Shown: positions 1-38,225 of the stretch, in pieces | Numbering within the stretch: the first letter of the stretch is position 1 | How the letters are laid out: each line of letters starts with the position of its first letter | DNA from: Gammaproteobacteria bacterium | GTDB taxonomy: Bacteria > Pseudomonadota > Gammaproteobacteria > Steroidobacterales > JABDMI01 | DNA: 38,225 bases | NCBI GenBank assembly: GCA_013001575.1 | Contig: JABDMI010000090.1 | Span: 1 to 38,225 of the forward strand | Direction of reading: 5' to 3' | The notes under the pieces: generated by a model | Seen by the model: the letters and a program-made list of their open reading frames with translations, nothing else | Databases searched by the model: none | What the model was told of the DNA's origin: nothing | Made by a program: the position numbers and the translations under genes

Positions 1-203
1 TTTTTGATCAGGGTAAAACCACCTGTTGTTACGCCGAATCCGATAAAGCCTGGGTTCTGGATCCGGATGGTGTTTCCTGGGAAACATTTTTAACCGTGGG
101 TGAGGCAACGACCTATAACGGTCAGTCCGTAGAAGATGTGGTTGAATCTAACACTGCCTGTTGTGCACCCAAGCTTGAAACAGTCGCATCGGGGTGTTGT
201 TAA
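1..203 (+). CDS. ArsI/CadI-type glyoxalase-fold metalloenzyme, 3' end only
   Basis: The reading frame starting at base 3 is open from the window edge to a TAA at 201-203, giving 66 C-terminal residues. It contains TTCCYAESDKAWV, then DPDGVSWETF, and a tail with further CC pairs (TACCAP and the terminal SGCC). A Cys pair next to a WxxDPDG-W-E strand and Cys-rich tail is typical of the ArsI/CadI branch of the vicinal-oxygen-chelate (glyoxalase/bleomycin resistance) superfamily. These proteins bind trivalent arsenicals or cadmium, and ArsI cleaves C-As bonds in organoarsenicals. The Glu of the WE motif is expected to be a metal ligand. The N-terminal half lies outside the window, so substrate cannot be decided. 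The gene converges on ppc with a 21-base gap and no visible terminator. Family assignment is firm; specific activity is inference. Confidence 0.82.
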   Translation, partial: FDQGKTTCCYAESDKAWVLDPDGVSWETFLTVGEATTYNGQSVEDVVESNTACCAPKLETVASGCC

Positions 204-224
204 ATTAACGATTATTACTCTTTG

Positions 225-2816
225 TTAAGCTGAGTTCCGGCTCGCATTAATATTACCGAACAAACTGCGAGTCACCATTTTCTGGTAAACCTCCAGCTCC
301 TTCTCGTCCGCTCCACTTTGTTCCAGTTCGCGGATACGCATTAAGGCAAACTGTTGAATGGTTAACAGTGGCAACACAATTTGCTCACGCGCCCGAATAG
401 AGCCTTTGTTAGCCGGTTCATTTTCCATCAGATCATCAAAGCCAGTAAGTTTGAGAATCAAACGCCTGGTTTCCTGATACTCGTTATGAATTAGCTCCCA
501 AAACTTGCCATACTCGGGATCATCCCGCATATAGGCCGTAAGCCCGAAAAAGGACTTGGACAAACTCATCATCGAGTTCGAGATCAGCGCCCGGAAAAAA
601 GCCGAGTTTTGATACAGAGATTGCACCTGTTCAAAGTCATCACGGTCTTCGTATTCTTTTAATGCATTACCGACACCAAAAAATCCTGGCACATTTTGCT
701 TGAGTTGGCTCCAACTGCCAACGAACGGGATGGCACGCAAGTCCGAGAAATTCAACTCGCTGGAATTGCCTCGTTTGGACGGCCGGCTTCCGATATTGGT
801 TTTGGCGTAGTACTTCAGGGTGCTCATGTATTCCAGATAAGCGATGAATTTAGGGTGTTGCTTGAAGTCTATATAAGCCTGATAACTGCTTTCCGCCAAG
901 TTATTCATGGTGGCACGGTCTGCATCCGACAATTCGGTATCCGCTTTAGTGAACACAGCGTTATTGATTCCAGAGCTCAAGAGCTGTTCCAGGTTAAATT
1001 GGCAGGAATCCAAAGTGCCAAAGTTTGAGCTGATGGTTTGCCCCTGAATCGTCAGTTGCACTTCTTTGCTTTCGATGGTGGGACCTTGCGAAGCATAGAA
1101 CTGGTGGGTGTTACCGCCACCGCGTGCCGGTGGACCACCACGCCCGTCAAAAAACGCCACATCGATAGCGTGATTTCGCGAAACTTTGGTAAGCGCTTCC
1201 TTGGCCTGATAAATTCCCCAGTTCGCCATTAAGTAGCCACCGTCTTTGGTGCCGTCGGAAAACCCGAGCATAATGGTTTGTTTGTTATTGCGACGATCCA
1301 TGTGCACGGAATAAACCGGATGGGTATACAGCGTTTGCATAACGTTATGTGCGACTTTTAGATCCGGCACGGTTTCAAATAATGGAATAATGTCTACACT
1401 TGGCTGCTCCCAACCCGTCAATCGCAATAAGGCATACACATGCATAATGTCTTTGACCGAACCACAATTACTGATGATGTAACGATTACACGCCAGTTCG
1501 CCATTGCGTTGTTGAATTTTTTGCATGGCCTCGATCGAACCCAGGGTGCGCTGCGTGATGCCATCAAAATCTTTCGATTTCAGATTGGCTTTTACACTGG
1601 CCAGAATTTCAACTTGTTCTGCATCGGATAAATCCGCATAGTTTTCCGGGAACACGTTTAGATTATTGGCGCGGCAATATTCGACGATGGTGTCCATAAC
1701 TTCCTGATGCTTGCGTGCATCCTGGCGGATGTCCAGACTGGCAAAATGAAAACCAAACAAGGTCACCTTATTAATCAAATCGTCCAATTCATCTAAAAAC
1801 AAGGATTGATGCTTACTCACAAGTTTTTCACGGATCGTCAATAATTCCCCGAGCAGGTCTTCCTTCGTTACCGTTGAAGTCATGGCATTAAAAACCAGGT
1901 CGTTGATCATGCCTTCCACCTTTTTGACCGAGGTTTCCAGTCCGGCAAAGGTTAAACGGCGTTTGAGTTGTCTGAAATCACGTAAATAATTGCGCAATAT
2001 CGACATACGAAGTTTTTCAGCGGTTTTTAAGGTGATCTCGGTGGTGACATAGGGATTGCCATCCCGATCACCGCCTGGCCAAAACCCGAGAGCGATGGTA
2101 CGGAAGTATTTATCGGCCGTGTTCTCATCGTAGTTTTTTAAAATTGTTTTTCTTATATAGGAAAATATTGTGCCGGCGGCGTGATAAAAAACATTTTCCA
2201 AATACCAGATCAGGCTCACGGCTTCATCGAGTGGCGTGGGTTTTTCCTGTTTGAAAAACGGGGTTTTACCCAATTGAGCAAGAAGCTCTTTAATGGTGAT
2301 AATGTCATCTTCGCGAATGGCTTCGGCGAGGTCGTTAATGATGCCGAGTACAGAACCGGGATAGAACTGGGTGGGATGGGCGGTTAATACAATGCGCGCA
2401 CTAAAATCGTGCAAGGCTTTTTTTAACTCGGGTAAACGGTTTTTATCTTTGGCTTCTTCACGGATGTTTCTGATCGTGCCGCGACCGTCCATGTTGTTGA
2501 CCACAGGGAAAGCGGCATCTTCGATCGCATCAAATAATACGACCTGGCGCTCGATGTATTGGATAAATCGAAATAACAAGTTCAGTTGTTCGTCAGTGGA
2601 ATACTGATCCAGATACTGGGCAAAGAATTGTTCCACGATCTTCTCGGGATTGTTCTTTGCCGCATAACCCTTCTGGCAGAACTCCGTAAACAGGGGCAAC
2701 AAAGCGCCGGTATTACTGACCTCGTCAAAAGGCAATGAAGTAAAGATCCCGTTATAGATCTGGTATTTGGACAACACGTTTTCTTCAAAACGCTCAAGTT
2801 TTGGCTTGGAAGACAT
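225..2816 (-). CDS. ppc: Phosphoenolpyruvate carboxylase
   Basis: Predicted cytoplasmic PEP carboxylase of 863 residues, close to the usual 850-900. It converts PEP and bicarbonate to oxaloacetate and so refills the TCA cycle; gltA lies in the same window. Visible signatures in order are VLTAHPTQ (catalytic His loop, about residue 145), FWPGGDRDGNP, FGFHFASLDIRQD, GFSDGTKDGGY, FFDGRGGPPARGGG (Gly-rich catalytic loop) and GSRPSKR. The C-terminus ends in an RN-containing tail (ASRNSA) like the conserved RNTG end that reaches the active site in this family. The ATG at 2816 follows an A-rich leader with only a weak ribosome binding site. The gene is monocistronic or co-transcribed behind purT, with a TATAAT box in the 167-base gap between them. 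Identification is secure. Confidence 0.97.
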   Translation of the reverse strand: MSSKPKLERFEENVLSKYQIYNGIFTSLPFDEVSNTGALLPLFTEFCQKGYAAKNNPEKIVEQFFAQYLDQYSTDEQLNLLFRFIQYIERQVVLFDAIEDAAFPVVNNMDGRGTIRNIREEAKDKNRLPELKKALHDFSARIVLTAHPTQFYPGSVLGIINDLAEAIREDDIITIKELLAQLGKTPFFKQEKPTPLDEAVSLIWYLENVFYHAAGTIFSYIRKTILKNYDENTADKYFRTIALGFWPGGDRDGNPYVTTEITLKTAEKLRMSILRNYLRDFRQLKRRLTFAGLETSVKKVEGMINDLVFNAMTSTVTKEDLLGELLTIREKLVSKHQSLFLDELDDLINKVTLFGFHFASLDIRQDARKHQEVMDTIVEYCRANNLNVFPENYADLSDAEQVEILASVKANLKSKDFDGITQRTLGSIEAMQKIQQRNGELACNRYIISNCGSVKDIMHVYALLRLTGWEQPSVDIIPLFETVPDLKVAHNVMQTLYTHPVYSVHMDRRNNKQTIMLGFSDGTKDGGYLMANWGIYQAKEALTKVSRNHAIDVAFFDGRGGPPARGGGNTHQFYASQGPTIESKEVQLTIQGQTISSNFGTLDSCQFNLEQLLSSGINNAVFTKADTELSDADRATMNNLAESSYQAYIDFKQHPKFIAYLEYMSTLKYYAKTNIGSRPSKRGNSSELNFSDLRAIPFVGSWSQLKQNVPGFFGVGNALKEYEDRDDFEQVQSLYQNSAFFRALISNSMMSLSKSFFGLTAYMRDDPEYGKFWELIHNEYQETRRLILKLTGFDDLMENEPANKGSIRAREQIVLPLLTIQQFALMRIRELEQSGADEKELEVYQKMVTRSLFGNINASRNSA

Positions 2817-2879
2817 TATTTTTCTGGTTCATTTGTTGAATAAGGAATTTACCAAAGAAGTGGCAAATTTCGACTGTGT

Positions 2880-2885
2880 ATTATA
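2880..2885 (-). promoter_or_regulatory. Candidate -10 box for ppc
   Basis: The minus strand reads GGCTATAATACAC, a perfect TATAAT hexamer about 64 bases upstream of the ppc ATG. No convincing -35 hexamer sits 16-18 bases upstream, so the promoter call rests on the -10 and the location alone. The rest of the ppc-purT gap holds two A/T-rich inverted repeats near 2947-2981 that could weakly terminate purT transcription. Confidence 0.35.
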
Positions 2886-2983
2886 GCCGCAAATGAAAAC
2901 GAGATATTTATTACAAATGAAACTAAAAGGCCCGACTGATAATTAGTTTGTTATTTAACAAAAGATTATCTCAGCTAATCTAA

Positions 2984-4189
2984 TTACACTTTCACTCTTA
3001 CGCTCTCCGCTACCCTTTTCGCTTTCTCTCTTGCATCATCGATATTTTCAGCCAATGCCAAGCCAACACCCATCCTGCGTTTACCTTTCACTTCCGGTTT
3101 GCCGAAGATTCTGACTTCGGTGTCTTTGAGTTGTAATGCGTCATCAAGATCACAGTATTGGATGTCGGTGGAATCACCTTCCACCAGAATAACGTGTGAA
3201 GCCCCGTGACCAAGTAGTTTTATCTCTGGAATCGGTAAGCCCAAAATTGCTCGGGCATGTAAGGCGAACTCGGATAAATTCTGGGTTATGAGAGTAACCA
3301 TTCCGGTATCGTGGGGTCGCGGTGACAACTCGCTAAAGTAAACGATGTCATCGCCATCTGCATTTACTTTAATAAATAACTCGACCCCGAATAACCCGGC
3401 TCCATCACTGCCTGCGAGATTATTCACCACCATACTCGCCATTTTCTGGGCTTCTTCCAGGGCATGTTCACTCATGGCCTGGGGTTGCCAGGATTCCCGA
3501 TAGTCGCCGTCTACTTGACGGTGTCCGACCGGGGCACAAAAACTGATGCCGTCTTTGTGTTTGACTGTGAGCAAGGTGATCTCGTAATCAAAATCGATAA
3601 AACCTTCCACAATAATGCGTCCGCCACCGGCTCGACCCCCCGCTTGCGAATATTCCCAGGCGGAATCGATGTCACGACTGTCGCGAATGGTGCTTTGCCC
3701 TTTCCCCGACGAACTCATTACCGGCTTGATTACACAAGGTAGTCCGATCGCATCGATCGCAGCCAGGTATTCCTCTTGAGTTTCAGCAAAACGATAGGGC
3801 GAAGTGAGTAATTGCAATTCTCCGGCGATCAGTTTACGAATACCTTCTCTATCCATGGTGAGCCTTGCAGCACGGGCCGTTGGTATCACTTTGTGCCCTT
3901 CTTTTTCCAATTCAATCAAGGTGTCAGTGGCAATCGCCTCGATCTCGGGCACGATGAAATTTGGCTCTTCTTTTTCAATGATCTCGCGTAAGGCGTCACC
4001 GTCCAGCATGTCAATCACATACGAGCGTTGTGCAAACTGCATGGCCGGTGCATTGGCGTAACGATCGACGGCGATCACCATTACGCCGTATCGCATAGCC
4101 TCCAATGCCACCTCACGCCCGAGCTCACCCGAACCAAGTAATAGCAGGCGAGTGGCATTTTCAGTAAATGGTGTGCCAATAGTGGTCAT
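2984..4189 (-). CDS. purT: Formate-dependent phosphoribosylglycinamide formyltransferase
   Basis: 401-residue ATP-grasp enzyme. It uses formate and ATP to formylate glycinamide ribonucleotide in purine synthesis, replacing the folate-dependent PurN step. The N-terminus has the Rossmann-like [17 protein letters not shown] substrate-binding motif. The ATP-grasp core shows [15 protein letters not shown] (about residues 150-165) and the metal-binding [14 protein letters not shown] segment (about 285-298). Length and motifs match PurT closely, with no gaps. The ATG at 4189 is preceded by TTGAGGGCAAAAA, a usable GAGG ribosome binding site. The gene is divergent from the amidohydrolase gene at 4394, so the 204 bases between them must carry promoters for both. 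Identification is secure. Confidence 0.97.
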
Positions 4190-4360
4190 TTTTTGCCCTC
4201 AATTAAATCCGTGTTTTCACTAGTATAGTAAATTCCGTGAGCGCGAGCTATTTGTATAATCTGTGGCAATTATTACCATGCTTTGATCCTCACCATAAAA
4301 GCTCATTAAGTTAATGTTTTCTTACTGTTTTCAAGGCCTAGCCATGTTAGCATTCGTGTT

Positions 4361-4366
4361 TATAAT
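4361..4366 (+). promoter_or_regulatory. Candidate -10 box for the amidohydrolase operon
   Basis: TATAAT lies 28 bases before the ATG at 4394 in the purT-amidohydrolase divergent gap, followed by the ribosome binding site ACAGGAGTGCATC. A good -35 at the right spacing is not evident (CTAGCC at 17 bases), so this is a position-plus-hexamer call. The remainder of the 204-base gap shows no hairpin terminator or repeat that I can defend. Confidence 0.4.
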
Positions 4367-4393
4367 TTTTACTTTCTGAAACAGGAGTGCATC

Positions 4394-5791
4394 ATGGAGT
4401 CGATCAACAATTCCCGACCCCTTCTTTCTCTGGCCAAACCCTGTCTGGCTACACTGATCGCCTGCAGCCTTTTCATGACGGCATGTGGCAAACAAGAAAA
4501 CGATGAAGCTGCAAAAGAAGCCTTTTCATCGACTTATCAAGCTCTGGAATCGGCACCCGTCTTTATCCAGAACGCCACAATCCTGCTGGGCAATGGCGAA
4601 AAACTCAATGAAGCCAACATATTGTTAAAAGACGGCAAGATTGAAGCCGTGGGCAAGCGAGTTAAATCTGTGAAAGGAGCCATCGAGATTGATGCCACCG
4701 GTAAATATGTCACCCCGGGTGTGATCGACACGCATTCGCATCTTGGTGTATACCCCTCGCCCGGCACACGCTCACACAGAGACGGCAACGAGGCGGTTGC
4801 CCCCGTCACTGCCGATGTCTGGGCCGAACACAGCGTGTGGCCGCAGGACCCCGGCTTCATCACTGCATTGGCTGGTGGTGTGACCAGTATGCAAATTTTG
4901 CCGGGTTCCGCCAATCTGTTTGGTGGTCGCTCGGTCACAGTTAAAAACGTTCCCGCGCATACCTATCAAGCGATGAAATTCCCGGGCGCACCACACGGTC
5001 TAAAAATGGCCTGCGGCGAAAACCCCAAACGCGTGTATGGCGACAAAGGCGGTCCACAGACACGCATGGGAAATGTGGCCGGTTACCGCAGAGCCTGGAT
5101 CGATGCAGCCGATTATCTTAAAAAATCTGAAGCCGCAGCCGAAGGCAGCGAGCCACCCAAGCGTGACTTGAAACTGGAAACCCTGGCGGGCGTACTCAAA
5201 GGCGAGATTCTGGTGCATAACCATTGTTATCGCGCCGATGAGATGGCCACCATGCTGGACTTGGCCAAAGAGTTTGATTACAAGGTTACCTCTTTTCACC
5301 ATGCAATTGAAGCTTATAAAATTGGTGACCTCTTAGCTGCAAACGATACCTGTGCTTCGATGTGGGCCGATTGGTGGGGCTTTAAAATGGAAGCCTTTGA
5401 CATGGTGCGTGAAAATATTCCGATGGTGGAAGCCGCCGGCGCCTGTGCCATTGTGCATTCTGATTCAGGCAAAGGCATTCAGCGCTTGCATCAGGAAGCC
5501 GCCAAAGCCATGGCCAGCGGACAACGGGTCGGGCTGGACTATGACGAAGCCACTGCCATTAGCTGGATCACCCAAAACCCGGCCAAGGCCTTGGGGATTC
5601 TTGAACACACCGGTACCCTGGAAGAAGGCAAAATGGCCGACGTAGTTTTGTGGAGCGACTCGCCCTTTAGTGTGTACACCCACGCCGAAAAAGTTTTTGT
5701 GGACGGAGCATTGATCTACGACCGCTTCGATGAATCAAAACAACCCGTGACTGATTTCAGTTTAGGCGTTTTGAATTTTGGCGCGGAGTAA
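4394..5791 (+). CDS. Metal-dependent amidohydrolase, predicted lipoprotein
   Basis: 465-residue amidohydrolase-superfamily protein with a complete metal site. A hydrophobic N-terminus ending in MTAC (Cys31) looks like a lipobox, so the enzyme is predicted to be membrane-tethered outside the cytoplasm. The core begins with VTPGVIDTHSHLG, where H114 and H116 form the strand-1 HxH pair. Further candidate ligands are H275/H277 in VHNHCYRADEM, H302/H303 in SFHHAIEAY and D357 in IVHSDSG. A GENPKRVYG segment sits where related enzymes carry a bridging residue. It most resembles the imidazolonepropionase-like/Xaa-dipeptidase group, but substrate cannot be read from sequence. A clear ribosome binding site (AGGAG) precedes the ATG. 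The stop overlaps the ribosome binding site of the next gene, whose product is a paralogue, so the two are almost certainly co-expressed. Confidence 0.88.
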   Translation: MESINNSRPLLSLAKPCLATLIACSLFMTACGKQENDEAAKEAFSSTYQALESAPVFIQNATILLGNGEKLNEANILLKDGKIEAVGKRVKSVKGAIEIDATGKYVTPGVIDTHSHLGVYPSPGTRSHRDGNEAVAPVTADVWAEHSVWPQDPGFITALAGGVTSMQILPGSANLFGGRSVTVKNVPAHTYQAMKFPGAPHGLKMACGENPKRVYGDKGGPQTRMGNVAGYRRAWIDAADYLKKSEAAAEGSEPPKRDLKLETLAGVLKGEILVHNHCYRADEMATMLDLAKEFDYKVTSFHHAIEAYKIGDLLAANDTCASMWADWWGFKMEAFDMVRENIPMVEAAGACAIVHSDSGKGIQRLHQEAAKAMASGQRVGLDYDEATAISWITQNPAKALGILEHTGTLEEGKMADVVLWSDSPFSVYTHAEKVFVDGALIYDRFDESKQPVTDFSLGVLNFGAE

Positions 5792-5801
5792 GGAGAACAT
5801 T

Positions 5802-7100
5802 ATGAATAATATTTCGATTAAAAATCCAATTAGAGTTTTTCTTGCCGGTTTCTTAATTGTTCTAAGTGGAGCATTGAATGCCGAGTTAATTGCCATCAAA
5901 GGCGCCACTATTTACACCCAGAACGATCAGGGCATATTGAAAAATGCGACTTTGATTATTGAGGATGGCGAGATCACAGCCATGGGCAAAGGTGCCCGAA
6001 TCCCGGGTTCTGCAACTATTATCGAGGCCGATGGAAAAATTGTAACCCCGGGTTTGATCGATCCCTATTCCTATTTAGGACTGGAAGAGATCTCCCTGGA
6101 AGCCAACACAGTTGATAAGCGCACTGAAAATAAAAAACATGGTGCTGGATTCGATGTCACTTCAGCGGTCAATCCGTATTCCACCGTGATCATGACCAAT
6201 CGGATTGAAGGAATCACTCACGCAATTGCTGCACCGAGTAATGGTCATTCTGTGTTCGCCGGTCAAGCTGCAGCCATTCATCTAGGCAGCGCCAAAGACG
6301 CGGAAACCGTGATCAAACCCCGCGTCGCGATGTTTGCCTCAGTCACTGGCTGGACAGCGACCCTGGCCGGCGGCTCGCGTGCCTCGGCAATGCTGGATAT
6401 ACGTGAAGCCTTACTCGACGCCCAGGCGTATGCTGATAACCAGGCCGACTACGACAAAGCCGCCATGCGTGAACTGTCCGGCAGCCGACTTGATATGCAA
6501 GCGCTGCAAGCGGTTTTAAATGCTGACATACCACTTATAGTAAACGTTAGTAGAGCCAGTGAAATTCGTCAGGCCCTGAAACTGGTCAAGGATTTTGGTG
6601 TGCGTCTGATTCTGGCGGGCGCTCAAGAAGCCTGGATGCTGGCCGATGAGATCGCCGCTGCTGATGCAGCGGTGATACTTGATCCGCTGGCTAACCTTCC
6701 GTCCAGTTTTGAATCTCTGGGTTCACGTCTGGACAATGCCGCCTTGTTACACAAGGCCGGTGTCTCGATCCTGATCGGCGATGGCGACTCTCACAATTCG
6801 CGCAATCAAAAACAATTAGCCGGTAATGCGGTGGCCAATGGTTTACCAATGACGGCTGCACTGGACGCGATCAGTAAAAACGTCGCCAATGCGTATGGCC
6901 TGGACGGCTTGGGTGAACTTAACGTCGGTGATAAAGCCAGTCTGGTCTTGTGGGATGGTGACCCACTAGAAGTTACCACCTACGCGGATGTCGTGTTTAT
7001 AGAAGGTCAGAATATCGCCATGCAAAGTCGTTCAACCTTGTTACGAGACCGATATTTACAAAAAAGTGATTTACCGCGTGCATTTGTAAAGCCACAATAA
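5802..7100 (+). CDS. Secreted amidohydrolase-fold protein lacking the metal-binding His residues
   Basis: 432 residues from the ATG at 5802, chosen because AAGGAG lies 6 bases upstream at 5790-5795; an in-frame TTG at 5778 is inside the preceding gene. A signal peptide runs to about ALNA (residue 27), with no lipobox Cys. The fold markers of the superfamily are present: an N-terminal beta-sandwich, VTPGLIDPYSYLG, and a C-terminal LNVGDKASLVLWDGDPLEVTTYADVVFIEG. However, the strand-1 HxH of the upstream paralogue is Y89-S-Y91 here, the strand-5 region reads IVNVSRASEI, and the strand-6 HH is AG in LILAGAQEAW. Only an Asp in IGDGDSHN may survive. It is therefore probably not a metal hydrolase and may be a structural or regulatory partner of the preceding lipoprotein. 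Fold is confident; role is inference. Confidence 0.85.
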   Translation: MNNISIKNPIRVFLAGFLIVLSGALNAELIAIKGATIYTQNDQGILKNATLIIEDGEITAMGKGARIPGSATIIEADGKIVTPGLIDPYSYLGLEEISLEANTVDKRTENKKHGAGFDVTSAVNPYSTVIMTNRIEGITHAIAAPSNGHSVFAGQAAAIHLGSAKDAETVIKPRVAMFASVTGWTATLAGGSRASAMLDIREALLDAQAYADNQADYDKAAMRELSGSRLDMQALQAVLNADIPLIVNVSRASEIRQALKLVKDFGVRLILAGAQEAWMLADEIAAADAAVILDPLANLPSSFESLGSRLDNAALLHKAGVSILIGDGDSHNSRNQKQLAGNAVANGLPMTAALDAISKNVANAYGLDGLGELNVGDKASLVLWDGDPLEVTTYADVVFIEGQNIAMQSRSTLLRDRYLQKSDLPRAFVKPQ

Positions 7101-7133
7101 CGGCTGCACTATATTAGTTTCCTTAAACACTAC

Positions 7134-8432
7134 ATGTCAGATAATACTAGCCGTCACGGCAATTCTCTTAGCTTTATTGAAATCACCGCGTTGATTCTTT
7201 TCAGCGCGGTGATGTTATTTTTAATTTCTCAGGTTTTTATACAAGCCTATAATTACCAGAATAACGACGAAGATATTTCAACTTCAAGAACAATGCTCGA
7301 GCGGGCGATTGGTACTGGTGAAAATGATGGTTCTTCTGAAGAAATATCTACCCATTCCACGCAACCTGATGCGAAAAGTAATCTAACTGATGCAAATTCT
7401 GAACCGGATGATTCTACAGAAAACGCCTTGGAGCAAACTCCAGCATCGCAGATCTCGAATTCTCGATCATCAAGTCAAAATACCAAGCCTATTGTTACGC
7501 CTGCTCTACGAAGTGCAGAGATTGAAGCCAGGCAAAAAGCACTCGATGAACTTTGTATGAGCATTCATGCAAAACTCGGATCTGTAGATTTGCAAGAATG
7601 CATGTCGGCAAATTTAAATCACAGCGGAGCTGTAAGTAACCAAAACAGGCCATTGGCCTTCCGTGATTTTTACACTGCTGGCAAAAGAGAGAAAACCCGT
7701 ATTATGTTAATAGGCGGAATTCATGGTGATGAATTCAGTGGCGTAAGTATTGCCTTTAAATGGCTGCATAAACTTGCCAAGACCTATGCTGCCAATAATG
7801 AAAATAGTGAAAATGCATCCGCCAATGACTTTCATTGGCGTGTAATTCCGGTACTTAATCCTGACGGTTTATTACAACCTGATGGCCAATCCACTCGAAT
7901 GAACGCCAATGCCGTTGATCTGAACCGGAATTTTCCAACTCCCGACTGGGACGAATTGGCGCACAAATTCTGGAAAGAAAAACGCTATAGTGATAAACGA
8001 CGCTATCCGGGGCCGGCGTCGGGCAGCGAAAACGAAACTCAGTGGATCGTAAGTCAATTTGATGAATTCAAGCCGCATGCGGTCATTTCCATACATGCAC
8101 CCTACGGCATTGTGGATGCTGATGGTCCGATAGAGCCACCACCCAATGTAGGTCCATTGCAATTAAAGTTACTGGGCACCTATCCGGGCTCTATGGGTCG
8201 CTATGTTGGCGTGTATAAAAATCTGTCCATGCTAACCGTCGAATTAAAACATGCGGGTATTATGCCAAGTGAAAAGGATATTGACCACATTTGGACAGAT
8301 ATTCTCGACTGGATTGACAATAAGGTCGTGGCTGCTGCAAATGCCGGACAAGACCCTTCATTACAAGCCATTCGCCATGAGATCAATGGCTCTGTCAAAG
8401 AACAAGTTTTTGATAAAAAAGCTGGCGATTAG
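7134..8432 (+). CDS. Membrane-anchored M14-family zinc carboxypeptidase
   Basis: 432 residues. One hydrophobic segment (about residues 15-40) near the N-terminus looks like a signal anchor. It is followed by a Ser/Thr/Asn/Glu-rich linker to about residue 130, then a carboxypeptidase domain. Zinc-site residues are visible: H197 and E200 in GGIHGDEFSG, and H321 in VISIHAPYG. MNANAVDLNRNFP holds the substrate-binding Asn-Arg, and E370 in MLTVELKHAG is the expected general base. This pattern matches the M14 family, including MpaA-type murein peptide amidases and succinylglutamate desuccinylase-like enzymes, so a peptidoglycan peptide or other carboxy-terminal amide is a plausible substrate. It lies 33 bases after the inactive amidohydrolase gene, with no obvious ribosome binding site. 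Co-transcription is likely but not certain. Family call is firm. Confidence 0.87.
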   Translation: MSDNTSRHGNSLSFIEITALILFSAVMLFLISQVFIQAYNYQNNDEDISTSRTMLERAIGTGENDGSSEEISTHSTQPDAKSNLTDANSEPDDSTENALEQTPASQISNSRSSSQNTKPIVTPALRSAEIEARQKALDELCMSIHAKLGSVDLQECMSANLNHSGAVSNQNRPLAFRDFYTAGKREKTRIMLIGGIHGDEFSGVSIAFKWLHKLAKTYAANNENSENASANDFHWRVIPVLNPDGLLQPDGQSTRMNANAVDLNRNFPTPDWDELAHKFWKEKRYSDKRRYPGPASGSENETQWIVSQFDEFKPHAVISIHAPYGIVDADGPIEPPPNVGPLQLKLLGTYPGSMGRYVGVYKNLSMLTVELKHAGIMPSEKDIDHIWTDILDWIDNKVVAAANAGQDPSLQAIRHEINGSVKEQVFDKKAGD

Positions 8433-8481
8433 ATTTGATTTTATAGAATCAAGCCCGATGATGCTAATGTGCTTGTAAAGT

Positions 8482-8937
8482 TCAGGGTCTGATCCAATCG
8501 ATCACATAGTCATCCAGATCCTCATCCGCAATACCTGCTTCGGAAATGCAACGACCCCGCACCGATATACCGGCTTCATGCACGCTTTCTTTGCGCCCGG
8601 TTCTTAACGGGTGCCAGCGCGGAATATCGCGACCCTCGGCTAGACGTCGGTAAGCGCAGGTTTTTGGTAACCAGCTGGCATCTTGCTCAAGCATTTGCGG
8701 GGTAACTTTAATACAATCGGGCACCAATTCTTGGCGTTTTGAATATTGGGTACAGCGACACAGCTCGGTATCTAAATAACGGCATGCAACTGAAGTGTAA
8801 AATGTTTTATTTAATTCTAGGTTCAGTAATTTATGCAAACAGCAGCGTCCACAACCATCGCATAAAGACTCCCACTCGGTGGAAGAGAATTCATGCAAGT
8901 TCTTATTTTTCCAAAATGCTTTTTGCTTGTTTGGCAT
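8482..8937 (-). CDS. YcgN-family cysteine-cluster protein
   Basis: 151-residue protein of the YcgN/UPF0260 group. It opens with FWKNKNLHEFSSTEWESLCDGCGRCC, whose CxxCxxCC cluster is the family hallmark. More Cys follow in VACRYLDTELCRCTQY and VPDCIKVTP, and then the PKTCAYRRLAEGRDIPRWHPL motif. Cys patterns of this kind are thought to bind iron-sulfur or zinc, but no enzymatic reaction is established for the family. It is convergent with the M14 carboxypeptidase gene (49-base gap) and divergent from fadD (165-base gap), so it appears to be transcribed alone. Length matches the usual 145-155. Family membership is secure; function is unknown. Confidence 0.93.
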   Translation of the reverse strand: MPNKQKAFWKNKNLHEFSSTEWESLCDGCGRCCLHKLLNLELNKTFYTSVACRYLDTELCRCTQYSKRQELVPDCIKVTPQMLEQDASWLPKTCAYRRLAEGRDIPRWHPLRTGRKESVHEAGISVRGRCISEAGIADEDLDDYVIDWIRP

Positions 8938-9090
8938 ATTTTATTAGGGTTTTTTCCAAATTTATGCCCCTTTGATATATAGTACCCAGATGATTTTTCG
9001 CGCCTGGTAATAATACTGTACGTCATAAATTGAGCGTGATAGGCAAACCATGCCACTATTGTTAATAAAAATCAATTAGCTGGCCTTATT

Positions 9091-9105
9091 AAGGAGCAAT
9101 TTGTG
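9091..9105 (+). promoter_or_regulatory. Ribosome binding site fixing the fadD GTG start
   Basis: AAGGAG (9091-9096), then six bases, then GTG at 9103. No in-frame ATG gives a better-placed start, so initiation at GTG is well supported. Confidence 0.8.
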
Positions 9106-10773
9106 GAAAAGATCTGGCTTGAACAATACCCCGAAGGAATACCACACGAGGTAGACCTTAACGAATTCAGTTCATTAAAAGACATTATCGAAAAAAGTTG
9201 TGCCAAATTTCATGCTAACAAAGCATTTACCAACTTTGGCAAATCTATTACCTATGGCGAGCTGGAAGAGCAAAGCCGGCACTTTGCGGCCTTTTTGCAG
9301 AAAGTTGTTGGCTTGAAAAAAGGTGACCGCGTCGCCCTCATGATGCCAAATTTGTTGCAATATCCAATTGCCTGTTTCGGCGTATTACGCGCTGGTGGTG
9401 TAGTCGTCAATGTCAATCCACTTTATACGCCACGAGAATTGGAACACCAATTGAAAGACTCAGGTGCCAAGACCATCCTGATCCTGGAAAATTTTGCCCA
9501 TGTATTACAAGAGGTGATTGCCAATGCCGACGTATCAAAAGTAATTACCACCCAGATTGGTGATGCTTTACCCGGGCTAAAGGGTAAATTGATGAGTTTT
9601 GCGGTTAAGTACATCAAAAAAATGGTGCCCACCTGGAGTCTGCCTGGGTCAACCACATACAAAAAAGCCATGACTGAAGGAAAATGGCAAGAAATGGATG
9701 AGGTCGCACTCAGTCTTGAGGATACTGCATTTTTGCAATACACCGGCGGCACAACCGGGGTTTCAAAAGGGGCACAACTCACGCATGGCAATATGGTGGC
9801 TAACTTGCAACAAGCCTCGGCCTGGATCAGCACCAAAACCAAAGAGGGTGACGAGGCAATTATCACTGCCTTGCCTTTGTATCACATCTTTTCGCTCACG
9901 GCGAACTGTCTGGTGTTCATGAAGCTGGGCGCGGAAAACATATTAATCACTAATCCTCGTGATTTTGACGGATTTGTTAAAACCCTGGCGAACACTCGCT
10001 TTACCGCAATCACCGGAGTGAATACCTTGTTCAACGCGCTATTGCACACCCCCGGGTTTAGAGATATTGATTTCAGTGCCTTACGCTTGACTCTTGGTGG
10101 AGGTATGGCCGTACAAAAAGCCGTCGCGGAAGACTGGCAAAACACAACCGGGGTCGCGCTTCTGGAAGCCTATGGCTTAACCGAAACCTCACCGGCAGCC
10201 AGTATGAACCCGATGAATAATCTGGGCTTTAATGGCTCGATTGGTCTGCCAATCTCCTCCACCGAGTTCAGTATTCGTAATGAAGCCGGAGAAGAACTGC
10301 CCATAGGCGAGACCGGCGAGATCTGCATCAAAGGCCCACAAGTCATGAAAGGTTACTGGAACCGACCCGATGCAACAGCGGAAACATTTTTCCCGGAAGG
10401 CTGGTTACGTACCGGTGACATAGGGCATTGTGATGACAAGGGATATTTTTATATCTCGGATCGAAAAAAAGATATGATCCTGACTTCAGGCTTTAATGTT
10501 TATCCGAATGAAGTGGAAGGAGTTGCAGTAACCCACCCAAATATTGTCGAAGCAGCTGCCGTAGGTGTGCCGCATCCACGTTCGGGCGAAGTGGTCAAAT
10601 TGTTTGTCGTTAGCGACAATCCTGCATTGACAGAAAAAGAAGTCATTGAGTTTTGCCGCGAAAACATGACAGCGTATAAAGTGCCCAAACATGTGGAATT
10701 CAGAGATGAATTGCCCAAATCCAATGTTGGCAAGATCTTACGAAGGCACCTACGCGACGAAGCTCAAAGTTAA
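9103..10773 (+). CDS. fadD: Long-chain fatty acid-CoA ligase
   Basis: 556-residue AMP-forming acyl-CoA synthetase. It activates long-chain fatty acids with ATP and CoA for beta-oxidation and phospholipid use, normally at the inner membrane face. The N-terminus (MEKIWLEQYPEGIPHEVD) matches proteobacterial FadD. The P-loop-like motif YTGGTTGVSKGAQLTH sits at about residues 211-226. EAYGLTETSPA is the A5 motif, and the fatty-acyl/AMP signature region continues through GWLRTGDIGHCDDKGYFYISDRKKDMI. The C-terminal catalytic Lys lies in KSNVGKILRRHLRDE. Initiation is at GTG. The gene stands alone: it is divergent from the ycgN-like gene and ends in a strong hairpin terminator. No FadR operator was identified by eye. 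Identification is secure. Confidence 0.96.
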   Translation: MEKIWLEQYPEGIPHEVDLNEFSSLKDIIEKSCAKFHANKAFTNFGKSITYGELEEQSRHFAAFLQKVVGLKKGDRVALMMPNLLQYPIACFGVLRAGGVVVNVNPLYTPRELEHQLKDSGAKTILILENFAHVLQEVIANADVSKVITTQIGDALPGLKGKLMSFAVKYIKKMVPTWSLPGSTTYKKAMTEGKWQEMDEVALSLEDTAFLQYTGGTTGVSKGAQLTHGNMVANLQQASAWISTKTKEGDEAIITALPLYHIFSLTANCLVFMKLGAENILITNPRDFDGFVKTLANTRFTAITGVNTLFNALLHTPGFRDIDFSALRLTLGGGMAVQKAVAEDWQNTTGVALLEAYGLTETSPAASMNPMNNLGFNGSIGLPISSTEFSIRNEAGEELPIGETGEICIKGPQVMKGYWNRPDATAETFFPEGWLRTGDIGHCDDKGYFYISDRKKDMILTSGFNVYPNEVEGVAVTHPNIVEAAAVGVPHPRSGEVVKLFVVSDNPALTEKEVIEFCRENMTAYKVPKHVEFRDELPKSNVGKILRRHLRDEAQS

Positions 10774-10777
10774 CATT

Positions 10778-10806
10778 AAAAGCCGACATCAATGTCGGCT
10801 TTTTTA
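10778..10806 (+). terminator. Rho-independent terminator of fadD
   Basis: AGCCGACAT and ATGTCGGCT form a perfect 9-bp stem around a two-base CA centre (in practice a shorter stem with a larger loop), followed by a run of T. It lies a few bases after the fadD stop codon. It should separate fadD from the sortase cluster downstream. Confidence 0.92.
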
Positions 10807-10988
10807 TTGATATGTACGATCCGGCTTCTTCCAGCAAGTATTATCAATACACATTGATTTCAATTGCCTGGAAGCCACACTCTGTCACAGTTCACACAAT
10901 AAACACAAAATAGACAAACAGCAATCATAAGCCGTACACATAGCGCAGGCAAAGTAGAACCTGAACTTATCTCCACAGGGAATACGTC

Positions 10989-13115
10989 ATGCGACTATCC
11001 AATAAAAAATTCAGATCCTACTTTTATTTTTATTTAATCTTGTCTACTTTACTGGTTTGCTTAATTACACAGACCGTATACGCAACCGATCATTCAGATC
11101 AAACTGTCAAAACCAAAAACAATCATGCAATGCTTAACGGCGTGGGGACCGGCACATTGTTGATGCGCAATAACAAGCAGGACAGCTATCAAGTGGCTAC
11201 CCTGCATAGCACACAAGCTAAGGTCAGTATTAGTGGGCCCATCGCTACTACAGAAATTAGCCAGAGCTTTAATAATACTGGTCTGGATTTTGCCGAAAGC
11301 ATCTATGTATTTCCTCTAGCAGAGAATTCCGCTGTGAAGGCCATGGAAATACACATCGGCGAGCGCAGTATTGTTGGCAAGATCATGGAAAAAAAACATG
11401 CCAAGCGCATTTATGTGCAAGCCAAGCGCCAGGGAAAACGTGCCGCATTGCTTGAGCAATCCAGGCCTAACCTGTTCACAACCTCAGTGGCAAACATTCC
11501 AGCAGGAGAAACTGTAACGGTCATTTTGCGCTTCAACCAGACACTCATTTTGCAATCTGATGAAACCAGCCAGGTTAAGCACTATGAATATCGCCTGCCC
11601 ACAACCCTGACTCCCCGCTACCAACCCATTGAGCAAAGATTGAAAAATGATAATAGAGCAACGGAAAACACTGTTGAGCCTGATTCAACTGCAAACCATG
11701 AAATAAAAAATTTGGAGCAGGCTATTTTCCCGCCACAAGTTAAACAAGCTGGTGAAAGAGTGATAAATCCTATAAATATACAAGTTGAAATGCATGAAAT
11801 GAATTTTGATGATGAAGTCCGAAGCCTGTATCAAAAAATCGATCAGGAAACAGTTGACCGGGTGCGACACCTGTCTTTCACCAAACACAGCGTGTCAATG
11901 GACCAGGACTTTGTGCTGCGCTGGACACTGAATGAAAACACAGAGAATCGTGCCCAGTTCTTTACTGAAACTATTGAAGGTGAAGAATATGGTTTACTGG
12001 TCCTGAGTCCGCCTGAACCCGGACAAAAGACACAATCACTTCCGCGAGAAGTTATTTTTATAATCGACAGTTCCGGCTCAATGGGCGGTGCCTCCATGCA
12101 GCAAGCCAAACAAAGTTTAATATTTGCACTCGATAATATCGCTCCTCATGAGCGTTTCAATATTATTGATTTTGACTCCAGCTATACGAATCTATTTACA
12201 CAGCCAAAAGAAGCAAGTCAAGATAATATACGGCTTGCAAAAAACTTTGTTCGCAAGTTGAGTGCGGGCGGCGGAACGGAAATGGCAAGGGCCTTACGCT
12301 CTGCCTTGGAAATGAAAGCTGATGGAAATTTTTTAAAACAAATTGTGTTTATTACCGATGGCGCCGTCAGTAATGAACAACAGTTATTAACCCTATTACA
12401 CGAGAAGCTGGGTAACTCGCGCCTATTCACTGTCGGAATCGGGTCCGCACCAAATTCGTATTTTATGCGTAAAGCCGCTGATTTTGGCCGGGGCAGCTTT
12501 ACATACATTGGTTCATTACATGACGTACAACCACAAATGTCGGAACTCTTCGCCAAAATTGGTTCACCTTTACTGCAAAATATTGAACTGGAATTTCCGA
12601 CTGGAATTGATATTGAACAATGGCCTCAACAAATACCGGATCTTTATGCCGGTGAAGCACTGATCGTACCGGTCAAATTTAATCATCGGCCAAGCTGGGT
12701 GACGGTCAAAGGCCTCAATAACAGCATCTGGGTCAGCACATTAACTCTCGACTCCAGTAAACAGCATCCCGGTGTATCCAGTCTCTGGGCGCGTAAAAAA
12801 ATTGAATCACTCATGGACGAAATGGTGCGAGGCCAGAGCGAAGAAAGTATAAAGCCACAAATTATTGATGTGGCCTTAGGACATCATTTGCTAAGTAAAT
12901 TCACAAGCTTTGTGGCCGTGGATGAAAGCACCGTACGCAAGCAAGATCAAAAGTTGGCATCTGAAAAACTGGCAAATTTACAACCCAAGGGTCATCGTTA
13001 TCCGGGCACTGCCAGTGGTTTGAATTTATGGTATTTGTTCGTCTTACTAAGTTTGTCCTTTGCTGTCATAGTGCGCTATAGACATATTTATGTAGTTAGT
13101 TGGATAAAGCGATGA
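10989..13115 (+). CDS. VIT and VWA domain surface protein, sortase substrate
   Basis: 708-residue exported protein. A signal peptide runs to about VYA (residue 32). A VIT (inter-alpha-trypsin inhibitor-like) domain covers roughly residues 45-190, including YVFPLAENSAV. A von Willebrand A domain starts at EVIFIIDSSGSMGG, whose DxSxS metal-site motif begins at D360; GGGTEMARAL and FITDGAVSNE complete the MIDAS pattern. The C-terminus is a sorting signal: PGTASG (from P672), a hydrophobic segment, then a basic tail ending WIKR. This is the arrangement of the 'marine proteobacterial sortase target' family, always found beside its dedicated sortase. The stop overlaps the sortase ATG (ATGA), so translation is likely coupled. 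Expected location is periplasmic or surface after cleavage. The ligand of the VWA domain is unknown. Preceded by AGGGA eight bases before ATG. Confidence 0.93.
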   Translation: MRLSNKKFRSYFYFYLILSTLLVCLITQTVYATDHSDQTVKTKNNHAMLNGVGTGTLLMRNNKQDSYQVATLHSTQAKVSISGPIATTEISQSFNNTGLDFAESIYVFPLAENSAVKAMEIHIGERSIVGKIMEKKHAKRIYVQAKRQGKRAALLEQSRPNLFTTSVANIPAGETVTVILRFNQTLILQSDETSQVKHYEYRLPTTLTPRYQPIEQRLKNDNRATENTVEPDSTANHEIKNLEQAIFPPQVKQAGERVINPINIQVEMHEMNFDDEVRSLYQKIDQETVDRVRHLSFTKHSVSMDQDFVLRWTLNENTENRAQFFTETIEGEEYGLLVLSPPEPGQKTQSLPREVIFIIDSSGSMGGASMQQAKQSLIFALDNIAPHERFNIIDFDSSYTNLFTQPKEASQDNIRLAKNFVRKLSAGGGTEMARALRSALEMKADGNFLKQIVFITDGAVSNEQQLLTLLHEKLGNSRLFTVGIGSAPNSYFMRKAADFGRGSFTYIGSLHDVQPQMSELFAKIGSPLLQNIELEFPTGIDIEQWPQQIPDLYAGEALIVPVKFNHRPSWVTVKGLNNSIWVSTLTLDSSKQHPGVSSLWARKKIESLMDEMVRGQSEESIKPQIIDVALGHHLLSKFTSFVAVDESTVRKQDQKLASEKLANLQPKGHRYPGTASGLNLWYLFVLLSLSFAVIVRYRHIYVVSWIKR

Positions 13116-13732
13116 ACCTAAGTAATATTGCGATTATCGGTTTGTTACTGGTGAGTATGTTTTGCACCGTACAGATCATAAAAATTCAGGCCAAAGCGCG
13201 CATCGCACAATACCTGATTGCCGAGGCCTGGCAACAGAGTCTGAATAATCAACAACTAAAAAAGCCCTGGTCATGGGCAGATACATGGCCAGTACTCAGG
13301 CTGGAATTCGCCAGTGGTAAAAAACAGTTTGTGCTACACGGCATGCACGGGCAGTCACTGGCATTTGGTCCTGCCCACATGAATGCCAGCGCCATGCCCG
13401 GTGAAGGAAAAGAGATCGTAATTGCGGCTCATCGTGACACACATTTTTCAGAATTGAAAAATCTGGTTTTGGGTGAAGAGATCAAGGTCCAGGATACACA
13501 CAGACATGAGTACACTTACAGAGTTACCACTGCACGTATTGTGGATTCCAACAAGCAAAGCCTGGAACTGGACTCAACTCAAGAAGTCCTGCGATTGATC
13601 ACCTGTTATCCATTTGATGCCGTAAACCCCAATGGGCCCCTTCGCTACGAAATCATTGCAATTCCAACACATTCAGAACTGGAGCAGGCGAATGCCGATT
13701 TTAAACATCCTGATTGGCAGTCGAGGCTATAA
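13112..13732 (+). CDS. Class GN (marine proteobacterial) sortase
   Basis: 206 residues from the ATG at 13112, which overlaps the substrate's stop codon as ATGA. An N-terminal hydrophobic segment (IAIIGLLLVSMFCTVQII) anchors it in the inner membrane with the catalytic domain outside. The transpeptidase residues are all visible: H107 in IVIAAHRDTHF, C165 in LRLITCYPFDA and R178 in GPLRYEII. The protein is short, with no C-terminal extension, as expected for Gram-negative class GN sortases. Its only plausible substrate in the window is the PGTASG-tailed VIT/VWA protein immediately upstream. A CreB-like regulator follows after seven bases. Family and substrate pairing are well supported; the acceptor of the transpeptidation is not known from sequence. 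Confidence 0.93.
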   Translation: MNLSNIAIIGLLLVSMFCTVQIIKIQAKARIAQYLIAEAWQQSLNNQQLKKPWSWADTWPVLRLEFASGKKQFVLHGMHGQSLAFGPAHMNASAMPGEGKEIVIAAHRDTHFSELKNLVLGEEIKVQDTHRHEYTYRVTTARIVDSNKQSLELDSTQEVLRLITCYPFDAVNPNGPLRYEIIAIPTHSELEQANADFKHPDWQSRL

Positions 13733-13739
13733 TAATGCC

Positions 13740-14420
13740 ATGCAAAAAATACTTATCATTGAAGACGAACCCGGTATTGCCGATAATCTGGTGTATGCGC
13801 TTAAAACCGAGCAATTCAATGTTCACTGGGAACGGCTTGCTGAAGACGGGTATTCCAAATTAACTGATTGGGCGCCTGACCTGGTCATCCTGGATGTGGG
13901 TTTGCCGGATACCAATGGCTTTGAATTATGCAAACGCATTCGCAAAACCTCACAAGTGCCAATCATTTTTCTCACGGCACGCACCGAAGAAGTTGATCGC
14001 ATTGTGGGTTTGGAGATTGGCGGCGACGATTATGTGACAAAACCATTCAGCCCGCGTGAGGTGGTTGCCCGGGTTAAAGTGATTTTGCGTCGCACTTCTA
14101 CAGCTCAAAATTCCGGCCAAGACGCAATGGAAAAAGGCTTTTTAGTTGAAGAAGAGAAAGCCCGGATCAGTTATCAAAATAAATTACTGGAATTGACCCG
14201 GTACGAATATCTGTTATTGAAAACCCTGCTCTCACAACCAGAGCGAGTCTTCAGTCGGGCGCAATTGATGGACAAGGTCTGGACAGAACCCACGGGCAGC
14301 TTTGAGCGCTCGGTTGATACCCACATTAAAACCTTACGTGCCAAGCTTCGCGATGTGGATGAGAATTTGAATCCGATCAAGACCCACCGCGGTCTGGGCT
14401 ATAGCTGCACTCTCGAATAA
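13740..14420 (+). CDS. creB: CreB-like OmpR-family response regulator
   Basis: 226 residues from the ATG at 13740, seven bases after the sortase stop; GAGG in the sortase's last codons can serve as ribosome binding site. The receiver domain begins QKILIIEDEPGIADNL with acidic residues at 8-10. Phospho-acceptor D52 lies in LVILDVGLPD, then come the conserved Thr in IIFLTART and the Lys in DYVTKPFSPREVV. A winged-helix DNA-binding domain follows (about 130-226), with LTRYEYLLLKTLL, SRAQLMDKVW, RSVDTHIKTLRAKL and HRGLGYSC. The sequence resembles CreB, the partner of CreC, which in Enterobacteria controls carbon-source and envelope genes. The CreC-like kinase gene follows after 16 bases. Assignment to CreB is by similarity plus partner identity; targets here are unknown. 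Confidence 0.85.
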   Translation: MQKILIIEDEPGIADNLVYALKTEQFNVHWERLAEDGYSKLTDWAPDLVILDVGLPDTNGFELCKRIRKTSQVPIIFLTARTEEVDRIVGLEIGGDDYVTKPFSPREVVARVKVILRRTSTAQNSGQDAMEKGFLVEEEKARISYQNKLLELTRYEYLLLKTLLSQPERVFSRAQLMDKVWTEPTGSFERSVDTHIKTLRAKLRDVDENLNPIKTHRGLGYSCTLE

Positions 14421-14436
14421 ACACACTTCGACAATA

Positions 14437-15864
14437 ATGAAACTCAGTGTACGAATCTTTCTGGCCTACTTTTTATTGGTGGCTATTGGTGCATATTGGC
14501 TACTCAATAGCGTGGTAGATGAGTTACAACCGAGCATGAGCCAGTCGGCGGAACATGCATTGGTGGATACTGCCAACTTACTCGCCGAAGTTGTTGCACG
14601 TGATCTGGATAATGGTGCCCTGACCACGGTGGCTTTTTCCAATGCCCTGCAGCGTTACAGGGCGCGTGAACTGAATGCCGAAATATATTTGCACGATAAA
14701 AAAAGTCCCGACTTCCAGGTCTATATCACAGACAACGCCGGGAAAGTGGTTTTCCACACCAATCCCGAAGAACTCGGCAAAGATTACAGTAACTGGCGAG
14801 ACGTAGCTCGCACCTTACGCGGAGAATATGGCGCAAGAACCTCACGTTCTGACATTGACGACCCACTCAGTACCGTAATGTACGTTGCCGCACCGATCAA
14901 ATGGGGGTCGGAAATTCATGGGGTGTTAACGGTTGGAAAACCCAATGTCAGTTTTCAACCAGTTATTGAGTTGAATAAAAACAAGATCTGGCGACAAGGC
15001 GTGATTTTGCTTGTCTTGGGATTAATCCTAGGACTGGTCACGGCATTTATTCTGACCCGCTCGATTCGCAAGTTGATTCAGTATGTTGAAGCCGTACGTA
15101 AAGGTGAGAGAGTAAAAGCTCCGGTGTTGCGTGAAAAAGGCCTGGACACGCTCGCCACAGCGGTAGAAGCCATGCGAGAAGAACTTGAAGGTAAGTCTTA
15201 TGTAGAAAATTACATCCATACGCTTACCCATGAAATGAAAAGCCCGCTTGCGACAATTCAGGGAGCTTCAGAGCTGTTGCAAGAAGAAAACATGGACAGT
15301 ATCCAGCAACAACGTTTTTTGGGCAACATACAACACGAAACCGATCGCCTGCGTCAATTTATTGATCGACTGTTGAAGCTTGCTTCGGTTGAAAAACGCC
15401 AATTTTTGGAAAGCGTAGAGCCCATCAACCTACAACAACTGATAGCTACGGAGATTGAATCAAAAACTTCATTACTTCAGGCTAAAGATCTGAATATCAA
15501 TTTTTCACCGCTCAGTAAGAACGTAGCGGTCCATGGTGAACGCTTTCTTTTACAACAGGCTCTCAGTAATCTTTTGGATAATGCCATCGATTTTGCCAGT
15601 TCAGAAACCTGTATTCAACTCAGAATGACGATCAACAAAGATTTATTAAGTGTACAAATAGAAAATATTGGTGAAACTATTCCCGACTACGCAAAACCAC
15701 GATTGTTTGAACGTTTTTATTCTTTACCAAGAAAAGATGGGAAAAAAAGTACCGGTCTGGGCCTCAGTTTTGTCAAGGAAGTCGCCTCCCTGCATGGCGG
15801 ATCCATTGATTTAAAAAATTCCGGTAAAGGGGTTGTTGCAACCTTTACTTTACCCTGCCATTAA
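14437..15864 (+). CDS. creC: CreC-like sensor histidine kinase
   Basis: 475 residues, the length of E. coli CreC. It starts VRIFLAYFLLVAIGAYWLL (first membrane segment). A periplasmic sensor region contains VYITDNAGKVVFHTNPEELGKDYSNW, RGEYGARTSRSDIDDP and VMYVAAPI, segments that closely parallel CreC. A second membrane segment lies at about 190-208, then HAMP. The dimerization/phospho-acceptor box is THEMKSPLATIQGASE with H265. The ATPase domain has NLLDNAIDFA (N box), FERFYSLPR and STGLGLSFVKEV (G2 box). It probably phosphorylates the CreB-like regulator upstream. It is the last gene of the plus-strand cluster and converges on pyrF with only eight bases between stops. No creD is visible in the window. 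Identification is strong. Confidence 0.9.
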   Translation: MKLSVRIFLAYFLLVAIGAYWLLNSVVDELQPSMSQSAEHALVDTANLLAEVVARDLDNGALTTVAFSNALQRYRARELNAEIYLHDKKSPDFQVYITDNAGKVVFHTNPEELGKDYSNWRDVARTLRGEYGARTSRSDIDDPLSTVMYVAAPIKWGSEIHGVLTVGKPNVSFQPVIELNKNKIWRQGVILLVLGLILGLVTAFILTRSIRKLIQYVEAVRKGERVKAPVLREKGLDTLATAVEAMREELEGKSYVENYIHTLTHEMKSPLATIQGASELLQEENMDSIQQQRFLGNIQHETDRLRQFIDRLLKLASVEKRQFLESVEPINLQQLIATEIESKTSLLQAKDLNINFSPLSKNVAVHGERFLLQQALSNLLDNAIDFASSETCIQLRMTINKDLLSVQIENIGETIPDYAKPRLFERFYSLPRKDGKKSTGLGLSFVKEVASLHGGSIDLKNSGKGVVATFTLPCH

Positions 15865-15873
15865 TTTGCCAGC

Positions 15874-16695
15874 TTACAGATCATCGATTGTCTGTTGAAT
15901 CACAGAATTCATTTCACTCACCACGATACGTGCTGCCTGGGCAAAATCGGTTTCCTTGCTTGCATAAAGCACTCCGCGTGAAGAACTGATGATCAGCCCG
16001 GCTTGTTGGCTGTTCAATCCATGCCGTAGAGTACCTTCGAGATCACCGCCTTGAGCACCGATCCCGGGCACCAAGATTGGCATGTCGCCGATGATCTTGC
16101 GAATCTTGCCCAATTGTTCGGGCCAGGTAGCACCAACCACCAAAGCGCAATTGTTATTCTGGTTCCAGTTGTTGGCAATCGTAGTGGCGACTTGTTCGTA
16201 TAAAGGAATACCTCCTACATCCAGATCCTGGAATTCCCGTGCACTTGGGTTAGAAGTCCGACATAAGAGAATAACCCCTTTATCGGCATAATCGGTAAAG
16301 GGTTTTACGCCATCGATGCCCAAATACGGATTCACAGTCACGGCATCCGCCTGATAGCGTTCAAAGGCCTCACGTGCATAGCGTTCGGCGGTTGATCCGA
16401 TATCACCGCGCTTGGCATCCAGGATGACCGGCACGTCCGGATACTCGCTGTGAATATAATCGATGATATCTTTAAGTTGATCTTCGGCAGAAAGCGATGC
16501 GAAATGTGCTATCTGTGGCTTGTAGGCACAAACCAGGTCCGCCGTGGCATCGACAATTGCCCGACTAAACGCAAAAATGGCATCGGGACCATCTCCGATA
16601 ATTTCCGGAAAGCGTACCGGATCGGGGTCCAGACCAACACACACCAGGGTCTTGTGTTCATGCCAACGTATCTCTAGTTTTTGAATAAAGCTCAT
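15874..16695 (-). CDS. pyrF: Orotidine 5'-phosphate decarboxylase, type 2
   Basis: 273 residues, longer than the roughly 240-residue E. coli-type PyrF. It decarboxylates OMP to UMP, the last step of pyrimidine synthesis. The motif VILDAKRGDIGSTAERYA holds the catalytic D-K-D set (Asp and Lys of DAKRGD). LVCVGLDPDPVRFP, VTVNPYLGIDGVKPF, ILVPGIGAQGGDLEGTLRHG and LIISSSRGVLYA also fit the type 2 (UMPS-like) group found in actinobacteria, myxobacteria and a subset of proteobacteria. The ATG at 16695 follows AAGAAAGAAGAATACT, a purine-rich leader. It lies 33 bases downstream of the DUF445 gene on the same strand, at the distal end of the hemE cluster. Identification is secure. Confidence 0.95.
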   Translation of the reverse strand: MSFIQKLEIRWHEHKTLVCVGLDPDPVRFPEIIGDGPDAIFAFSRAIVDATADLVCAYKPQIAHFASLSAEDQLKDIIDYIHSEYPDVPVILDAKRGDIGSTAERYAREAFERYQADAVTVNPYLGIDGVKPFTDYADKGVILLCRTSNPSAREFQDLDVGGIPLYEQVATTIANNWNQNNNCALVVGATWPEQLGKIRKIIGDMPILVPGIGAQGGDLEGTLRHGLNSQQAGLIISSSRGVLYASKETDFAQAARIVVSEMNSVIQQTIDDL

Positions 16696-16728
16696 AGTAT
16701 TCTTCTTTCTTTAATGTTGCTGCAGTGC

Positions 16729-17979
16729 TCACATCAGGTGGGTCGTCGCGGTATATAGTAGCAGACCGACCAAGCCTCCAACCAGGGTTCCATTAATTCG
16801 TATAAATTGCAGATCCCGACCGACTTGCAGTTCGACCCGCTGGCTGGTCACTTGCGGGTCCCAGGATTGAATGGTTTCGGTAATAACTTCGCTTATCTCG
16901 TCGCGGTATTGTTTAAGCAAATGCATGCCGGCGTTTTGTAGCCATTCATCCAATTGCGTACTTAGCGTCGGGTTTTCCAGCAAAGCCACCCCAAATGCCT
17001 GGACTCCGGATTCTATTTTTATGCGTAATTCGGAATTTTCATTATCCACCTCGGATAACAGATATTGACTTACCGATGACCACATATCAGTCATATAACC
17101 CTGCACGGCTGGGTGCTCAAGTAATTCGTTCTTGATCTCCTCGCCGCGTGCGATCAGATCCGGATCTTCTTTGAGACGTTCGATAAACTCCTGCATGCCT
17201 TCCGTGAATTTGTTGCGAGCCTCGTGCGTATCATCACTACCGATCTTGAGGATCGTTTGTTCGATCTCGATGGTGAGCTTGTCGTAGATCTCGCGATCCA
17301 CGAATGATGGTAACCACCATGGACTTTGATTATCGATCTTGTTGCGTATTTTGTGTTTATTGGCTTGTAAATGTTGCCATGCACTGCGTAAGGCCAAGTC
17401 CATAATGTTCTGATGGCGATTATGGATGGTTAACAATTCAAGAACCCTGGCCAAAATCGGTGCAGCTTTGATATCTTGTATGCTCTGGCGTAAATGTTCG
17501 CGGGCAAAATCGCGAATCGCCTCATTATCAAGCGCCTCAAAGATCCAGTGCATAAAAACTTTTGAGTCCTGGGTTATACGATTGGCATTTTGCCCTTGCT
17601 GCATCCAGTTTCCAATACGTCTGGAAAAATGCACTTGCAGCATACGAGGCTCCAGCACTTCGGCAACCAGAAAATTCTGTTTTACAAAATCGGCTAGCGA
17701 TGCACCAATCTCATTCTTTCTTTTAGGAATAATTGCGGTATGAGGTATAGGAATTCCGAGCGGATGCTTGAATAAGGCAGTGACTGCAAACCAGTCGGCA
17801 ATGGCGCCGATCATGGCCGCCTCGGAAAAGGCCCTGACATAACTCAACCATGGCCACTCGGCTCTATAATAATGGGTTAATACAAATATTACAGCCATCA
17901 GGAGTAACAAACCGGTAGCCACAAATTTCATGCGCCGTAAGCGCTGGGCTTGTTGCTCCTCGTTAAAGCCTGGATTCAT
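16729..17979 (-). CDS. DUF445 family membrane protein
   Basis: 416 residues, matching the DUF445/YjiN family. The N-terminus has a membrane segment (KFVATGLLLLMAVIFVLTHYY), followed by the family signature RAFSEAAMIGAIADWFAVTALFKHPLGIPIPHTAIIP. A second membrane segment sits at the C-terminus (INGTLVGGLVGLLLYTATTHL). The long middle is charged and helical and probably lies on one side of the membrane. No biochemical function is established for the family. The ATG shares one base with the hemE stop (TAATG), so it is translated from the hemE message. pyrF follows after 33 bases. Family assignment is firm; role is unknown. Confidence 0.9.
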   Translation of the reverse strand: MNPGFNEEQQAQRLRRMKFVATGLLLLMAVIFVLTHYYRAEWPWLSYVRAFSEAAMIGAIADWFAVTALFKHPLGIPIPHTAIIPKRKNEIGASLADFVKQNFLVAEVLEPRMLQVHFSRRIGNWMQQGQNANRITQDSKVFMHWIFEALDNEAIRDFAREHLRQSIQDIKAAPILARVLELLTIHNRHQNIMDLALRSAWQHLQANKHKIRNKIDNQSPWWLPSFVDREIYDKLTIEIEQTILKIGSDDTHEARNKFTEGMQEFIERLKEDPDLIARGEEIKNELLEHPAVQGYMTDMWSSVSQYLLSEVDNENSELRIKIESGVQAFGVALLENPTLSTQLDEWLQNAGMHLLKQYRDEISEVITETIQSWDPQVTSQRVELQVGRDLQFIRINGTLVGGLVGLLLYTATTHLM

Positions 17980-19082
17980 TATCTGGTTTTTTTATGTAAC
18001 TCACTGCTGTAAGCATGCACAGTATCCACTAGCAGTTTTACTTGTTCCGGATCAATGCCCGGGTGTATGCCATGCCCTAAATTAAACACATGCCCGGTCG
18101 CCGATTCATCAACAGAATAAAAATCGTCCAAGACTTTTTTGGCAGCGGTTTGTAAGTTCTCTGGACTGCCATATAAAGCGCATGGATCCAGATTACCCTG
18201 GATTGCCACCTGCCCGGCAAGTGACTTTTTGGCCTGCGCAATTGAGTAAGTCCAATCCAGTCCGACAGCATCCGGTCGTGAAACCGGGTCAACATCAATC
18301 ATCGTATCCAGCCAATGTCCGCCGTTTTTTGTGAACAAAATAAGCGGGATTTTTTGTCCGGCATATTCCTTGTGCAAACCCGCGATGATCTTATGCATGT
18401 AATACAAAGAGAATTCTTGGTAATCTGCGGGACTCAATACCCCGCCCCAAGAGTCAAATATTTGTAAAACTTGTGCGCCGGCCTCAATCTGGGCATTTAA
18501 ATAATCAATACAGGCATCTGCCAACACATCAAGCAAGGCATGCATGGCGAGCGGGTCTTGATAACGCAGCCCCTTGACCCGTGAAAAATTTTTACTGGGT
18601 CCGCCTTCCACCATATAGCAGGCCAATGTCCATGGACTGCCACTAAAGCCAATCAATGGCACACTTCCATCCAGTGCTTTTCTAATGGTGCTGACCGCAT
18701 TTGGCACATAGGCCAAATCTGAACCCATATCGGGAACATTCAGCTTCTTAATTGAAGCTAGATCACGCACAGGTGTTTTGAAACGTGGCCCTTCTCCGGT
18801 CACAAAATACAAGCCCAGTCCCATGGCATCCGGGATAGTCAAAATATCCGAGAACAAGATTGCCGCATCAAGATCGAAACGTCTTAATGGTTGTAAAGTA
18901 ACTTCACAAGCCAGCTCGGGATTTGTACACACTGACATAAAATCGCCAGCCTCTGCCCGCAACTTACGGTACTCGGGCAAATAGCGACCAGCTTGTCGCA
19001 TGATCCAGACAGGAGTTTTATCAACAGCTTGTTTTAGCAAGGCCCGGATCAAACGATCATTTTTCAGAGGTGAAGACTGCAT
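17979..19082 (-). CDS. hemE: Uroporphyrinogen decarboxylase
   Basis: 367 residues. It removes the four acetate carboxyls of uroporphyrinogen III to make coproporphyrinogen III in cytoplasmic haem synthesis. The family signatures are clear: [16 protein letters not shown] (about residues 24-39), the substrate Asp in [14 protein letters not shown], and [17 protein letters not shown]. The C-terminal [16 protein letters not shown] holds the conserved His. The ATG at 19082 follows an AT-rich leader, and a candidate promoter lies in the 81-base gap after dgt. The stop overlaps the next gene's ATG by one base. HemW, another haem-related protein, is encoded elsewhere in the window. Identification is secure. 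Confidence 0.97.
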
Positions 19083-19112
19083 GAATAGTTTTTTTAAATT
19101 AAATTTAGGTCT

Positions 19113-19142
19113 ATTTTACACCGCCAGACCCGTTCCTGCCGA
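19113..19142 (-). promoter_or_regulatory. Candidate sigma-70 promoter of hemE
   Basis: On the minus strand TCGGCA, an 18-base spacer and TAAAAT end about 31 bases before the hemE ATG. The -35 matches four and the -10 five of six consensus positions. It would let hemE-DUF445-pyrF be transcribed separately from the pil-aro-dgt array. Confidence 0.35.
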
Positions 19143-19163
19143 TACATACCAGATTTGATGTCT

Positions 19164-20324
19164 TTATTGAGTAGCAAGTCTGTCGAATTCTTGTTGGGCA
19201 AAACGATCGGTCATACCGGCAATATAGTCGGCAATGGCACGTGCCTTTTGTTCGTCCGGAGCACCGGATGTTGAATAGGTTGCTTTATGTAAATGCTCTT
19301 TAGGCAGTAATTCAGGATCACTGAAATAGGCTCGAAATAAAGTAGCGATAATATTTTCTGCCTTTTGATTCATGGCGGCGATCTTGGGATGACGATAGAA
19401 ATTTTTAAACAAATACTTTTTTAAAGCCAAATGTTTTTTCAGCATGCCTTCGCTTAAGGCAATCAACTTTTCCGGGTGTTTGCGTACTGCATATATATCT
19501 TCTGGTGCGGCTACACTTATTCTTTCAGTCGAGGTTTTGATCAGATCGCTTACAACGGAATTAATCATTCGTCGAATTATTTCATTATGCAATAAACTGC
19601 CATTCAAGCCTGGATACAACTCGAGAACCTTTTCGCATTGTTCGGCAAATAACTCGGTTTCACACAGACCTTCGACATGTAAAATTTCTGCACGCAAGCC
19701 ATCATCCACATCATGATTGTTATAGGCGATGGCATCGGCGATATCCGCGATCTGTGCTTCCAGACATGCTTGTTCACGACGCAGGAAGCGCTGTCCTAGC
19801 TCCCCAAGCTGTTTGGCGTTACGTCTGGAACAATGCTTCAAAATGCCTTCCCGGGTCTCGAACATCAAATTCAGGCCCTTGAATGAGGCATATCGCTGTT
19901 CAAGTTCATCCACGGTACGCAGGGATTGAAAATTATGCTCAAACCCGCCGTAATCGCGCATGCATGTATTCAATGCGTCCTGGCCTGCGTGGCCGAAGGG
20001 AGTGTGTCCGAGATCATGAGCCAGACAAATCGCTTCCGTGAGTGCCTCATTCAGATTTAAGGCCAAAGCAATACTGCGACCGATTTGTGCGACTTCGAGA
20101 GAGTGGGTTAAACGTGTGCGATACATGTCCCCTTCAAAATTCACAAAAACCTGGGTTTTGTACATCAGGCGTCGAAAAGCATTGGCATGAATGATGCGAT
20201 CACGATCCCGTTGATAAGGGTTTCTGTGTGCGTCCTGGGGTTCTGCGTGTACACGTCCAAGCGATTTATCCGCACTAGCGGCGTAAGGAGCAAGAAAATT
20301 TGTAGACGGCAATTCTTTGCTCAT
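19164..20324 (-). CDS. dgt: dGTPase-like HD-domain nucleotide triphosphohydrolase
   Basis: 386 residues from the ATG at 20324, whose A is shared with the aroK-aroB stop (TGATG). It belongs to the deoxyguanosinetriphosphate triphosphohydrolase-like family, which releases triphosphate from dNTPs and trims dNTP pools. The HD metal site is complete: the His of RLTHSLEVAQIGR, the HD pair in AHDLGHTPFGHAG, and the later Asp in QIADIADAIAYNNHD. The N-terminal RDRIIHANAFRRLMYKTQVF is typical. Length fits the shorter dGTPase-like group rather than the 505-residue E. coli Dgt, so the substrate may be broader than dGTP. It is the fixed downstream neighbour of aroB in many gammaproteobacteria. Family call is secure; strict dGTP specificity is not. 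Confidence 0.92.
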   Translation of the reverse strand: MSKELPSTNFLAPYAASADKSLGRVHAEPQDAHRNPYQRDRDRIIHANAFRRLMYKTQVFVNFEGDMYRTRLTHSLEVAQIGRSIALALNLNEALTEAICLAHDLGHTPFGHAGQDALNTCMRDYGGFEHNFQSLRTVDELEQRYASFKGLNLMFETREGILKHCSRRNAKQLGELGQRFLRREQACLEAQIADIADAIAYNNHDVDDGLRAEILHVEGLCETELFAEQCEKVLELYPGLNGSLLHNEIIRRMINSVVSDLIKTSTERISVAAPEDIYAVRKHPEKLIALSEGMLKKHLALKKYLFKNFYRHPKIAAMNQKAENIIATLFRAYFSDPELLPKEHLHKATYSTSGAPDEQKARAIADYIAGMTDRFAQQEFDRLATQ

Positions 20325-21958
20325 CAAGCGCTTTGCCGATGAGTCGTGTTTTGTTCTTTATACTGGCTAAGTATCTTTTTTAATTGCACATTGGATACAG
20401 ACTCATCGATATAGGCTTCACCCAATGCTTTTAATAATATGAATCGCTGCGTATCCGAGGTATTCTTTTTATCGCCTTTAGTCAGGCTAATGAAATTTTG
20501 TATATTGAATTCATTCCACGCAGTGGGCAAACCTAAACTACTGATTATGCGTTTAACGCGACTAAGCTCCGATTGCTTAAGATGACCAAGCTCTGAAGAT
20601 AAATCTGCCGCCATGCACATGCCGATTGCTACCGCCTCACCATGTTTAAATCCGGAATATTCCTGCAAGGCCTCAATTGCATGACCAAAGGTATGGCCAA
20701 AATTTAACAACATCCTTAAGCCATGATCTTGCTCGTCTTTTTCTACAATCTCGGCCTTGATTGCAATACATCGTTGTACTATTTTGCTCAAGACAGCAAG
20801 ATCTCTCATGCGAATTGAGTCACAGTTTTGTTCCAGTAGTTCAAGTAAATCAATGTCGTAAATTAGTCCGTATTTAACGACTTCCGCAAGGCCGGAAATA
20901 TACTCTCTCTCGGGCAAGGTCTTCAGAAAGCGTAAATTACACAAAACGCCAAAGGGTTGATAAATAGAGCCAATCAGGTTTTTGCCTTGCGGCATGTTGA
21001 TTCCCGTTTTGCCACCAATCGAGGAATCAACCATGGCCAACAGACTTGTTGGTATGTGAACTAATCGCATTCCACGCATGAACGTTGCTGCAACAAATCC
21101 AGTAAGATCCCCTACCACGCCTCCACCAAGCCCCACAAGTGTAGTGTCACGTTTCACGCCAAGTGCCAATAACTCATTCAATAGCCATTGATAATGATCA
21201 AATGACTTGGAGCTCTCAGAAGCGGGTACCACCAACCAGGCCGCCGGATTCAAAAGTGGTTCAATTTTTTCACGGTATACTTTGTCCAAATTTTCGTCGG
21301 TTACAACAACGAGGGGTTCGGCAGCCAACTTTGCCAAGGCCTGATCATCTTCAAACTCGCAATTTATGACTGTCGCATTGTATTTACGACTCTTTGTGGA
21401 AACCGAAATATTGGTTTGAGAAGAATCTGGTTTTTTCGTATTCACTTTTTCCATTGCATTTAAAATACTTTCAACAACTTTAGGTACTTTTTGACCATCA
21501 GTTTGGATCACCAGATCAGCGACATCGCGATATAGAAATTCTCTCTCCTGCATCAGACGTGCCAATATTTTTTTAGGATCATCAGATCTCAATAGTGGGC
21601 GATTGTCTTTCTTTTTGGTGCGCCTTGCTTGTTGGGCGACTGAGGCATGCAGATAAATTACATAGCCAGACTCAGCTATGATCTTGCGATTTTCCGGCTT
21701 GACGACAGAACCGCCACCTGTTGATATTAAAACATTGGATTTACTACACAGCTGGCCAATAACTTCGGTTTCACGTTTGCGAAATCCTTCCTCGCCTTCC
21801 TTTTCGAAAATATAACTGATATCGACGCCTGTACGAGCGACAATATTGTGATCAGTATCGTGAAATTGACGACTAAGTCTGGATGCGAGCAGTTTGCCTA
21901 CGGCTGATTTGCCCGCACCCATTGGCCCAACAAGAATAATGTTCGAATTGTCGGGCAT
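20324..21958 (-). CDS. aroKB: Fused shikimate kinase / 3-dehydroquinate synthase
   Basis: One 544-residue reading frame carries two shikimate-pathway enzymes usually encoded separately. Residues 1 to about 172 are shikimate kinase: Walker A GPMGAGKS (K17), DTD at about 37-39, FRKRE, STGGGS and the lid Arg in NRPLL. After a Ser/Lys/Thr-rich linker (about 173-190), the rest is 3-dehydroquinate synthase. It has GLGGGVVGDLTGFVAATFMRG, VDSSIGGKTGIN, GKNLIGSIYQP, SGLAEVVKYG, LNFGHTFGHAIEA and HGEAVAIGM, including the zinc-binding Glu and two His. The usual first strand of AroB (GERSYPI-like) is degenerate. Both active sites look intact. The steps are not consecutive (AroB is step 2, AroK step 5). 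The gene lies between pilQ and dgt, where aroK and aroB normally sit adjacent. Confidence 0.94.
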   Translation of the reverse strand: MPDNSNIILVGPMGAGKSAVGKLLASRLSRQFHDTDHNIVARTGVDISYIFEKEGEEGFRKRETEVIGQLCSKSNVLISTGGGSVVKPENRKIIAESGYVIYLHASVAQQARRTKKKDNRPLLRSDDPKKILARLMQEREFLYRDVADLVIQTDGQKVPKVVESILNAMEKVNTKKPDSSQTNISVSTKSRKYNATVINCEFEDDQALAKLAAEPLVVVTDENLDKVYREKIEPLLNPAAWLVVPASESSKSFDHYQWLLNELLALGVKRDTTLVGLGGGVVGDLTGFVAATFMRGMRLVHIPTSLLAMVDSSIGGKTGINMPQGKNLIGSIYQPFGVLCNLRFLKTLPEREYISGLAEVVKYGLIYDIDLLELLEQNCDSIRMRDLAVLSKIVQRCIAIKAEIVEKDEQDHGLRMLLNFGHTFGHAIEALQEYSGFKHGEAVAIGMCMAADLSSELGHLKQSELSRVKRIISSLGLPTAWNEFNIQNFISLTKGDKKNTSDTQRFILLKALGEAYIDESVSNVQLKKILSQYKEQNTTHRQSA

Positions 21959-22013
21959 ACAGCACTTTAATCTAATCTGAAGTGATTAATTGCCTAATCA
22001 CTCTGTGATTTGT

Positions 22014-24200
22014 TTAGAGGTCTAATTCTTTATCATTCATAATCTTTGGCGAGATAAAGATCAGCATTTCAGATTTATTTGTATCCTTTGATTTGGTTCT
22101 GAACAATCCGCCTAGCACTGGTAGATCACCTAAGACCGGTACTTTGGTGGAACCCTCACGTGCTTCAGTTTCATAAATACCACCTAGCACTGCTGTTTCA
22201 CCGTTTTTGATCCTTACTTCTGTGATTAACTCACGTGTGTCAATACTAGGTATAAAGCCACCATTCGACCCTGGAACCAATTCACCGATAGAGTCCTGGG
22301 AAATTTCCAGATCCATGATGATGTAATCATCGGGCGTAATTAATGGTGTGACCTTCATACTCAGCACGGCTTCTTTAAACTGTGTGGTCGTGGCACCACC
22401 GCCGCCACCCGCTGAATTTTGAAACGGGATTTCTACACCTTGCAGAATCGATGCTTCTTTTTGATTGGTTGCAGTAACTCGTGGGCTGGAAATAATTTCT
22501 CCGCGCCCTTCGGCCTGTAAGGCAGAAAGCTCCAGATCAACCAAATAGCTGCCATTTAAAATGGCAACCCCAATGCTGCCCGCCGGAGATGCTACTGGCA
22601 AATTGACATTCAAACGGTCAGCGGCATATTCAAATGATCCGTCATCCGGGTTAATTGAATTAATGGTTTCAACCGCTGCATTATTCGTTCCGGCAACAGA
22701 AATTAATCCGTCTGGACTGTTATCAGAAAGGGACGAGAAGCCGGCTCTCACACCAAGCTCTCGACTGAAATCGGTATTGGCAACTACCACACGTGACTCA
22801 ATAAGCACTTGAGTGACTGGAATATCCAAAACTTCGATCAACTCTCGAATTTCTTCAAGCTTATCCGAAGTGTCATATATCAATAAGGTATTGGTACGCT
22901 CGTCAACCGTTGCGGAACCACGTGAAGATAAGAATGATGTCGAATCTTCGCCGCTGCCGCTTCCTTCTTCGAGCAAGGCTTTTATGTCAGCGGCTTTGGC
23001 ATAATTTATTTGTACTATATCAGAGCGTAATGGTGCTAACTGCTCCAGGTCCTTAATGGCTTGAAGCTTTTGTTGTTCCTGAGCAGACAATTCTGCCGCC
23101 GGGGCAACCAGGATCACATTGTCCTTGGTGCGTTTATCCAGACCTTTGGTCTGTAATACGATATCGAGCGCCTGGTCCCAAGGGACGTTTTGCAGGCGAA
23201 GTGTTACATTGCCGGTAACGCTGTCACTAACCACCAGATTAAAATCACCATTACTGGCAAGAACTTGCAATACGGCACGCACATCAATACTTTGGAAATT
23301 CAAGTTTATCGGTGTGCCGGTATATTCACGCTCTTCAAGTAATTGTAATTCGGTTGGGACTTTAATTTTTTCTCGAATTTCGATAGTAAATACATTCTCT
23401 GACTGATAAACCAACTGGTCGTAATCGCCTTTAGCCGAAATCAGCATACGGGTATTTCCATCGCGGGTAATACTGTCAACTGTAGTGACAGGCGTACCAA
23501 AGTCTATGACGTCCATACGCTGTTGCAGACGTGGAGGTAATCCAGCCCCTTGGAATGTTGCAACAATTTTCCCGGCCTCTTCGGATATGTCGACTTTTGT
23601 TGAGGCATCGGCAAGATTCACAACAATACGACCTGCCCCGTCTTCACCCCGTCGGAAGTCGATGTCATTAATACTGCCAGAGTTTGCGGAATAGCCACTT
23701 GAATAACTTACAGGATCTGGCGATGTTGTTTGATTATTCGACTGTGCGGGAGCAGGACTACTTACCACTGCTTCAGAATTGAATGCCGGACTGTAATTGG
23801 TATTTGCTCCTCCACCGAGAGTCAAAATTACATCGTTTCCTTCTGTTCGGGTTTTATACGGTTGCATTGAATCGAGATTCAATACTATTCGGGTGCGGCC
23901 ATTTGCCTCAGCTGCAAGTATAGAATTCAATACACCAACATCGACAGATTTACGTTTTTTCACATTGCCCAGCGTAGTATCCGGCAGGTCAAGTGCAATC
24001 CTTGCTGGCGAGTCAATGGTAAAACTCAACGGTTGCGGTGCGGCACTGTCAAGTTGAAACCTGACTTCTACTGTATTGTTACTCATGTCCACAACACTGA
24101 CATTTTGTAACTGCCCAGCTGAAAGCGGCATGGAAAATATTACCGCAAGTGAAAGTGCTGGTAACAATTTTTGTAGTAAGTTTTTATTCTGTCTCTGCAT
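22014..24200 (-). CDS. pilQ: Type IV pilus outer-membrane secretin
   Basis: 728 residues from the ATG at 24200, preceded by ACAGGTATACC; an upstream in-frame TTG has no better site. A signal peptide runs to about LSAG. The N-terminal half carries two AMIN-type beta domains (VSVVDMSNNTVEVRFQLDS and NDIDFRRGEDGAGRIVVNL) that bind peptidoglycan. These are followed by the STN/N0 region (INLNFQSIDVRAVLQVLAS), an N1 domain (VQINYAKAADIKALLEEG) and the secretin barrel (VTQVLIESRVVVANTDFSRELG). The barrel ends in the conserved VPVLGDLPVLGGLFRTKSK signature. It forms the outer-membrane pore through which the pilus fibre exits and needs PilP to dock with PilNO. It is the last pil gene of the operon, 66 bases after pilP and 55 before aroKB. 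Identification is secure. Confidence 0.97.
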   Translation of the reverse strand: MQRQNKNLLQKLLPALSLAVIFSMPLSAGQLQNVSVVDMSNNTVEVRFQLDSAAPQPLSFTIDSPARIALDLPDTTLGNVKKRKSVDVGVLNSILAAEANGRTRIVLNLDSMQPYKTRTEGNDVILTLGGGANTNYSPAFNSEAVVSSPAPAQSNNQTTSPDPVSYSSGYSANSGSINDIDFRRGEDGAGRIVVNLADASTKVDISEEAGKIVATFQGAGLPPRLQQRMDVIDFGTPVTTVDSITRDGNTRMLISAKGDYDQLVYQSENVFTIEIREKIKVPTELQLLEEREYTGTPINLNFQSIDVRAVLQVLASNGDFNLVVSDSVTGNVTLRLQNVPWDQALDIVLQTKGLDKRTKDNVILVAPAAELSAQEQQKLQAIKDLEQLAPLRSDIVQINYAKAADIKALLEEGSGSGEDSTSFLSSRGSATVDERTNTLLIYDTSDKLEEIRELIEVLDIPVTQVLIESRVVVANTDFSRELGVRAGFSSLSDNSPDGLISVAGTNNAAVETINSINPDDGSFEYAADRLNVNLPVASPAGSIGVAILNGSYLVDLELSALQAEGRGEIISSPRVTATNQKEASILQGVEIPFQNSAGGGGGATTTQFKEAVLSMKVTPLITPDDYIIMDLEISQDSIGELVPGSNGGFIPSIDTRELITEVRIKNGETAVLGGIYETEAREGSTKVPVLGDLPVLGGLFRTKSKDTNKSEMLIFISPKIMNDKELDL

Positions 24201-24281
24201 GGTATACCTGTCCTGATGCAATGTAATTCTGCAAACTAAATTTTATTCCCGTATAAAAAATATAACTCTTGTCTATCAAAT

Positions 24282-24815
24282 TTATGATGCTTCATCTTCT
24301 GGTAGAAGTAGCTCGTTGTCCCTGTATTGATAGGATCCCAGTCCATCAGGAACCAGTTCTTTCAGTACGATTCCTGTTTCTGTTATAGCTAATATGCGGC
24401 CATCGTTTTGGCCCATATAATCGCCTGGCTTAACTTGATGGATCAAACTATCTGGTGTTAACACCAGTCCATAGTCAATACCGTCTTTACTGATGGTGCC
24501 CACCATGGACAAACTGTCCAAAGGAAAGTCTTCCAGGAAGTCTTTGTTACGATTGGCATCTGGTCTTGGACCATCGCCATTTCCACCATCGGCATCTTCG
24601 CCTTTATCCGGAGTAAAAGGCGAGCGCAATAGACCCGATTGATAAGCGTATTTCTCATACACTTTGACTTCCGGTATCGGCTCAATAGTACCTGGTGGTG
24701 TGCGCTTGATCTCATCGAGCGCTTGCTCAAGTTCGCTCATATCATTTGAGCAGGCCATCAACAAACTGGACATAACCAGGCAGATTGCCAATTGTTTGAG
24801 TTTTCCTTTGTTCAT
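24282..24815 (-). CDS. pilP: Type IV pilus assembly lipoprotein PilP
   Basis: 177 residues from the ATG at 24815, which shares one base with the pilO stop (TGATG). The N-terminus is a lipoprotein signal with SLLMAC, placing the Cys at about residue 22. The rest shows the PilP pattern: DEIKRTPPGTIEPIPEVK, the YEKYAYQSGLLRSPFTP strand, and a C-terminal beta domain with DFPLDSLSMVGTISKDG and HQVKPGDYMGQNDGRI. PilP is an inner-membrane lipoprotein that links the PilMNO platform to the PilQ secretin. Length is normal. Identification is secure from sequence and from its place between pilO and pilQ. Confidence 0.95.
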   Translation of the reverse strand: MNKGKLKQLAICLVMSSLLMACSNDMSELEQALDEIKRTPPGTIEPIPEVKVYEKYAYQSGLLRSPFTPDKGEDADGGNGDGPRPDANRNKDFLEDFPLDSLSMVGTISKDGIDYGLVLTPDSLIHQVKPGDYMGQNDGRILAITETGIVLKELVPDGLGSYQYRDNELLLPEDEAS

Positions 24816-25447
24816 CAAGAGCCCTCCCCGTCTTCCAGATAACGGTAAGTTTTCGCAATGATCTTCATTTGCAGTTTTTCTGCATTATCTCTGGAGCGGC
24901 CAGCACTGCCTCTAGCCGCAGGTGCTTTTTTAATATCAAAATTATGTAAGGTCACGATGCGTGGCAAAGCCGCAACTCGACTAACAAAATCCGCAAGCTG
25001 ATGATAAGAGCCTTCCAGAGTAATGGTTATGGGCAACTCGGCATAAAAGTCACGCATAATCTCATTTTGTTTTTGAAACTGTTTTTGATCCAGGCCTGCA
25101 CTGGTACCAACTGTTGAAATATCCACAACCAGATTATCCAGCTCGGTTTTGCCTGGCAACTGGTTCAACATGCTGTCAAAGGTGGTACGCATGTCAGCCA
25201 ATTGTTTCTTATAAGCTTCAAGATTAACGGCTTTTTTATGCTTAACCCGGAATTGCGCCATCAGGGTTTCTTGTTTTTGCTTGGCCGCTTCCAGATCCGG
25301 GGTTTTGTTGTCCCATTCGTAATAGGTCGCGGCTCCCGCTATAACCAAGAACAATAAGGCAACCAAAGAAAATCGAAATACCGTGCTGCGATGTCCAATA
25401 TCAGTGGGGTCTTGAGAAAAGGCTTGAAGTTCTTCTATGAAATTCAT
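24815..25447 (-). CDS. pilO: Type IV pilus inner-membrane platform protein PilO
   Basis: 210 residues. A short cytoplasmic start is followed by one membrane segment (FSLVALLFLVIAGAATYYEW), then a coiled-coil stretch (about 50-95) rich in Lys, Gln and Leu. The periplasmic ferredoxin-like domain includes MRDFYAELPITITLEGSYHQLADFVSRVAALPRIVTLHNF, the family's most conserved part. It pairs with PilN to form the periplasmic heterodimer of the pilus motor platform. The ATG overlaps the pilN stop by four bases (ATGA), favouring coupled translation and equal amounts. Identification is secure. Confidence 0.96.
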   Translation of the reverse strand: MNFIEELQAFSQDPTDIGHRSTVFRFSLVALLFLVIAGAATYYEWDNKTPDLEAAKQKQETLMAQFRVKHKKAVNLEAYKKQLADMRTTFDSMLNQLPGKTELDNLVVDISTVGTSAGLDQKQFQKQNEIMRDFYAELPITITLEGSYHQLADFVSRVAALPRIVTLHNFDIKKAPAARGSAGRSRDNAEKLQMKIIAKTYRYLEDGEGS

Positions 25448-26013
25448 TGCGAACCCTCCTCTGGTGTTGGAGATGCCTGTTGTGCCTGTAATCTGAATTC
25501 GCTGACCTTAACCGGGCCTACAGTGCGGCGAACGATTCCGCTTCCGACCAGATCCGCATTTCTTAAAGTACCTGCCGCTTCTATATTTCGCATTAACGTC
25601 GCTACACGCGTGCTGGATTCGGTTTGACCAACAAAATTTATGGTTCGACCGTTTTGAACCGCGGATTGTAGAAATGTACCGTCCGGGATAATCCGAACCA
25701 TATCATCGAACAGGCGTACTACTTCCGGTCGACTTTTTTGTAAACGATTAATGATCTCCATACGTTCAATTAAGCGTTTTTTAGTTTCTTCCAAAGTTTT
25801 CACTTCTTCAATCTGCCGATCCAGAATCCTTATTTCACTCTGAATGTGGTCATTCTTTTCATTCTGAAAGTCAATCTGGCCCACGTAATACCGGTTTACC
25901 AATAACCAAACGGCCAAACCCAGACCTGCTGCGACACCTGCAGCGATCCCGGTTTCTTTTTTAACTTGATTGACTTTTTCAGTGCGCCAATCGAGTAGAT
26001 TAATTTTACGCAT
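25444..26013 (-). CDS. pilN: Type IV pilus inner-membrane platform protein PilN
   Basis: 189 residues. The cytoplasmic N-terminus MRKINLLDWRTEKV carries the INLL motif that docks into PilM. One membrane segment (GIAAGVAAGLGLAVWLLVNRYYV) is followed by a coiled coil and a periplasmic domain with MVRIIPDGTFLQSAVQNGRTINFVGQTES, typical of PilN. The start shares one base with the pilM stop (TAATG), and the stop overlaps the pilO start by four bases. Identification is secure. Confidence 0.96.
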   Translation of the reverse strand: MRKINLLDWRTEKVNQVKKETGIAAGVAAGLGLAVWLLVNRYYVGQIDFQNEKNDHIQSEIRILDRQIEEVKTLEETKKRLIERMEIINRLQKSRPEVVRLFDDMVRIIPDGTFLQSAVQNGRTINFVGQTESSTRVATLMRNIEAAGTLRNADLVGSGIVRRTVGPVKVSEFRLQAQQASPTPEEGSQ

Positions 26014-27074
26014 TAGTCGAAACTCCTTAATGCCAACCCACTAGCGATCAATAACGCTGTGGCATCTTTTTCAATTTTCTGGCTTTTCGCTCGCGAACTC
26101 AAAGTCATGCTTCCAATCGGGTTACCTATGATGACATTGGTATTCACTTTACTTTTGACGACAAGGTCTACACCGGTGATGTTGGCACAGCCTCCACAGA
26201 TAACAATCTGCTGTGGTTGCTCCCTATCCGGGCTTGAAGCCAGATAATATTGCAACGCACGATTGACCTGTTGAGTCATATCATCCATAAACGGATCCAG
26301 CACTTCTGGTTCGTAGTTACTCGGCAAGCCGCCCAGTTTTTTCGCTTTACCGGCTTCTTCATAACTCAGTCCGTAAGTATTCATAATGTCTTCGGTCAGC
26401 TGATAACCACCGAAGTTAAAATCGCGAGAATAAATCACACGATTGTCACTGAACACAGCGAAGGTTGAAGTAGTTGCACCAAAGTCGATTACTGCAACGG
26501 TTGCCTCAACACCCAGATTAGGCATTTGATAGCGTAAAAGATCGCAGGCATTGCTCAAGGCAAATTCTTCGATGTCCACAATTTTTGGATTCAAGTTTGC
26601 GGCACGTACTGCCTGGGTTCTGACGTCAACATTCTCGATACGACTCGCAACGAGTTCCACGTCCAGTAACTCGGGGTCTCTGTCGGAAATGCCGATTACT
26701 TCAAAATCATAGCGTACTTCTTCCATCGGGAATGGAATGTACTGATCGGCCTGCATTAACACCCGTTCTTCGAGTTCACGATCTGGAAGATTGGCATCGA
26801 GTTGTATGGTTTTAGTGATCACCGCGTCACCCGCGATGGCAACGGCGACGTCATTGAGTTTAGTGCCGGAGCGCTTAACCGCCCGACGTATCGCCTCACC
26901 TACGGCTTCAACGTCGCTGATCGACTTCTCATTGACCGCGTTGGAAGGCAGGCCTTCAGCGGCATATGACTCGACTCTGTAGGATTTACTGGTCTTGGTC
27001 AACTCGAGCAGTTTGACCGCAGACGAGGAAATATCCAGACCGAGTACTGGTTTTGATTTCTTATTGAAAAACAC
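26013..27074 (-). CDS. pilM: Type IV pilus actin-like protein PilM
   Basis: 353 residues. PilM is an actin/FtsA-fold cytoplasmic ATP-binding protein that recruits PilN and links the platform to the motor ATPases. VLGLDISSSAVKLLEL is the phosphate-1 loop, VAVIDFGATTSTFAVF phosphate-2, and QIVICGGCANITGV the adenosine loop. MADQ-type contact residues lie in VLMQADQYIPFPMEEVRYDFEV. Initiation is at GTG (27074-27072), with AAAGGA eight bases upstream on the minus strand; no ATG competes. It is the first gene of the minus-strand array and divergent from the PBP1A gene. Identification is secure. Confidence 0.97.
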   Translation of the reverse strand: MFFNKKSKPVLGLDISSSAVKLLELTKTSKSYRVESYAAEGLPSNAVNEKSISDVEAVGEAIRRAVKRSGTKLNDVAVAIAGDAVITKTIQLDANLPDRELEERVLMQADQYIPFPMEEVRYDFEVIGISDRDPELLDVELVASRIENVDVRTQAVRAANLNPKIVDIEEFALSNACDLLRYQMPNLGVEATVAVIDFGATTSTFAVFSDNRVIYSRDFNFGGYQLTEDIMNTYGLSYEEAGKAKKLGGLPSNYEPEVLDPFMDDMTQQVNRALQYYLASSPDREQPQQIVICGGCANITGVDLVVKSKVNTNVIIGNPIGSMTLSSRAKSQKIEKDATALLIASGLALRSFD

Positions 27075-27141
27075 CCTTTTTTCCTTTTATGTCGGGAACT
27101 TGTGAAACAAATATACCACAAGACCTTAAAATATGTGTCCA

Positions 27142-27169
27142 ACTATATAACAAACAAGCTACATTGCAA
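27142..27169 (-). promoter_or_regulatory. Candidate sigma-70 promoter of the pilM operon
   Basis: Minus strand: TTGCAA, 16-base spacer, TATAGT, ending about 68 bases upstream of the pilM GTG. The -35 matches four and the -10 five of six positions. It lies in the 201-base divergent gap shared with the PBP1A gene. No other element is confidently visible there. Confidence 0.5.
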
Positions 27170-27275
27170 GTATCTAGTTCATATTTTCAATGCCAGTTTG
27201 ACTTATAATGCACTCATTTGCACCGCATCTAAATACCGACTTTACCAAACTACACAATTGAAAAGCTACTGAAAA

Positions 27276-29795
27276 ATGAAAAAACGCTTATTTAAAATCC
27301 TTTTTAGTCTAATTCTAATTGGAACCCTATTCGGAATTGTCACCATTGTCGGTTTGTATCTGTATGTTAAGCCAAGTCTGCCGGACGTGCAAAGCCTCAG
27401 AGAAGTGAAACTCCAACAACCCATGCGGGTCTTGACCCGTGATGGAAAATTAATCACTCAATTCGGGGAAAAACGAAGAATTCCAATAAGTTACGATGAG
27501 GTGCCCACCCAAATGGTGCACGCTTTTGTGGCCTCAGAAGACGATCGTTTTTTTGCACATCCCGGGGTGGATTATCGTGGCATCCTCAGAGCTGTGTGGG
27601 TCTTGACCACCACTGGTGAAAAACGCGTCGGAGGTTCAACCATCACCATGCAAGTGGCCCGAGAATTTTATTTAAGTCGTAAAAAAGACTACATGCGTAA
27701 GATTCGGGAGATTTTCCTGGCACTCAAGATTGAACAAGAAATGAGCAAGGATGAAATTCTCACCTTATTCATGAACAAAACCTTCCTGGGCCAGAGGGCT
27801 TATGGTGTGGCTGCAGCAGCCCGTGTTTATTATGGAAAAACACCGCAAGAATTAAGCCTGGACGAGATCGCGACCATCGCTGGCATCCCTCAGGCCCCGT
27901 CTCGTTTGAATCCAGTGTCGAATCCCGAGGCGGCAAAAAATCGTCGCGCTTATGTATTGCGCCGCATGCTCGAACAGGACTACATAAGCCAAGCGGAACA
28001 CGATGAAGCCAACCTCGCTCCAATCGAAACTTATGTGCACAGTGCAGAAATTGAAGTGGAAGCACCCTATATCGCTGAAATGGTTCGTAACCAAGCACTT
28101 GAGCTGTACGGGGATGCCATTTATTCCGACGGTTATCAGATCGTTACAACTCTCAATAGCAGCCTGCAAAACCAAGCCAACCAAGTGTTACGCAAAGCCC
28201 TGCACGAATACGACGAACGTCATGGTTTTCGTCGTTTAGCCGGTCAACTGAATTTGCCCACTGACATTGAGAGTATGCAAAGCAACGATTGGCGAAAATT
28301 ACTCGAAGACTTCCCCGATATCGGCATGCTTAAAGGCATGCTGGTACTAAGTATTGAAGACAACGTGGCTGAGTTGGTCGACATCAATGGTGAGCGACAT
28401 CAATTGACCCAGGCTGCCATCGAATGGGCCAAACCTAAAATCAATCGTGATCGTGTAGGTGAAGAACCGAAAGCACTGAGTGAATTAATGAACCCCGGTG
28501 CGGTTATTTATGTGCGAGATTACCTTAATGACAAAGGCGAGAATGAATTACGCCTGGCTCAGTCGCCTGAGCCGGAAGGCGCTTTGATCGCTCTCGACCC
28601 TAAGGACGGTGCGATCATTTCATTGGTTGGTGGGTACGATTTTGTCAAAAGTAAATTCAATCGTGTCACCCAGGCGCAACGTCAACCCGGGTCCTCGTTT
28701 AAACCTTTTGTGTATTCAGCCGCGCTGGAACACGGTTTTAATCCGGCAAGTATATTTAACGACGCGCCTGTGGTGTTTGAAGACGACGAGTTGGAAAGCA
28801 CCTGGCGACCGCAAAACTCATCGCAAAAATTCTATGGCCCTACGCGTATGCGTGAGGCCTTGACCAAATCACGTAACCTGGTCTCGATCCGGATCCTGCG
28901 TGAAATGGGCATTCAACCCACCGTCGATTATTTAACCCGCTTCGGTTTTCCGGCTGAAAATATTTCCAAAGACTTGTCACTGGCTTTAGGCAGCGCCGCC
29001 ATGAGTCCTCTACAAATGGCTCAAGCCTATGCCATTTTTGCCAACGGTGGTTTTAAAGTCGAACCATATTTCATCGATCACATTGAAGACTCCAAAGGCG
29101 AAAGAGTGTATGAAGCTGCGGCTAAAGTGGCCTGCCCCAAGTGCCCGGTAAATTTGCAAACGCTTGATACCGAAGACGGCAGTAAATTGGTTTTTGTGCC
29201 GGAAAACCTTGAAGACGATCAAAATGATGTAACTGTTGAGGATACGGAAAGTGCCTACGCACCCCGTGTGGTTGATCCGCGAAATGTTTACATTATTCAA
29301 TCCATGATGCGGGACGTGGTTCGGCGTGGCACAGCAACCAAGGCCCAGGCGCTCAAGCGCTCGGACCTTGCGGGCAAAACCGGAACCACTAATGATCAGC
29401 GCGATGCCTGGTTCGCAGGTTTTGTGCCATCGTTGGTAACCATAAGCTGGGTCGGTTTTGATGATATGCAAAAACTCGGTAACCGTGAATTTGGTGCCAT
29501 CGCGGCTTTACCGATGTGGATCGATTTTATGCGTGTGGCACTCGAAGACATCCCGGTAAGCAGCTTTGATGATCTACCCAATGGCATGGTGCAAGTGGAG
29601 ATTAATCCGGAAACCGGCTTACGACTGACTGATGAAAATGCCGATGGCATGGAGGAAATATTTTTTGCTGACAACGTTCCGGACATTCAGGAAGAAAGTA
29701 TTGCCGACATTTTCTTTTTCGAAGGCGAGGAAACCATAGTTGTGGATGAAGAAGGCGAAGAAACAGTCGAACTGGAAGAAGAGTCCTTGTTTTGA
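27276..29795 (+). CDS. mrcA: Penicillin-binding protein 1A (bifunctional glycosyltransferase/transpeptidase)
   Basis: 839 residues. PBP1A polymerises glycan strands and cross-links peptides in the periplasm. A short cytoplasmic start and one membrane segment (LFKILFSLILIGTLFGIVTIVGLYLYV) lead into the GT51 domain. There, catalytic E88 lies in ASEDDRFFAHPGVD, then VGGSTITMQVAREF and KTFLGQRAYGVAAAA. An OB-like insertion (about 300-420) precedes the transpeptidase: S473xxK in RQPGSSFKPF, SRN in TKSRNLVSI, and K701TGTT. The C-terminus is strikingly acidic (Glu/Asp-rich from about residue 790 to the end). Gammaproteobacterial PBP1A genes are often divergent from pilM, as here. The ribosome binding site is weak (TACTGAAAA before ATG). 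Identification is secure; mrcA and ponA are both in use for this gene. Confidence 0.96.
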   Translation: MKKRLFKILFSLILIGTLFGIVTIVGLYLYVKPSLPDVQSLREVKLQQPMRVLTRDGKLITQFGEKRRIPISYDEVPTQMVHAFVASEDDRFFAHPGVDYRGILRAVWVLTTTGEKRVGGSTITMQVAREFYLSRKKDYMRKIREIFLALKIEQEMSKDEILTLFMNKTFLGQRAYGVAAAARVYYGKTPQELSLDEIATIAGIPQAPSRLNPVSNPEAAKNRRAYVLRRMLEQDYISQAEHDEANLAPIETYVHSAEIEVEAPYIAEMVRNQALELYGDAIYSDGYQIVTTLNSSLQNQANQVLRKALHEYDERHGFRRLAGQLNLPTDIESMQSNDWRKLLEDFPDIGMLKGMLVLSIEDNVAELVDINGERHQLTQAAIEWAKPKINRDRVGEEPKALSELMNPGAVIYVRDYLNDKGENELRLAQSPEPEGALIALDPKDGAIISLVGGYDFVKSKFNRVTQAQRQPGSSFKPFVYSAALEHGFNPASIFNDAPVVFEDDELESTWRPQNSSQKFYGPTRMREALTKSRNLVSIRILREMGIQPTVDYLTRFGFPAENISKDLSLALGSAAMSPLQMAQAYAIFANGGFKVEPYFIDHIEDSKGERVYEAAAKVACPKCPVNLQTLDTEDGSKLVFVPENLEDDQNDVTVEDTESAYAPRVVDPRNVYIIQSMMRDVVRRGTATKAQALKRSDLAGKTGTTNDQRDAWFAGFVPSLVTISWVGFDDMQKLGNREFGAIAALPMWIDFMRVALEDIPVSSFDDLPNGMVQVEINPETGLRLTDENADGMEEIFFADNVPDIQEESIADIFFFEGEETIVVDEEGEETVELEEESLF

Positions 29796-29916
29796 TCCAT
29801 TGAATGGATTACCAGGACGCTCTCTACAAAATAAGGAATTAAGAAAAACTATTACAACGCAGTCCGCGGTTTTTAATTATACTCAAACTGTACGCAGAAC
29901 AAGTGAGGTACTAAAC

Positions 29917-30522
29917 ATGGCAAGAAAAGCCGTTCGCTCACAACAACAACGCATTCGCGTCGCCCAACAGGCCGCCAAATTAATCGCCGAACACGGGATT
30001 CGCGATTACCAGTTGGCCAAACGTAAAGCGGCTGATCAACTGGGTCTTGATATCAAATCTTCCATGCCGCGCAATGATGAAATTGAAGCGGCCTTGCGAG
30101 AATACCAGCAACTCTTTGATGCCCAGAATACTGCATCACGCCAAGGCACATTAAAAGCAGCCGCAATTGATTGCATGAAATTGTTCGAGGATTATGACCC
30201 CCTCTTGACCGGACGCATTGTGCAAGGTACCGCCACCGCACACACACCGATCACCTTGCATATTTTTTGCGACAATCCGCGGGTGATCGCAACTCTTTTA
30301 ATGGACGAGCATCTGGATTTTGATGCGAGTGAAAAACGTTTACGAGTTAATAGCGAACTGTATTCAGACTATCCGTGTTTCTTATTCGACTTTCAAGAGC
30401 ACAAGGTCGAGCTTCTGGTCTTACCACACAAATTACAACGTCAGGCGCCATTATCCAAGGAGAACGCACGGCCCATGAAGCGCTTGAATTTAAATCATTT
30501 GATGCAAACTCAGCTTATGTAA
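29917..30522 (+). CDS. Uncharacterised 201-residue protein
   Basis: I do not recognise a named family with confidence. The ATG at 29917 is chosen because GAGG lies about nine bases upstream, while the frame further upstream overlaps the PBP1A gene and lacks a good start. The N-terminus is basic and helical (MARKAVRSQQQRIRVAQQAA, then KLIAEHGIRDYQLAKRKAADQLG). The helical part continues with PRNDEIEAALREYQQLFD. A mixed alpha/beta half follows, including LTGRIVQGTATAHTPITLHIFCDNP, YPCFLFDFQEHKVELLVLP and RQAPLSKENARPMKRLNL. The C-terminal half reads somewhat like a small nucleotidyltransferase-type fold (a G-[ST]-type strand followed by acidic strands), but catalytic residues are not clear. No signal peptide or membrane segment. 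It lies 121 bases after the PBP1A stop, same strand, and converges on gltA. Confidence 0.75.
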   Translation: MARKAVRSQQQRIRVAQQAAKLIAEHGIRDYQLAKRKAADQLGLDIKSSMPRNDEIEAALREYQQLFDAQNTASRQGTLKAAAIDCMKLFEDYDPLLTGRIVQGTATAHTPITLHIFCDNPRVIATLLMDEHLDFDASEKRLRVNSELYSDYPCFLFDFQEHKVELLVLPHKLQRQAPLSKENARPMKRLNLNHLMQTQLM

Positions 30523-30588
30523 CTAGACCAAGATCAATCCACCTGATGTATATTTAGTTTTCCAAATGGCTTTTTAAACATATGCAAT

Positions 30589-30612
30589 TATAAAAGGCCG
30601 CATATAGCGGCC
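30589..30612 (-). terminator. Rho-independent terminator of gltA
   Basis: On the minus strand GGCCGC, a TATAT loop and GCGGCC are followed by TTTTAT. The 6-bp GC-only stem and T-run lie about 28 bases after the gltA stop. On the plus strand there is no T-run, so it mainly serves gltA. Confidence 0.85.
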
Positions 30613-30640
30613 CTGTGTATATTTGATTACACGATTGGTT

Positions 30641-31933
30641 TTAACGCTGGCCAATTTCCACATAATCACGTTTCGGTGCACCCGTGTAGACCTGGCGTGG
30701 ACGTCCGATGCGGCGTTGCGGGTCGTTCATCATTTCCATCCACTGTGAAACCCAGCCCACAGTACGGGCGATGGCGAACATCACCGTGTACATGTTGGTA
30801 GGAATGCCCAGTGCTTTGTAAATAATGCCGGAATAAAAATCCACGTTCGGATACAAGCCACGCTTAATGAAGTATTCGTCTTTAAGCGCGACTTCTTCAA
30901 GCTTGAGTGCCAAGTCGAATAATGGCGTATCCACTTGCCCGAGATTTTCCAAAACCTTATGACACATCTTGCGAATAATCGTTGCGCGCGGATCAAAACT
31001 TTTGTACACACGGTGCCCAAAACCCATCAAACGGAAAGGGTCTTCCTTGTCTTTGGCCTTGGCAATGTATTTATCAAAGTTAGCCGTAGAACCAATCTCA
31101 TTCAGCATAGCCAATACCGCTTCGTTGGCACCACCATGCGATGGGCCCCATAAAGCTGAAATACCAGCGGCGATAGCAGCATACGGGTTAGTGCCCGAAC
31201 TACCCGCCAAACGAACTGTAGAGGTTGAACAATTCTGCTCATGGTCGGCGTGCAAAATAAATAACAGATCCAGCGCTTCAGCTGCGATCGGGTCAATCTC
31301 GTATTCTTCCGGCGGCACACTAAAATACATATGCAATAAATTGCTGGTGTAATCAAGATCATTTTTCGGGTACACAAACGGTTGACCCAGTGAATGTTTA
31401 TACGAAGCCGCCGCCATGGTAGGTACCTTGGCAATGATACGATGCGCGAACACCATTTGATCATGCGGGTCATTCATGTCAACGCCCGGATAGAAGGCCG
31501 ATAAACAACCAACCACTCCCGATAACATCGCCATGGGGTGAGCGTTGTGATGAAAACCGTTAAAGAAACGCAACAAGGATTCATTGATCATGGTGTGCTG
31601 GGTGATGGTGGTGACAAACTCATCCAGCTCGCTCTTACTTGGCAACTCACCGTGTAGCATCAGGTAACAGACTTCCATGTAAGAACTTTTTCCGGCCAAT
31701 TGCTCAATTGGATAACCGCGAAATAACAACACGCCTTCTTCACCATTAATGAAAGTGATCTCGCTACTGCAACTCACGGTGGAACCAAAGCCTGGATCGT
31801 AGGTGAAGATTCCATGGTCTTTGTACAAACGGCGTACATCAACCGCTGGAGGCCCCATGGTGCCTTCGACTAAAGGGAGCTCCGAGACTTTACTGGCGTC
31901 CGGGTTGGCTAATTTATAGTTTTTATCACTCAT
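30641..31933 (-). CDS. gltA: Citrate synthase
   Basis: 430 residues, the length of the large (type II, NADH-sensitive hexameric) bacterial citrate synthases. It condenses oxaloacetate and acetyl-CoA at the entry of the TCA cycle. Signatures include [38 protein letters not shown] at the N-terminus, the catalytic His in [13 protein letters not shown] and [26 protein letters not shown] holds the second catalytic His, and the Asp lies in NVDFYSG. The N-terminal beta-domain that binds NADH in this class is present. A good sigma-70 promoter lies directly upstream and a strong terminator downstream, so it is a monocistronic gene between the unknown 201-residue protein and the M48 protease. Identification is secure. 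Confidence 0.97.
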
Positions 31934-31980
31934 AATGTTGATCCAATTGGAAATTCACTGGCAAGCGTGCAGGGGCTGGC

Positions 31981-32009
31981 ATTATATGGAGTGGTGCGCC
32001 GTAACTCAA
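31981..32009 (-). promoter_or_regulatory. Sigma-70 promoter of gltA
   Basis: Minus strand: TTGAGT (-35, four of six), 17-base spacer, TATAAT (-10, perfect), ending 48 bases before the gltA ATG. Spacing is optimal and the location is right, which makes this the best promoter in the window. It lies just after the M48 gene's stop. Confidence 0.7.
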
Positions 32010-32059
32010 TATCGCGGCTTGGCTATTTTGCGCGATTACTGAAAAAACACCGGTTTGCT

Positions 32060-33550
32060 CTACTCCACCAACTTGATCAACTGCCCGGATTGCGGCTGTA
32101 AGTCGGGATATAGCGCATTTAATAAGCGAATTTGTTCGGCTGCGTAGACCGGAATCGGCGAATTTGCCGTCAAACTCTCAATCGTTTCTCCAGCCTGCAC
32201 TCTATGCAAAACCAGGCGTTGCGGTTTGGCATTTGCCGTATCGGCGTCACTCATATAACGAAAGCTGGCGGCGGTGGTCTGAAAAAACGGATCAAATTCG
32301 GCATGCATATTCTTGTCTTTGACCGCCGACTGGAACACGTAGGCACGCTCGCCCTGATAAATAACGGTATAACGAATATCGCGAGTGCCCCATGGAGTGG
32401 TACCTCGACCCATAGCGGTATGTGCGGGCATGCCATTTATTTCCAGCGCTTCGTCGGAATGCATGCGTTTGACCTTGACCCGCTCAATTAAAAACTCGCG
32501 CGGCGTGATCTTTTTATTCAAATCATCAGTGCCCATACGTATGATCGCAGCATTAGCGGGTGCGTAAATATCAATATAGGCCGGGAAGTTCTCCACGCGC
32601 CACGCAGCTGGAAAATCAAACGCAAAGTCGAGATCTTTGTGATAAAAACTGTTGCCGCGGGTTATGCCTTCTTTAGCTGGTTTGTCAAACAGCATCTGGT
32701 CTTGCATGCGAATAAAAGCTTCGCGTTCGGCCACACTCACTGCTGGCGCATCCGGCGCAAGACTGCTAGCTTCCTCGATTACTTCTTGCAAACGTGTGTC
32801 ATTACGCGGATGGGTTGAGAACAAACCGTGATAAACCCGCGGTTCACGATTTTCTTTAACGGCACGATCTTTTTCATATACTTCCTGGTCTTTCAACACA
32901 CTGATCACATCAATCATAGCTTGCGGCGTATAAGCATTGTTTGCAAGATATCGAGCGCCCAATGCATCGGCTTCCAATTCCATTTTGCGACCATAACCAC
33001 TGAGAACCGCAGCGCCCAGTAATTGCGAGAGATTATAGGCGTCACTGCTGCCGGTACCGATCGCAACGGCCATACCCGCTAGTCCTGCCAGGGTAGATTT
33101 GGTTTGTTGGCGCACTGAGTGTCGGGCGGTGACATGTCCGATCTCGTGACCTAATACCGCAGCAAGTTCAGCCTCGGAATTCAAATACGCCAACAAACCA
33201 CGGGTTATGTAAATGTAACCGCCGGGAAGTGCAAAAGCATTAACCTGATCGGAATCGAGCAAAGTAAAACGGAAGATCAGATTATTGCGTTCACTGTTCT
33301 CTGCCAAAGTTGTGCCGACATTTTTGACCAGAGCCTGCAATTCGGCATCATCGTATTCGTCATACACCTGCATGACTTTGGGATGCAATTCACGCCCTTG
33401 AGCAATCTCGGCATCTTCAGACATTAAGACAAAATCGCGCCCTCCGGTGGCCGGATTGGTGGCGCAAGCGCCAAGCAACATTACTGCGCTGAGCACCCCG
33501 GCATAAAACAGTCGGAGTATGGATGGACGAAGTGAATTTGACCGGGTCAT
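32060..33550 (-). CDS. M48-family metalloprotease lipoprotein with LysM-like C-terminus
   Basis: 496 residues from the ATG at 33550, preferred over an in-frame upstream start because it gives a clean lipoprotein signal (SAVMLLGAC) with TTGGAAATCCC before it. The M48 peptidase domain follows: VNAFALPGGYIYITRGLL and the zinc motif AAVLGHEIGHVTARH (H135, E136, H139). The third-ligand Glu lies in GRKMELEADALGARYLA, and HPRNDTRLQEV closes the domain. A middle beta-rich region (about 290-430) resembles a PsbP-like fold, and the last 50 residues (VLHRVQAGETIESLTANSP to LIKLVE) look like a LysM-type repeat that could bind peptidoglycan. It is predicted to be tethered in the periplasm and to act in envelope protein quality control, as related LoiP/BepA-type enzymes do. 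Domain calls are firm; the substrate is not known. Confidence 0.88.
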   Translation of the reverse strand: MTRSNSLRPSILRLFYAGVLSAVMLLGACATNPATGGRDFVLMSEDAEIAQGRELHPKVMQVYDEYDDAELQALVKNVGTTLAENSERNNLIFRFTLLDSDQVNAFALPGGYIYITRGLLAYLNSEAELAAVLGHEIGHVTARHSVRQQTKSTLAGLAGMAVAIGTGSSDAYNLSQLLGAAVLSGYGRKMELEADALGARYLANNAYTPQAMIDVISVLKDQEVYEKDRAVKENREPRVYHGLFSTHPRNDTRLQEVIEEASSLAPDAPAVSVAEREAFIRMQDQMLFDKPAKEGITRGNSFYHKDLDFAFDFPAAWRVENFPAYIDIYAPANAAIIRMGTDDLNKKITPREFLIERVKVKRMHSDEALEINGMPAHTAMGRGTTPWGTRDIRYTVIYQGERAYVFQSAVKDKNMHAEFDPFFQTTAASFRYMSDADTANAKPQRLVLHRVQAGETIESLTANSPIPVYAAEQIRLLNALYPDLQPQSGQLIKLVE

Positions 33551-33706
33551 GGGATTTCCAATACAGGGTTTATGAGAATATGGCCGACCTTTATAAAAGA
33601 GCCTTGGCGAATACACAAGTATTTGCAGTAAATTGACTCATCAGTCTGTCCCATTTGACCAATTATGTACAATTTAATGTACATTTAATATTTAAGCCCA
33701 GACAAT

Positions 33707-33733
33707 AAAAAAGAGCACCGTAGTGCCCTTTTT
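33707..33733 (-). terminator. Rho-independent terminator of rpmE with a UACG tetraloop
   Basis: On the minus strand AAAAAGGGCAC, TACG, GTGCTCTTTTT folds into a stem with one G-U wobble, capped by C(UACG)G, a very stable tetraloop, and ends in a T-run. It begins about 32 bases after the rpmE stop. On the plus strand the same bases leave an A-C mismatch, so it is oriented for rpmE. Confidence 0.88.
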
Positions 33734-33764
33734 CTTGAATAAGTATCTGATTTCAATGAAATAC

Positions 33765-33974
33765 TTATTTTCCGCGATTTGCGTAACGCTTGCGGAAGCG
33801 ATCCACTCGACCACCGGAGTCCAGAATTTTCTGTTTGCCGGTATAGAACGGATGGCACTTGGAACAAACCTCTACATTAAGGTCATCTCCGAGCGTAGAT
33901 TGGGTTTCAAAGCTATTCCCGCAGCTGCAGGTCACATTGATCGCCGAGTAATTAGGGTGGATTTCTGGTTTCAT
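33765..33974 (-). CDS. rpmE: 50S ribosomal protein L31, zinc-binding form
   Basis: 69 residues. It starts MKPEIHPNY and carries both Cys pairs of the zinc-binding (C+) type, C16-S-C18 and C37-S-K-C40, then [25 protein letters not shown]31 bridges the two ribosomal subunits. A zinc-free paralogue replaces it in some bacteria under zinc starvation; none is seen here. It is monocistronic, with a promoter in the gap after hemW and its own terminator. The ribosome binding site AGGAAT lies upstream of ATG. Identification is secure. Confidence 0.98.
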
Positions 33975-34039
33975 AGTCTTATTCCTGTGTCTTCAAGGTG
34001 TCGATGTCCGACCGACGCCATGACATAAAAAGGTCGCGC

Positions 34040-34068
34040 ATAGTACAAAGATTAGGCGGGATATGCAA
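34040..34068 (-). promoter_or_regulatory. Candidate promoter of rpmE with GC-rich discriminator
   Basis: Minus strand: TTGCAT, 17-base spacer, TACTAT, then GCGCGACC. Both hexamers are imperfect (three and four of six), but spacing is ideal. The GC-rich discriminator after the -10 is what stringently controlled ribosomal-protein promoters usually show. The predicted leader is about 60 bases. Confidence 0.5.
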
Positions 34069-34084
34069 GGTTTATTTCGCTTTC

Positions 34085-35236
34085 TCAGGGCAAGAACAGG
34101 GCCTGCAGATCATTCAGGAATTGTTGCCCTAAGGGTGTGACCCGAATACTGCTATCCGCTACCCGTAACCATTCCCGACTTTTTGCCGTATCTATCTTTT
34201 CGATAACCGTGTCTGAATCCAGTCCGGTCATTTGTGCGAATTCTTGCAAGCTGAACCTTTCCTGCAAACGCAATCGATTCAAAAAGTATTCAAAGGCAAG
34301 GTTACTGGCGGTAACTTTTGTTGCATGAATGAAATCATCACCCAAAGCATTATCTAAATATTGTTTGGGATGCCTGGGTTTGGCAGTGCGGTGAACTGAT
34401 CCTCTCGTGTCTGTAATCTTGCCGTGCGCACCAGCACCAATCCCCAGATAATCGCCAAAGCGCCAATAATTCAGGTTGTGTTGACATTGCTTATCCAGTT
34501 TTGAATACGCCGAGACTTCGTATTGCTTGAATCTATTTTCAGCGATCAGCTTTTGGCAGGCATCCTGAATTGCCCAGGCCGAGTCGTCGTCCGGTAGCTT
34601 GGGTGGAAACTTTGCAAATAAGGTATTCGGTTCCAGGGTTAGTTGGTAATGTGACAAATGCGTGACCGGAAAAGACAAGGCCATTTCAACATCAGACAAG
34701 GCCTGGTCATACGTCTGTTCAGGCAAGGCATACATCAGATCCAGATTGATGTTCTCGAATCCGGAATCAAAGGCCGTGGTTATGGCTTTTTTTGCTTCAT
34801 CGGCATTGTGGATTCGCCCGAGTTTTTTGAGATGTTCATCATTAAAACTCTGAATACCGATGGACAATCGATTCACCCCGGCTTGCCGAAACCCGGCAAA
34901 CTTCTCGGCTTCAAAAGTGCCGGGGTTGGCTTCCAGCGTAATTTCACATCCTGTTTCGAGCTGGATTCGATCGTTCACACCATCGATTATTCGCCCAATT
35001 GAATCGGACAAGAACAAACTCGGCGTTCCACCACCAAAGAATATGGAATGGATTTTTCTTTGATTGGTATCAATGTCAAAGTGCCTGAGGTCATACTCCA
35101 GGTCTTGCAAAAGTCGCTGCACATATTCTGATTCCGGCAACTCATTTTTTTGCTGATGCGAATTAAAGTCGCAATACGGACACTTGCGCACACACCAGGG
35201 GATGTGGATGTATAAAGACAAGGGCATCATGGTCAT
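34085..35236 (-). CDS. hemW: Radical SAM heme chaperone HemW
   Basis: 383 residues. HemW is the heme-binding radical SAM protein formerly confused with oxygen-independent coproporphyrinogen oxidase (HemN). The iron-sulfur motif is IPWCVRKCPYCDF (CxxxCxxC). FFGGGTPSLF, EITLEANPGTFE, NRLSIGIQSFNDEHLKKLGR and the HNLNYWRFGDYLGIGAGAHGK block follow, the last being diagnostic of the HemW group. The C-terminal winged-helix-like region is present. HemN-specific N-terminal residues are absent, which favours HemW over HemN. Three in-frame ATGs are close together (35236, 35230, 35227), and I cannot decide among them. It starts four bases after the rdgB stop, the standard rdgB-hemW pairing. Identification is secure. 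Confidence 0.94.
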   Translation of the reverse strand: MTMMPLSLYIHIPWCVRKCPYCDFNSHQQKNELPESEYVQRLLQDLEYDLRHFDIDTNQRKIHSIFFGGGTPSLFLSDSIGRIIDGVNDRIQLETGCEITLEANPGTFEAEKFAGFRQAGVNRLSIGIQSFNDEHLKKLGRIHNADEAKKAITTAFDSGFENINLDLMYALPEQTYDQALSDVEMALSFPVTHLSHYQLTLEPNTLFAKFPPKLPDDDSAWAIQDACQKLIAENRFKQYEVSAYSKLDKQCQHNLNYWRFGDYLGIGAGAHGKITDTRGSVHRTAKPRHPKQYLDNALGDDFIHATKVTASNLAFEYFLNRLRLQERFSLQEFAQMTGLDSDTVIEKIDTAKSREWLRVADSSIRVTPLGQQFLNDLQALFLP

Positions 35237-35240
35237 CTCA

Positions 35241-35837
35241 TCAGGTCAAATGCTGGATCAGCAATTGCATAGCCTTACCCCGATGACTCAAGCGATTCTT
35301 AGTCTCTTTATCCAATTCTGCCGAAGCGCATTCCATTTCCGGAACGTAGAACAAGGGATCATACCCAAAACCATTCTCGCCACGCGGTTCAATAAGAATT
35401 CGACCGTTCCAAATACCTTCGCAAATAATTGGCACTGGATCATTCGGATGTCTTACCAAAACCAAGGCACATCGAAAACTTGCGCTGCGTTCCAATTCGG
35501 GAACGCCTTTTAAATCCTCAAGCAACTTGGCATTATTCGCCGCATCGTCACCATGTTCTCCTGCATAACGAGCAGAAAATATCCCGGGAGCACCATCCAG
35601 GGTATCCACAGACAAACCGGAATCATCGGCAATTGCCGGTAACCCGGTTTCACGACTGACATGTCGCGCTTTCAGTAATGCGTTCTCAACAAATGTTGGT
35701 GCGGTTTCTTCGGCGGGGGGAATGTTGAAATCGGCTTGCGAAAGAATTTCCAGACCCAAGGACGCGAGCATCTCACGCAGTTCTTTCAACTTGCCTTGAT
35801 TGCCACTGGCAAGAACAATTTTAGTTTTAGTTTGCAT
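35241..35837 (-). CDS. rdgB: XTP/dITP pyrophosphatase (non-canonical purine NTPase)
   Basis: 198 residues, normal length for the Ham1/RdgB family. It hydrolyses dITP, XTP and ITP to monophosphates and so keeps deaminated purines out of nucleic acids. [18 protein letters not shown] is the N-terminal substrate motif, [24 protein letters not shown] holds the metal-binding Asp pair, and [15 protein letters not shown] and [11 protein letters not shown] complete the signature. It lies 20 bases after rph and four before hemW, so rph-rdgB-hemW is an operon. No strong ribosome binding site is visible before its ATG. Identification is secure. Confidence 0.97.
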
Positions 35838-35857
35838 AAAACAATCACAATAACTGA

Positions 35858-36580
35858 TTAAAGTCCCAAAACGTCGCGCTGGGCTTGTTGGATTTGGGCA
35901 ATGCCCGACACCGCGAGATCCAGTAAAGCGTCCATTTCTTCACGCCGGAACGCTTGCCCTTCGGCGGTGCCCTGCACTTCTATAAATCCGCCTTTACCGT
36001 TCATGATCACATTCATATCGGTATGCGCATTGGAATCTTCCACATAATCCAGATCACAGACCGGTACGCCCCCATAAACGCCAACCGATAAGGCGGCGAT
36101 CTGGCAAGTCAAGGGCGACGCTTTAAGTTCGCCATTTGATATCAGATAACCGACCGCATCGTGTAAAGCAACATAAGCCCCTGAAATTGACGCACAACGC
36201 GTTCCGCCGTCAGCCTGGAGCACATCGCAATCGAGTGTAATGGTGCGCTCGCCCAGTGCCTGCAGATCTACAACAGCGCGCAATGAACGCCCGATAAGAC
36301 GCTGTATTTCTTGTGTTCTACCGCTTTGTTTGCCACGCGCCGCTTCACGCCCGGAACGGGTATGTGTTGAACCTGGCAACATGCTGTATTCCGCCGTCAA
36401 CCAGCCTTGCCCCTTGCCGCGTAAAAATGGCGGTACCCGCTCTTCGATACTGGCAGTACACAAAACCCGGGTGTCGCCACAGGAAACCAGAACCGAGCCC
36501 GGTGCATGTTTGGTAAAAGCGCGTTGAAAATCGAGCTTGCGAATCTGGTCTGGGGCGCGACCACTGGGACGTAATGACAT
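35858..36580 (-). CDS. rph: Ribonuclease PH
   Basis: 240 residues. This phosphorolytic 3'-exoribonuclease trims tRNA and other RNA 3' ends as a hexamer. It starts [87 protein letters not shown] carries the phosphate-binding and RNA-binding Arg residues, and [20 protein letters not shown] the metal-binding Asp. Full length, unlike the frameshifted E. coli K-12 gene. AAAGG precedes the ATG at 36580. It leads the rph-rdgB-hemW operon, and a TATAAT box lies upstream on the minus strand near 36642-36647. Identification is secure. Confidence 0.98.
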
Positions 36581-36690
36581 GAGTTAAGCCTTTATGAAAA
36601 ATGTCGACAAGAAAATACTGGAATATTACTGAATACACGAATTATAGTTCTTAAGCCAGCCGCCAGAGTATGTTTCGACTGTATGGTCAG

Positions 36691-36735
36691 TGACTATTGG
36701 TCCGGTGACTATTGGGCCAATGACTATAGGGACAT
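36691..36735. repeat. Three imperfect 15-bp tandem repeats
   Basis: Units on the plus strand: TGACTATTGGTCCGG, TGACTATTGGGCCAA, TGACTATAGGGACAT. Units 1 and 2 agree at 12 of 15 positions, and all three share TGACTAT followed by GG. They lie between the PP2C stop and the rph start, upstream of rph. They could be a regulator's direct-repeat site or a simple local duplication. The rest of this 199-base gap shows only a -10-like box. Confidence 0.8.
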
Positions 36736-36779
36736 TAAAAATTGCTGGTATAGATACTCAACTTAAAATTTAGTTGATG

Positions 36780-37526
36780 TTATGTCTCATTAATCTTGAG
36801 AACCACAACACTGGTGTTGTCACTCATTGGAAAACAGCGATTAACCGCGAGTTCGCACATATTTTCAACCATGTCCTGAGTTTTCATATCATGACGTGAT
36901 AAATGTTCGGCAATTTCCGTATCACTGAAAGCGCTCCACAATCCATCGGAGCACAACATGATGCGATCTCCGGCCTCAACCGTCATGGGACCGGACTCAG
37001 TCAGAATACTCATTTCAATTTCCCCACCAAGACAAGATTCAACATAATTTCGCATGGGGTGTTCATTGATCTGGGATTCTTTGATCAGACCCTGTTGCAA
37101 TAACATTTCAACGTGGGTGTGGTCGCGGGTGCGGGTGAGCAATTTGTTTTTGCGGGTGTGGTACAAACGGCTATCACCAACGTGTGCCCATAGCATGCGG
37201 TCGCGCTGGATCAGGCACACCGCCGCGGTGGCGCGTGGCATCATGTCCATCGACATTTGAGCGCCGGCTTTAATAACCGCTTCGTGCGCATCAAAAATGA
37301 GTTCGGATAAAAAGCGTTGTTCTTGCATTAAAGGCAGTTTTGCCTCGGCAAATTTTTTAAGCATGCAGTCCAATGCCACTTGTGCGGCAAGGTCACCACG
37401 CGAGTGGCCTCCCATACCATCCAGCACCACAGCTAATAAGCTGTCGCCACGCCGCAGAACACCAACGCGATCCTGGTTTTCTTCCCGGTCCCCCAACAAA
37501 CTGGCTTTTGCGGTCTCTATTTGCAC
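36780..37526 (-). CDS. PP2C-type protein serine/threonine phosphatase
   Basis: 248 residues. The PPM/PP2C metal-site motifs are complete: GDREENQDRVGV, AVVLDGMGGHSRGD, MLWAHVGDSRLYHTR, IMLCSDGLWSAF and SDNTSVVVLK. It is a soluble Mn/Mg-dependent phosphatase expected to reverse Ser/Thr phosphorylation. Start is GTG at 37526, forced by an in-frame TGA directly upstream; AAAGGG lies about seven bases before it. It is upstream of rph on the same strand and divergent from the yicC-family gene. No Ser/Thr kinase gene lies in the window, although such phosphatases are often paired with one. Family is secure; targets are unknown. Confidence 0.93.
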   Translation of the reverse strand: MQIETAKASLLGDREENQDRVGVLRRGDSLLAVVLDGMGGHSRGDLAAQVALDCMLKKFAEAKLPLMQEQRFLSELIFDAHEAVIKAGAQMSMDMMPRATAAVCLIQRDRMLWAHVGDSRLYHTRKNKLLTRTRDHTHVEMLLQQGLIKESQINEHPMRNYVESCLGGEIEMSILTESGPMTVEAGDRIMLCSDGLWSAFSDTEIAEHLSRHDMKTQDMVENMCELAVNRCFPMSDNTSVVVLKINET

Positions 37527-37736
37527 TCAATGCCCTTTTGATCCATGTGATTTTGACTCGGGTTCTGATCCGTTTGCACGAACATATTATTTATTCACTT
37601 TATTTTATTATCAGTTAAAACCTGCCCAATTCTTGGTAGAGCAGAAACTTTACTGATTGCCTATACCTAATCGCTCATTATCGTACGCAATTCAGGCAAC
37701 CGCCAGTAAAAAATGCATTTGTTGACACTTTTTCCC

Positions 37737-37742
37737 TATAAT
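37737..37742 (+). promoter_or_regulatory. Candidate -10 box upstream of the yicC-family gene
   Basis: A perfect TATAAT lies 49 bases before the ATG at 37792. A perfect TTGACA occurs at 37722-37727, but only nine bases separate the two, too short for one sigma-70 promoter. I therefore call only the -10. The rest of the 265-base gap to the PP2C gene shows no other feature I can support. Confidence 0.4.
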
Positions 37743-37791
37743 TTACTCATAAAATGAATCTTTTTTAATCAATTCACACTACTGGATACGT

Positions 37792-38225
37792 ATGACACAA
37801 AGCATGACTGGTTTTGCCCGTGCTCAAGGAGAAAACCAACAATTAAGTCTGGTATGGGAATGTCGCAGTGTCAATCACCGTTATCTCGACATCAGCTTCC
37901 GCATACCTGATCTGTTGCGAGATCTGGAATCGGCCTTCCGCGAGCGAATCAGTGCCCACATTAAACGCGGCAAGCTGGATCTGAATCTAAAATACGAGGT
38001 GAAAAACTCGGGAGCGCAGGATCTGAGTTTAAATGTAGACCGTGTTCAACAATTATTCCATTTGCAAACCCAACTGGGTCAACATCACTCAACCATCAAA
38101 GAGCTCAGTGTTGCGGAGATCATCGGTTTCCCAGGGGTGCTGGAAGAACCGGTCCCTGATCTGGATTCATTGCAATCTCTGGCTTTGAGCGTATTGGACC
38201 AGACCATAGAAAAACTGAAAGAAAC
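37792..38225 (+). CDS. yicC: YicC-family endoribonuclease, 5' part
   Basis: The open frame runs from ATG at 37792 to the window edge: 144 codons of a protein normally near 290 residues. It starts MTQSMTGFARAQGE, the invariant YicC opening, then ECRSVNHRYLDISFRIPDLLRDLESAFRERI and HIKRGKLDLNL. YicC proteins are RNA endonucleases implicated in small-RNA and mRNA turnover. The ribosome binding site is modest (CTGGATACGT). In gammaproteobacteria yicC commonly lies near rph and is followed by gmk, which would lie just outside the window. The C-terminal half is cut off, so completeness cannot be judged. Confidence 0.95.
   Translation, partial: MTQSMTGFARAQGENQQLSLVWECRSVNHRYLDISFRIPDLLRDLESAFRERISAHIKRGKLDLNLKYEVKNSGAQDLSLNVDRVQQLFHLQTQLGQHHSTIKELSVAEIIGFPGVLEEPVPDLDSLQSLALSVLDQTIEKLKE

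Follow-up and report, generated by a model that had tools for sequence, protein, structure and literature searches.

The locus raises the question of why a bacterium should keep, side by side, two related genes for putative exported amidohydrolases, only one of which has kept the residues that bind metal. The window analysed here, i.e., the whole stretch of 38,225 nucleotides of contig JABDMI010000090.1, comes from an assembly of 2.25 Mb in 132 contigs, gammaproteobacterial to judge from its relatives. Both genes, hereafter called A and B, are annotated plain 'amidohydrolase', so that automated annotation and enzyme screens take the dead chain for an active one and would assay the live chain in the absence of its partner.

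Gene A (4394-5791, forward strand) starts with an ATG and encodes a protein of 465 residues. It had been taken for a lipoprotein in a previous, sequence-only reading of this DNA, and a predicted lipoprotein signal is indeed found, with the lipobox MTAC and its cysteine C31. A matches the Pfam families PF07969 (56.5 bits for a cut-off of 29.7) and PF01979 (49.1 bits for a cut-off of 25), which places it in the amidohydrolase superfamily. Its six metal-site ligands are H114 and H116 in the strand-1 HxH (H114-S-H116, 4733-4741), K204 at the bridging-lysine position of strand 4 (5003-5005), H277 of strand 5 (5222-5224), H303 of strand 6 (5300-5302) and D357, the strand-8 ligand and general base (5462-5464). 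Both His of the HxH are present in 110 of the 111 A proteins and the four other ligands in all 111; the set is complete in 110, the remaining protein being truncated by its contig. The sequence-only reading had correctly placed H114-S-H116, H277, H303 and D357, but the neighbouring residues that it also counted are not invariant (H275 is His in 96/111 proteins, H302 in 102/111) and K204 was overlooked. At the position of K204, lysine is also present in the solo relatives of A described below, whereas B has Phe, Val or Tyr. A two-metal site with a bridging, usually carboxylated, lysine characterises subtype-I amidohydrolases, and the ligands of A match this set (HxH, K, H, H, D). Judging from its position and from these known enzymes, K204 may be the carboxylated bridging lysine.

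Gene B (5802-7100, forward strand) encodes an amidohydrolase-fold protein with a Sec signal peptide, predicted to be exported, and without metal ligands. Two starts are possible, a TTG at 5778, which is the start of the open reading frame, and an ATG at 5802; the latter is the better candidate, because a ribosome-binding site, TAAGGAG, is read directly just ahead of it (5789-5795). The stop codon of A lies within this site, which points to translational coupling of A and B. B residues are numbered here from TTG 5778. A has a lipobox and B has none, a division found again in most relatives.

Although A and B are only 25% identical, B is still recognised as having an amidohydrolase domain by Pfam (PF01979, 36.8 bits for a cut-off of 25; PF07969, 34.9 bits for a cut-off of 29.7). 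An AlphaFold2 model of B, built from 22 B sequences (pLDDT 84.5, pTM 0.81), matches the Thermotoga maritima amidohydrolase 3ooq with a Z of 45.0 over 372 residues (rmsd 3.1 Å, TM-score 0.87 normalised by target length), the next entry reaching only Z 25.9. Retention of the fold, as proposed from the sequence, is thus supported by the model. The metal site itself is gone. In alignment with A, Y97-S-Y99 (6066-6074) takes the position of HxH, N256 that of H277, G281 that of H303 and a Phe that of K204, and a Gly, G336, lies between D335 and D337 at the position of D357. None of the six ligands needed for an active amidohydrolase is therefore left in the window B protein, as had been noticed earlier for the His ligands, and an alternative alignment does not restore them, as none of its six His lies within an HxH. 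Survival of the ligand Asp as D335 or D337 was also considered and rejected: these residues flank the position in the window B protein and are unconserved among B proteins.

The same loss is observed in the relatives of B. Among 110 B proteins, none of the six ligands is retained in 85, one in 22 and two in three, and HxH is absent from the strand-1 segment of all 110; no relative is thus found whose second protein keeps it. The residue at the first-His site is variable (I, Y, F, L, D, N, V and M, among others). As the replacing residues vary in this way, Y-S-Y is not a conserved motif, and the HxH-to-YxY change, whose conservation had been raised as a check, is rejected as a new one: Tyr occupies the first site in just 16/110 proteins, and VNVS, the strand-5 segment of the window protein, is likewise not conserved. 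The common feature of B orthologues is the missing ligands, not any particular replacement. B proteins have conserved positions of their own (E104, N132, R142, D262, W286, L307-P308 and D395), as well as a C-terminal helix, SRxTxLRDRY, that is absent from A. In the window, this helix reads SRSTLLRDRY (7026-7055, with R418, L422, R425 and Y426) and is a candidate interface.

The association of the two genes is constant. A is found in 36 of the 299 sampled Pseudomonadota genomes, and B directly adjoins it in all 36 (30 in the main scan, with G640, G630, G600, G679, G518 and G384 inspected in addition). Starting from B, 21 of the 369 sampled gammaproteobacterial genomes contain the gene and all 21 have A adjoining or fused, one of them, G357, being judged from the rows of the B search itself. 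Conservation of the pair, on which the sequence-only reading had made its proposal depend, is thus observed from both sides. A search with the A alignment gave 80 named loci, including Alteromonas, Glaciecola, Lysobacter, Xanthomonas, Stenotrophomonas, Kangiella, Microbulbifer, Hyphomonas and Parvularcula; in 79 of them B is immediately downstream, mostly overlapping the stop codon of A. In the 80th (L158, a Steroidobacteraceae MAG), both genes are kept 5.5 kb apart (7318-12816), with three genes between them, the first resembling by eye a P-type ATPase. The A and B genes mostly overlap or touch. Certain genomes are present both in the genome samples and among the named loci, and the sample outside Pseudomonadota, made of five plasmid-collection loci and a few MAG contigs, is thin. 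A second, divergent pair is present in G305 (L075) and in G523 (L222), that of G305 combining an A' with 6/6 ligands and a B' with 1/6. Plasmid-borne pairs are also seen in Novosphingobium (L225, about 5089-6573), on a plasmid conjugative by typing, and in Qipengyuania (L224, 5242-6651).

In one bacterial family, A and B are the two halves of one chain, about 920 residues long, in 9/9 carrier genomes. A third amidohydrolase-like domain or protein, here called N and also ligand-less, is encoded in this family by a separate gene directly upstream. In a second lineage, N is fused to the N terminus of A (1000-1050 residues) and a separate B follows. N is always located just upstream of A: at 7311-8987 in L067, in the first half of the long open reading frame in L065, L066, L069, L070 and L071, and in the upstream open reading frame in L167-L174. 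The order N-A-B is constant across the sampled loci, fusion being possible at either junction, and N is the only gene that recurs beside A and B across families. An N-A-B set is also carried by a plasmid of Hymenobacter, of the Bacteroidota (L226, 3278-7699), with several frame breaks due either to a pseudogene or to sequencing errors. The constant order and the fusions are the strongest evidence that A, B and N act as a single unit. A model of the A-B fusion, computed as one chain from 17 natural sequences, has a pTM of 0.78 and a mean pLDDT of 76; this pTM exceeds the value near 0.5 that we would expect, by our own estimate rather than from a control run, for two unconnected domains of equal size.

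B is under purifying selection, with dN/dS values of 0.06-0.29 among related genome pairs, compared to 0.02-0.21 for A. It evolves faster than A (median between-genome identity of 38% vs. 59%) and has far fewer conserved positions, both of which are below what one might expect for a tight, permanent interface. The divergences of A and B run parallel (r = 0.79), as shared ancestry alone would also yield. In a tree including the solo relatives, a branch with 98/99 support parts the ligand-bearing proteins (A and solo) from the ligand-less ones (B and N), which indicates that the ligand loss is old; this split holds without establishing B as one strict clade. The loss of all ligands and the faster evolution of B are also what a decaying duplicate would display. 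Decay is nevertheless hardly conceivable and was ruled out, like chance, in view of the conservation of B and its dN/dS: B-only motifs are conserved, the frame and the signal peptide, described earlier for the window, are intact in essentially all genomes, and B is present wherever A occurs in the sampled Pseudomonadota. Together with the adjacency, the fusions and the absence of any B with a full ligand set, these results bear out the earlier view of B as a conserved pseudoenzyme tied to A.

A-like genes also occur alone, in Nonomuraea (Actinomycetota) and in Acetoanaerobium, Cytobacillus and Monoglobus (Bacillota). The products of these four genes have HxH and the other ligand motifs, the strand-6 His motif of Monoglobus being missed by the simple pattern used, and no evident signal peptide; no B is seen beside any of them. 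The fold thus needs no partner in principle, and in this small sample B seems to accompany the exported forms of two-membrane bacteria.

What is shown directly is that the ligands of B are lost, that the two genes are conserved, adjacent and in places fused, that they evolve under purifying selection, and that their products share a fold and have export signals. This makes it probable that A and B are homologous subunits of one exported enzyme, in which B is a pseudoenzyme required by A: B has no catalytic residues, is under selection and constantly accompanies an active partner. Genes that are adjacent or fused would also be compatible with two proteins acting in succession. Other roles of B were weighed as well. 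B could be a transient helper of A, needed for its export, folding or metal loading in the periplasm without becoming a lasting subunit. The adjacency data also fit this role, and so does the association of B with an exported A, as the four solo relatives and 3ooq are without an evident signal peptide and no B is seen adjoining the former. A lasting 1:1 association is however favoured by the A-B fusions throughout one family and the N-A fusions in another, and chaperone-like features are not seen in B, which leaves the helper role rather unlikely.

Slightly less likely still, B could have a role of its own in the pathway of A, for instance as a periplasmic binding protein for the substrate or product of A. 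The barrel is kept, and the conserved polar residues E104, N132, R142, D262 and D395 could line a pocket. The residues around the former metal site are however highly variable in B, binding alone would not need a 1:1 fusion, and gene overlap, fusions and obligate pairing better suit a subunit. The same B-only polar residues and the strong selection could point instead to an enzyme with a new active site, metal-free or differently liganded; as the former catalytic positions are very variable and no conserved ligand replacement is observed, this appears improbable.

If A and B are indeed subunits of one enzyme, A would hold the sole metal site and perform the hydrolysis. B would be an ancient paralogue that lost all its ligands before today's lineages diverged and that has been retained since A requires it. 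Most likely, the ancestral amidohydrolase would have been a homo-oligomer and B would have replaced its second, identical subunit, so as to keep A in the active oligomer and to shape, or cover, the entrance to the active site of A. Physical contact between A and B, the requirement of B for A activity and such a gating role are what we infer from the observations above. N would be a further dead paralogue, added in one lineage to give the N-A-B set. More tentatively, and with doubt slightly outweighing belief, one could propose a wider rule, in which this exported amidohydrolase is functional only as a hetero-oligomer in which the live chain is combined with a single dead paralogue (A-B) or with two of them (N-A-B), an arrangement tied to export in Gram-negative bacteria, the cytosolic relatives acting alone. 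If A does require B, co-expression with B would be needed to study exported amidohydrolases that number in the hundreds and are still uncharacterised, among them those of Xanthomonas, Stenotrophomonas and Lysobacter. The solo, paired, tripled and fused forms found in one family of proteins also constitute a natural series in which to ask how a homomeric enzyme turns into a live/dead heteromer.

The neighbourhood of the pair gives a few indications of its context. Downstream of B and on the same strand, a gene for an M14-type carboxypeptidase (7134-8432), MpaA-like while under the equivalog cut-off, is present in the window; elsewhere, an M14 peptidase gene follows B only in two close relatives and, after intervening genes, in two other families. 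Further away on the forward strand are genes for a marine proteobacterial sortase target protein (TIGR03788, 10989-13115) and for the class GN sortase (TIGR03784, 13100-13732) that is paired with this target. In Qipengyuania, the gene immediately before A and B, read in the same direction, encodes a peptide MFS transporter, which might point to a peptide as substrate. From the superfamily and the adjoining M14 peptidase gene, one may guess at a small amide or peptide; as no neighbour recurs over many families, no substrate is claimed from gene context.

Finally, A and B can be compared with known systems. No paper on this pair was found, and Xylella XF2472, an extracellular 'amidohydrolase' of the literature, is not counted among its members. 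Neither protein belongs to the imidazolonepropionases (HutI), A and B scoring 51.3 and 35.8 bits against the TIGR01224 cut-off of 298.15, i.e., as distant superfamily matches; moreover, the HutI site is mononuclear, whereas A has a two-metal set with a Lys. The nearest solved relative is 3ooq (E = 1.6e-64 for A, 2.9e-20 for B), a structure to which no function has been assigned. It shares with A the fold and the same six ligands and differs by the absence of an evident signal peptide in its aligned part and by the single sequence in its crystal entry; with B it has the fold in common, all its ligands being absent from B. Among the matches of the B sequence and structure searches are the CRMPs, or dihydropyrimidinase-related proteins, in which the amidohydrolase-superfamily fold is kept and the metal site lost. 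Unlike B, these are animal neuronal proteins that do not adjoin a live homologue.

A precedent is the pseudo-dihydroorotase (pDHO) of Pseudomonas aspartate transcarbamoylase (ATCase, class A2), an inactive amidohydrolase-fold protein needed by its partner for assembly and activity (PMC7053772). Like B, it is a dead amidohydrolase fold with an active partner, but this partner, ATCase, is cytosolic and of unrelated fold, whereas that of B is a homologous, live and exported amidohydrolase; no ATCase chain is encoded alongside B, whose constant partner is A. As far as found, the proposed design of one live and one or two dead chains is new for this superfamily. It is reminiscent of M16B heterodimeric peptidases (MPP alpha/beta, SPH2681/SPH2682 and TTHA1264/TTHA1265), which associate a live half with one lacking the metal motif, both being required, and whose halves are encoded by adjacent genes or fused (PMC12731061). 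Fold and chemistry are unrelated, and the clam-shell mechanism is a feature of the M16B peptidases; both systems nevertheless have adjoining or fused halves, just one of which bears the metal motif.
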